NCBI GenBank assembly: GCA_017622925.1
Contig: JAGAQC010000037.1
Span: 1-42,363, forward strand
Reading direction: 5' to 3'
DNA: 42,363 bases
Source of the DNA: Ruminococcus sp.
Lineage (GTDB): Bacteria; Bacillota; Clostridia; Oscillospirales; Ruminococcaceae
This document shows positions 1-42,363 of the stretch, one piece after another; positions within the stretch are counted from its first letter, which is position 1, and every line of letters begins with the position of its first letter. The position numbers and the translations under genes were made by a program. The notes under the pieces were generated by a model. It worked only from the letters and a program-made list of their open reading frames with translations. It did no database searches and had not been told where the DNA came from.

Positions 1-76
1 ACGGCGCCCTCGACGTCCCGCTTTCAAAACAATCTTGGTCACCGATTTCGGGACGTCGAGGGCGCCGTCCCCTACA
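1..76. repeat. Palindromic repeat at left edge
   Basis: Bases 1-20 (acggcgccctcgacgtcccg) are the exact reverse complement of 49-68, separated by a 28-nt loop. The right arm plus the following bases (49-76) recurs exactly, in the same orientation, at 42212-42239. The strong GC-rich stem has no T-run, so it is not an obvious intrinsic terminator. It may continue to the left of the window. Confidence 0.85.
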
Positions 77-125
77 AATTTCATCTGCCTGCTAAAATTT
101 TACGCATACCTCTATCAGCGTTTAC

Positions 126-154
126 TTGACAGTATGTGGTTTCAGTGGTATAAT
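126..154 (+). promoter_or_regulatory. SigA promoter for the gene at 236
   Basis: TTGACA at 126-131 and TATAAT at 149-154 with a 17-bp spacer, a perfect consensus. It lies about 80 bp upstream of the start codon at 236. Confidence 0.85.
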
Positions 155-235
155 TTAATCAAGGATTTGAGAGCATGATAATAAAAAGAAAAGAGCTTTT
201 GAACTGTCAGCAGGGCGATATTAGGAGGAGCAGTG

Positions 236-643
236 ATGAAAATAATAAAATATCCCTCTGAGGAGGACGTAAACAAGGCTGTAACAGCGGACGAACCTAT
301 GCTTGCCGTAATATCCTTTGACGAAAATACAGCCGTTATCAGCCAAATTGACGAGGCTGTGGAGCATCACATACTGCTGATGAAAGCAGGATATAAAGAT
401 ACAGATATTGACAAGTTTTTCAGGATCGTCTTTGACAAAAGCGGCGCTGACTGGACTTTTATTTGTCCGCCTGATTATAAGAATATTCCTTTCAAGGATA
501 AACGCATTGAAGCCTTTTACAAGGACGGATTCAGCATTATTTCACATTTTCTCCATTCTATCGGCTATCTTGTCGGTATCAACATTCCTAAAAGATACAG
601 CCGACACTTTAACACAATTAACAATGGCAATAATTTTATTTGA
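236..643 (+). CDS. Hypothetical protein, 135 aa
   Basis: I do not recognise this family. ATG 236 is preferred over an in-frame GTG at 233 because AGGAGG at 223-228 sits 7 nt upstream of 236. The protein is soluble-looking, with no signal peptide or membrane segment. Its first half is acidic (many D/E), the centre has aromatic residues around a DWTFICPPDY stretch, and the C-terminus is basic (KRYSRHF). It has its own consensus promoter and its own terminator, so it is a monocistronic, expressed-looking gene. It is flanked by repeats on both sides (1-76 and 779-861), suggesting an accessory locus. Function unknown. Confidence 0.7.
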   Translation: MKIIKYPSEEDVNKAVTADEPMLAVISFDENTAVISQIDEAVEHHILLMKAGYKDTDIDKFFRIVFDKSGADWTFICPPDYKNIPFKDKRIEAFYKDGFSIISHFLHSIGYLVGINIPKRYSRHFNTINNGNNFI

Positions 644-653
644 TCAAATTAAT

Positions 654-681
654 GGAGCAGGTGTTCTCGCCTGCTCCTTTT
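654..681 (+). terminator. Intrinsic terminator after the 236-643 gene
   Basis: Stem GGAGCAGG (654-661) with CCTGCTCC (670-677), an 8-nt loop, then TTTT. Confidence 0.85.
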
Positions 682-752
682 ATAGTAACCTCACATTAAG
701 TTGAATTATTTGGGTGCTTGACACATTTCGTCATTTTTTCTGATTGTCGTTT

Positions 753-861
753 GTTTGCCTGTATTACGTTGTTTTATAAGCTAACGGCTAAAGGCTGATA
801 GCTAACAGCTTTAATGAATGCTTTTTTCAAGTCTTACCCCGGGTGACAAAAGTGACAAAAC
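753..861 (+). repeat. Intergenic mosaic repeat with GTGACAAAA units, copy 1
   Basis: This gene-free stretch contains three modules found elsewhere in the window: tttgcctgtattacgt (753-768, again at 41870-41885), a self-similar agctaacggctaaaggc block (779-812, again near 5583-5610), and tcttaccccgggtgac (832-847) followed by GTGACAAAA-type 9-mers (again at 5535-5572 and inverted at 41897-41935). No coding potential is supported between 644 and 898. Confidence 0.75.
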
Positions 862-880
862 CAACAACTGAACGGAGTAC

Positions 881-916
881 AAAAAAACCTTAACCGCATT
901 ATTTTTGGTTAAGGTT
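881..916 (-). terminator. Intrinsic terminator of the XRE gene
   Basis: Perfect 10-bp stem (886-895 with 907-916, AACCTTAACC) overlapping the stop codon. On the minus strand it is followed by a run of seven T (plus-strand A at 881-887). Confidence 0.85.
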
Positions 917-1201
917 CTTTTTTCTTAATACTTCAATTGTATGCTCTAAAAGCTGTATATCTTCTTCTTTAAGGTCGGTAACATCTATGGTCTGCTTCTT
1001 TTCTTCGTTTCCTAACAGATAATCGGTGGAAACATGAAATATTTTCGCAAGTTTCAGCAGGATTTCAGGCGAGGGATAGCGTAATGATTGTTCGTAGTAG
1101 CTCACTGTTGCTTTTGACAGCCATAGTCTTTCCGCTAACTGCTGCTGCGTTATTCCGGCTTTTTGCCTGAGTTCTTTGAGTGTTTTTCCAAATTCAACCA
1201 T
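899..1201 (-). CDS. XRE-family helix-turn-helix regulator, 100 aa
   Basis: A single HTH_3 domain fills residues 1-65: FGKTLKELRQ, then the HTH core ITQQQLAERLWLSKATVSYYE and the SPEILLKLAKIF helix. A short acidic/basic C-terminal helix (EDIQLLEHTIEVL) probably dimerises. Start 1201 is chosen because minus-strand GGGAGGG (plus 1209-1215) lies 7 nt upstream; an in-frame ATG at 1234 would place that site inside the gene. It is divergent from the PPC/dockerin gene at 1356, whose -35 box begins only 75 bp away, so autoregulation and control of that gene are plausible but inferred. Similar stand-alone XRE proteins are common in phage and toxin-antitoxin loci, so the target is not certain. Confidence 0.85.
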   Translation of the reverse strand: MVEFGKTLKELRQKAGITQQQLAERLWLSKATVSYYEQSLRYPSPEILLKLAKIFHVSTDYLLGNEEKKQTIDVTDLKEEDIQLLEHTIEVLRKKNLNQK

Positions 1202-1275
1202 AATCGTACCCTCCCTATAAGGATAGTTTACCACACTATTGTATTACTATTTTCGTATTTTTTGTTAGAATACTG

Positions 1276-1304
1276 TTGACAATTTGAGAAAAACGTGTTA
1301 TAAT
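1276..1304 (+). promoter_or_regulatory. SigA promoter for the PPC/dockerin gene
   Basis: TTGACA (1276-1281) and TATAAT (1299-1304), 17-bp spacer. Upstream, ACTATTgTATT and ACTATTttcgTATT (about 1233-1257) form an imperfect direct repeat between the two divergent genes, a possible operator for the XRE protein. Confidence 0.85.
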
Positions 1305-1355
1305 GTCTGAGTAAATAAAACGCAAAACGTTTATATTGAAAGGACGGTTTCACTT

Positions 1356-2303
1356 ATGAAAATCAAAAAAATTCTTACAGGCGCGCTGACATCAGCTCTG
1401 CTCGTTACGGCAATGCCCGTTTTTTCAGCTTCCGCCGATGATAACGACCCAAACGGCAACACTGTGCTTGACCCTATTGACATTACTCTTGGCGAAACAG
1501 TATCAGGCTCATTAGGATACAGCGATAATGATTGGTACAAATTTACGGTTCCTTCTTCGGGAAAAGTTACTATTACATTTGGAATTGAACCATGTGACGA
1601 TGCAGAATTTGAACTTGTCAGCGGAAATGACGAAGCTACCGCACTTACCCCAAAGAAAGAACTGGGTAGTGACACTAACATATCTACATATTACCTTACA
1701 GCCGGAGACTACTATATACACTTGTCAATGCAGCTTAACGCACGTTCTTATGATATGCAGGTCAAATTTACTTCTTCCGATTTAACGGTTGAAAACGAGG
1801 ACAACAACACGATAGCAAAGGCTGTTCCCGTAGAATACGATGGAACGGTTTACGACAGACAGCTCTCCCTCAACGACTCGATCGACTACTACACATTCGA
1901 TGTTGCCGAGAAAGGCAGAGTTACCCTCAATTTCGACAGCGATATGGACAACACGGACTGGGAAATTTACAACAGCGAAGATGCCCTTATCAAAAAAGGC
2001 ACTTTTGTAAAAGGCGAACAGGACAGCGGCATTTCCGATAAAGAAGCCAATATCATGAAGCCCGGCAAGTACACTGTCGCTTTCAAGAAAAATGAATCCT
2101 ACGGTCCGTACACATTCAGCCTTGACTACCTCAAAAACTACAACGATATTTCCGTAAGCGGAATTATCGCCGCCGCAGACATCAACGAGGACGGTTCTAT
2201 TGATTCGTCTGACGCATCGTTGATACTTACTTATTACGCTTACATTTCCACAGGCGGCACTGAGACCGACATGAACAAGTGGCTTGCTCAAAACAAAAAA
2301 TAA
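1356..2303 (+). CDS. Secreted protein with two PPC-like domains and a single dockerin repeat
   Basis: Residues 1-27 are a Sec signal peptide (MKIKK, hydrophobic core, ASA cleavage site). Two beta-sandwich domains of the bacterial pre-peptidase C-terminal (PPC) type follow, at about 35-145 and 150-265. Each has the DxWYxF/DYYTFxV core and the AGDYYIHL/PGKYTVAF strand. The C-terminus (about 270-315) has one dockerin-like calcium loop, DINEDGSIDSSDASLIL. A full type I dockerin has two such loops, so this is a half-dockerin and cohesin binding is doubtful. No catalytic domain is present; PPC domains usually accompany peptidases, so this may be a non-catalytic surface or extracellular protein. The start has AAAGGA about 11 nt upstream, and a strong promoter and terminator frame the gene. 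Confidence 0.85.
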   Translation: MKIKKILTGALTSALLVTAMPVFSASADDNDPNGNTVLDPIDITLGETVSGSLGYSDNDWYKFTVPSSGKVTITFGIEPCDDAEFELVSGNDEATALTPKKELGSDTNISTYYLTAGDYYIHLSMQLNARSYDMQVKFTSSDLTVENEDNNTIAKAVPVEYDGTVYDRQLSLNDSIDYYTFDVAEKGRVTLNFDSDMDNTDWEIYNSEDALIKKGTFVKGEQDSGISDKEANIMKPGKYTVAFKKNESYGPYTFSLDYLKNYNDISVSGIIAAADINEDGSIDSSDASLILTYYAYISTGGTETDMNKWLAQNKK

Positions 2304-2312
2304 TTAAAAATC

Positions 2313-2346
2313 TCCCCTGCTCGCTTAGGCTTGCAGGGGATTTTTT
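2313..2346 (+). terminator. Intrinsic terminator of the PPC/dockerin gene
   Basis: TCCCCTGC (2313-2320) pairs with GCAGGGGA (2333-2340), followed by TTTTTT. Almost the same terminator, including the loop, recurs at 3448-3479. Confidence 0.9.
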
Positions 2347-2448
2347 GTCGCTCTATGCAACTGTAAACATTTTATTAATTTTTTAGTTAATCAATGGTTT
2401 TCCGTTGAAAAACAGCGCATTCCTGCCCTATATTGAGGAGGTAAAATA

Positions 2449-2487
2449 ATGCGTATTCGCCGAAAAACGCTACAGTTAAATATGTAA
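2449..2487 (+). CDS. Candidate 12-codon mini-ORF upstream of the toxin-antitoxin pair
   Basis: ATG 2449 is preceded by a full Shine-Dalgarno GAGGAGG (2435-2441) at 7-nt spacing and reads MRIRRKTLQLNM before TAA. It is basic and ends just upstream of the promoter of the Panacea gene. It may be a leader peptide, a remnant of a longer gene, or a chance start behind a good ribosome site. Without comparative data it remains tentative. Confidence 0.3.
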   Translation: MRIRRKTLQLNM

Positions 2488-2502
2488 AATAAGATTTACG
2501 TA

Positions 2503-2531
2503 TTTACATTTTTTCTGAATAGTTGTATAAT
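2503..2531 (+). promoter_or_regulatory. Promoter of the toxin-antitoxin operon with possible operator
   Basis: TTTACA (2503-2508) and TATAAT (2526-2531), 17-bp spacer. An imperfect inverted repeat, ATGTAAA (from 2481) against TTTACGT (from 2496), plus a further TTTACAT half-site overlap the -35 box. This is a plausible site for antitoxin autorepression. Confidence 0.65.
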
Positions 2532-2554
2532 ATATATAGAGAGGAGTGATGAAA

Positions 2555-3043
2555 ATGGCAAATGTGTTAGATGTGGCTCAGTACGTTTACGACTATTATT
2601 TAGAAATGGCTAAAGAAAAAATAGACGAACTCAAACTTCATAAGCTTTTATATTTCTGCCAGCGTGAAAAGCTCGCGCTTATGAACGAAACCTTATTTGA
2701 CGAACCTATGGAAGGCTGGATACACGGTCCTGTTTCTGTAGAAACAAGAAATCATTTTAATAAAGATAAAGGTATCGACCTTTCAACAGCTCCCTTGTCG
2801 GAAGAAGATAAATATATTATCCGAAACGTTCTCATTCAATACGGGGACATTGCTTCGTGGCAGTTGAGAAATATGTCTCACAAGGAAATTTCATGGAAAA
2901 ACAGCCGTAAAGGACTTCGCAGCGATGAACGGGGCGATAAAGAACTATCCATAGAGGACATCAGAAAAGACGCCGAAAAAGTACGCCCGTATGACAGTCT
3001 CTGGGATATGTATTACGATGAATTTGACGATATAGGAGACTGA
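2555..3043 (+). CDS. Panacea-domain (DUF4065/SocA-like) antitoxin
   Basis: The 162-aa protein is nearly all one Panacea domain: NVLDVAQYVYDYY at the N-terminus, then KLHKLLYFCQRE (the family's L.KLLYy.q hallmark), FDEPMEGWIHGPVSVE (family-typical e...W.hGPV), and a C-terminal helical part with MSHKEISWK (typical lsH.e..W). Panacea proteins (SocA, GepA, PanA) are known antitoxins paired with many unrelated toxins. Start 2555 is chosen because GAGGAG (2541-2546) lies 8 nt upstream; the in-frame GTG 2546 and ATG 2549 overlap or crowd that site. The stop is 3 nt before the next start, so the two are co-translated. Toxin neutralisation is inferred from family and partner. Confidence 0.9.
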   Translation: MANVLDVAQYVYDYYLEMAKEKIDELKLHKLLYFCQREKLALMNETLFDEPMEGWIHGPVSVETRNHFNKDKGIDLSTAPLSEEDKYIIRNVLIQYGDIASWQLRNMSHKEISWKNSRKGLRSDERGDKELSIEDIRKDAEKVRPYDSLWDMYYDEFDDIGD

Positions 3044-3046
3044 TCT

Positions 3047-3427
3047 ATGACTGCCGAAATCAGAGTGATCGTCACGCAATACTATGACAGAAAATTGAAT
3101 AAAATGAAACACAAAGCACGTCCGGGACTTATTTTAAAAGAAATCAACGGCGATTATGCAGTAATTCCTGTTTCTACGATACCCGACAAAAGACGTGTTG
3201 ACCCATATTATGATATACCTGTTACAACGCGTGATTATCCTAAGTTAAATTTATCACAGGATTCTTATATACGAACCAACAAACAGACAGTAGTCAATCA
3301 GGCTCAGATAGGCGGCAAAATATCCGATCTTCACGCTGAATACCCCGATTTGTTTTCTCAGGTGATAGATAAGATAGAAGAATTTAACGATTCAATTATC
3401 AAAGAATTAAGAGATCGCCTTACATAG
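3047..3427 (+). CDS. Probable PemK/MazF-like toxin partner of the Panacea antitoxin
   Basis: The 126-aa protein resembles the PemK/MazF beta-barrel: basic N-terminal strand (IRVIVTQYYDRKLNKMKHKARPGLIL, with the RPgliL strand typical of the fold), then YAVIPVSTIP, then a SYIRTNKQTVV strand in the position of the conserved MazF S-x-[IV] strand, then a helical tail (FSQVIDKIEEFNDSIIKEL). MazF-fold toxins are usually endoribonucleases; activity here is inferred. The order antitoxin-toxin, 3-nt spacing and shared terminator make a compact operon. The pairing of Panacea with a MazF-like fold fits the known promiscuity of the antitoxin. The alternative is a non-toxic PemK-like protein. Confidence 0.75.
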   Translation: MTAEIRVIVTQYYDRKLNKMKHKARPGLILKEINGDYAVIPVSTIPDKRRVDPYYDIPVTTRDYPKLNLSQDSYIRTNKQTVVNQAQIGGKISDLHAEYPDLFSQVIDKIEEFNDSIIKELRDRLT

Positions 3428-3447
3428 CTGTTTTTATAATACTGATC

Positions 3448-3479
3448 TCCCCTGCTTGCTTAGGCTTGCAGGGGATTTT
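3448..3479 (+). terminator. Intrinsic terminator of the toxin-antitoxin operon
   Basis: TCCCCTGC (3448-3455) with GCAGGGGA (3468-3475), then TTTT. Near-duplicate of the terminator at 2313-2346, loop included. Confidence 0.85.
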
Positions 3480-3545
3480 GTCGTTCTTGTAATTTTTTAA
3501 AAAAGACAAAAAATGTCTATTGATTTTTTTGACATATTGATTTAT

Positions 3546-3600
3546 AGCAGCGTGTCGCTGCACCCTGTGTCACGTTACCACTCGCAAGCTCGTTAATTTT
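3546..3600 (+). repeat. Dispersed 55-bp repeat, copy 1
   Basis: Starts with the hairpin-forming 20-mer agcagcgtgtcgctgcaccc (3546-3565) and continues through TCACGTtACC to TTAATTTT. An inverted copy of the same order lies at 32759-32814, and the 20-mer recurs exactly at 41944-41963. It occupies the gap between the toxin-antitoxin terminator and the glgB promoter. Confidence 0.8.
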
Positions 3601-3628
3601 GTGAAGTTCAAATTTTCTTCCGCGCCCG

Positions 3629-3657
3629 TTGTAATTTCTGAAATTTTATGCTATAAT
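3629..3657 (+). promoter_or_regulatory. Promoter of glgB
   Basis: TTGTAA (3629-3634) and TATAAT (3652-3657), 17-bp spacer. Confidence 0.75.
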
Positions 3658-3687
3658 AAATATAAATAAATCAAAAGGGTGGTAAGA

Positions 3688-5478
3688 GTGAATTACTCTG
3701 AATTTTACAAGGGAAATTGCTTTGACGCTTACGAATACTTCGGCGCACATGCCGATGCAAGTGGAACGATGTTCCGCACCTATGCGCCGAACGCTTCAAA
3801 GGTGACGCTTATAGGGGACTTTACGGACTGGAAAGAGGAGCTTCCGATGCTCCCCGTATACGACGGGAAATTTTACGAGCTTTATTTCCCGAGCGCAGCG
3901 GTCGGAATGCGCTACAAGTACCGCATATACGATAAAAAAGGCAAATACATCGATCACAGCGACCCCTACGGCTACGGCAGCGAACTTCGACCGGGGACAT
4001 GCTCCGTGATACGTGATATGACGTATGATTTTCATGATGCCGATTGGCTGAAATGCCGTACAGACTGCCGAATCAAGCCGCTGAATATATACGAAGTCCA
4101 TTTGGGTTCATGGAGGAAGCCCGAAAACGGCGATTGCGAATGGTACAGCTACGCCGAGATAGCCGACCAATTGACCGACTACGTTATCGAAAACGGCTTT
4201 AATTATATTGAATTTATGCCCCTCGGCGAACACCCCTGTGATGAATCGTGGGGGTATCAGATAACGGGATTTTTTGCGCCGACTTCACGCTACGGAACTC
4301 CCGTACAGCTTATGGAGCTTGTGGACAAGTGCCACCAAAAGGGTATAGGCGTTATCATCGACTTCGTTCCCGTACACTTTGCGGTCGATCACTACGGACT
4401 CACCGAATACGACGGCACGAAGCTTTACGAATACCCCTCCAACGACGTCGGCTACAACGAATGGGGCAGCCGAAATTTCAATCATTCCCTTGGCGAAGTG
4501 CGTTCCTTTCTTCAATCCGCCGCCAATTACTGGCTGGAGGTCTACCACTTTGACGGGATACGCATTGACGCTGTACGCAACCTCATTTATTGGCAGGGAA
4601 ACGAAAACAGAGGGCTGAACACGCCTGCAATCGAGTTCCTCAAAAATATGAACACAGGGCTTAAAAAACGTCACCCGACCGCTATTCTTGCGGCGGAGGA
4701 TTCCTCGGCATTTCCGAACGTGACGGCTTCGGTCGAAAGCGGCGGTCTCGGCTTCGACTACAAATGGGACCTCGGCTGGATGCACGATACCCTCGAATAT
4801 TTTCAGACCTCGCCCATGTACCGCAGCCGCGACTACCACAAGCTTACTTTTTCAATGGTTTATTTTTATAACGAACGGTTTATACTGCCCCTCTCCCATG
4901 ACGAGGTAGTTCACGGAAAAGCGACCATACTGCAAAAAATGAACGGCGGCTACGATGAAAAATTTCCGCAGGCTCGCGCGCTGTACCTGTACATGGCGGC
5001 GCACCCGGGGAAAATGCTTACGTTTATGGGCAGCGAATTCGGGCAGCTTCGTGAATGGGACGAAAAACGCCAGCAGGACTGGGATATGCTGAAATATCCA
5101 CGTCACGACGCTTTCCGTGAGTTTGTGAGAGCTGTAAATCGGCTTTATCTGAGCTGTTCGGCACTTCATTACGACTGCGACCCCCTGAATTTCGAGTGGT
5201 CTGACTGCAATTCCGCCGACAGGTGCATGTACGCTATCCGCCGAAAAAGCGGCAAGGGCGACGTGCTTGCGGTGTTTAATTTTTCCGATTGGATGCAGTT
5301 CGACTATACGGTGAAGATCGGCTCGGACTGGAAAGAAACGCTCCTTATCGACTCCGACTGGAACAGCTTCGGCGGCGATACAAAGGACGCCAAAACGCAG
5401 TATACAAGGACTTCCGACAGCCTTGTCATGGACGTTCCCCCTTTCAGCGGAAGAATGTTTTTCTTATCACGAAATTAA
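3688..5478 (+). CDS. glgB: 1,4-alpha-glucan (glycogen) branching enzyme
   Basis: Transfers alpha-1,4 glucan segments to alpha-1,6 linkages to make branched glycogen in the cytoplasm. The 596-aa protein has an N-terminal CBM48 (about 10-105: YFGAHADASGTMFRTYAP, GDFTDW), a GH13 barrel and a C-terminal all-beta domain. The four GH13 regions are visible: DFVPVHF (about 226), DGIRIDAVRN with nucleophile D294, AAEDS with acid/base E337, and LPLSHDEVVHGK with D405. GTG 3688 is chosen since AAGGGTGG lies just upstream; an in-frame GTG at 3679 falls inside that site. It stands alone here, without glgC, glgA or glgP, and has its own promoter. Length is slightly short of E. coli GlgB, as is usual for the Bacillota form. 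Confidence 0.97.
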   Translation: MNYSEFYKGNCFDAYEYFGAHADASGTMFRTYAPNASKVTLIGDFTDWKEELPMLPVYDGKFYELYFPSAAVGMRYKYRIYDKKGKYIDHSDPYGYGSELRPGTCSVIRDMTYDFHDADWLKCRTDCRIKPLNIYEVHLGSWRKPENGDCEWYSYAEIADQLTDYVIENGFNYIEFMPLGEHPCDESWGYQITGFFAPTSRYGTPVQLMELVDKCHQKGIGVIIDFVPVHFAVDHYGLTEYDGTKLYEYPSNDVGYNEWGSRNFNHSLGEVRSFLQSAANYWLEVYHFDGIRIDAVRNLIYWQGNENRGLNTPAIEFLKNMNTGLKKRHPTAILAAEDSSAFPNVTASVESGGLGFDYKWDLGWMHDTLEYFQTSPMYRSRDYHKLTFSMVYFYNERFILPLSHDEVVHGKATILQKMNGGYDEKFPQARALYLYMAAHPGKMLTFMGSEFGQLREWDEKRQQDWDMLKYPRHDAFREFVRAVNRLYLSCSALHYDCDPLNFEWSDCNSADRCMYAIRRKSGKGDVLAVFNFSDWMQFDYTVKIGSDWKETLLIDSDWNSFGGDTKDAKTQYTRTSDSLVMDVPPFSGRMFFLSRN

Positions 5479-5513
5479 TTTTTTGCAGGGGATTTTCGCT
5501 GAATCTCCCGAAA

Positions 5514-5610
5514 TAATGAATGATTTTTTCCAAATCTTACCCCGGGTGACAAAAGTGACAAAAGTGACAAAATGGAATAAAACAGCTAACGACTAAAGGC
5601 TAACAGCTTT
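5514..5610 (+). repeat. Intergenic mosaic repeat with GTGACAAAA units, copy 2
   Basis: tcttaccccgggtgac with three GTGACAAAA-type 9-mers (5535-5572), followed by an agctaacgactaaaggc block (5583-5610). It matches copy 1 (779-861) in content but with the two modules in swapped order. The number of 9-mers differs between copies (2 versus 3). Confidence 0.8.
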
Positions 5611-5631
5611 ATATCGTCAAAAATAATAAAT

Positions 5632-5679
5632 AAAAAAATCTCCCGTCAAGACCATATTTGCGACCTTGACGGGATTTTT
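5632..5679. terminator. Bidirectional terminator between glgB and the lyase gene
   Basis: Stem TCCCGTCAAG (5641-5650) with CTTGACGGGA (5665-5674), with TTTTT on the plus side and a plus-strand A-run (5632-5638) giving T on the minus strand. It serves both convergent genes. Confidence 0.9.
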
Positions 5680-5680
5680 A

Positions 5681-8600
5681 TTACTTCTGCATAACGGATT
5701 CGGGAAGCTCCGTAAGAATTTTAGCGTCCAATTTCTGTATAGCTAAGGAGTCCGCTGTTGTTATGCCGTCGCCTCTGTTGTAAACGTCGGCATTCAACAT
5801 GCCCTGTTCAGAAAGACCGTATTTGTCGGGATTTCCGAGAGCCTGTAAAATTGCGGTGGAATCGGCTATAGTTACTTTTCCGTCACAGTTTGCGTCACCG
5901 AGCAGACCTTCTTCAACAGGATCAGTGGGAACGGTCGTTTCGGGTTCGGTCGTGGGAGGTTCGGTAACGTCCTCCTTGACGAAAACGGTATAGTTTACTG
6001 CGTACTGAGATGTACTGTTAGTGCCTAATGTAACAGTTTCTCCTGCCTTGTAGGACTTCTCGTAAACGTCAAAGACAACATCGTTGCTGCTTGCCGCCTG
6101 TGCGCCCGTCTTTTCCCAGCCGTTCATCCACTCGGGAACAGCTCCCATAGAGGACTCGACACGGGTATCGAGAGCGACATAAACCTTAATATCCTTAGCC
6201 GCCGTAAATTCGGCAAGGTCGTTCGCGGAATTTTTGGAATCGCAGGCAGTCTGTATCATTTCCGTACCCTTTAATTCCTCGGGGAACTGAGTAAAAGTGA
6301 AATCTCTGTCTCCGAAAATCACGCTGCCGACATCAGGGTTTTCAACGATCGTCCAATCCTGATAATTGTCCGTATCCTTAACGGAAAGGTTTTCAATAAG
6401 TGAACCGCTGAGGGGGTCGATCTTAATTTCGAGTATCCATTTTTGGTCGTCGCTGTCGTTGCATTCCCATTCGATAACGTTAGCTCCGCTTTCGGTGGAC
6501 GCCGCCTGAACGCCGAGACCGCTTGCGTCATTTGTTACCTTAGTGCAGACAGCGTATGTGCCGTCGCCGTTGTCAACCATTTTGAAAAGCTGCGCGTCGC
6601 TGTTTGTATTTCCCCATATACCGATGTTCGTGCCGTTTTCTGTCTTGCCGTAGTCGATATCGAGGAGGAACGTCTTTCCGTCGCCTAATTCGGAATAGAT
6701 GTAATAATATCCGTCCTCTGAGGACTTTTCAAATCTCCAGCCCGCAGCTCCGTCAGTACCCTGCTGAACGTTTGCGCCGTTCTCCGCCTTTGAGTCGGCG
6801 ACTTCGAGGTAAAGTCCGCTTTTCTTATTTTTTATCTTATAAATGTATTCTGTGTTTATTTCAGCGCCGAGCTTTGAGGGAGTAACGACCGCCCCCGATG
6901 TATTGACCGTGTCCGTAGGTCTTGCAGGGAGATCGTAGCCCGTGCCGAGGAAGAAGCTTGGGTGAGGCGGCTGATTGTACGAGGTATTCTGAGCCGATAC
7001 CTGCATACGGTACTGAGCGTCGTGCATAAGCGTAGTTATGCGGTAGTCCGTCGTGTACGGCGTGCAGTATACGCGCATATATTTGCTGTCGTTTGTCCTG
7101 AAAATAACTTCTTCACGCCAGTCTCCGAAAATATCGGCTGAAAGGCAGGGCGTTGATTTTGTGCTGTTGTTGGAGGAACAACCGTCCGCGCTGAATATAT
7201 TTTCTATTTTTTTCTGCGCATTGACCTTTGAGATAGTCGTACCGTCGAGAAGCTCACGTTCAAGGTCGCCGTCCCAATAGATGAGGAAGTTCATTGAGGG
7301 ACGAGCAATGCCCGTAGACTTTCCGCTGCCGTCATATACATCACCCGACTGCGCTCCCCAGAACTCCGCGCCGGGATTTCCTGCGTAGATATTTCCTGCG
7401 GCGCAGCGTCCCGTGTCTTTGGTATGGTCGTAGTGGAAAATTTCCTTGCCTGTTTTCGCATCGAGAAGCGAAACGCCGTATGTAGGACCTTCCTCGTGGC
7501 AGACCCACGCTTCAAGTCCCTGACGGTCGGGGAGGAAGTCGCTCAGGTGCATCGCATCGCCGTGACCTCTGTTATTTGCCCATAACATTTTTCCGTTGTC
7601 GTCAAGGCATGAAGCTCCGAGGAAAAGCTCCTCCTTGCCGTCGCCGTCCACATCGGCAGGCATGCAGTTATGGTTTCCGTTTCCGTAGCCCGATACTCCC
7701 GAACGTGACCAGCCCGAGTCGTAGCCCCAGCGTTTCACGAGCTTTTTATTTACAACATCGTATGCGACCGCCGTCATTCTCGTATAATAGCCGCGTACCG
7801 AAACTGCGCTCGGGTGAACGCCGTCAAGGTAGCAGACTGCTCCGAGGAATCTGTCTACACGGTTGCCGTAATCATCGCCCCATGTTTTTTTCGAGACTTC
7901 GCCTCGGGGATATTCGTAATCAACGGTATCGAGAGCCGCTCCCGTAGCTCCGTCAAAGAGCGTGTAAAACTCGGGACCTTGAAGAATATATCCGCTGCCG
8001 TTGCGGTGATCCTTAGAAGCGTCGCCTATGACCTTTCCAACGCCGTCAACAGTGCCGTCTGCGGTCTTGCAGGTCATTTCCGCCTTGCCGTCAAGGTCGA
8101 AGTCCGCAACGAGGAACTGCGTGTAATGTGCGCCCGCGCGGATATTCTTTCCGAGGTCGATACGCCAGAGCTTTTTGCCCTCGAGGGTGTAGCAGTCTAT
8201 GTATACGTTGCCTGTGTAGCCTGACTGCGAGTTATCCTTGGCGTTGGAGGGATCCCATTTAACGAAGATCTCATACTGTCCGTCGCCGTCAACGTCGCCT
8301 ACGGAGCAATCTCCTGCGCTGTAGGTGTAGTCGCTGCCGCCCTTGGGAATGTCGAGAGGAATATTGAAATACGACTTATCCGATGTAAGGCTGCACACGT
8401 CCGACGAGAGGAGTTTGCCGCCCGAGAGAGTTTCCACCTTGTATTTGGAAGTGCTTTTGCCCTCCTTATCGAGGTAGGAAGTGGCTTTGCCTTTATCGCT
8501 TGTGTAGATGAGAGTGTTGTCACGATAGAGCTTGAAAACGGCGTCGTCGGGATCGTTGGCGTTAAATCGCCAGCTTACGAGCATTCCGCTGCCTGTGTTC

Positions 8601-8755
8601 ACGGCGGAGATACCCCTGTTGAGGTATTCGAGCATAACGTTTGACGCTGCGTTCGCCGTTGAAGCCTTATCTGCCGACGGAACAGCCGCAAGAGAGGTCA
8701 TTGCGACAGTCAGGGCAGCTACGGCGGAAGTCAGCTTTTTCAGATTAAATTCCAT
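5681..8755 (-). CDS. Secreted family-11 rhamnogalacturonan lyase with ricin-type lectin domain and dockerin
   Basis: Cleaves the rhamnogalacturonan-I backbone of pectin by beta-elimination outside the cell. The 1024 residues comprise: signal peptide (1-37, ANA site); PL11 beta-propeller (about 40-625) with YLNRGISAVN, repeated DxDxDG-type calcium motifs (VGDVDGDGQYE, ADFDLDGKAE, ADVDGDGKEE), GAHYTQF and FLGAVCYLDGVHPS; a ricin/CBM13-like beta-trefoil (about 628-780, QxW-type repeats ending DDQKWIL); an uncharacterised beta domain (about 785-935); and a two-loop type I dockerin (about 948-1015, GDANCDGKVTIADSTAIL and NADVYNRGDGITTADSLAI). The dockerin predicts assembly into a cellulosome. ATG 8755 has GGAGGG 10 nt upstream. 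The large regulator gene at 9238 is divergent from it and may control it. Confidence 0.95.
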   Translation of the reverse strand: MEFNLKKLTSAVAALTVAMTSLAAVPSADKASTANAASNVMLEYLNRGISAVNTGSGMLVSWRFNANDPDDAVFKLYRDNTLIYTSDKGKATSYLDKEGKSTSKYKVETLSGGKLLSSDVCSLTSDKSYFNIPLDIPKGGSDYTYSAGDCSVGDVDGDGQYEIFVKWDPSNAKDNSQSGYTGNVYIDCYTLEGKKLWRIDLGKNIRAGAHYTQFLVADFDLDGKAEMTCKTADGTVDGVGKVIGDASKDHRNGSGYILQGPEFYTLFDGATGAALDTVDYEYPRGEVSKKTWGDDYGNRVDRFLGAVCYLDGVHPSAVSVRGYYTRMTAVAYDVVNKKLVKRWGYDSGWSRSGVSGYGNGNHNCMPADVDGDGKEELFLGASCLDDNGKMLWANNRGHGDAMHLSDFLPDRQGLEAWVCHEEGPTYGVSLLDAKTGKEIFHYDHTKDTGRCAAGNIYAGNPGAEFWGAQSGDVYDGSGKSTGIARPSMNFLIYWDGDLERELLDGTTISKVNAQKKIENIFSADGCSSNNSTKSTPCLSADIFGDWREEVIFRTNDSKYMRVYCTPYTTDYRITTLMHDAQYRMQVSAQNTSYNQPPHPSFFLGTGYDLPARPTDTVNTSGAVVTPSKLGAEINTEYIYKIKNKKSGLYLEVADSKAENGANVQQGTDGAAGWRFEKSSEDGYYYIYSELGDGKTFLLDIDYGKTENGTNIGIWGNTNSDAQLFKMVDNGDGTYAVCTKVTNDASGLGVQAASTESGANVIEWECNDSDDQKWILEIKIDPLSGSLIENLSVKDTDNYQDWTIVENPDVGSVIFGDRDFTFTQFPEELKGTEMIQTACDSKNSANDLAEFTAAKDIKVYVALDTRVESSMGAVPEWMNGWEKTGAQAASSNDVVFDVYEKSYKAGETVTLGTNSTSQYAVNYTVFVKEDVTEPPTTEPETTVPTDPVEEGLLGDANCDGKVTIADSTAILQALGNPDKYGLSEQGMLNADVYNRGDGITTADSLAIQKLDAKILTELPESVMQK

Positions 8756-8834
8756 AACTTATTATCCCTCCAAAAATTATATTTTTATTTTTATGTTTAT
8801 TTTTCTAAACGATCAACATTTTATTTATAATATT

Positions 8835-8863
8835 ATTATACACAATTGAAAACGGATTTACAA
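8835..8863 (-). promoter_or_regulatory. Promoter of the rhamnogalacturonan lyase gene
   Basis: On the minus strand TTGTAA (plus 8858-8863) and TATAAT (plus 8835-8840), 17-bp spacer, about 80 bp upstream of the start codon. Confidence 0.75.
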
Positions 8864-8925
8864 TGAAATATAATATCCAAATAAGAAGATTATTTTATGT
8901 TTTATGCAAACTGTGCATTTTTGTG

Positions 8926-8954
8926 TTGCAATTTCAGACAGAATATGATATAAT
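8926..8954 (+). promoter_or_regulatory. Promoter of the sensor/AraC regulator gene
   Basis: TTGCAA (8926-8931) and TATAAT (8949-8954), 17-bp spacer. The start codon is about 280 nt further on, so transcripts would carry a long 5' leader that contains the whole 9014-9189 multi-hairpin repeat. Confidence 0.75.
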
Positions 8955-9013
8955 AGTCTATAGATATAAACAGATTTTAAAATCACTGTCACAACTTTAG
9001 TGGGGGCTTTATT

Positions 9014-9189
9014 AGGGAACGCCCTCTCTTGCAGGGCGTTCCCTCTTTTCAAACAGTCATGCTGACTGTTTGAAAATTCACCCTTTGCGGAGCGCTTAAA
9101 CGCTATGCAGGGCTTCGCCCCGCCCCCCACCAGAGGCGCTGCCTCTGGACTCCGCCAAAGGGACACCGTCCCTTTGGAATCCCGATGTT
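9014..9189 (+). repeat. Multi-hairpin repeat, copy 1
   Basis: First of three copies (others at 15104 and 27657), about 175 bp each, all in the same orientation. In order: a 12-bp stem (AGGGAACGCCCT/AGGGCGTTCCCT), a 13-bp stem (9046-9058 with 9064-9076), AGCG/CGCT, a weak GGGC/GCCC hairpin, CCAGAGGC/GCCTCTGG and CCAAAGGGAC/GTCCCTTTGG. Only this copy is also bracketed by 10-bp inverted repeats, ACAACTTTAG (8991-9000) and CTAAAGTTGT (9196-9205). Open frames through it, such as 8858-9166 on the minus strand, are spurious. Confidence 0.9.
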
Positions 9190-9237
9190 GGTTCGCTAAA
9201 GTTGTTGAAACATGTCTGATGTAAAGTAGGTGAAAAT

Positions 9238-11475
9238 GTGAAAAAACGTCTTTTAATAGGTGTTATCATTACGGAATGTCAGGAGGACTTTCAGGCGGAA
9301 ATACTTAAAGGTATCATTTCTCAGGCATACAAAACCAACTGCGATACGGCTATACTTGCGCCGCTTCATAATTTTTCCCTGCAAACGCCCCACAAGCAGA
9401 CAGGAAAAGAGATATTCAAGCTTATTCTGTCCGAGCGTTTTGACGGTTTTCTTTACGACCGCAATACTTTTTATGACGAAAGCGTAAAGTCCGCGGTGGA
9501 GAACCTGCTTATCAGATCGGGCAAGCCCGTTATGCTTCTTGACAGCGAGGAACACAGCGTTTTTGAGTCTACCGCCATTGACGACTGCTCGGCTTTTGAG
9601 CAGATAACCGACCACCTTATCAACGTTCACGGACTAAAAAAAATATACTGCCTTACAGGACCGAAAAATGCGTTCGTTTCGGAGGAACGTCTTAAAGGCT
9701 TTAAAATTTCCATGAAAAAGCACGGTCTTTATTACGACAAAAGCTCCTGCATTTACGGCGATTTTTGGCAGGACGCCGCTGTGGAGCTTGCGAAAAAGAT
9801 AATAAACGGCGAACTCAGCCGTCCCGAAGCCGTTGTATGCGGCAACGACCATTCCGCTATAGTTCTTGCGGAAACGCTCATAAAAGGCGGAATAAGAGTT
9901 CCCGAGGATATTGCCGTTACGGGATACGACTACTCCGCAGAGGGACAGCAGAACGAGCCGAAAATAACAAGCTACCGCCGCCCGAATTTTCAGCTCGGCG
10001 CAGAGGCGTTCAGACGGATATACCGCATGATAACCGGCAAGATATGCCGAAAGGTACATAACGAGAGCGGCGATCTCTGCATCGGTAAAAGCTGCGGCTG
10101 CCGCGATATTCCGCATAAAGAAGCTTCAAGAGCCGACAGGGTGATGCGTAAGTACGAAAACGATATTCTGAACAGGGACATGCTGTTTGATATTGCAAAC
10201 ACATCGGATATCAAGGAATTTGCGGACCGTCTGGATAACTACACCTACTATATTTACAAGCTGAAACGGCTCAATATCTGCCTGACCCGAAAGTATACGG
10301 AGTGCCGCAGCGGAAAATATACCGATAAGCTGACGTTCGATATAGGCGACGAAATGAACGTGATATTGTCGAAAACGTCCGTAAAGAGAGATTACGATGG
10401 CTGCGTCGGTTTCAGCTCTGCGGACATTCTGCCCGTATTCGGCGAGGAAAGACCTTATCCGTCAGCGTATTTTATAACGCCGCTGAATTTCAACGGGAAT
10501 TTCTTCGGCTATTCCGCCGTGACTTTCGGAAAATCGCCCATAAGCTTCAACGGGATATATCTCTACTGGATAAACTACATAAATATTGCGCTTGAACAAA
10601 TACGCATAAAGTCTATCCTTGACAGCACGGTCACTAACGCCAGCCGAGCTATACTTTATGACGATGTTACGGGACTTCTCAACAGGTCGGGCGTTAAAAA
10701 AGCGTTTGCCGAGCGGTTGGAGGACTTCCGCAAACGCAGCGATAACGCCGATTTCATACGCATTCAGCTTTCGGGACTGAACGACGCTTACTATCAGGGC
10801 GACGACGATAAATGCGGCAGAATAACCGCCGCCTTTGCGCGTCTTATCGGAAGCTGTGTTAAGTCGGAGGAAATTTACGGTCTGTGGTCTGTTTACTCCT
10901 TTGCAGTCATAACGCCTTACCCCAACCGAAGCGAGGAAATTTTCAAGCAGCTTTCGGAGGAGGTGCGCAGATCGCGTTTTTCCGCCGAAGAAAACTGCAA
11001 TATCAATTTTACCGTAGGCGTTGACAGTCAGCGTCTTACGCCCGAGCCTTCTCCGGGAACGTCGCTTCATAAGGCGGCAGTCCACAGAGTACACAGCTAC
11101 ACAGTCTCGGAAAGCGCCGAGAATCCGCAGTATGACAAGCTTTGCCTGCTTCGTGGACGGCTTATGAAAAATCCCGAACTGCCGTGGAACATTAACGATA
11201 TTGCTTCGGAGCTTTACCTCAGCAAGAGTTATCTCCAAAAAATGTACAAGCTCTATTTCGGCAAAAGCATAATCGAAGAAATGATAAGCTTTCGGCTTGC
11301 AAAGTCAAAGGAGCTGCTTATCCACTCGGACATGACCGTTACCGATATTGCCAAGGAGTGCGGATATTCCTCGTATAATTACTTCGTCCGTCAGTTCAAA
11401 GCCGCCGAGCAGGTCTCCCCCACGGAATACCGCGATCTTCATGTTCCCCATGAAGTAACGGTCGATCAATCATAA
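9238..11475 (+). CDS. One-component regulator: LacI-like sugar sensor, degenerate GGDEF, AraC-type HTH
   Basis: The 745-aa cytoplasmic protein has three parts. Residues 1-290 form a periplasmic-binding-protein-like sensor of the LacI/GalR type (KKRLLIGVI start, VVCGNDHSA, AVTGYDYS) ending in the SCGC motif, but with no LacI HTH. Residues about 470-610 resemble a GGDEF domain (DDVTGLLNRSG is the usual entry motif), but the GG[DE]EF signature is replaced by WSVYSFAV, so it should not make cyclic-di-GMP. Residues about 640-735 are an AraC double HTH (WNINDIASELYLSKSYLQKMY and MTVTDIAKECGYSSYNYFVRQFK). GTG 9238 has AGGTG 5 nt upstream. It is divergent from the pectin lyase gene and overlaps the stop of the convergent binding-protein gene by 10 bp. 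Carbohydrate-responsive activation of the lyase is inferred. Confidence 0.88.
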   Translation: MKKRLLIGVIITECQEDFQAEILKGIISQAYKTNCDTAILAPLHNFSLQTPHKQTGKEIFKLILSERFDGFLYDRNTFYDESVKSAVENLLIRSGKPVMLLDSEEHSVFESTAIDDCSAFEQITDHLINVHGLKKIYCLTGPKNAFVSEERLKGFKISMKKHGLYYDKSSCIYGDFWQDAAVELAKKIINGELSRPEAVVCGNDHSAIVLAETLIKGGIRVPEDIAVTGYDYSAEGQQNEPKITSYRRPNFQLGAEAFRRIYRMITGKICRKVHNESGDLCIGKSCGCRDIPHKEASRADRVMRKYENDILNRDMLFDIANTSDIKEFADRLDNYTYYIYKLKRLNICLTRKYTECRSGKYTDKLTFDIGDEMNVILSKTSVKRDYDGCVGFSSADILPVFGEERPYPSAYFITPLNFNGNFFGYSAVTFGKSPISFNGIYLYWINYINIALEQIRIKSILDSTVTNASRAILYDDVTGLLNRSGVKKAFAERLEDFRKRSDNADFIRIQLSGLNDAYYQGDDDKCGRITAAFARLIGSCVKSEEIYGLWSVYSFAVITPYPNRSEEIFKQLSEEVRRSRFSAEENCNINFTVGVDSQRLTPEPSPGTSLHKAAVHRVHSYTVSESAENPQYDKLCLLRGRLMKNPELPWNINDIASELYLSKSYLQKMYKLYFGKSIIEEMISFRLAKSKELLIHSDMTVTDIAKECGYSSYNYFVRQFKAAEQVSPTEYRDLHVPHEVTVDQS

Positions 11476-13103
11476 TTCTGCGCTAAACGGTAATCCACCG
11501 CTTCGGTGAAAGGGTCGTAAAATATATCTTCGTTATCCCTGTCCGCTATAAGGTAAGAATTTTTATAAAATACAGGCACAAAGCAATAGCTGTGGATTAT
11601 AAGCTTCTCCGCCTCGGAATACTTTTCAACGAGACTTTCCGCCGTATCGCAGGAAACAAGAGCCTCCGCAATGCTGCTCTCGCTTATCGCGCCCTTACAC
11701 GGCGGAATATTCTCCAGCTCGCGTATTATGTCGCTGCCGACTGCAAGCCGCCCTTTCAGCGGATAAAGCGCAATACTGTAGTCCCCTGCTTCGATACGCC
11801 TTTGGAACTCCTCCGCCGAAACGTCCTCGATGCCTATATACAGCCCCAAAACGTCCTGCCACTTCTGCGTTACCATGCGCAGAGCCGAGGAATTTGCAGT
11901 CTCGGCGTTTACAAGTATCTTGACTTGTCCGAAGTTTGCCGATTGCAGCTCTGTTTTAGCCGCTTCATAGCATTCGTTTGCCTGCTCGCTGCTGTAGGCG
12001 CAGAACGGCTTGTCGGAAACAAGCTCACGATAGCTTCTGCCGTGAACCGTAAGCGCAGGTGGGATTATTCCGCCTGCCGCCTGAAGATCGTCCCCGAGTT
12101 CCGCATCAAGCTCGTCGCGGTCTATCGCAAGGGAAAGAGCTTTCCTGAGATTTATACACGAAAAATGCTTATCGTCGGGATTGAACACTAAGCCCAGCGT
12201 AGTAGCGGGTATGCCCTCTATCAGGTACTTTTCGGGATTGTACGGACTGCTGCTCAAAGAGGTCAGGCACTCTATCTCCTCTTTCTTGAATACCTCGCGG
12301 ACTGCTTCCTCGCTGTCCTCAATGGTGAAGCTGAGAAAAGACGGCATAATATCGTAGGTCTCGCTCCAGTTCGCGTCGTTTCGCTTCATATATAGGATAT
12401 TATTGCTGCCATAGGGGTCGAAAAACCACTGTCTCACAAAAAAAGCTCCGTTTGACATGACCGACCTGTCGTCAAGACCGTATCGTCCCTTTGTCGAATC
12501 GAAAAATTCCTCGTTGCACGGGAACGCCGCCGCAGACGCCATAAGCCGCAGGAATTCGGCGTTCGGCGCATTCAGAACGATTTGCAGAGTGGTGTCGTCG
12601 GGAGCGTAAATGTCCGCAAAATCAGCGGCTTCAAGACCGTTCATGACCTCGTAAGCTCCCATGATGCAAGCAAAATCGTCACGATAGGGGGACTTCATCT
12701 GCGGGTCGAGGATACGCCGCAAAGCGAACGCGTAGTCCTTTGCGGTAACGGGAAAATATTCGTCCTCGGTTATAACATCGTCGTCATTCTGATCGTAAAA
12801 CCAGAAATTGTCGTCCCTTAAAGTAAAGGTGTACACCATGCCGTCTTCCGAGACCTTGAAGCTTTCGGCGTTGCAGCATACAACGTTTCCCGACTGATCT
12901 ATCTGCATAAGACCGCTGTAAAGATTCTTTATGACCGTATTCGACGACGGGTCGCAGGCAAACTGAGGGTCGAGACTCTGAGGATTGCCGTTGAGCGGCA
13001 CGTCGTACATGTGACCCGAGCCGTCCTCCTTGTCGTCATTTCCGCACGAGGGCAGCATGGCGGCGCACAATATAAAACTTAAAAGAAATGCTGTTTTTTT
13101 CAC
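11466..13103 (-). CDS. Family-5 extracellular solute-binding lipoprotein (oligopeptide-type)
   Basis: The 545-aa protein begins with a lipoprotein signal (KKTAFLLSFILCAAMLPSC20; proline at -2 is unusual but tolerable). The SBP_bac_5 fold is recognisable from GNPQSLDPQFACDPSSNTVIKNLYSGL, YTFTLRDDNFW, TAKDYAFALRRILDP, TTLGLVFNPDDKHFSCINLRKALSLAIDRDEL and the C-terminal YCFVPVFYKNSYLI. The family binds peptides or other small solutes for ABC importers. GTG 13103 is chosen since GGGAG lies 6 nt upstream and the signal peptide starts there; a longer open frame to 13319 would overlap the upstream gene. No permease or ATPase gene is nearby, so it is an orphan, perhaps working with a distant transporter. 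Its start lies 16 bp after the VanY-like gene. Confidence 0.9.
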   Translation of the reverse strand: MKKTAFLLSFILCAAMLPSCGNDDKEDGSGHMYDVPLNGNPQSLDPQFACDPSSNTVIKNLYSGLMQIDQSGNVVCCNAESFKVSEDGMVYTFTLRDDNFWFYDQNDDDVITEDEYFPVTAKDYAFALRRILDPQMKSPYRDDFACIMGAYEVMNGLEAADFADIYAPDDTTLQIVLNAPNAEFLRLMASAAAFPCNEEFFDSTKGRYGLDDRSVMSNGAFFVRQWFFDPYGSNNILYMKRNDANWSETYDIMPSFLSFTIEDSEEAVREVFKKEEIECLTSLSSSPYNPEKYLIEGIPATTLGLVFNPDDKHFSCINLRKALSLAIDRDELDAELGDDLQAAGGIIPPALTVHGRSYRELVSDKPFCAYSSEQANECYEAAKTELQSANFGQVKILVNAETANSSALRMVTQKWQDVLGLYIGIEDVSAEEFQRRIEAGDYSIALYPLKGRLAVGSDIIRELENIPPCKGAISESSIAEALVSCDTAESLVEKYSEAEKLIIHSYCFVPVFYKNSYLIADRDNEDIFYDPFTEAVDYRLAQNYD

Positions 13104-13119
13104 TTTTTTCTCCCGTGTA

Positions 13120-14139
13120 TCAGTTAAGAGCTGCGGTAACGATAAATCCGCCTGCATTGCAGCCCGACACGGTATACTCCTTATCGGTCGGAACAGGTAC
13201 GGCTGTTTTTCCCTCAGTCTCGGCAGGAACATAGTAAACGTTATAAGTATGACCGTTCGCAGAGATCTCAAGAGGGTTTTCATTAGTATGTCCCTTGACC
13301 TCCGTAATATACTCCTCAAGGCAGAGCTGATGAGAATTGATGTACGAAGCGTGTGGAACTCCTACATATCGGTATGTATAGGTTCTCGGATTTTCGCCCG
13401 TTGCAGTCTCCTTGCCCTCAGGATAGCGGAGGATAAAGCCGTAATTCCCCGAATTTTCCTTGAACCAATCGTCCGCTTCAAAGTATGAATATCCAGTGCC
13501 GCTCTGACTGTCGTAGCGGAACACATCAAAGGTTCGTCCCGTATGGTAATCCGTGTGTCCTGCGTCAAAGGTCTTGGATTTGCCGCTTCTGTGGCGTTCC
13601 TCCTGTTCCTCAAAGGTACGGTAGCCGTCCTGAATGAAAATTCCCGTAGTTTCCGCATTCATTGAAGCGGCATAAGCCTCCATAAGAGCGTTGAGCTGAG
13701 CTATAACGTCCTTGTCGAGCTTTGTAACGTAGTCGCCAGCCTGATAAAAGTCGTTTCTGTTGCCTACGATAGTAACGGGGTCGATATCGCCCTCGGGGAA
13801 AGTATATTCGTATTCGCTGTTCACAAGCACAAGACTGCCCATTTGCGACGCTGTTTTATCGTACTCGACAGACGATGTGGGAACGTCGGCTTCGTCCGTG
13901 GCAGCTTCTGTGCTTTCAGCCGTTGCCTGCGGTTCTGTGGGGGTCTCGGATTCTGTCGGTTCGGTAACTGCCGACGACGAAACGTCCGATGAAGTTTCCG
14001 TATCGTCCTCCCCCGAAAACTTCTTAACGCACGAGCTTACAACTACAGCAATACTTATTATAAGCAAAACAAGCACTACTATTCTGTCGTATCTTACGCG
14101 GTATTTTTTTCTGCCTCTCCTTTTGTCTCCCTTTGTCAT
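13120..14139 (-). CDS. VanY-like (M15B) D,D-carboxypeptidase-family membrane protein, possibly inactive
   Basis: The 339-aa protein has a basic N-terminus and a membrane segment (about 20-42, VVLVLLIISIAVVV) ending SSC, which could be a lipobox. An S/T/E/P-rich linker follows (about 50-95). The M15 peptidase domain has QDGYRTFEEQEE, the zinc motif HTDYHTGRTFDV and WFKENSGNYGFILRYPEGKE. The final motif, normally E-x-W-H-x-R-Y-V-G, reads RTYTYRYVG here, so the catalytic Glu and third zinc ligand His appear to be lost, while VPHASYI follows as usual. A C-terminal extension of about 60 residues follows. AAGGAGA precedes the start. It leads an operon with the binding lipoprotein. A peptidoglycan-binding or sensing role rather than cleavage is inferred. 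Confidence 0.82.
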   Translation of the reverse strand: MTKGDKRRGRKKYRVRYDRIVVLVLLIISIAVVVSSCVKKFSGEDDTETSSDVSSSAVTEPTESETPTEPQATAESTEAATDEADVPTSSVEYDKTASQMGSLVLVNSEYEYTFPEGDIDPVTIVGNRNDFYQAGDYVTKLDKDVIAQLNALMEAYAASMNAETTGIFIQDGYRTFEEQEERHRSGKSKTFDAGHTDYHTGRTFDVFRYDSQSGTGYSYFEADDWFKENSGNYGFILRYPEGKETATGENPRTYTYRYVGVPHASYINSHQLCLEEYITEVKGHTNENPLEISANGHTYNVYYVPAETEGKTAVPVPTDKEYTVSGCNAGGFIVTAALN

Positions 14140-14193
14140 AACTTTTCTCCTTAGTTTTGTTTCTTTATTTCTATGGTATATTACCTAATTTAA

Positions 14194-14222
14194 ATTATAG
14201 CATAATTATTACTTTATGTAAA
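14194..14222 (-). promoter_or_regulatory. Promoter of the VanY-like/binding-protein operon
   Basis: Minus-strand TTTACA (plus 14217-14222) and TATAAT (plus 14194-14199), 17-bp spacer. Confidence 0.8.
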
Positions 14223-14250
14223 GGGATTTTGAAAATTTCACAAAAACAAC

Positions 14251-14275
14251 AAAAAACAGGGCGATAAGCCCTGTT
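14251..14275 (-). terminator. Intrinsic terminator of the AraC gene
   Basis: AACAGGG (14255-14261) with CCCTGTT (14269-14275). The plus-strand A-run 14251-14256 gives T on the minus strand. Confidence 0.8.
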
Positions 14276-14296
14276 AAATTATTTCTTTGAGTTTGT

Positions 14297-15070
14297 CTAC
14301 CGTCTTCTTCGGTATTCGCTCGGCGTACAGCCCATATGCTGCCGAAACTGTCTCATAAAATACGATTCGCTTTCATAGCCGCATTTTTCGGCGATAACGT
14401 TCACTGAAAGCTCCGTTTCAAGCAGCAGCTCGCAGGCATAGGACAAGCGGCTTTTTATAGCGTCCTGCCGAAAGGTCACGCCGAACGCCGCCATGTATAT
14501 CCTGTGAAAATACGTTCTGCTCACAGCCAACCGCCTGCACAGCTTATCCACGGACAAATTTACAACGGGATTGTCGTACATTTCACGCCGTATCTCCTTT
14601 AGCTGCGGATACCTCGGCACATCGTTTTCAGCCTTTTCAACGCCGCATACAGCCTCCTCCATAGATATGAGGATTATACGCAGATAAAGCTCGCAAAGCT
14701 CCGCCCTGCGCCTGCCGTTAGTCCGACAGTGCATATCGAGATTTTTTATCGCTTCTGCAATGGCGTAGTCGTCGTATATCTCAACAGGCGTATTCAGCGG
14801 AATTTCAAGACCTTTTATATACTCCTCAGCGGTGGACGACGGTCGGAACTCCACAAGGTCGTATTTCAGACCCTTGCTGCCCGTCCCACGAAAACGTCTG
14901 CTTATGCCGCCCTCGTAGAGTATCGCCGCGCCTTTGGCAAACGCCCTGTCTATGCCGCCTATTGTAAATATCACGGGACTTCTGAACAGATAAAAGCAAT
15001 GCTCCTGAACGGTATTCCCTTTTATATCTGCGGAACGGCTTTCGGCAGTCTTGATTTTCGTGATCTTCAT
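14297..15070 (-). CDS. AraC-family transcriptional regulator
   Basis: The 257-aa protein has an N-terminal cupin-like sensing half (about 1-140, with FTIGGIDRAFAKGAAILYEGG and LKYDLVEF strands) and a C-terminal AraC double HTH (about 160-255: LSVDKLCRRLAVSRTYFHRIYMAAFG and LSVNVIAEKCGYESESYFMRQFRQHMGCTPSEYR). ATG 15070 has GGAGGA at 8-nt spacing; an in-frame start further upstream lacks a site. It has its own terminator. The effector is probably a sugar or sugar derivative by family, and the targets are unknown. Multi-hairpin repeat copy 2 lies immediately upstream, in the gap to the transketolase genes. Confidence 0.9.
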   Translation of the reverse strand: MKITKIKTAESRSADIKGNTVQEHCFYLFRSPVIFTIGGIDRAFAKGAAILYEGGISRRFRGTGSKGLKYDLVEFRPSSTAEEYIKGLEIPLNTPVEIYDDYAIAEAIKNLDMHCRTNGRRRAELCELYLRIILISMEEAVCGVEKAENDVPRYPQLKEIRREMYDNPVVNLSVDKLCRRLAVSRTYFHRIYMAAFGVTFRQDAIKSRLSYACELLLETELSVNVIAEKCGYESESYFMRQFRQHMGCTPSEYRRRR

Positions 15071-15103
15071 GAGCGCTGTCCTCCGATTAAGATTACACAA
15101 ATA

Positions 15104-15278
15104 AGGGAACGCCCTCTCTTGCAGGGCGTTCCCTCTTTCAAAACAGTCCTATGGACTGTTTTGAAATTCACCCTTTGCGGAGCGCTTAACGCTTTGTGGG
15201 ATGCTGTCCCACACCCTGCCAGAGGCGCTGCCTCTGGACTCCGCCAAAGGGACACCGTCCCTTTGGAATCCCGATGTT
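15104..15278 (+). repeat. Multi-hairpin repeat, copy 2
   Basis: Stems: 15104-15115/15123-15134 (12 bp), 15136-15149/15153-15166 (14 bp, 3-nt loop), AGCG/CGCT, TGTGGGA/TCCCACA (15195-15213), CCAGAGGC/GCCTCTGG (15219-15237) and CCAAAGGGAC/GTCCCTTTGG (15244-15266). The right end overlaps the stop codon of the transketolase C-terminal subunit (15277-15279). No T-run follows any stem on either strand, so it does not look like a terminator. Confidence 0.9.
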
Positions 15279-16245
15279 AGTCCGCTTTAGCTGTTTTAAA
15301 CTTAAGAGAAATAGCTTCTCTTACTTTTTTGACGATATTATCGGCGGAAAGTCCGAATTCTTTCAGAAGATCGACAGCAGGACCCGAATGACCGAATTCA
15401 TCGTTTACGCCTATCTTCACTACGGGAACGGGGCAGCACTCCGTAACAGCTTCGGCTACGGCAGAACCAAGTCCACCGATAACGCTGTGTTCCTCAGCCG
15501 TAACAATAACGCCCGTTTCCTTTGCGCACTTGCAGATAAGCTCCTTGTCGAGGGGCTTTATTGTATGGATATTTACGACCCTTACGGAAATTCCCTCGGC
15601 TTCGAGAGTTTTTGCAGCTTCAAGAGCCTCGTTTACCATAAGTCCCGTAGCGGCAACGGTAACGTCTGTTCCGTCTTTCAGGACAACGCCCTTGCCAAGC
15701 TCGAATTTATATGTCTCGGCGTCGTTGATTATCGGAACGGCAAGTCGTCCGAAACGCATATAAACAGGACCGTTGAAGTCCAAAGCAGCTCTTACAGCCG
15801 CACGAGCCTCAACATCGTCGCAGGGATTTATAACAGTCATGCCGGGTATCGTCCTCATAAGGGCAATATCCTCGTTGCACTGGTGAGTCGCTCCGTCCTC
15901 GCCTACGGAGATGCCTGCGTGAGTTGCGCCTATTTTTACGTTAAGATGAGGATAGCCGATAGAATTGCGGACTATTTCATAAGCTCGGCCTGCTGCAAAC
16001 ATAGCGAAAGTGCTTGCAAAGGGTATCTTTCCGCTTGCCGCAAGTCCTGCCGCCACGCCCATCATATTGGCTTCGGCAATTCCGCAGTCGAAAAAGCGGT
16101 CGGGATAGGCTTTCTTGAAAATACCTGTTTTTGTAGCCGCAGCAAGGTCGGCGTCAAGCACGACCAGATCCTTATATTCCTCGGCAAGGTCTCTCAGCGC
16201 CTCGCCGTAGCTTTCTCTTGTAGCCTTTTTGATAACGTCTGCCAT
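15277..16245 (-). CDS. Transketolase, C-terminal subunit
   Basis: Pyrimidine-binding and C-terminal half of a split transketolase, which moves two-carbon ketol units in the non-oxidative pentose phosphate pathway. The 322 residues show the Transket_pyr core: DLVVLDADLAAATKTG, RFFDCGIAEANMMGVAAGLA (the Glu that activates thiamine diphosphate lies in IAEANM), PFASTFAMFAAGRAYE and THAGISVGEDGATHQ. The C-terminal domain runs from about 190 (VTVAATGLMVNEALEAA, EEHSVIGGLGSAVAE). Its start is 4 nt after the stop of the N-terminal subunit gene, with GGAGG inside that gene's last codons, so the two are coupled. Split transketolases are normal in Clostridia. Confidence 0.95.
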   Translation of the reverse strand: MADVIKKATRESYGEALRDLAEEYKDLVVLDADLAAATKTGIFKKAYPDRFFDCGIAEANMMGVAAGLAASGKIPFASTFAMFAAGRAYEIVRNSIGYPHLNVKIGATHAGISVGEDGATHQCNEDIALMRTIPGMTVINPCDDVEARAAVRAALDFNGPVYMRFGRLAVPIINDAETYKFELGKGVVLKDGTDVTVAATGLMVNEALEAAKTLEAEGISVRVVNIHTIKPLDKELICKCAKETGVIVTAEEHSVIGGLGSAVAEAVTECCPVPVVKIGVNDEFGHSGPAVDLLKEFGLSADNIVKKVREAISLKFKTAKAD

Positions 16246-16249
16246 TGCC

Positions 16250-17089
16250 TTAGTCCTCCAATTCCTTTAACTGCGCGTTAAGCTCAGCCATTGCCTGATC
16301 GTACTGTTCCTTGTTGGGAGCTGTGCCGTGCCAGCCTACCTGATCTTCCATGAAGGACACGCCCTTGCCCTTTGTGGACTTCTGAACAATTGCGACAGGC
16401 TTTCCCGTAACCGTTTCAGCCTCGGCGAAAGCAGCTTCGATACTGTCGAAATCGTGAGCGTCCATAGTAATGACATGCCAGCCGAACGCTGCGAATTTAT
16501 CTGTAATAGGCTCGGGAGAACATACCTCCGTGATCTTTCCGTCAATTTGCAGACCGTTGTTATCGACTATTGCAACGAGATTGTCAAGCTTGTAATGAGC
16601 GGCAAACATAGCAGCCTCCCAGACCTGACCCTCCTCTATTTCGCCGTCGCCAAGTATAGAGTACACTTTATACGCTTTGTTATCGAGCTTGCCTGCGAGA
16701 GCCATACCTGCCGCCGCGGAAATTCCCTGTCCCAAAGAGCCGCTTGACATGTCAACGCCGGGAATGTGGATACAAGGGTGACCCTGAAGCATTGCGCCTA
16801 TGTGACGCAGCGATTTAAGCTCCTCCTCGGGAAAATAGCCTTTCTGAGCAAGAACGGAGTAAAGCGCAGGGGCGGTATGTCCCTTTGAAAGCACAAAACG
16901 GTCTCTGTCGGAATTATCGGGGTTTGCAGGGTCAACGTTCATTTTTGCGAAGTACAGATATGTCAGTGTGTCGCTGATAGACAGCGAGCCGCCGGGATGA
17001 CCCGATTTTGCGTTATAAGTTCCCTCGATAACGCCCATTCTTACCTTGCAGGCAATTTTCTGCAAATTCTTTTTCATTGCTGCGTCCAT
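16250..17089 (-). CDS. Transketolase, N-terminal subunit
   Basis: Thiamine-diphosphate-binding half of the split enzyme, 279 aa. It shows AKSGHPGGSLS, FVLSKGHTAPALYSVLA, MSSGSLGQGISAAAGMAL and the ThDP motif ILGDGEIEEGQVWEA...AIVDNNGLQ. ATG 17089 follows GGAGG (17095-17099) by 5 nt; an in-frame ATG at 17101 overlaps that site and is rejected. It follows the HAD gene by 12 bp, so HAD-tktN-tktC are likely one transcript. Pairing with the downstream C-terminal subunit gives the active heterodimer (known for the family). Confidence 0.95.
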   Translation of the reverse strand: MDAAMKKNLQKIACKVRMGVIEGTYNAKSGHPGGSLSISDTLTYLYFAKMNVDPANPDNSDRDRFVLSKGHTAPALYSVLAQKGYFPEEELKSLRHIGAMLQGHPCIHIPGVDMSSGSLGQGISAAAGMALAGKLDNKAYKVYSILGDGEIEEGQVWEAAMFAAHYKLDNLVAIVDNNGLQIDGKITEVCSPEPITDKFAAFGWHVITMDAHDFDSIEAAFAEAETVTGKPVAIVQKSTKGKGVSFMEDQVGWHGTAPNKEQYDQAMAELNAQLKELED

Positions 17090-17101
17090 ATTAACCTCCA
17101 T

Positions 17102-17929
17102 TTATACGTTTATAGTATTGCAATTTGCAAATATGTGATCTATAAGCTCTGCCACCGCGCCCTCGTCATTCGTTCTGCCGAGGACAATATCGGCGGCGTT
17201 TTTTACCGTTTCTTCGGCGTTTGCAGGACACGCTCCGATGTCCGCCGCCTTTATCATTTCAAGGTCGTTGTCAAAATCGCCTATAGAAACGAACGTAAAG
17301 TCCTCCATTCCCTCCAAACGGCGATATTCCTCCAAAGCAGTCCCCTTGCTGATACCTTTCGGGAGCATTTCAAGGAATATTTCAGAGGACTTCACAAAAT
17401 CGACCTCTTTTTCATACCCGAGCTGACGCACCAAAAGCTCCAGATTCGGCACGTCCTCGGGAGCAAGAGCGAAAAGGACTTTCAGCCAGCCGCCCTCGGG
17501 TATCTCCGTAATGTCCTTATAATGCGGAGTAATGCCGCACAGACGTGTATGGAGCTGCTGATATTCCGTATTGCTGAAAACATATGTACCCTCGGCGGTC
17601 AGGACTTCGCCGCCGACCTCGGGCATAAGTCTCAGTATCTCGGCGGTCATGGTTCGCGCAGTATCGGGAAGCGGATGCGAGCTGAGAAGCTTCCCCTTGC
17701 CGTAATCGTATATCGCTCCGCCGTTATACATTATTATCGGCTCACGCAGGTCAATTATGCTTCGGTACTGCTCAAAGGACTGTATCGTTCTGCCCGTGGC
17801 GACCGTGAATCTGCCGCCCATTGCGATAAACCTGTCTAACGCCGCTCTGTCGGTATCGTTTATCTGTTTTCGGGAATTAAGGAGAGTTCCGTCCATGTCG
17901 CTCAGCAAGATAGTTTTGTTAATATCCAT
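17102..17929 (-). CDS. Cof-type HAD-superfamily phosphatase
   Basis: The 275-aa protein belongs to the Cof/YidA class of HAD hydrolases, which dephosphorylate sugar phosphates and related small metabolites. Visible motifs: I, LLSDMDGTLL with nucleophile D11 and acid/base D13; II, TVATGRT; III, a Lys in GISKGTAL; IV, SIGDFDNDLEMI. The C2B cap lies between motifs II and III (about 85-190). The C-terminus has AADIVLGRTNDEGAVAELI, typical of the family. It is followed directly by the transketolase pair, which may hint at a pentose-phosphate link, but substrates of this class cannot be read from sequence. Its upstream gap is filled by the long-hairpin element 17941-18100. Confidence 0.92.
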   Translation of the reverse strand: MDINKTILLSDMDGTLLNSRKQINDTDRAALDRFIAMGGRFTVATGRTIQSFEQYRSIIDLREPIIMYNGGAIYDYGKGKLLSSHPLPDTARTMTAEILRLMPEVGGEVLTAEGTYVFSNTEYQQLHTRLCGITPHYKDITEIPEGGWLKVLFALAPEDVPNLELLVRQLGYEKEVDFVKSSEIFLEMLPKGISKGTALEEYRRLEGMEDFTFVSIGDFDNDLEMIKAADIGACPANAEETVKNAADIVLGRTNDEGAVAELIDHIFANCNTINV

Positions 17930-17940
17930 GGCGTTCCCTG

Positions 17941-18100
17941 AGGAACTATGCAGAGATAAGTTGTGAATTTATACGCAGGATCGCTTGTTCTGTGCAAGGC
18001 ACACAACCGCAGGAATACTTTTTGTATTTCAAGGTTGCGTAACGCAGCACAGGGCAAATGAGACAAGCATAAATTTGCAAGTTATTTCTGCATAGTTCCT
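17941..18100. repeat. Long-hairpin MITE-like element A
   Basis: Terminal arms 17941-17972 and 18069-18100 are inverted repeats matching at 28 of 32 positions, starting aggaactatgcaga. The interior carries smaller palindromes (GCGTTACGC near 18040; AATAC/GTATT at the centre). It lies between rluD and the HAD gene, and its right arm overlaps the rluD stop codon (18099-18101). No protein is encoded. Size, terminal repeats and position suggest a non-autonomous insertion element. Confidence 0.75.
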
Positions 18101-19013
18101 ATATCCTTTCCAATTTGTTTATAATTGTAACGAAATATTCGGGCAGTTCGCTTGTAAATTCCATGTATTCGCCCGTTGAGGGGTGAATAAATCCGATTTT
18201 TCTCGCATGGAGACACTGACCCTCGATACCCTTATACGGCTTGCCGTACACGTCGTCGCCCAACACGGGGTGACCTATGTAAGCCATATGAACACGTATC
18301 TGATGAGTACGCCCCGTTTCAAGGCGGCAGCGGATTCGGGCATAGCCGCCGTACTGCTTTATCACGCTGTAGTGAGTTACGGCGTTCCGTGAATTTTCAG
18401 CCGTTACGCACATTTTCTTGCGGTCGGTCTTGTGACGTCCTATAGGAGCGTTGACCGTTCCCTCGGTATCCTTGAAATATCCGCTCGCCACAGCCTCGTA
18501 CTCACGGGTGAAGCTGTGAGCTTTTATCTGCTCGGATAAATGCAGATGAGCCTTGTCGTTCTTTGCGACTATCAGAAGTCCGCTCGTATTCTTGTCGATA
18601 CGGTGAACTATTCCGGGACGTATAACGCCGTTTATCCCCGAAAGACTGTCTCCGCAGTAATAAAGCAGGGCGTTCACCAAAGTTCCGTGGTAGTTCCCGT
18701 GAGCAGGGTGAACGACCATTCCTTTCGGCTTGTTGACGACCAGCAGATCGCCGTCCTCATAAACTATATCGAGGGGAATATTTTCGGGAACAGCCTCCAT
18801 AGGCTCAGGCTCGGGCAGTTCAACGGAAATTTTCTCGCTACCTTTTATCCTGTAATTCTTGCTAACGCTTTTTCCGTCGGCAGTCACGGCGTTTTTGGAA
18901 ATTATGCCTTGAACTGCCGAACGTGTAAGCTCCGCAATATAGTCCGAAATATACTTGTCGATACGCTTTCCGCAGTCCTCGGGCGTACATTCAAGAGTTA
19001 TAAACTCACTCAT
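18099..19013 (-). CDS. rluD: RluA/RluD-family rRNA pseudouridine synthase
   Basis: The 304-aa protein has an N-terminal S4 RNA-binding domain (about 12-75, GKRIDKYISDYIAELTRSAVQGIISKNAVTADG) and the PseudoU_synth_2 domain with HRIDKNTSGLLIVAKND, whose Asp is catalytic, and GRTHQIRVHMAYIGHPVLGD. It probably modifies 23S rRNA uridines in the RluD/YlyB manner. ATG 19013 is chosen because it overlaps the lspA stop by 8 nt behind GAGGTTGAGGAAA; an in-frame ATG upstream would give a basic tail unlike the family. The order lspA-rluD matches lspA-ylyB of Bacillus. Confidence 0.95.
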   Translation of the reverse strand: MSEFITLECTPEDCGKRIDKYISDYIAELTRSAVQGIISKNAVTADGKSVSKNYRIKGSEKISVELPEPEPMEAVPENIPLDIVYEDGDLLVVNKPKGMVVHPAHGNYHGTLVNALLYYCGDSLSGINGVIRPGIVHRIDKNTSGLLIVAKNDKAHLHLSEQIKAHSFTREYEAVASGYFKDTEGTVNAPIGRHKTDRKKMCVTAENSRNAVTHYSVIKQYGGYARIRCRLETGRTHQIRVHMAYIGHPVLGDDVYGKPYKGIEGQCLHARKIGFIHPSTGEYMEFTSELPEYFVTIINKLERI

Positions 19014-19512
19014 TTTCCTCAACCTCAGCCGCCGCTTTTTTCGCCTTTTCTTTCTTAGGCTCGATAAAGATAACATAAATAATTATCAGTATAAAGGCGC
19101 AGGTCACGCATATATCGGCAACGTTGAAAATTGCAAAGTGAAACATCTTGAACTCGAACATGTCCACGACATAGCCGAAGCGAATGCGGTCGATAAGATT
19201 TCCTATCCCGCCCGCAACAAAAAGCATGATAGTCCAACCCATGAACTTCGATTTCTTCAATGCGCCGAACATTGCGATTATTCCGGCTATCACCACCAAC
19301 GACGTAAAGCCGACAAGAAACCACCGCTGTCCCGACATGCTGCCGAATATCGCTCCGTCATTTTCAAGATAGGTCAGGTCGAGAATGTCAAAGTCGCCGA
19401 TATGAAGAAAATCCATGCTTCCTACAGGCTGAAGTGTATGGACTGCCCAGTATTTCACAAGCTGATCCGCTCCTATCAGAACGAGCGCAGCAATAACAAG
19501 CAGTATGCTCAT
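19006..19512 (-). CDS. lspA: Prolipoprotein signal peptidase (signal peptidase II)
   Basis: Membrane aspartyl protease that removes signal peptides from diacylated prolipoproteins. The 168 aa have four membrane segments (ILLVIAALVLIGAD; WFLVGFTSLVVIAGIIAMFG; GWTIMLFVAGGIGNLID; CVTCAFILIIIYVIFI). Catalytic Asp residues lie in GGIGNLIDRIRFGYVVDMF and NVADICV, and the ENDGAIFG motif is present. The tail is Lys/Glu-rich. ATG 19512 has AAAGGAAA at good spacing. It would process the lipoproteins predicted in this window (11466, 33312, 34514). Confidence 0.96.
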   Translation of the reverse strand: MSILLVIAALVLIGADQLVKYWAVHTLQPVGSMDFLHIGDFDILDLTYLENDGAIFGSMSGQRWFLVGFTSLVVIAGIIAMFGALKKSKFMGWTIMLFVAGGIGNLIDRIRFGYVVDMFEFKMFHFAIFNVADICVTCAFILIIIYVIFIEPKKEKAKKAAAEVEENE

Positions 19513-19530
19513 ATTTTTCCTTTCAAGCTT

Positions 19531-19558
19531 ATTGCCTGCCGCTACAGCAACAGGCAAT
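19531..19558 (-). other. Intra-operon hairpin between ileS and lspA
   Basis: ATTGCCTG (19531-19538) pairs with CAGGCAAT (19551-19558), 12-nt loop, no T-run, about 20 nt upstream of the lspA start. Possible mRNA processing or stability structure. Confidence 0.45.
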
Positions 19559-19572
19559 ATATAGTAACACTA

Positions 19573-22338
19573 CTATTCTATAGTGACCGCGCATCTCTCG
19601 CAAAGGGAGGGGTGAGCGGCGTTAGTTCCGACATACTTTGAATAGCACCAGCATCTCTCGCACTTTCCGCCCTCTGCCGCTTCAACAGCAAAGACCGTAT
19701 CGCCCTCGCCCTTTTCAACGGCAACATCGGAAACGATAAGTATTTCCTTGAGCTGCTCTGCAAGAGAAACATAGCGGTCGTAGTCGGCGTCAGCCTTGAT
19801 AACTACTTTAGCTTCAAGGGACTTTCCGATCGTCTTGGCATTTCTTGCTTCTTCAAGAGACTTGTTGGCAGCCTCACGCACGCCGTATATGAAGTTCCAC
19901 TTTTCAACGAAAGCGTCGTCGTATGAAAGTCCCGACTTTTCGGGCATCTGATTGAGGAACACGCTCTCCTTGTCGTCCTCCGAGCCGTGAGGCATGAACT
20001 GCCATATCTCCTCAGCCGTGAACGAAATTATAGGAGCTGCAAGACGCGTCAACGCGCTCAGTATACGGTACATAACGGTCTGAGCGGCGCGGCGTACCTC
20101 GGAATCCTCCTTTTCGCAGTAAAGCCTGTCCTTGATAATATCGAGATAGAAGTTCGACATATCAACAACGCAGAAATTATGGATAGCATGAAAAGCGATA
20201 TGGAAATCGTACTTTTCGTAGCCCTCCTTGACCGTGTCGATAAGGGAATCGAGCTTCATCATCGCCCACTTGTCAAGCTCGGTGAGCTTATCGTCGGAAA
20301 CGCAGTCCTTATCGGGGTCAAATCCGCTGCCGTTGCCGAGATTGCCGAGGATATATCTTGCCGTATTTCTGATCTTCTTGTAAGCGTCCGAAAGCTGACT
20401 CAAAATAGTCTTGGATATTCTGATGTCGCTGTGATAGTCCGAAGAAGCTACCCAAAGACGAAGTATATCCGCGCCGTACTGGTCTGTTATCTCCTGCGGG
20501 TCTATGCCGTTTCCGAGAGATTTGTGCATTACCTTGCCCTCGCCGTCAACTACCCAGCCGTGAGTGCATACAGCCTTATAGGGCGCGCAGCCGTGGTATA
20601 CAACAGACGTAAGAAGCGACGACTGGAACCAACCTCTGTACTGGTCTGCTCCCTCAAGATAGAGGTCGGCAGGAAAGCTGAGACTGTCAAACTGCTCCAT
20701 TACGGAAGTATGCGAAACGCCGCTGTCGAACCATACGTCCATAATGTCGTATTCCTTGGTAAATTCGCCGCAGCCGCACTCGCATTTCACGGTATCTGGG
20801 ATAAACTCGCAGGCTTCCTTAGTCCACCATGCGTCCGAACCCTCCTTGCGGAACAGGTCGGCGATAGCCTTGATAGTTTCGTCCGTATATATCGGCTTTC
20901 CGCAGTCCTTACAGTAAATAACGGGTATCGGCACGCCCCACGTTCTCTGACGGCTGATACACCAGTCGGAACGGTCACGAACCATGCCTTTAATGCGTTC
21001 CTCGCCCCACTCGGGTATCCATTGAACGTCCTCAATAGCCTTGACCGCCTCGTCCTTGAAGCCGTTTACGGAACAGAACCACTGCTCTGTAGCTCGGTAA
21101 ATAATAGGACTGTTGCAGCGCCAGCAATGAGGATACTGGTGGACGATCTTCTGCGTTGCAAGCATTGCGCCTAACTCGGTAAGCTTTGCGGCGATAGCCT
21201 TGTTTGCTTCGTCCGTATCCATGCCCTCGAATTCGCCTGCTTCGGCTGTCTGTTTTCCCTTTGAGTCAACGCATACGATTATTCCGATGTCGTCGTAGTT
21301 CTTGCAGACCTCAAAGTCCTCGACGCCGTAGCCGGGAGCTGTGTGAACGCAGCCTGTACCGCTTTCAAGAGTTACATGGTCTCCCACGATTATCGGCGAC
21401 GGACGGTCGTAGAGGGGGTGCTTCGTTTTCATGCCCTCAAGCTCTGCGCCCGTAAAGATATGCTCGGTAGTATAGTCCGTGATTCCGGCAGTCTCCATAG
21501 TTGTGCGGACAAGCTCCTCCGCCATGACGTAGTATTCGCCGTTAGCCTTAACAAGGGTATAATTGTACTCAGGACCAAGGCATATAGCGAGGTTGCCGGG
21601 GATAGTCCATGTGGTTGTCGTCCAGATAACGAAGTATATTTTGGACAGATCAAGCCCTAAATTCGTGAAAATGCCCTTATCGTCCGTTACGTTGAATTTT
21701 ACATAGATAGAATAGCAGGGATCGTTGGAATACTCGATCTCAGCCTCGGCAAGAGCCGTATTGCAGTCGGGACACCAGTACACGGGCTTCAGACCCTTGT
21801 ACATATAGCCTCTCTTAGCCATTTCGCCGAAAACCTCTACCTGACGCGCCTCATAGTCGGGACGCAGAGTGAGATACGGATAATCGTAATCGCCGAGAGA
21901 ACCGAGTCTCTTGAACTGCTTCATCTGATTTGCAACATGTGTCATAGCGTAATCATGACAGTGCTTTCTCAGCTCTACGGGAGGGATAGCGCCGTTTTCC
22001 ACGCCGATAGCCTTCATTGCTTTAAGCTCGATAGGCAGACCGTGAGTGTCCCAGCCGGGGACATAGGGAGCTTGAAAGCCGCTCATGTTTTTATATTTAA
22101 CAATAAAGTCCTTCAAGGTCTTGTTAAGAGCCGTTCCGAGGTGGATCTCTCCGTTCGCATAGGGAGGTCCGTCGTGCAGAATGAACGTGGGCTTGCCCGC
22201 ATTCTTTTCGATCATTTTATAGTAGAGTCTGCCGCTCTCCCATTTTTCGAGGGTCTCAGGCTCTCTTTTAGGCAGATTTCCGCGCATTGGGAAGTCTGTT
22301 TTCGGTAAATTAAGAGTTGAATTGTAATCCTGTGCCAT
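19573..22338 (-). CDS. ileS: Isoleucyl-tRNA synthetase
   Basis: Charges tRNA-Ile with isoleucine. The 921 aa match the usual bacterial length. The class I HIGH motif is in PPYANGEIHLGTALNK (about 57-72). The editing CP1 domain covers about 200-390 (TTTTWTIPGNLAICLGP; GTGCVHTAPGYGVEDF). The KMSKS region reads EGKVMHKSLGN (about 600), with V-M-H-K-S in place of K-M-S-K-S, keeping the second Lys and Ser. The anticodon-binding domain follows, and the C-terminal zinc finger has CERCWCYSKY and CERC. It is 21 bp downstream of divIVA with no T-box between them, so any T-box control would act further upstream. The order divIVA-ileS-lspA is the Bacillota norm. Confidence 0.98.
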   Translation of the reverse strand: MAQDYNSTLNLPKTDFPMRGNLPKREPETLEKWESGRLYYKMIEKNAGKPTFILHDGPPYANGEIHLGTALNKTLKDFIVKYKNMSGFQAPYVPGWDTHGLPIELKAMKAIGVENGAIPPVELRKHCHDYAMTHVANQMKQFKRLGSLGDYDYPYLTLRPDYEARQVEVFGEMAKRGYMYKGLKPVYWCPDCNTALAEAEIEYSNDPCYSIYVKFNVTDDKGIFTNLGLDLSKIYFVIWTTTTWTIPGNLAICLGPEYNYTLVKANGEYYVMAEELVRTTMETAGITDYTTEHIFTGAELEGMKTKHPLYDRPSPIIVGDHVTLESGTGCVHTAPGYGVEDFEVCKNYDDIGIIVCVDSKGKQTAEAGEFEGMDTDEANKAIAAKLTELGAMLATQKIVHQYPHCWRCNSPIIYRATEQWFCSVNGFKDEAVKAIEDVQWIPEWGEERIKGMVRDRSDWCISRQRTWGVPIPVIYCKDCGKPIYTDETIKAIADLFRKEGSDAWWTKEACEFIPDTVKCECGCGEFTKEYDIMDVWFDSGVSHTSVMEQFDSLSFPADLYLEGADQYRGWFQSSLLTSVVYHGCAPYKAVCTHGWVVDGEGKVMHKSLGNGIDPQEITDQYGADILRLWVASSDYHSDIRISKTILSQLSDAYKKIRNTARYILGNLGNGSGFDPDKDCVSDDKLTELDKWAMMKLDSLIDTVKEGYEKYDFHIAFHAIHNFCVVDMSNFYLDIIKDRLYCEKEDSEVRRAAQTVMYRILSALTRLAAPIISFTAEEIWQFMPHGSEDDKESVFLNQMPEKSGLSYDDAFVEKWNFIYGVREAANKSLEEARNAKTIGKSLEAKVVIKADADYDRYVSLAEQLKEILIVSDVAVEKGEGDTVFAVEAAEGGKCERCWCYSKYVGTNAAHPSLCERCAVTIE

Positions 22339-22359
22339 TATACCATTCCTTTAAGCGAA

Positions 22360-22911
22360 TTATTCTTCGTTTCCTGCCGCTACGGCTGCTGCGATCTCCT
22401 CAGCGGTTTCCGTAACATCGTAATCGTCGTCGTATGAATCGGGCATTGTGGAGATCATTTCAAGGTGAGACTTATACATATCGAAAAGGCTCTTCTTAAA
22501 TTCGGCGACCTGACGGCGAGCCTCTGTAAGGCTGTCCTTCTCCTTGGCTATTTCAAGGCGGTTTTTCTCCATAGCTTCGGCGTGCTGACGTACAGCCTCG
22601 TCCTCAAGCTCAGCAGCCTTTGCCTGAGCGGCGGCGATAATTTCCTCCGCCTTTGTATTGGCGTCGTTGATGACCTGATGACCCTGCTTCTGCGCGCCGA
22701 GGAGTGCGTCTTTAAGAGCGTCCTCGTCCTTCATATACTCTCTTACCTTATCGGCGAGTATCTGTATCTTGTTGTTAGCCTCGATGCGGTCACGCTCCAT
22801 TTCGTCAAGCTCAGCCTCCAACTGTGAAAGAAATTCGTCTATCTCCTCCTGCTTGTAGCCGAATGCAGCCTTTTCAAATCTTTTATTTCTCACATCTCTT
22901 GAAGTAATCAT
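22360..22911 (-). CDS. divIVA: DivIVA-family cell-division/polarity protein
   Basis: The 183-aa coiled-coil protein binds negatively curved membrane at septa and poles and recruits division or wall-synthesis factors. The N-terminal DivIVA domain is clear: MITSRDVRNKRFEKAAFGYKQEEIDEFL, with the conserved F.....GY...EVD-like pattern. Long heptad-rich coils follow (about 25-150), with an acidic C-terminal tail (DSYDDDYDVTETAEE). ATG 22911 is preferred over GTG 22920, since AGAGGTGA sits upstream of 22911 and overlaps the GTG. It lies 11 bp after ylmH, as in Gram-positive dcw-linked clusters. Confidence 0.95.
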   Translation of the reverse strand: MITSRDVRNKRFEKAAFGYKQEEIDEFLSQLEAELDEMERDRIEANNKIQILADKVREYMKDEDALKDALLGAQKQGHQVINDANTKAEEIIAAAQAKAAELEDEAVRQHAEAMEKNRLEIAKEKDSLTEARRQVAEFKKSLFDMYKSHLEMISTMPDSYDDDYDVTETAEEIAAAVAAGNEE

Positions 22912-22922
22912 AACCTTCACCT

Positions 22923-23687
22923 CTAAATATATTTTTTCAGAATTATGTGTATACGACCCTTTTTGGTAGCGCCGTTGATACCCGAAAGTACAAATCTTCC
23001 GCAGCCCCGTACAGAAAGTATGTCCCCCTCTTTAAGCTCATGGGAAACAGAGGTCACGGTGAAATGGTTCACGTCCGTCTTGTCCGAGCGTATAAGAGCC
23101 GCCGCCTTATCACGGCTCACGTTTGCCGCGGCTGCGGTTATACAGTCAAGTCGGAGCGACGCCACAGTGCAGCCGATCTCCTTGAACTGCTGAGTTTCTT
23201 CAAGGGTAAGCTCAAAAGGGCGGCTGTCGGTTATCTTCACGCCGACTCTGCCGATCTTTGATACGCTTGCCGATATATCTCTCGCCGCAGTTTCAAGGAC
23301 AGCCGCCTGCGCCATACCGTCCTTTACGACAATATCTCCGATAGTTTCACGCCTGAGCCGTAACGCCATGAACGAGCCGAGGAAATCCCTGTGCGTGAGC
23401 CTGTCCTCCTCACGAAACGTAAAGGTCAGGCACTTTATCGGGAGACTTTCCGTAACGCAGTCCTCGAAATAATCGGGAAAAACCGCGAGAATACGTCTTT
23501 TGGCATCAGAAAAGCCGCCGTAGAGCCTGTACCCGAGAACGCCTGCATTATGCTGACACCAACGTTCGGCTTGAGCGCACTGTTTTTCGTCAAGGAAGTT
23601 TGAAAAACAGCATGTGCCGTCACGTTCGCTGCGTTTTACAATATCGTTGAGCCTTGCGGCAAAAAACTTATCCTCCGCGCCGTTCAT
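22923..23687 (-). CDS. ylmH: YlmH-type S4-domain RNA-binding protein
   Basis: The 254-aa protein has the YlmH N-terminal domain (about 1-175, with FSNFLDEKQCAQAERW, YGGFSDAKRRILAVFPDY and LTHRDFLGSFMALRLRRETIGDIVV, the highly conserved RDFLGaLmgLGIkRe.iGDI block) and a C-terminal S4 domain (about 180-250, SVASLRLDCITAAAANVSRDKAAALI and VRGCGRFVL). Family members bind ribosomal RNA and act in stalled-ribosome rescue and, by position, are linked to division genes. The ATG overlaps the sepF stop by one base (TGATG), so translation is coupled. ylmG, usually between sepF and ylmH, is absent. Confidence 0.93.
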   Translation of the reverse strand: MNGAEDKFFAARLNDIVKRSERDGTCCFSNFLDEKQCAQAERWCQHNAGVLGYRLYGGFSDAKRRILAVFPDYFEDCVTESLPIKCLTFTFREEDRLTHRDFLGSFMALRLRRETIGDIVVKDGMAQAAVLETAARDISASVSKIGRVGVKITDSRPFELTLEETQQFKEIGCTVASLRLDCITAAAANVSRDKAAALIRSDKTDVNHFTVTSVSHELKEGDILSVRGCGRFVLSGINGATKKGRIHIILKKYI

Positions 23688-24214
23688 CAGATGAACACGC
23701 CGTTATTTTCAAGCTCCCCCACTAAGTCCTCGCCGATAAATCCTACATTATAGGGAGTTATGATGTAGGTAAGGTTAGCGACGGGCTTTAAGCTGCCGCC
23801 GTTAGCGTATGCAACGCCGCCGAGAAAGTCGATTATTCTTCTCTTGTTTTCGGGAGAAGCTGTCTCCAAATTAAGAACGACCGTCTTTTTCGAGATAAGG
23901 TGATCGGCGATCTGCTTTGCGTCTGTAAACGCAGAAGGCTTTACAAGTACCACCTGAAGCTGTGCAGTCGCCTGAATATTAACGACCTTGTTTCTTCTGT
24001 TCGCCTCAGCCATAGCTTCCTCACGCTCCTGTGGAGTAGTTCCGTAGGAGGACGAAGAAGAAGCGGACGTTCCCGATGAGGACGAGCTTACCCTCGATGA
24101 AGAAGATACTCTTTCGGGACGGGGTGTGTCCTCGTAAGAGGGGGTATCGTTTACATCTTCATCGTCCTCGTCTGCTGAGAAAAAGAAATCCTTGGCAATA
24201 TCGAGCAATTTCAT
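23687..24214 (-). CDS. sepF: SepF cell-division protein
   Basis: Membrane anchor and organiser of FtsZ at the septum. The 175 aa start with the amphipathic membrane helix (MKLLDIAKDFFF), continue with an acidic then Ser-rich linker (about 15-62), and end with the SepF core (about 80-175: VVLVKPSAFTDAKQIADHLISKKTVVLNLE, RRIIDFLGGVAYANGGSLKPVANLTYIITPYNV). All motif blocks of the family are present. Upstream, a stem CTCCGCAT (24229-24236) with ATGCGGAG (24262-24269) lies in its leader. It precedes ylmH and divIVA in the same transcript. Confidence 0.96.
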   Translation of the reverse strand: MKLLDIAKDFFFSADEDDEDVNDTPSYEDTPRPERVSSSSRVSSSSSGTSASSSSSYGTTPQEREEAMAEANRRNKVVNIQATAQLQVVLVKPSAFTDAKQIADHLISKKTVVLNLETASPENKRRIIDFLGGVAYANGGSLKPVANLTYIITPYNVGFIGEDLVGELENNGVFI

Positions 24215-24228
24215 AGTTATACTCCAAT

Positions 24229-24269
24229 CTCCGCATAAACCTTTTTTGCCCTGCCGAACCCATGCGGAG
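24229..24269 (-). other. Hairpin in the sepF leader
   Basis: Perfect 8-bp inverted repeat (CTCCGCAT/ATGCGGAG) with a 25-nt loop between yggS and sepF, no T-run. The 82-bp gap it occupies is the largest within the yggS-divIVA block, so it could be a processing or regulatory site. Confidence 0.4.
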
Positions 24270-24296
24270 AATTCGGAGGAGGTCTATTTTTTTAAA

Positions 24297-25013
24297 TCAA
24301 ACGTAATTTCTTGCACCAAAAATGCCTGTGCCTATTCTGACAAGAGTCGAGCCGTGCTTAACGGCTTCAACATAGTCGTGCGTCATTCCCATTGAAAGGG
24401 TCTCCATTGAAATACCCTTTAACTTTCTGTCTTTTATGTTATTGAACAGCTCCTCCATTTTTCCGAGGAAAATATCGCTGTCGGTGGGGGGCGGAATGGT
24501 CATAAGACCCTTTACCCGTATTCCCTCCATAGGCGCAAGCTGTTCAAGCAGAGGAATTAGTTCATCGGGGGAAACTCCGCTTTTGCTTTCTTCCCCGCCG
24601 ATATTCACCTCGCAAAGCACGTCCATGACCTTATTATGAGCAGTTGCAAGGCGATTTATTTCCTGTGCCAGCCTTAAACTGTCCACAGATTGTATCATAT
24701 CAACATCGTCAACGATGTATTTGACCTTGTTGGTCTGTAGATGACCGATAAAATGTATTCTCGGGGGCGTACCGTAGTCGGAATACTTATTATAGCTGTC
24801 TTTTTTCGAGAGGAACTCCTGTACCCTGTTTTCACCGAGAAGGTCAAGACCGAGACTGAATACCCAGTTCACAACTTCGGGAGGGACGGTCTTTGTGACC
24901 GCCATTATGTCCACCTTTGAGCCGTCGCTGCGGTATTTATCATACGCCTCGCTGATATTATCGCATATGACACTGAGATTATCCTTAACTCTGTCAAAGC
25001 TGTAATTATCCAT
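24297..25013 (-). CDS. yggS: YggS/PROSC-family pyridoxal-phosphate homeostasis protein
   Basis: Binds pyridoxal 5'-phosphate and buffers its free level. The 238 aa form one alanine-racemase-like barrel: the PLP lysine is K41 in DIMAVTKTVP, followed by LLGENRVQEF, RIHFIGHLQTNKVKYIVD, IQSVDS, CEVNIGGEESKSGV, GLMTIPPP, LSMGMTHDYVEAVKHGSTLVRIGTGIFG. All family signatures are intact. Its start overlaps the stop of the HlyD-like gene by 8 nt. It stands in the classical ylmE position of the division cluster. Confidence 0.97.
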   Translation of the reverse strand: MDNYSFDRVKDNLSVICDNISEAYDKYRSDGSKVDIMAVTKTVPPEVVNWVFSLGLDLLGENRVQEFLSKKDSYNKYSDYGTPPRIHFIGHLQTNKVKYIVDDVDMIQSVDSLRLAQEINRLATAHNKVMDVLCEVNIGGEESKSGVSPDELIPLLEQLAPMEGIRVKGLMTIPPPTDSDIFLGKMEELFNNIKDRKLKGISMETLSMGMTHDYVEAVKHGSTLVRIGTGIFGARNYV

Positions 25014-26292
25014 TCAGTTCACCACCTTCGGTTTCTGTCAAAATATCATCATAAAGAGCAAGATATGAAGGATCGTCCTCATGCACCTCTGACAGCACGT
25101 AATCGCTGCCCTCATAGACAACGTCTATCTTCTTGAAAAGCACCTGTTCGCCCTTCATTATGTAAACGCCCTTGGTGTTCACAGCGGCTGTACCCTCGGG
25201 TTCGCCGTCAGCATTCGTGGTCTGCTGCTCCATATTTTCAAAGCGGATAGCCCCTCTTGGGACTTTAAGACCTCTGTACTCGCCTTTTATAAGCTCGCAT
25301 GCCTCCGCGCGATGCTCCACAAGATCCTTGCTGAAACGGCTGCATTCTATAATTATGATGCTGACCGAGGAGCTGCTATCGTCCCGTATATCGGTTATCA
25401 CCGCGTCAAACTTTTCATCCGAGGAATCAAATTTCAGCTTAACGAGGTCGCCTATGTTATAGAGCTTTCGGGAATTGTCGATAACGCCTGCAAGATACCA
25501 ACTGTAGCCGTCTATCATCTTGCCGACAAGTCCCGGCTCGCTGCTTTTTGCGTCCACAATGCTGCGAAGCTGCTCCACCGTAAGCTCGTCCATACTTTCG
25601 GGAGTAAGCTCCGATTCGTAACCGTCGCAGTAGCTTACGAAATAAGCCGATTCATTCGCCTTGACCGTTTCCAACGGAGCGTCAGCCATGCCTTTAAGCT
25701 CGGCAAGGCGTGAATTTATGTCGATTATCTGCTGGTCGAAGCCCGTGACCTCCTTGGTGATTATCTGATATGTACTCATGCCTACGACAAGGTTTTCCAT
25801 TTCGCTCCGCAGAGCCGAATAATCCTTCATGTCCCTGCTGTATATAAGAGTACGGTAGCTTTCGCCGATACTTGCGGAAAGGCTCGATGGCTGAGCAGAT
25901 TCGAGAGTACCCGGATTCTGTATCTTTTTGAGTATATCGAGTTCATGCTCCAACTGAGCTATCTCACGGCTGCGCATGATCTGCTCGTCGTCGGGATAGA
26001 CCTCTGCGATAACCGTACCGCTGCCGACCTTGCCGCCGTCCGCTACCTTATAGCTGAGAACTCCGTTTCCGCTGAATGTCACAGGCGTTTCGCTTCTTAT
26101 AAAAACGCCCCTGAACTTCTCGGAGGAAATAGCGTCTGACAACAGAGCGGTTTCCGTTGCTGCCTTCTTGTTTCGGAAATTGTAAACTATGCTTACAAAA
26201 ACAATGAGCAGAAGCACCAGCACAAGATTTCTGAGCAGCTTTACGATAAAGCCGCTGTCCGATCTGCCGCCTTCCGATCTGCGCGAACCCAT
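25006..26292 (-). CDS. HlyD-like membrane-anchored periplasmic-adaptor protein
   Basis: The 428-aa protein has a short basic cytoplasmic N-terminus (GSRRSEGGRSDS), one membrane helix (about 17-37, IVKLLRNLVLVLLLIVFVSI) and a long extracellular part. A barrel-sandwich (lipoyl-like) half, GVLSYKVADGGKVGSGTVIAEVYPD (about 78-102), precedes a helical region (about 105-200), and a beta-rich segment follows (VKLKFDSSDEKFDAVITDI; GLKVPRGAIRF; GVYIMKGEQVLFKKIDVVY) typical of HlyD/RND adaptors. No ABC or RND partner gene is nearby. Instead it sits between hfq and yggS and is translationally coupled to yggS, so a role at the division site or envelope is plausible but inferred. Confidence 0.82.
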   Translation of the reverse strand: MGSRRSEGGRSDSGFIVKLLRNLVLVLLLIVFVSIVYNFRNKKAATETALLSDAISSEKFRGVFIRSETPVTFSGNGVLSYKVADGGKVGSGTVIAEVYPDDEQIMRSREIAQLEHELDILKKIQNPGTLESAQPSSLSASIGESYRTLIYSRDMKDYSALRSEMENLVVGMSTYQIITKEVTGFDQQIIDINSRLAELKGMADAPLETVKANESAYFVSYCDGYESELTPESMDELTVEQLRSIVDAKSSEPGLVGKMIDGYSWYLAGVIDNSRKLYNIGDLVKLKFDSSDEKFDAVITDIRDDSSSSVSIIIIECSRFSKDLVEHRAEACELIKGEYRGLKVPRGAIRFENMEQQTTNADGEPEGTAAVNTKGVYIMKGEQVLFKKIDVVYEGSDYVLSEVHEDDPSYLALYDDILTETEGGELNG

Positions 26293-26300
26293 TGCGCCGC

Positions 26301-26540
26301 TCAGTCAGCCTTTTCAGCCGTATCGAGTATAGACACGGCTCTTGCCGGAATTATCGTTGAAATAGCATGCTTGTACACAAGCTGCTGTTTTCCGTCGCAG
26401 TCGAAAATAGCGACGTAGCTGTCAAAGCCTCTTACTATACCCTTGAACTGAAAGCCGTTCGTAAGGATTATCGTAACGGCGATCTTCTCCTTGCGGCACT
26501 GGTTAAGGAAAACGTCCTGTAGGTTTATCGTCTTGTTCAT
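26301..26540 (-). CDS. hfq: RNA chaperone Hfq
   Basis: Sm-like hexameric RNA chaperone for small-RNA/mRNA pairing. The 79 aa show [25 protein letters not shown] (Sm1: proximal-face Q8-type Gln in NLQD), [16 protein letters not shown] and the Sm2 motif [11 protein letters not shown] 26540 has GGAG 7 nt upstream; ATG 26546 is too close. The C-terminal tail is short, as usual in Bacillota. It follows miaA, an order conserved from E. coli to Clostridia, but may also have its own promoter (see 26615-26623). Confidence 0.97.
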
Positions 26541-26584
26541 ATACATTCTCCGTTCTTTTTTTGTTCTACATCTGTTATCTTAAA

Positions 26585-26600
26585 TTTATCTATAGATAAA
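26585..26600 (-). promoter_or_regulatory. 16-bp perfect palindrome upstream of hfq
   Basis: TTTATCTATAGATAAA lies between the miaA stop and the hfq start, 45 bp before ATG 26540 and just downstream of a candidate -10. Position fits an operator or a leader stem; no T-run follows. Confidence 0.5.
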
Positions 26601-26608
26601 AATAGACA

Positions 26609-27568
26609 CTATACATTATACCACATTATTCCGTATTTTGCTATAGCTTTTTGGGATTTTTCAAAAATTTCACATTTTTTACTAAAATCATCAATAATTA
26701 TCCACTCAATACTGTCATTTTTTCTAAACCATGTAAGCTGTCTCTTGGCGTAACGCCTTGTTTCCTGCTTTATTTTATCTATGCAGTCCTCCAGAGACAT
26801 GGTATTTTCAAAATACGGTATAAGCTCCTTGTAGCCGATAGCGTTTGCGGCGGTTTTCATCGGAGAGGAACTCCAAAGCTCCCGAGCCTCCTCCACAAGA
26901 CCGGCTTTCACCATTTCGTCTACCCTTTTGTTTATCATGTCGTAAAGTACGGCTCGGTCGGCATAATTCAACCCGAGTATCAAAGAATCGTAAGGACTTT
27001 CAACAAGACGGCTCTCCGCTTTAAGTTCGCTGAATTTTCTGCCCGAAACATGAATTACCTCCAACGCCCGAACCACACGGACAAGGTTGTTCATATGAAC
27101 AGACTCCGCCGCTTTCGGGTCTGCCGAAAGCAGCTTTTCATACAGTGCGGCGTTGCCGTTTTCCTCTGCATAGCGGTAAAGCTCGCGGCGGTAGGCTTCG
27201 TCGCTTTTTATCTCGGAGAAATTGACGTTATTCAGCAGAGAATCTATATAAAGTCCCGTACCTCCCACGATTATGGGCAGCTTTCCCCGACTGAGAATGT
27301 CCTCTGTCTTTTCACGGGCAAGCTTTACATAGTCCGCCGCGCTGAACGTCACGCTTCGGTCGAGAAAATCTATCAGGTGGTGAGGAACGCCTTTCATTTC
27401 CGCAGCGGTGGGTTTTGCGGAGGCAATGTCCATTCCCTTGTATATCTGCATGGAATCGGCTGAGATCACTTCGCCGTTAAGAGCGAGAGCAAGCTCGACG
27501 CCCAGCCATGTTTTTCCGCTTGCGGTAGGTCCGCATACGGCAAGAACTTTAGGTTTGTTTTTTTCCAT
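26609..27568 (-). CDS. miaA: tRNA dimethylallyltransferase
   Basis: Adds a dimethylallyl group to A37 of tRNAs reading UNN codons. The 319 aa start with the P-loop VCGPTASGKTWLGVELA, then GEVISADSMQIYKGMDIASAKPT, HHLIDFLD, LPIIVGGTGLYIDSLL, LILGLNYADRAVLYDMINKRVDEM and the C-terminal KQETRRYAKRQLTWFRKN. The true start is 27568: a longer open frame continues upstream through the 27657-27831 repeat and is an artefact. A weak site, AAGGGGG, lies 12 nt upstream. Its product is the substrate for MiaB, encoded at 36703-38049. Confidence 0.96.
   Translation of the reverse strand: MEKNKPKVLAVCGPTASGKTWLGVELALALNGEVISADSMQIYKGMDIASAKPTAAEMKGVPHHLIDFLDRSVTFSAADYVKLAREKTEDILSRGKLPIIVGGTGLYIDSLLNNVNFSEIKSDEAYRRELYRYAEENGNAALYEKLLSADPKAAESVHMNNLVRVVRALEVIHVSGRKFSELKAESRLVESPYDSLILGLNYADRAVLYDMINKRVDEMVKAGLVEEARELWSSSPMKTAANAIGYKELIPYFENTMSLEDCIDKIKQETRRYAKRQLTWFRKNDSIEWIIIDDFSKKCEIFEKSQKAIAKYGIMWYNV
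26615..26623 (-). promoter_or_regulatory. Candidate extended -10 promoter for hfq
   Basis: Minus-strand TGGTATAAT inside the last codons of miaA matches an extended -10 (TGnTATAAT). No good -35 is seen. It would allow hfq-HlyD-yggS transcription independent of miaA. Confidence 0.5.
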
Positions 27569-27656
27569 ATAAGCAACGATCCCCCTTGACGTCAATATCA
27601 GCAGATTAAGTAATTTTGTCTCTTTTGTATGGACACGGATTGCCGTGTCTGTAATA

Positions 27657-27831
27657 AGGGAACGCCCTCTCTTGCAGGGCGTTCCCTCTTTCCAAACAGT
27701 CCTGCGAACTGTTTGGAAATTCACCCTTTGCGGAGCGCTTAACGCTTTGTGGGACGCTGTCCCACACCCTGCCAGAGGCGCTGCCTCTGGACTCCGCCAA
27801 AGGGACACCGTCCCTTTGGAATCCCAATGTT
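27657..27831 (+). repeat. Multi-hairpin repeat, copy 3
   Basis: Same order of stems as copies 1 and 2: 12-bp AGGGAACGCCCT stem, second stem 27689-27700/27708-27719 (TTTCCAAACAGT with ACTGTTTGGAAA, compensated relative to the other copies), GTGGGA/TCCCAC, CCAGAGGC/GCCTCTGG, CCAAAGGGAC/GTCCCTTTGG. It lies between mutL and miaA. A separate small hairpin, GACACGG/CCGTGTC, precedes it at about 27632-27649. Confidence 0.9.
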
Positions 27832-27861
27832 AGTTTACTTTACGTCCCTGTTGCATTAGTA

Positions 27862-29832
27862 TCAAGTTCTCTTGAATTGATGATCTATATTCGCTTTTGT
27901 CATGGTAAACATAACGGGTCTGCCATGCGGACAATGACGTATTTTTTCATCTGAAAATATCTGCTCCGCCAATGCTTTCATTTCCTCGGGGGTACTCTTG
28001 TCGTGCGCCTTTATTGCCGCCTTACACGCCATATTATGCAGAACGTCGTCCAGATAACCCGACTGCGGATCATGCTTGTGCATGAGCAGATTTTCCGCTA
28101 CCTCGCATATTATCCCCTCTGCGTCTGAATCCGTTATAAACGTCGGCAGAGCTGTAGCGGTCACGTATGGCTTTTCGCCAAAATCAAAGGCAAATCCCAA
28201 GTCCTCCAGAAGCTCCGTATTATTCTCCAAAACGTCTATCTCCTCGGAGGTCAGAAGAAGCTTTATTCCCACAAGCAGCTTTTGGCTGTACTGACGGCAG
28301 TTGCGGCTTTTCAGACGCTCGAAAATTATTCGCTCGTGGGCGGCATGCTTATCTATTATTACAAGCTTCCCCTCGCTCTCAACGATAACGTACAAGCCGA
28401 ACGCTTCGCCTATTACCTTTATTTCGGGGAGCTGCGGCTGCTCGTCCGACTGCTCGGGCATCGGCTTAGGTTCGTCCTTTTTCTCAAAGGAGCTTACGTT
28501 AAGATACTTGAACCCCTCGTCCGCCGCTTCAGCCGCCGCGCGTACAGCTTCCAAATCGAGCTTTTCAAGGTCGAGCAGGGGACGTTCGTCCTTCGGCTCG
28601 CTCCTCATTACAACGTACTCCGACTCCCCCTCGGGCTTTTCGTCAAGCACGCTCCACTCGGAATGCGAACCTGCAAGTTCCGTCTGCGGTTCGGGAACTG
28701 CGCTTTCGGTCTCACGCAGTTCAGCCTCCTTTTTGGCTATCTCCGATATGGGCGTAAACATTATCTCCTGCTGTACGGGAGCTTCGGGTTCTTCATGCTT
28801 GTACCAGTCGCGCTTTTCCTTTGTCTCAAACTCGTATACAAGTCCGCCGTTGATAAAAGCGTTTTTCACCGCGAAATATACTGCGTTAGTCACGGCTTTT
28901 TCGTCTGTGAATCGCACCTCCGCTTTAGTCGGGTGGATATTCACGTCAAGCATGGACGGGTGCATTTCTATCATGAGAACGCACGCCGGAAAACGTCCCG
29001 TCATTATCATATTTTGGTAGGCGTTTTCAAGGGACGAGGAACAAAGACGTGACTTTACATATCTGCCGTTTATGAAGAAATTCTGAAAAGACCTGTTGAA
29101 CTTGGCGTACAGCGGCTTCACCGTATAGCCGCTTACTCTGATACCGTCCGCTTCATATTCCACAGGGAGGAGATCGCGTGTAAAATCCTTGCCGAAAACG
29201 GCGTATACAGCGGAATAAAGCTCTCCGTCCCCTGCGGAATTGAACTCCATACGATTATCCCTGATCATTTTCACGGCAATATCGGGGTGAGACAATGCTA
29301 TTTTTTGCACTATATTGCTCACAGCGTTTGCTTCGGTAACGTCCTTTTTCATGAACTTCGCACGGGCGGGAACGTTATAAAAAATATCCCGTATAATTAT
29401 TGTCGTACCGTCGGGACAGCCGCTTTTTTCATGGGACTTTTCCTCGCTGCCCTCAATGGAATATACCGTTCCGTAAGTCTCGTCCTTCTGCTTTGTCATG
29501 ACCTCTACCCTCGATACGGCGCAGATCGAAGCAAGGGCTTCTCCCCTGAACCCGAGGGTATATATATTATCCAAATCCTCTTTTGAAACTATCTTGCTTG
29601 TGGCATGACGAAGAAACGCTTTCGGAACGTCCTCAAAGGAGATTCCGCAGCCGTCGTCGGTAACTCGCATATAAGTCGAGCCGCCGTTTTTTATCTCAAC
29701 GGTGATGTGCCTTGCGCCCGAATCTATGGAGTTTTCCACAAGCTCCTTGATGACCGAGGACGGTCGCTCGATGACCTCCCCTGCGGCGATAAGCTCCGAT
29801 ATTTCTTTGCTTAAAACATTTATTGAGGGCAT
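27862..29832 (-). CDS. mutL: DNA mismatch repair protein MutL
   Basis: Links MutS recognition to strand removal. The 656 aa have an N-terminal GHKL ATPase (about 1-330: IAAGEVIERPSSVIKELVENSIDSGA, DDGCGI, TLGFRGEALASI) and a C-terminal dimerisation/endonuclease domain (about 465-650). The nuclease motif DKHAAHERIIFE fits DQHAxxExxxxE, and ACKAAIKAHD and CPHGRPVMFTM complete the site, so this is a nicking MutL. The linker is acidic and Glu/Pro-rich. ATG 29832 has GGGAAAGGAT 6-8 nt upstream; an ATG at 29850 lacks a site. mutS lies upstream, separated by element B. Confidence 0.97.
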   Translation of the reverse strand: MPSINVLSKEISELIAAGEVIERPSSVIKELVENSIDSGARHITVEIKNGGSTYMRVTDDGCGISFEDVPKAFLRHATSKIVSKEDLDNIYTLGFRGEALASICAVSRVEVMTKQKDETYGTVYSIEGSEEKSHEKSGCPDGTTIIIRDIFYNVPARAKFMKKDVTEANAVSNIVQKIALSHPDIAVKMIRDNRMEFNSAGDGELYSAVYAVFGKDFTRDLLPVEYEADGIRVSGYTVKPLYAKFNRSFQNFFINGRYVKSRLCSSSLENAYQNMIMTGRFPACVLMIEMHPSMLDVNIHPTKAEVRFTDEKAVTNAVYFAVKNAFINGGLVYEFETKEKRDWYKHEEPEAPVQQEIMFTPISEIAKKEAELRETESAVPEPQTELAGSHSEWSVLDEKPEGESEYVVMRSEPKDERPLLDLEKLDLEAVRAAAEAADEGFKYLNVSSFEKKDEPKPMPEQSDEQPQLPEIKVIGEAFGLYVIVESEGKLVIIDKHAAHERIIFERLKSRNCRQYSQKLLVGIKLLLTSEEIDVLENNTELLEDLGFAFDFGEKPYVTATALPTFITDSDAEGIICEVAENLLMHKHDPQSGYLDDVLHNMACKAAIKAHDKSTPEEMKALAEQIFSDEKIRHCPHGRPVMFTMTKANIDHQFKRT

Positions 29833-29890
29833 TTTTTTATCCTTTCCCATTCATTGTCCGCAGCTTCACGTCCAACCTTGAAGCGTATTT

Positions 29891-30049
29891 ATACTTGCCT
29901 CTATTGCAAAATACACAATATCTTTCGGAATAAATTCCGTCTGTCTGCGTTGTCCTCCTCACCGTGCGACAGCACGCTTTCGTCGTCCGCCTTGTCAGAC
30001 AAAATTTCTTCTCGAAATCTTTTGCACATTTTGCAATAGAGTCAAGTAT
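29891..30049. repeat. Long-hairpin MITE-like element B
   Basis: Terminal arms 29891-29912 (starting atacttgcctctattgcaaa) and 30028-30049 are inverted repeats with one mismatch in 22. Pairing continues inward with interruptions (TTTCG, AAATT, GTCTG blocks match their partners) to an apical stem CGTGC-GACA-GCACG near 29963-29976. The whole 159 bp can form one long imperfect hairpin. It lies between mutS and mutL and encodes nothing. Confidence 0.75.
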
Positions 30050-30081
30050 ATAAGCGATTTCATATTTTCTGTCCTTTCAAA

Positions 30082-32697
30082 TCATGACAACAAAGCCGCC
30101 ATATCTTTCAGAAGCTCACGGCATTCGCTGTCCGCAAGCTCGTCTATATTCGTCCTTTCAAGCATGGCAAGAGCCGCATCACGATTCATGCCGCCAAAGC
30201 TCATCTGGTCGTTCCGCTCCGTAATTGCAGGCTTTACGGATACGTGAGTTTTCTCCATTTCTTCAAGCAGTTCCCTTGCACGGGCGACTACCTTAGACGG
30301 AAGTCCTGCAAGCTTCGCAACGTCAACGCCGTAGCTCTCGTCAACTCCGCCCCTGACTATCTTACGGAGAAAACGAATCGTTCCGCCGTGCTTGTTTACC
30401 GCTATGCTGTAGTTTTTCACGCCCTCAAGCTCGTCCTCCAAGCCGATAAGCTCGTGGTAATGCGTGGCGAAAAGCGTCTTACAGCCGAGTTTCCTGCTTG
30501 AACAGATATGCTCCGCGACTGCCCTTGCAATGCTCACGCCGTCGAAAGTGGACGTACCTCTGCCCACCTCGTCAAGGATAACAAGACTGTTCGGAGTGGC
30601 GTTTTTCAGAATGTCCGCAACCTCGCTCATTTCCACCATAAAGGTCGATTGCCCTGCCGTAAGGTCGTCGGACGCTCCCACTCTTGTGAAAATTTTATCC
30701 ACTACGGATATTTTCGCCGAGTCGGCAGGCACGAAACAGCCTATCTGCGCCATGAGTACGATAAGCGCAGTCTGCCGCATATAAGTGGATTTACCCGACA
30801 TATTCGGACCTGTGATGATCGACATGCGGTTTTCCTTATTGTCAATGTATATGTCGTTGGGGACAAACATCTCGTCCTTTAGCATAAGCTCCACTACGGG
30901 GTGACGTCCGCCCTTTATGTCTATCGAGCCGTCTATGGAAATATCGGGCTTTACATACAGGTTGCGCAGGGACGTTTCGGCAAAGGAACACAGCACGTCC
31001 ACCGCCGCTACAGCCGAAGCCGTCTGCTGCACCGAAGCAAGCTTTGTAGCAAGAAAATCCCGAACCTCCGCAAAAATTTCGGCTTCAAGAGAGAGAGCCT
31101 TGTCTTTTGCGCCAAGTATCGCATTTTCAGCGTTTTTCAGCTCCTCGGTAATGAAACGCTCGGCATTTGCAAGGGTCTGCTTGCGTATCCAGCCCTCGGG
31201 AATAAGATCGTAGTACGACCGCGTTACCTCCAGATAATAGCCGAATACCCTGTTAAAGCCGATTTTCAGGTTCTTTATGCCCGTAGCTTCCTTTTCTCGC
31301 CGTTCGATGTCGTCTATCATTTCCTTGCCGTGGGTCATTATGTGGCGGAGCTTATCAAGCTCCTCGTTAAAGCCGTCCTTTATCACGCCGCCGTCTTTTA
31401 CCGACACGGGCGGTTCGTCCGTTACGGCGTTTTCAACAAGGCGGACTATTTCCCCTAAATCGGATATTTCGCTGTTGTATTTCGCCAAAAGCTTTGAACC
31501 GCTAAGCTTTGAAAGCTCCTCTTTCAGCAAAGGGAGCTGCATAGCCGTTGCGGAAAGAGATTTTACGTCCCTCGGACTTGCGGACTTGTACATTATCTTC
31601 GTCATAAGACGCTCCAGATCGTAGGTACGGTCAAGAAGCTCCGTTATATCGGACAATATCACGCTTTTTCCGTACAAAGCCTCAACAGCGTCAAGGCGTT
31701 CGATTATACGCGCGGGACTTTTCAGCGGCTGTTCTATCCAGCTTTTAAGCATTCGCCGTCCCATTGAAGTCCTTGTGGAATCAAGCACCCACAAAAGCGA
31801 ACCTTTTTTCTCCTTGTTCCGCAGAGTTTCCGTAAGCTCCAGATTGCGGCGCGCATTAAGGTCAAGTCCCATAAAGGATTCGCCGCTGAGGAGATTCAGG
31901 GTCGTGAACCGTGATACCGAGGTTTTCTGAGTGTCTCTTATATAATCGAAAAGTCCGCACAACGCCGAACAGTCCGAACCGTTCTCGGAAACGCCGAGTT
32001 CCCCGACGGCATTTACTCCGAAAACATCGCAGACATTTGAACGCTGCTTTTCCGCGTCAAAGCATGCGGCGTCACGGAGCGTAACTGCGCAGTTCAGACG
32101 TACCTTTATAAATTCCGCAGCCGCTTTAAGGGACAAAAAGCTCTCGGGAAATATAACCTCCGCAGGCTGACAGCGCGCAAGCTCGTTGATAACGCCCTGT
32201 TCAAGCTCCTTGCCCTCAAAATAGCTGAGGTCTGCTTCACCCGTGGAAATATCCGCCGAAGCCACGCCGCAGGTCTTTTTCTGCTCGTCATAAAAAATGC
32301 TGCATATGTAGTTGTTTTCGCCGTCGTCAAGCATACCCGACTCGGTGACAGTACCCGGTGTGACTACCCGTATAACGTCACGAACTACTATGCCCTTTGC
32401 TTCGGCAGGGTCGGTAAGCTGTTCGCAGACAGCCACCTTTTTACCCATATCTATGAGCCGTTTAATGTACATATCCGCCGAATGATAGGGAATGCCGCAC
32501 ATCGGAGCGCGCTCCTCAAGTCCGCAGTCCCTGCCCGTAAGAGTAAGCTCCAGCAGCTTAGAGACCATTATGGCGTCGTCAAAGAACATTTCATAAAAAT
32601 CTCCCAGACGGAAAAATAATATGCAGTCCTTATACTTATCCTTTACCTCAAAATACTGCTGCATCATGGGTGATATTTTACTTCTGTCAATTTCCAT
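30082..32697 (-). CDS. mutS: DNA mismatch repair protein MutS
   Basis: Recognises mismatches and small loops. The 871 aa include the mismatch-reading FFRLGDFYEMFFDDA (F-x-E motif, about 28-42), connector and lever domains, the clamp (NLKIGFNRVFGYYLEVT, about 490), Walker A GPNMSGKSTYMRQ (about 625), Walker B SLVILDEVGRGTSTFDG, and ATHYHELIGLE. The C-terminal dimer helix-turn-helix is partial, as usual. AAGGAAGGAG precedes ATG 32697. It follows ylbF and precedes mutL, matching the Bacillota order around miaB. Confidence 0.98.
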   Translation of the reverse strand: MEIDRSKISPMMQQYFEVKDKYKDCILFFRLGDFYEMFFDDAIMVSKLLELTLTGRDCGLEERAPMCGIPYHSADMYIKRLIDMGKKVAVCEQLTDPAEAKGIVVRDVIRVVTPGTVTESGMLDDGENNYICSIFYDEQKKTCGVASADISTGEADLSYFEGKELEQGVINELARCQPAEVIFPESFLSLKAAAEFIKVRLNCAVTLRDAACFDAEKQRSNVCDVFGVNAVGELGVSENGSDCSALCGLFDYIRDTQKTSVSRFTTLNLLSGESFMGLDLNARRNLELTETLRNKEKKGSLLWVLDSTRTSMGRRMLKSWIEQPLKSPARIIERLDAVEALYGKSVILSDITELLDRTYDLERLMTKIMYKSASPRDVKSLSATAMQLPLLKEELSKLSGSKLLAKYNSEISDLGEIVRLVENAVTDEPPVSVKDGGVIKDGFNEELDKLRHIMTHGKEMIDDIERREKEATGIKNLKIGFNRVFGYYLEVTRSYYDLIPEGWIRKQTLANAERFITEELKNAENAILGAKDKALSLEAEIFAEVRDFLATKLASVQQTASAVAAVDVLCSFAETSLRNLYVKPDISIDGSIDIKGGRHPVVELMLKDEMFVPNDIYIDNKENRMSIITGPNMSGKSTYMRQTALIVLMAQIGCFVPADSAKISVVDKIFTRVGASDDLTAGQSTFMVEMSEVADILKNATPNSLVILDEVGRGTSTFDGVSIARAVAEHICSSRKLGCKTLFATHYHELIGLEDELEGVKNYSIAVNKHGGTIRFLRKIVRGGVDESYGVDVAKLAGLPSKVVARARELLEEMEKTHVSVKPAITERNDQMSFGGMNRDAALAMLERTNIDELADSECRELLKDMAALLS

Positions 32698-32758
32698 GAA
32701 TGTTCTCCTTCCTTAAAATGAGTAATCATTATCTATCGCGGAAATAATCTTCGATACG

Positions 32759-32814
32759 AAAAATTAGCGAACTTCGTGAGCGGTTACGTGAGTTGGGTGC
32801 AGCGACACGCTGCT
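32759..32814 (-). repeat. Dispersed 55-bp repeat, copy 2 (inverted)
   Basis: The minus strand reads agcagcgtgtcgctgcaccc (plus 32795-32814) then TCACGTaACC and a tail ending AATTTTT, collinear with 3546-3600. Its end touches the ylbF stop codon (32814-32816), so it inserted exactly at the gene's 3' end, upstream of mutS. Confidence 0.8.
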
Positions 32815-33218
32815 CATGAACATCCGCCGCATGTCTCGCAGCTTCCTGTGCAGCCCTGTGACGGCTGGCATGTCTCGGGGTCTTCGCCGTTTGCGCAAAG
32901 AGTGATTATCTGATTCATGTTGTTCACAAGAGCCTCCAATGCGCCCTGCGCTGCGGTAAATACCATCATGTTCTTATTTGACATTATCTTCTTGTAGTTG
33001 GACTTGATTCCCTCGTCAAGCTCCTTTATTTTGTCCGTATCCTTATCCTCCTTGCAAAGCTCGGTATTAAGCTCGCTGCGCATTCTGTCAAAGTCGGTTA
33101 TCTGCTGCTGGAGTTCCGCGTCGGCATCGTTCGCCTGCTTCGCAAGATTGTACGCTATATAGCGGTCGTCCGCCTGTAATGCCTTGCCCAGTTCTCTTGT
33201 CATTTCGATAATATCCAT
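32814..33218 (-). CDS. YlbF/YmcA-family regulator with Cys-rich tail
   Basis: The 134-aa helical protein (MDIIEMTRELGKALQADDRYIAY, AAQGALEALVNNMNQII) is of the Com_YlbF class. In Bacillus, YlbF, YmcA and YaaT form a complex that carries iron-sulfur clusters and tunes RNase Y and phosphorelay output. Its place between miaB and mutS is that of YmcA in Bacillus. The C-terminus holds six Cys (C108, C117, C123, C127, C130, C133) in a CQPSQGCTGSCETCGGC pattern, fitting metal or Fe-S binding. AAAGGAG precedes the start. The exact family role in Ruminococcus is inferred. Confidence 0.88.
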   Translation of the reverse strand: MDIIEMTRELGKALQADDRYIAYNLAKQANDADAELQQQITDFDRMRSELNTELCKEDKDTDKIKELDEGIKSNYKKIMSNKNMMVFTAAQGALEALVNNMNQIITLCANGEDPETCQPSQGCTGSCETCGGCS

Positions 33219-33311
33219 TGTAATTTCTCCTTTAAAAATAATTTTATTTTCTGCCGCACCTGTATGCTTTTAATTATGTCGTGCATAGCTGATTTTTGCC
33301 AAAAGAGGTTT

Positions 33312-34499
33312 TTAGAGATGCCCTTCATAGAAATTGCGTATCACATTTCCGTAGCTGTCGATCTCGGCAATATAGGAGTAGTACGGTCCGCTTGTTATCT
33401 GAATGAATATCCTGCCGTTCTCATATTGTATATTGCCTATCTCGTAATAATAATCAGTGCCGAAAAATTCATCAGCGTCAAATATTTTTTGTTTTTCGCC
33501 ATTTTCAAGCCTGAATAAAGAGCCGGACTCCTTGCCGCCAAATGCCGGACTGAAAAAAACAGTATCTCCGCAAAATTCAAAACCTGAAACATCTTCGCAT
33601 ACAAGCTCAATACTGTAATCCTCAAGGCTCATTCTCATAAGGTTACAATAAGAACAATAGTACATATATCCGCCGTTGATACGTCCTATTCTACCGTCAT
33701 TAAGCTCGATAAGTTCATGATTCTCCATATTATACACGCCTAATTTGTCTGAATTATTTTCATACCACTCATAATAAAGCTTATCTTCATAAACAAGAAA
33801 ATCACTGAGGTCTCTCGATTCATCAATGGTGAAGATCAGTTCTTTATTTTCCCCATTGTAATCCATTCTGTAAAATTTAGAAATTTTGTTTACATAAGTT
33901 TCATAATAAATGTATTTTTCAGTAAAATAATATTCAAACCAATAATTATATCTGCCGTCACTTAATGATTTACCAACACCGTTTTCATATTTATGTATTT
34001 CATATCGGGAAGGATTAGAAAAACGCTTTACTCCATAAAAAACATTCTCATTGTTAAAGCTGCATATAAAATCCTCATGAAGTCCCTCACAGTTTTCCAA
34101 CGGCACAGGCTCTCCGTTTCCATTGTCAAAACTAAGAGCATAATTGGCGCTGTCACGTCCGCCGACATAGGTATAATAAAAATATCCGTCATCAGAAAAG
34201 TAAATTGTTTTTTCCTTGTTCATTTGGTCATTTTTATTCGGAGCGACAAGATCCAGCTCCGTAACTTTCGGATATTCCTTTTTATAATTACTTATATGTG
34301 TCGGTTTTACGGAATTATCTTCTGTCGGGAGTTCTGTTTCAGCTTCTGTCTGTGCTTCCGTTTCGGATTCCGTGGGCTTTTCCGTCTGCGATTCTGTCGC
34401 ACTCTCCGAAGCTATATCCGATAAACTGCTTTCAGAAGTTTTATCACTACAGCCTGCAAGTAAAAATGTTGAACATAATACTAATAAGAATTTCTTCAT
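33312..34499 (-). CDS. Lipoprotein of unknown function (beta-propeller-like repeats)
   Basis: The 395-aa protein has a lipoprotein signal with lipobox LAGC17 and a Ser/Thr/Glu-rich linker (about 18-65). It then has many short Tyr-rich beta repeats of the form YFYYTY, NVFYGV, KYIYYETY, KLYYEWYE, GYMYYCSYC, GRIFIQI, which resemble DUF5050 or propeller-type surface proteins. No catalytic motif is seen. The first ~27 residues are nearly identical to those of the next gene upstream (MKKFLL.LCS.FLL.GC.DKTSESSLSDI), though the rest differs. The gene is AT-richer than the flanking housekeeping genes, which suggests acquisition. It lies 14 bp after the 730-aa lipoprotein gene. Confidence 0.8.
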   Translation of the reverse strand: MKKFLLVLCSTFLLAGCSDKTSESSLSDIASESATESQTEKPTESETEAQTEAETELPTEDNSVKPTHISNYKKEYPKVTELDLVAPNKNDQMNKEKTIYFSDDGYFYYTYVGGRDSANYALSFDNGNGEPVPLENCEGLHEDFICSFNNENVFYGVKRFSNPSRYEIHKYENGVGKSLSDGRYNYWFEYYFTEKYIYYETYVNKISKFYRMDYNGENKELIFTIDESRDLSDFLVYEDKLYYEWYENNSDKLGVYNMENHELIELNDGRIGRINGGYMYYCSYCNLMRMSLEDYSIELVCEDVSGFEFCGDTVFFSPAFGGKESGSLFRLENGEKQKIFDADEFFGTDYYYEIGNIQYENGRIFIQITSGPYYSYIAEIDSYGNVIRNFYEGHL

Positions 34500-34513
34500 A
34501 TAATTTCCTCTGT

Positions 34514-36706
34514 TTACGGCGTCACGTCGATCATATCAGATATATCGCCGTTTTCATCAGTTATAAGCTGTTCTCTTTTAACCAAAGTTTCATTGCCGTT
34601 GTCGTCGTATTCGAGATGATCAATAAATATTCCCTCACTGTTCAAATATCTTTTTTCTGCCGAAACAGGAACGAGCTTTTCTCCTGCCCATTTGTATACA
34701 ATTTCTTCCGCATCGACCGCACTTGACTTTGAATGCACCGAAAGGGTTTTATCGGAATTTACTTTCACATAAAAATGCAGCTCATCAAGTTCAGACCAGT
34801 TTTCAAAATGTTCCGTATCGGGATCATAGCGGAAGTAACGGAAAGCGGCATTTGTTGCCCCCAGACGTTCTTCAACTGCTATATCATTATAGCCGTCAAA
34901 ATTATAGTCAATAAATTCCACCAAATCTTCGGATTCATAGTCAAGAAAAGTATCGTCGATCGTTACGTCAAGGGTCTGATACAACTTGTCGTCCAGATAT
35001 ATTTCAACTCCGCCCGAAGATGTGACTTTATATGAAAAGTTTTTCTCTTTATTAATAAGCGGTGTAAGCTCGGTAAGACCATTTGTATCGAAACAGTCGC
35101 CTGTAAATATATCTACCGCATACCAACCTGTAGTTACACGGCGGTCGTCGTAATCCTCATAACTACGAAAAATATAGTATGTTTTATCATCAAATTTCTT
35201 CCTGCTGTCATACGAAATATGCCTGTTGTCCGATTCGGGAAGATTCAGCCACAGCAGCTCGGACGCTCTGCTTACGCTGATTATCCGTGAATATTCGGTC
35301 AATGCCGTATCTATTTCGTCAAAGCTGTAGTCCCTGCCCAGCGATACAAATTCAGTACCACGGTATTCCGCAAGTTTCGCATCGTACTCATCTTTCGTTA
35401 TTTCAGTATCGTTAAACTTGTAAACTCCGTCCTCACCGCGATAACCCACATCATTATAGAAGTTAGCAATTATATTTATCTGATCGTTTTCAAGCCGATT
35501 GAATATTTCATATTCAATGCCCTGCCCTAAGTTATAATGTACGATCGTACCGTTATCCTCATAATATCCGATGTCGCCGTATGAACCCATTTTCCCGAGA
35601 GATATAAGTCCGTTGTCATACGTATATATATGACAAACGCCTGCATGACTTGTATCTTCCGATATTATAAGTTCGGGTGTTCCGTCTGTATTCAGGTCGT
35701 ATATTGAAAAAGCTGAATGCTCTATAATATCACTTCCCGAAAAATATTCGTCGGATCCCATAAAATCAGACAATGCCTGTTTATATGCTTTCTGCCAGTC
35801 GTTTAATTCGGGTATAGTTGGAATATCTACAGCATACAGATAATTAAATTCGCTGTCACCCTCTTTATGTGCATAGATATAAAGCTTATTATCGGAAACA
35901 AACTCCAAATCAAAGTTTATATAATTATTTTCACTGCTGAATTTGTATTCATCAATTACTTCCTCATTTTCAAGTGAAAACAAAGTTACCGTATATTCAC
36001 CGCTGTCGTAATCTTTGGTTATATCAGCTGTCATTTTCATATCTGACGAAAAAGCCATATCAGGAAAATAATGCTTATTTTCAATAAAATCCAAATCAAT
36101 ATCAGTAAGCTCAAATGTTTTAAGATTTAACTTTGAGTAACCATAAAAATCAGCAATAAAGCCCCTTTTAAGTATCAGGTAATCACCCGAAACTTTCTGC
36201 GGAAAATAGTGACATCTGTCTGCACTTTCAATGCGGAAGTCCTCACCGTTTGCAAGATTATAAACTCCACAGCCAAGACTTGCGTCTTCCTGAATTATGT
36301 TATATGCAAAGCGACTGTCGTCAATTATGCAGTTAATAGTCACATAAACAGTTTCACTCTCAACAGGAAGTTCGATCAATGCAGTACGCTCTCCCGAAGG
36401 ATTTTCAAGGTAAATATTCCCATTTTCCTCCGAAATCTTTCCCATTGACATCTCATACTCTTTTATGTCAGAAAATTCTTCGTGATTTTGCAGATACTCT
36501 TTATTTTCGGGAAAAGTAAGGTCATATAGTTTTATATTTTCCGCAATTTCAGTCACGGGAAGTCCTTTTTTTGATTCTGTAGGAGTTTCGGTCTGCAATT
36601 CTGTCTGAGGTTCAGAATTTATATCCGATAAACTGCTTTCAGAAGTTTTATCAATACAGCCTGTGAGCAGAAATACTGAACATAATATCAACAAAAATTT
36701 CTTCAT
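34514..36706 (-). CDS. Large lipoprotein with VCBS/FG-GAP-like C-terminal region
   Basis: The 730-aa protein has lipobox LTGC17, a short S/T/E linker and a long beta-rich body. A central segment (about 300-450: WQKAYKQALSDFM, SIYDLNTDGTPELIISED, YTYDNGLISLGKMGSYGD) is a calcium-loop-like domain common in Clostridia lipoproteins. Near residues 605-640, EDLVEFIDYNFDGYNDIAVEE is a second D-x-N-x-D-G loop of the FG-GAP/VCBS kind. Function unknown; extracellular scaffold or sensing roles are possible. The ATG overlaps the miaB stop (ATGA), so it is translated in series with miaB. It shares its signal peptide and first linker residues with the downstream lipoprotein. Confidence 0.8.
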   Translation of the reverse strand: MKKFLLILCSVFLLTGCIDKTSESSLSDINSEPQTELQTETPTESKKGLPVTEIAENIKLYDLTFPENKEYLQNHEEFSDIKEYEMSMGKISEENGNIYLENPSGERTALIELPVESETVYVTINCIIDDSRFAYNIIQEDASLGCGVYNLANGEDFRIESADRCHYFPQKVSGDYLILKRGFIADFYGYSKLNLKTFELTDIDLDFIENKHYFPDMAFSSDMKMTADITKDYDSGEYTVTLFSLENEEVIDEYKFSSENNYINFDLEFVSDNKLYIYAHKEGDSEFNYLYAVDIPTIPELNDWQKAYKQALSDFMGSDEYFSGSDIIEHSAFSIYDLNTDGTPELIISEDTSHAGVCHIYTYDNGLISLGKMGSYGDIGYYEDNGTIVHYNLGQGIEYEIFNRLENDQINIIANFYNDVGYRGEDGVYKFNDTEITKDEYDAKLAEYRGTEFVSLGRDYSFDEIDTALTEYSRIISVSRASELLWLNLPESDNRHISYDSRKKFDDKTYYIFRSYEDYDDRRVTTGWYAVDIFTGDCFDTNGLTELTPLINKEKNFSYKVTSSGGVEIYLDDKLYQTLDVTIDDTFLDYESEDLVEFIDYNFDGYNDIAVEERLGATNAAFRYFRYDPDTEHFENWSELDELHFYVKVNSDKTLSVHSKSSAVDAEEIVYKWAGEKLVPVSAEKRYLNSEGIFIDHLEYDDNGNETLVKREQLITDENGDISDMIDVTP

Positions 36707-38049
36707 ATCATTCTACCCAAAACCGCCCAGTTCATGGCGTCCGTTATTTCAACGTCAACGAACTGCCCGATAAGCGACTTGTCTCCCTCAAACTCGACAA
36801 TGATAAATTCGTTGCTTTTGCCCGAGACAAATCCCTCGCGCTTTTTTGAAACGTCGTCCACAAGCACACGCATTTTCCGCCCGATAAAACGCTTGTAATT
36901 CTCGGAGGATATTTCACGCTGAACTTCAAGAAGCTGTCTCATGCGGCGGCTTTTGACTTCGTCGGGAGTGCTGTCCTCCATTTCAGCCGCTTTAGTTCCC
37001 GAACGTCTTGAATAAATGAACGAATAGATATTGTCGTACTTCACACGCTTTATTATGTCCAGAGTAGCTTCAAAATCCTCGTCTGTCTCGTTGGGAAATC
37101 CTACTATAAGGTCGGTAGTAAGGGAAAATCCGTCATCTCTGCTGCGAATATAGTCCACCGTTTCCATGTACTTTTCGGCAGTATAACGGCGGTTCATGCG
37201 TTCAAGCACGTCATCGCTGCCGCTTTGCAGGGGAAGATGCAGGTGCTTTGCAACTTTATTGCATTCAAAAATCGTATCAATTAATTCTTTTGACGCATCT
37301 TTCGGGTGCGACGACATAAATCTTATAACAAAATCGCCCTCTATCCTGTCAAGTTCTCTCAGAAGCTTCGGAAAAGCGTTCGTTTCGCCGAAATCATTTC
37401 CGTAGCTGTTGACGTTCTGCCCCAAAAGCATTATCTCTTTGTAGCCGTTTTTTACCAGTTGACGGACTTCCGCAATAATATCCTCCTGCCGTCTGCTGCG
37501 TTCCCTGCCTCTCACGTAAGGCACAATGCAGTAGGTACAGAAATTATTGCAGCCGAACATTATCGGCACGCTCGCCTTAAAGCTGCTTTCCCTGACCTGC
37601 TCCGCCGCCTGCGAAAAATCATCGTATTCCGCTATATCCATGCCGAATTTCTGCCCTTGCAGACAGTTCAAAAGCAGTCTCGGGATACTGCTGAGAGCCG
37701 AAGTTCCCACGACAAAATCGACCTGCGGATATGACCTTTTTATTTTTTCGGCGATATGCTCCTGAGCGGTCATACAGCCCGAAATGCCGATAATAAGGGA
37801 CGGTTTAAGCTCTTTAAGCTTTTTCATGCTGCCGACTATGCCGAATATCCTGTCCTCTGCGTTTTCCCGAACTGCGCAGGTATTCAGTATAATAAGATCG
37901 GCGGCGTTCTCGTCCTCGGTGAGACCGTAGCCCATGTTTTTTAAAAGTCCCTTTATCTTCTCGCCGTCGGAAATATTGAGCTGACAGCCGAAGCTCCGAA
38001 CATACGCAAGGTTTGAACTTCCGATAATGCTTTTTATTTTATCCGTCAT
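36703..38049 (-). CDS. miaB: tRNA-2-methylthio-N6-dimethylallyladenosine synthase
   Basis: Radical-SAM methylthiotransferase acting on i6A37 made by MiaA. The 448 aa have the UPF0004 domain with three cluster Cys (RSFGCQLN, LNTCAVRENAEDR, GISGCM), the radical-SAM motif CNNFCTYCIVPYVRGRERSR, LLGQNVNSYG, HLPLQSGSDDVLERMNRRYT, TDLIVGFPNETDEDF, and a C-terminal TRAM domain (VLVDDVSKKREGFVSGKSNEFIIVEF). It has its own promoter and a strong ribosome site. In Bacillus miaB directly precedes ymcA; here two lipoproteins lie in between. Confidence 0.97.
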   Translation of the reverse strand: MTDKIKSIIGSSNLAYVRSFGCQLNISDGEKIKGLLKNMGYGLTEDENAADLIILNTCAVRENAEDRIFGIVGSMKKLKELKPSLIIGISGCMTAQEHIAEKIKRSYPQVDFVVGTSALSSIPRLLLNCLQGQKFGMDIAEYDDFSQAAEQVRESSFKASVPIMFGCNNFCTYCIVPYVRGRERSRRQEDIIAEVRQLVKNGYKEIMLLGQNVNSYGNDFGETNAFPKLLRELDRIEGDFVIRFMSSHPKDASKELIDTIFECNKVAKHLHLPLQSGSDDVLERMNRRYTAEKYMETVDYIRSRDDGFSLTTDLIVGFPNETDEDFEATLDIIKRVKYDNIYSFIYSRRSGTKAAEMEDSTPDEVKSRRMRQLLEVQREISSENYKRFIGRKMRVLVDDVSKKREGFVSGKSNEFIIVEFEGDKSLIGQFVDVEITDAMNWAVLGRMI

Positions 38050-38077
38050 ATTTACTCCCCTCCATGCTAACTATCTA

Positions 38078-38106
38078 ATTATATCACAAATTCATTTTAT
38101 ATGCAA
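38078..38106 (-). promoter_or_regulatory. Promoter of miaB
   Basis: Minus-strand TTGCAT (plus 38101-38106) and TATAAT (plus 38078-38083), 17-bp spacer, about 30 bp upstream of ATG 38049. Confidence 0.8.
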
Positions 38107-38113
38107 GTGTCGG

Positions 38114-38152
38114 AAAAATAAAAAAGCGAACCCACGGAGGATTCGCTTTTTT
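38114..38152 (-). terminator. Intrinsic terminator of the JAMM operon
   Basis: AAAAAGCGAA (38121-38130) with TTCGCTTTTT (38142-38151), with minus-strand T supplied by the plus A-run before the stem. It sits 3 bp after the Cys-rich gene and upstream of the miaB promoter. Confidence 0.85.
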
Positions 38153-38154
38153 AA

Positions 38155-38340
38155 TTAATCTTTTCTTGACAGACAGCCATTTCTTTCATGCGGATAATAG
38201 TAAGTATCATACCATGAGCAGTACTGTCTGCCATTTGAATCCTTATCGTAAGGATTCCAGTATACGCATCCTGAGCAATTGCCTGAACAGAATTTACCTT
38301 CAGGGAGCTTTATCGTTGTTTCGATATTTTTGTTTTTCAT
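38155..38340 (-). CDS. Small Cys-rich protein, 61 aa
   Basis: I do not recognise a named family. Cys residues C18, C22 and C25 (FCSGNCSGC), C41 (YCSWYDTYYYP) and C56 (ERNGC), with many Tyr/Trp, suggest a small metal-binding or disulfide fold. There is no signal peptide or membrane segment. AAGGAGGATA gives a strong ribosome site 8 nt before ATG 38340. It is the last gene of a three-gene operon, 20 bp after the JAMM protease gene, and could be its substrate, partner or regulator; that is inference only. Confidence 0.75.
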   Translation of the reverse strand: MKNKNIETTIKLPEGKFCSGNCSGCVYWNPYDKDSNGRQYCSWYDTYYYPHERNGCLSRKD

Positions 38341-38360
38341 GGAAATATCCTCCTTTATTT

Positions 38361-38786
38361 TCAGTTGTTTACCACAACCATATTATCATTAAAAATCCTA
38401 ATACTGTCCGATTTTTCGGCTCTGAATGAAATAATTTCATGTTTCGGAAAAACTATCGGGAAATAAAGCTGATTTATATTTTCAGGAAGTTCCTGCATAA
38501 TTTTCTCAATATATTCAACGTCAGCAACTGACAGATAATTCTGTCCGTAAGGGTGACTATGGAATATGCCCTCAAACCGAATATTATCCTCCGCCCATTC
38601 GGAAATACATTCATTCAGGAAATAAATATCAGGAACATATACCGCCGATTTTGTTTCAGTATTCTTCATATCAAAAACAACTGTGCAGATTATATCATCA
38701 ACACTCCCGATAATACCGCCTGTTTCGGGCGGGACTACAGGCATTTTTGATAAAATAAGGTTATATATATCTCCTGTTATTCTCAT
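38361..38786 (-). CDS. JAMM/MPN-domain (prokaryotic JAB) metalloprotease
   Basis: The 141-aa protein is a single JAB1/MPN domain. The complete JAMM zinc signature is present: E21 in PPETGGIIG, then H76-S-H78, seven residues, S86, two residues, D89 (FHSHPYGQNYLSVADVEYI). Enzymes with this motif are zinc isopeptidases or peptidases that often cut after a C-terminal Gly of ubiquitin-like proteins or process small partners. No E1, E2, ThiS/MoaD or ubiquitin-like gene lies nearby. The start is 3 bp after the stop of the membrane-protein gene with no strong ribosome site, so coupling is likely. The region is AT-rich relative to the housekeeping genes. Confidence 0.88.
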   Translation of the reverse strand: MRITGDIYNLILSKMPVVPPETGGIIGSVDDIICTVVFDMKNTETKSAVYVPDIYFLNECISEWAEDNIRFEGIFHSHPYGQNYLSVADVEYIEKIMQELPENINQLYFPIVFPKHEIISFRAEKSDSIRIFNDNMVVVNN

Positions 38787-38789
38787 TTT

Positions 38790-39377
38790 CTACATTTTAA
38801 TATATGCATAAATGTTACTGATATAGTTGTCATGGGTCTGATATTCACGATTATCTTGATGACGATCTACAACAAAACCATAATCAGTTAATGCCTTAAC
38901 ATAATAACAATTTTGTCCGTAACCATCTGTAACGTCCCATGAAGATATAGTCATTGAAGCACTTTTTGCAATTTCAAGCCCCCAAAAATGACATTCCTCT
39001 ATTTTTCCAAGATAAACTTCTCTTATAACACCGTATTTTGTATGATAGTCAGTTCCATTATTAATATTTTCTAATAATTTTTTCTTATAAAACAATATAA
39101 CTTCCCCTAAATCTCTTAAATAGCGATTTATAGCTATATTTCTATCGGAAATTTCATTATCCAGATAAATATATTCACTCATATCACCGACATAAAAATA
39201 ATCACTTGAAATCATGCCTGTTTTTATATATGCCTTTATCTGCTGCGACAACGTTTCATTTAAATTTAATCCCTCAATATATCTTATTTTTTCTTTTTTT
39301 GATTTACTTTTATTAACTATCGATTCAAGAATAGAAGCAACAATAATTACAGCAACAATCAATAATATAAATCCCAT
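38790..39377 (-). CDS. Single-pass membrane protein of unknown function in the JAMM operon
   Basis: The 195-aa protein begins with a membrane helix (about 2-19, GFILLIVAVIIVASILES) and a basic patch (NKSKSKKEKIR). It continues with a soluble alpha/beta part rich in Tyr and Asn (DYFYVGDMSEYIYLDN, RDLGEVILFYKKKLLENI, SSWDVTDGYGQNCYYVKALTDYGFVV, DNYISNIYAYIKM). I do not recognise the domain. ATG 39377 is chosen because AAGGAGAG lies upstream; a longer open frame to 39476 has no site and runs over the promoter. The positive patch after the helix predicts the soluble part in the cytoplasm, where it could meet the JAMM enzyme. Confidence 0.72.
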   Translation of the reverse strand: MGFILLIVAVIIVASILESIVNKSKSKKEKIRYIEGLNLNETLSQQIKAYIKTGMISSDYFYVGDMSEYIYLDNEISDRNIAINRYLRDLGEVILFYKKKLLENINNGTDYHTKYGVIREVYLGKIEECHFWGLEIAKSASMTISSWDVTDGYGQNCYYVKALTDYGFVVDRHQDNREYQTHDNYISNIYAYIKM

Positions 39378-39428
39378 AAAACATCTCTCCTTGACTATAA
39401 ATTTAATGTGGTGCGTATCTTTTGTATA

Positions 39429-39437
39429 ATTATAACA
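39429..39437 (-). promoter_or_regulatory. Extended -10 promoter of the JAMM operon
   Basis: Minus-strand TGTTATAAT fits TGnTATAAT. A weak ACTTGC lies 16 bp upstream, across a run of A. Confidence 0.55.
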
Positions 39438-39525
39438 TGTTTTTTTTTTTGCAAGTATTATGTGAAATTTACACAAAATTCTGCATTATCACTAAATTCC
39501 AAAATCTGAAATTGTAAAAACTGTC

Positions 39526-39558
39526 AAAAAGAAGCGAACCCTTTCGGATTCGCTTCTT
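39526..39558 (-). terminator. Intrinsic terminator of the LRR surface-protein gene
   Basis: AAGAAGCGAA (39529-39538) with TTCGCTTCTT (39549-39558); the plus A-run just before gives T on the minus strand. The stem resembles that of the 38114-38152 terminator. Confidence 0.85.
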
Positions 39559-39573
39559 GATCAAATTAAATTA

Positions 39574-41646
39574 TTATTCTTCGTCTTTCTTAGCGATCGT
39601 GAATGATTTGAATACCATACCGCTTCCGATGATCACCGTAACTATCGCCATGAGCCACATCATAAGATTTGCGAACGAGTTGACACCCGTCTGCGGCAAA
39701 TCTATTTCCTCGTTGGACGAGTTATTGCCAACGCCTGTCTTAGGGTCAATAGTATATGTGTCAAGCAGTTCGCCCGATTCGTCCAACAATGCTATAACAT
39801 ACATTCCGTTTTCATCAACAGTAAGTTCTGTACGCGCAGCCGTCACGCCCGTTTTGCTCTGATAATCGTTGATCGCCCAGCAGCAGAAGTCGTCGTCGGA
39901 CGCCACATTGCTTGCTGTTGTAGTCGTTACAGGCTTGGTTACTGTTGTTGTAGCTGTCGTTGTTAGTTTTGTTGTGGTTGTAGTGGGCTTTGTTGATGTA
40001 GATGTGGTCGTTGTAGGTCTTGTTGTGGTCGATGTGGTCGTAGTAGTCGCAGTTGTAGAAGTCGTTGTAACCGCCTCGTCTATTGCTACGAATTTTCTTT
40101 CGTGTTTTTCAGCGTATGCCTGTGCGGTAGAGTTAGCATAGCCGTAAATCGTACCGTCAAAATAATAACCTTGACTGCTTCCATGACCGTTTGAAATTGT
40201 GCATTTGTTATCGTCAATTTCACATTCGGGGTTGAGAATGGTGATTTTTCTAAGTCCGTCACAATCCGAAAACGCCCCGTAACAGATGCTCTTAACGTTT
40301 TCGGGAATAACTACATCGCCAAAGCAGGTCTTGCCGTCGATCAGCATTTCATTTACGATAACAAGCGGATCTTCTTCCCGTTTGGATTCAAGCCACGGCG
40401 TGTTCTGAAACGCCTCGTAGCCAATACTTGTAACGCTTTCGGGTATGGTAATTTCTTTCAGTCCTGTGCATTCTGAAAACGCCTGCTCTCCAATGCTTGT
40501 AACGCCGTCGGGTATGGCGATATCTGTCAGCCCTGTGCAGCCAGAAAATGCCTGTTTTCCAATGCTTGTAACGCCGTTGGGTATGGCGATATCTGTCAGC
40601 CCAGTGCAGCCCGAAAACGCCTCTTTTCCAATATTGATAACGCTGTCGGGAATGGTAATTTCTTTAAGTCCCGAGCATTCTGAAAACATCATATACCCAA
40701 TATCGGTAACGCCGTCGGGTATGTTGATTTTTGGCAGTCTCGTGCAGCCGCTGAATGCCGCATTGCCAATACTTGTTACGCTGTCGGGTATAGCTATAGA
40801 TGTGATATATTGTGCGCCGTCAAACGCTCCTCCGCTAATACTTGTAACGCCGTCGGGAATAACTACATCGCTGTAGCAGTTTCTGCCGTCAACTAAAATT
40901 CCGTTTACGATGACTAACGAATTTTCTTCTTGTTTGGCTTCAAGCCACGGCGTATGACTAAACGCGCTCCCCCCGATACTTGCAACACTGTCGGGAATAG
41001 TGATCACTTCCAGCGATTCGCAGTACGAAAACGCGCTCCCTCCGATACTTGTAACGCTGTCGGGAATGGTGACCTCTTTCAGCGATTTGCAGTACAAAAA
41101 CGCAGAAGAACCGATACTTGTAACGCTATTTGGGATAACGATCTCCGACAAAACGCTGCAATAGTAAAATGCGCCTGAACCAATACTTGTCACGCTGTCG
41201 GGGATAGTGAACTTTTTCAAATGCATACATTCGTTAAATGTATAAGGCGCAATACTTGTAATGCTATTTGGGAGGTTGATCTCTTCCAACGCAAAACATC
41301 CGTCAAACGCAGCCTCGCCAATATTCGTCACGCTGTCGGGTATAACGATCTTTACCAATTCATGGCACCAATCAAACGCCCTTTCTCCGATACTTGTAAC
41401 AGGCAAACCGTCAATTTCGGCAGGGATAACAACTTCTTTCGCTCCCGTCATTTCGTCACAACATGTGATCTCAATATGATCGCCATAATTCCTGTAAGTA
41501 AGCAATTCGTAAGTACCCTCGGTGTACTCATCAGCCGCAGATGCCGTAATAACGGCTTTATCCGCAGTTTTTCCGCCTACAGACGGCAAAGCTCCTCCGA
41601 TAACGCAGAAAGCAAGAACGCCCGCTAAAAATTTTCTAACATTCAT
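39574..41646 (-). CDS. LPXTG-anchored BspA-like leucine-rich-repeat surface protein
   Basis: The 690 aa comprise: signal peptide (1-38, ASA site); about 15 LRR_5/TpLRR units of 23 residues (about 75-500) of the pattern IPDSVTSIGxxAFxxCxxL; two longer units with a near-duplicate insert (TPWLEaKqEEnsLVIVN and TPWLEsKrEEdpLVIVN, each followed by DVVIP); a Thr-rich stalk (about 530-585); a small domain (DFCCWAINDYQSKTG to YTIDPKTGVG); and the sortase signal LPQTG (650-654) with hydrophobic helix and charged tail KKDEE. Sortase A would link it to peptidoglycan. BspA-like repeats mediate adhesion to proteins, hosts or substrates in other bacteria; the ligand here is unknown. GAGGAGGT precedes ATG 41646. 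Confidence 0.95.
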   Translation of the reverse strand: MNVRKFLAGVLAFCVIGGALPSVGGKTADKAVITASAADEYTEGTYELLTYRNYGDHIEITCCDEMTGAKEVVIPAEIDGLPVTSIGERAFDWCHELVKIVIPDSVTNIGEAAFDGCFALEEINLPNSITSIAPYTFNECMHLKKFTIPDSVTSIGSGAFYYCSVLSEIVIPNSVTSIGSSAFLYCKSLKEVTIPDSVTSIGGSAFSYCESLEVITIPDSVASIGGSAFSHTPWLEAKQEENSLVIVNGILVDGRNCYSDVVIPDGVTSISGGAFDGAQYITSIAIPDSVTSIGNAAFSGCTRLPKINIPDGVTDIGYMMFSECSGLKEITIPDSVINIGKEAFSGCTGLTDIAIPNGVTSIGKQAFSGCTGLTDIAIPDGVTSIGEQAFSECTGLKEITIPESVTSIGYEAFQNTPWLESKREEDPLVIVNEMLIDGKTCFGDVVIPENVKSICYGAFSDCDGLRKITILNPECEIDDNKCTISNGHGSSQGYYFDGTIYGYANSTAQAYAEKHERKFVAIDEAVTTTSTTATTTTTSTTTRPTTTTSTSTKPTTTTTKLTTTATTTVTKPVTTTTASNVASDDDFCCWAINDYQSKTGVTAARTELTVDENGMYVIALLDESGELLDTYTIDPKTGVGNNSSNEEIDLPQTGVNSFANLMMWLMAIVTVIIGSGMVFKSFTIAKKDEE

Positions 41647-41710
41647 TTTTAGACCTCCTCATTTTATATTTTATACTGAAAAACACTGTTTGACTTGTCT
41701 GTTTTGTTTT

Positions 41711-41739
41711 ATTATAGCATATCTGCTTCAAAATTGCAA
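41711..41739 (-). promoter_or_regulatory. Promoter of the LRR surface-protein gene
   Basis: Minus-strand TTGCAA (plus 41734-41739) and TATAAT (plus 41711-41716), 17-bp spacer. Confidence 0.8.
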
Positions 41740-41815
41740 CAATCGCGAAGAAAAATTTCGATTAATATTTTTTAACGCGACACAGGGTGCTGCGACACGC
41801 CTTATAATAGACTTT

Positions 41816-41942
41816 TGTCCATTTTGTCACATTTTGTCCCATTTTGTCACGTTTCCAAAAACGCCGTTTTTTGCCTGTATTACGTAGTTTCATTCCATTT
41901 TGTCAATTTTGTCAATTTTGTCACCCGGGGTAAGACTTGAAA
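41816..41942 (-). repeat. Intergenic mosaic repeat, copy 3
   Basis: Contains TTTTGTCAC/TTTTGTCAA 9-mers (the reverse complement of the GTGACAAAA family), tttgcctgtattacgt (41870-41885) and the CACCCGGGGTAAGA end (to 41935). Relative to copy 1, the tttgcctg module keeps its orientation while the CCCGGG module is inverted. Confidence 0.75.
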
Positions 41943-41947
41943 AAGCA

Positions 41948-42211
41948 GCGTGTCGCTGCACCCATTGCCGACCGTATTCTTATGAACGGGATATGCGTCC
42001 CCGTAGCAGCAATTCACAGGGAACGGCAAATAACAAAAGAAGCGTGTCGCTGCACCCATTGCCGACCGTATTCTTATGTAAGGGATATGCGTCCCCGTAG
42101 CAGCAATTCACAGGGAACGGCAAATAACAAAAGAAGCGTGTCGCTGCACCCATTGCCGACCGTATTCTTATGAACGTGATATGTGTCCCCGTAGCCGCAA
42201 TTCTCAGGAAA
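41948..42211 (+). repeat. 94-bp tandem repeat, about 2.8 copies
   Basis: Units start at 41948, 42042 and 42136 (gcgtgtcgctgcacccattg). Units 1 and 2 are nearly identical; unit 3 has more changes and is cut short where the 28-bp repeat begins. The unit starts with the same hairpin as the 55-bp repeats. All three frames contain only short open stretches, so it is not coding. Confidence 0.85.
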
Positions 42212-42239
42212 CGGGACGTCGAGGGCGCCGTCCCCTACA
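42212..42239 (+). repeat. 28-bp repeat, right-edge copy
   Basis: Identical to 49-76 (starts cgggacgtcgagggcgccgt). The left arm of the palindrome seen at 1-20 is not present here, so it is a half-copy. From 42240 to 42363 no gene can be supported. Confidence 0.85.
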
Positions 42240-42363
42240 TTTTGTATTTGCAGGAAGAATATAAATGTGAAAGCAAAATAACGACATATCCGAATTTTTG
42301 GGTACGTCGATTCGCCGCAAAGATTCTGAACAGGCTCTTAAATACAAAAACAATCCGTTTATA

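Follow-up and report, generated by a model that had tools for sequence, protein, structure and literature searches.

The string of hairpins at position 9014 belongs to a repeat family that is abundant in gut Ruminococcus, reaching roughly one hundred copies in a genome, and its members are probably non-autonomous mobile DNA elements of a new, hairpin-rich and MITE-like family. The conserved core, consisting of stem-loops H1 and H2 and an adjoining sequence block, would be carried inside short vehicles that differ in their ends between species. The window, i.e., the whole stretch of DNA analysed (42,363 nt), is contig C7 of a Ruminococcus-like genome of 2.5 Mb (76 contigs, 88% complete), referred to below as the source genome.

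Three copies were located in the window, all on the forward strand and at the positions given in the initial annotation (Table 1), which had also described their shared order of stem-loops and quoted their H2 arms correctly. Its extent for copy 1 holds for the conserved body but is too short for the element, as inverted repeats reach out on both sides of it. Copy 1 folds with −102.9 kcal/mol, compared to a shuffle mean of −65.8 (sd 4.3; z −8.6; 0 of 200 shuffles as good). It lies 49 bp upstream of a gene with periplasmic-binding and AraC-type domains, and copy 3 lies 30 bp after the mutL stop. Hairpins like the one upstream of copy 3 also precede several other copies in the source genome.

Table 1. 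Features of the hairpin elements in the window (positions are those of the window).
Feature	Position	Strand	Remarks
Copy 1, conserved body (H1, H2, block, 3′ hairpins)	9014..9189	+	Edges from 61 aligned copies of the source genome
H1	9014..9044	+	12-bp stem, CTCTTGC loop, almost constant
H2	9046..9076	+	14-bp stem, variable but paired
Block TTCACCCTTTGCGGAGCGC	9077..9095	+	Almost constant
3′ hairpins	9096..9189	+	Lineage-specific, modular
Left terminal inverted repeat of copy 1, CACTGTCACAACTTTAG	8984..9000	+	10/10 inverted match ACAACTTTAG with right end
Right terminal inverted repeat of copy 1	9196..9213	-	
Copy 2	15104..15278	+	3′ end abuts the stop of a transketolase C-terminal gene (15277-16245, -)
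Copy 3	27657..27831	+	Between mutL (27862-29850, -) and miaA (26609-27568, -)
Extra hairpin upstream of copy 3, GACACGGATTGCCGTGTC	27632..27649	+	
Empty site	17115..17132	+	The related genome (L100) has a sister MITE here, with ends of this type and a direct repeat of 16-17 bp

An alignment of 61 copies from the source genome showed mean conservation of 0.996 for both H1 (55/61 exact) and the block, 0.817 for H2 and 0.924 for the 3′ part, compared to 0.48 and 0.46 for the flanks. The 5′ edge of the body is sharp, at AAGGGAACG, while the 3′ edge, near GATGTTAGTTCGCTTAAGTT, is softer. Loci read across species have H1, H2 and the block in common; their 3′ hairpins and 5′ flanks are lineage-specific and modular. 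Genome G018 carries a second type of H1, with paired changes, and its own type of block stands alongside in 10/10 cases. In A1, L191 and L192 the block (CCCTTGCAGAGCG) is almost a repetition of the right-hand half of H1 (CTCTTGCAGAGCG in the second type), as though a single protein might bind at both. Conservation of the block (CCCTTTGCGGAG) is not attributed to pairing with CTCCGCCAAAGGG in the 3′ part, because a pattern search gave no such partner in 57 of the 140 block-bearing copies listed.

A covariance model of the 80-nt core (R1) was made from 77 sequences (76 distinct), which include copies of the source genome and omit L052, a locus without H2. At E 0.01 this model gave 111 matches in the source genome, some of which represent the H2 palindrome read backwards. 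Stretches fetched from the same genome (61 sources) held 88 matches at E 1e-4. Of these, 72 were strong and complete (71 spanning 80 nt and one 74 nt), 10 were complete with a lower score (eight with a nested insert and a length of 131 nt), 5 were truncated at contig ends and 1 was weak. From these 88, 81 copies entered the analysis of gene context, and subsets of 71 and 61 were used for the end scan and the conservation alignment, respectively.

Among 39 relatives searched, at least one core match was found in 17 of the 23 genomes of the same genus (from 0 to 116 matches each, in some cases a lone weak one), and one weak match in 1 of the 16 genomes from other families. The genomes reached through loci with an exact H1 all contained the core (17/17, with 6-120 matches each). 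An exact H1 search of named genomes returned at least 91 stretches, mostly from Ruminococcus and rabbit-gut Clostridia assemblies; loci L039-L129 were picked by this exact 31-base match, so that the constancy of H1 in them is by construction, the block and H2 lying outside the pattern. Among the assemblies with an exact H1, that of uncultured Ruminococcus sp. Lapin-033 (CANQVK) shares about 87-93% identity with stretches of the source genome over long alignments. The element is not unique to its locus, having many copies in the source genome and in relatives. A metagenome-assembled genome labelled Alistipes (JAMPAJ; L060 and other loci) also carries the element. One of its loci (L063) is 78-82% identical to L163 of the source genome over about 2 kb, and because of this the label, or the binning, looks doubtful.

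The compensatory changes that had been described in the second stem are borne out by the larger set of copies. Double changes occur in 13 of the 14 H2 pairs, and the 77 sequences give 119 double-change cells (a level reached by 0 of 500 shuffles) compared to 4 one-sided and 23 unpaired; over both helices, 98.8% of cells pair. In 103 distinct H2 sequences (three of the 106 were dropped), 1394 of 1436 pairs are Watson-Crick, and stems broken without compensation are thus not the rule. The departures (9 GT, 14 AC, 19 other) are small in number, roughly what unselected single mutations would give, and show no excess of G-U wobble on either strand. From this lack of a G-U excess, H2 pairing looks to be kept at the DNA level rather than through RNA wobble.

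Orthologous sites in two Ruminococcus genomes were compared as six pairs, of which five had a comparable H2 (the source-genome copy of the other carries an insert) and one was without a 3′ flank. H2 was alike at 129 of 158 positions (0.816) and still palindromic, whereas the flanks reached 0.88-0.91. The block agreed at 86/86 aligned positions and H1 at 180/180, the Lapin side having been chosen by exact H1. L100 has the element at the site of copy 2, where its H2 differs from that of copy 2 and is compensated. H2 may have been replaced at such sites through palindrome-templated repair or by conversion from other copies, and either sequence constraint or homogenisation may have kept H1 and the block. 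Covariation in H2 alone does not show selection on an RNA, because palindrome repair and gene conversion between copies can also change both arms. The earlier proposal of a selected fold, as RNA or as hairpin DNA, therefore stands as far as pairing is kept through changes in both arms, and falls short where selection on an RNA is to be read from covariation alone. What appeared to be an RNA covariation signal becomes a case of both arms changing together with no wobble excess, and a caution for RNA discovery by covariation.

The strong covariation of H2 would also be expected of a functional structured RNA (a 3′-UTR stability element, an sRNA or a regulatory RNA) kept by selection on its fold, and the best support for such an RNA comes from gene context, here based on gene calls from a simple codon-usage script. 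The 3′ end of the 81 copies of the source genome faces a gene stop in 46 cases and a start in 24 (46/70; median 29.5 bp to the stop), while the 5′ end faces a start in 49 and a stop in 29 (29/78; Fisher p 6e-4 for stop-facing at the two ends). Gaps between co-directional genes are divided 35 vs 13 (p 0.002), and many mRNAs would therefore carry the complement of the element just after the stop. Stop-facing 3′ ends were likewise common in G018 (13/14), CANQVK (9/13), JAMPAJ (8/12) and R. flavefaciens XPD3002 (6/9). These counts tend to favour an orientation effect in Ruminococcus, for which an RNA role could account. Of 24 cases in six rabbit-gut Clostridia assemblies, however, the 3′ end faces a stop in only 10, and neither the wobble counts nor the greater divergence of H2 than of its flanks at orthologous sites fits selection on an RNA fold. 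No Rfam family matched the window at the gathering score, and a relaxed search of 8950-9260 gave just mir-4879 and SprD (E 0.13 and 0.26), far below gathering. The small-RNA family considered at first is so far not supported by these searches or by the wobble counts, and we regard a conserved RNA as unlikely.

Evidence for mobility comes from the ends of the copies. The terminal-repeat pattern TATCCACAACTTAAG, with at most two mismatches, gave 86 sites compared to 4 for the reversed control. The 18-bp terminal inverted repeat CACTATCCACAACTTAAG was detected (at least 12/18) at both ends of 14 of 71 copies, at the left end of 23 and at the right end of 26, the shuffled fractions being 4% and 2%. 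The outer flanks of the 14 two-ended copies match each other best at a length of 10 bp (0.643 vs 0.394; 0 of 2000 shuffles), although two of these copies, both in L143, share one 10-mer; at 9 bp the values are 0.413 vs 0.330 (p 0.016), and all other lengths from 5 to 14 give p ≥ 0.18. Comparison of flanks for inverted repeats in 38 copies gave a value slightly above the control (9.8 vs 8.2), and the inverted-repeat signal lies in a subset of copies. Within the window, the ends of copy 1 resemble CACTATCCACAACTTAAG and score just 10/18 and 12/18 in the ungapped scan, with no matching 10-bp duplication seen beside it, and copies 2 and 3 have no recognisable terminal repeats.

One copy with these ends, in L143 (6452), is absent from the same place in a sister genome (L127), giving an occupied and an empty version of one site. 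The other unequal core sites that were compared between sister genomes are not clean empty sites, and one looked like a deletion by recombination. The same ends also bound sister MITEs of about 220-280 bp that lack the core and have different hairpin-rich interiors (L210-L217, L223-L229). By reading, 10-bp duplications are clear around those in L211 (of which L212 is the reverse), L213 and L215, and nearly so in L217; in L211 and L213 the duplication crosses a stop codon. Three contigs of the source genome (C3, C42 and C52) end about 120 bp inside near-identical sequence that begins with these ends, as expected of a multi-copy insertion sequence. The copies might instead be old, passive repeats, without function or current mobility, that have been kept alike by gene conversion alone. 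Replaced H2 and different inner modules at orthologous sites would fit this, as would the many copies without recognisable ends, but the L143/L127 difference involves intact ends and copy number is uneven among congeners (0 to 116 matches), and purely passive repeats seem decidedly unlikely.

Other repeats occur in the same material. L143 (2841-3150), L170 (737-1048) and L124 (2317-2598) contain a second MITE-like repeat, whose ends resemble AATCAATTTTAAGGTTTACAG and which includes an internal inverted repeat, CGTGAATTGGACTGTGG. A GC-rich double-hairpin module (CCCTCTGTCA..TGACATCTCCC..GGGAGTCACCC and variants) is nested in different repeat families (L188, L138, L217, L053, L072), with no obvious duplication around it. 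The window itself carries tandem repeats at 40339-41355 and 41941-42222, with spacings of 69 bp (one family, 9 copies) and 94 bp (3 copies).

A candidate for the mobilising enzyme was found in G059, where the same end is followed by an ORF that weakly matches the N-terminus of IS4-family transposases (E 1.7e-5; 24.1 bits compared to a curated cut-off of 115). An arginine-repressor model also matched this ORF (E 0.008), and Pfam gave no match. The IS231 subgroup of this family is marked by a DDE transposase with a YREK motif; this N-terminal ORF, in G059 only, is what the searches returned, and no intact transposase with these ends was obtained. A protein search with the IS4-like fragment was negative in 24/24 genomes, the source genome included, and says little, as the set was without a known carrier. 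For the vehicle of the source genome, an IS4-type transposase is likely rather than proven.

A different vehicle carries the core in R. flavefaciens XPD3002. Twenty fetched stretches and three earlier loci (23 in all) gave 22 rows, L252 giving none, and represent 21 sites, as L117 is the site of L237. In 13 of the 22 rows the core is flanked by a duplicated, terminator-like stem-loop (median score 21 vs 7.5; control 99% value 12), the match between the two sides being well above that of shuffled flank pairs. The duplicated stretch is 24-29 bp long in 11 of the 13, 34 bp in L249 and 52 bp in L246. By reading, it holds a stem-loop, complete except in L240, and its right copy is often followed by T-rich sequence. 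This vehicle has the ends TGTCAAAAAAG, and a search with the end pattern gave 14 sites compared to 5 in the control, many of them just before known cores, with no separate insertion sequence recognised among them.

The stem-loop duplication was also found in 2 of 5 copies of UBA6407. In the source genome, 2 of 57 copies pass the threshold, neither with a palindromic repeat, as does 1 of 23 in the rabbit Clostridia (also not palindromic); G018 (0/15) and CANQVK (0/13) gave none, and neither did JAMPAJ (0/14) and other Ruminococcus (0/10), for which the test was weak, with thresholds inflated by alike flanks. Homologues of the gene that precedes one of the duplication-flanked copies, in L053 (66-76% alike, some of them paralogues), are without the core in the 19 other loci returned, and in several of these (L255, L256, L258-L262) a single stem-loop and T-run follow the stop, by reading. 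G018 has pairs of cores of unlike type in head-to-head orientation, each pair enclosing a terminator-like hairpin (L190, L192), between genes that are convergent by reading.

The duplicated stem-loops of XPD3002, and the hairpin enclosed by the paired cores of G018, would suit transcription terminators multiplied by selection. The hairpins of the core, however, are without a T-run by reading, any T-run belonging to a separate, flanking hairpin. In the three window copies, H1 leads into CTTTTC or CTTTC, and no T-run follows it, H2 or the 3′ hairpins, consistent with the earlier view that plain termination does not explain the string. A scan for a stem plus T-run, stricter than reading and with random stretches giving about 3% per 110 bp, called 5 and 2 of 56 copies on the two strands in the 110 bp on the 5′ side in the source genome; in XPD3002 it called 1 and 7 of 19 on the 5′ side and 5 and 4 of 19 on the 3′ side, where the windows were 225 bp. 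Multiplied terminators are accordingly a highly improbable account of the family.

Taken as a MITE-like family, the elements can be described as follows. In the source genome, the vehicle is bounded by IS4/IS231-like terminal inverted repeats (CACTATCCACAACTTAAG), and AT-rich targets, frequently at gene ends, are duplicated over 10 bp; an IS4-family insertion sequence with matching ends would supply the DDE transposase that moves it in trans by cut-and-paste. In XPD3002, the core lies in the other vehicle beside terminator-like stem-loops, with the stem-loop present on both sides, and these may act as terminators. The palindromes would be a property of the DNA, with the arms of H2 kept complementary by palindrome-templated repair, by gene conversion between copies, or both, and with H1 and the block constrained in sequence, perhaps as protein-binding sites. 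Some observations count against a plain MITE. Both ends are recognisable in just 14 of 71 copies, and the core is conserved beyond the ends, which is unexpected; the same core with different outer ends is not what a plain MITE would predict.

A bolder and tentative proposal, doubtful as it stands, builds on this sharing of one core by different ends: the core itself would be a recognised mobility module that has moved between unrelated vehicles. In R. flavefaciens it would target intrinsic terminators and duplicate the whole stem-loop, leaving the host gene with a functional terminator, and H2, between its constant neighbours, would diversify as a DNA hairpin. If true, this would represent a terminator-targeting class of mobile element with duplications of stem-loop length, and insertion of this kind would show how an element can enter gene ends without harm to the host gene.

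REP sequences and BIMEs are dispersed extragenic palindromes, sometimes in head-to-head pairs, and their Y1 (RAYT) transposition is not known to leave inverted repeats or target duplications. The element resembles them as a dispersed family of palindromes near gene ends, with head-to-head pairs in G018, and to that extent the initial comparison with REP/BIME in concept holds; it is longer, has terminal repeats and 10-bp duplications in a subset of copies, and no Y1 transposase was found (PF01797, 0 matches in the one genome searched, the 88% complete source genome; 5 of 14 controls positive), making REP/BIME repeats moved by RAYT the least probable origin.

Literature searches by core and end strings found none in the papers covered, and those on Ruminococcus repeats, IS231 and insertion into terminators gave no such element among the matches listed. 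The closest parallels are by description. According to Table 1 of PMC2266710, the IS231 subgroup has ends CAT-------AA--TAA--- and a duplication of 10-12 bp, and the same source describes it as almost confined to the Bacillus cereus group. Like IS4-family MITEs of the IS231 type, the element is short; its ends match all but one of the 8 fixed positions (7 of 8, the third base being different), and its 10-bp duplication falls within the range of the subgroup (PMC2266710). It departs from them in having a core common to species with other ends, in that most copies are without recognisable ends, and in that no intact transposase was found. The BOX, RUP and SPRITE repeats of pneumococci are, as described in PMC3049150, small, non-autonomous, stem-loop-forming, nested and located near gene ends, all features shared by the element, and BOX is likewise modular (PMC10969869 is also cited for the likeness to MITEs and to BOX, RUP and SPRITE). 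This likeness is one of description, and the element is set apart from these repeats by a core common to many species and, in XPD3002, by the stem-loop duplicated around it.
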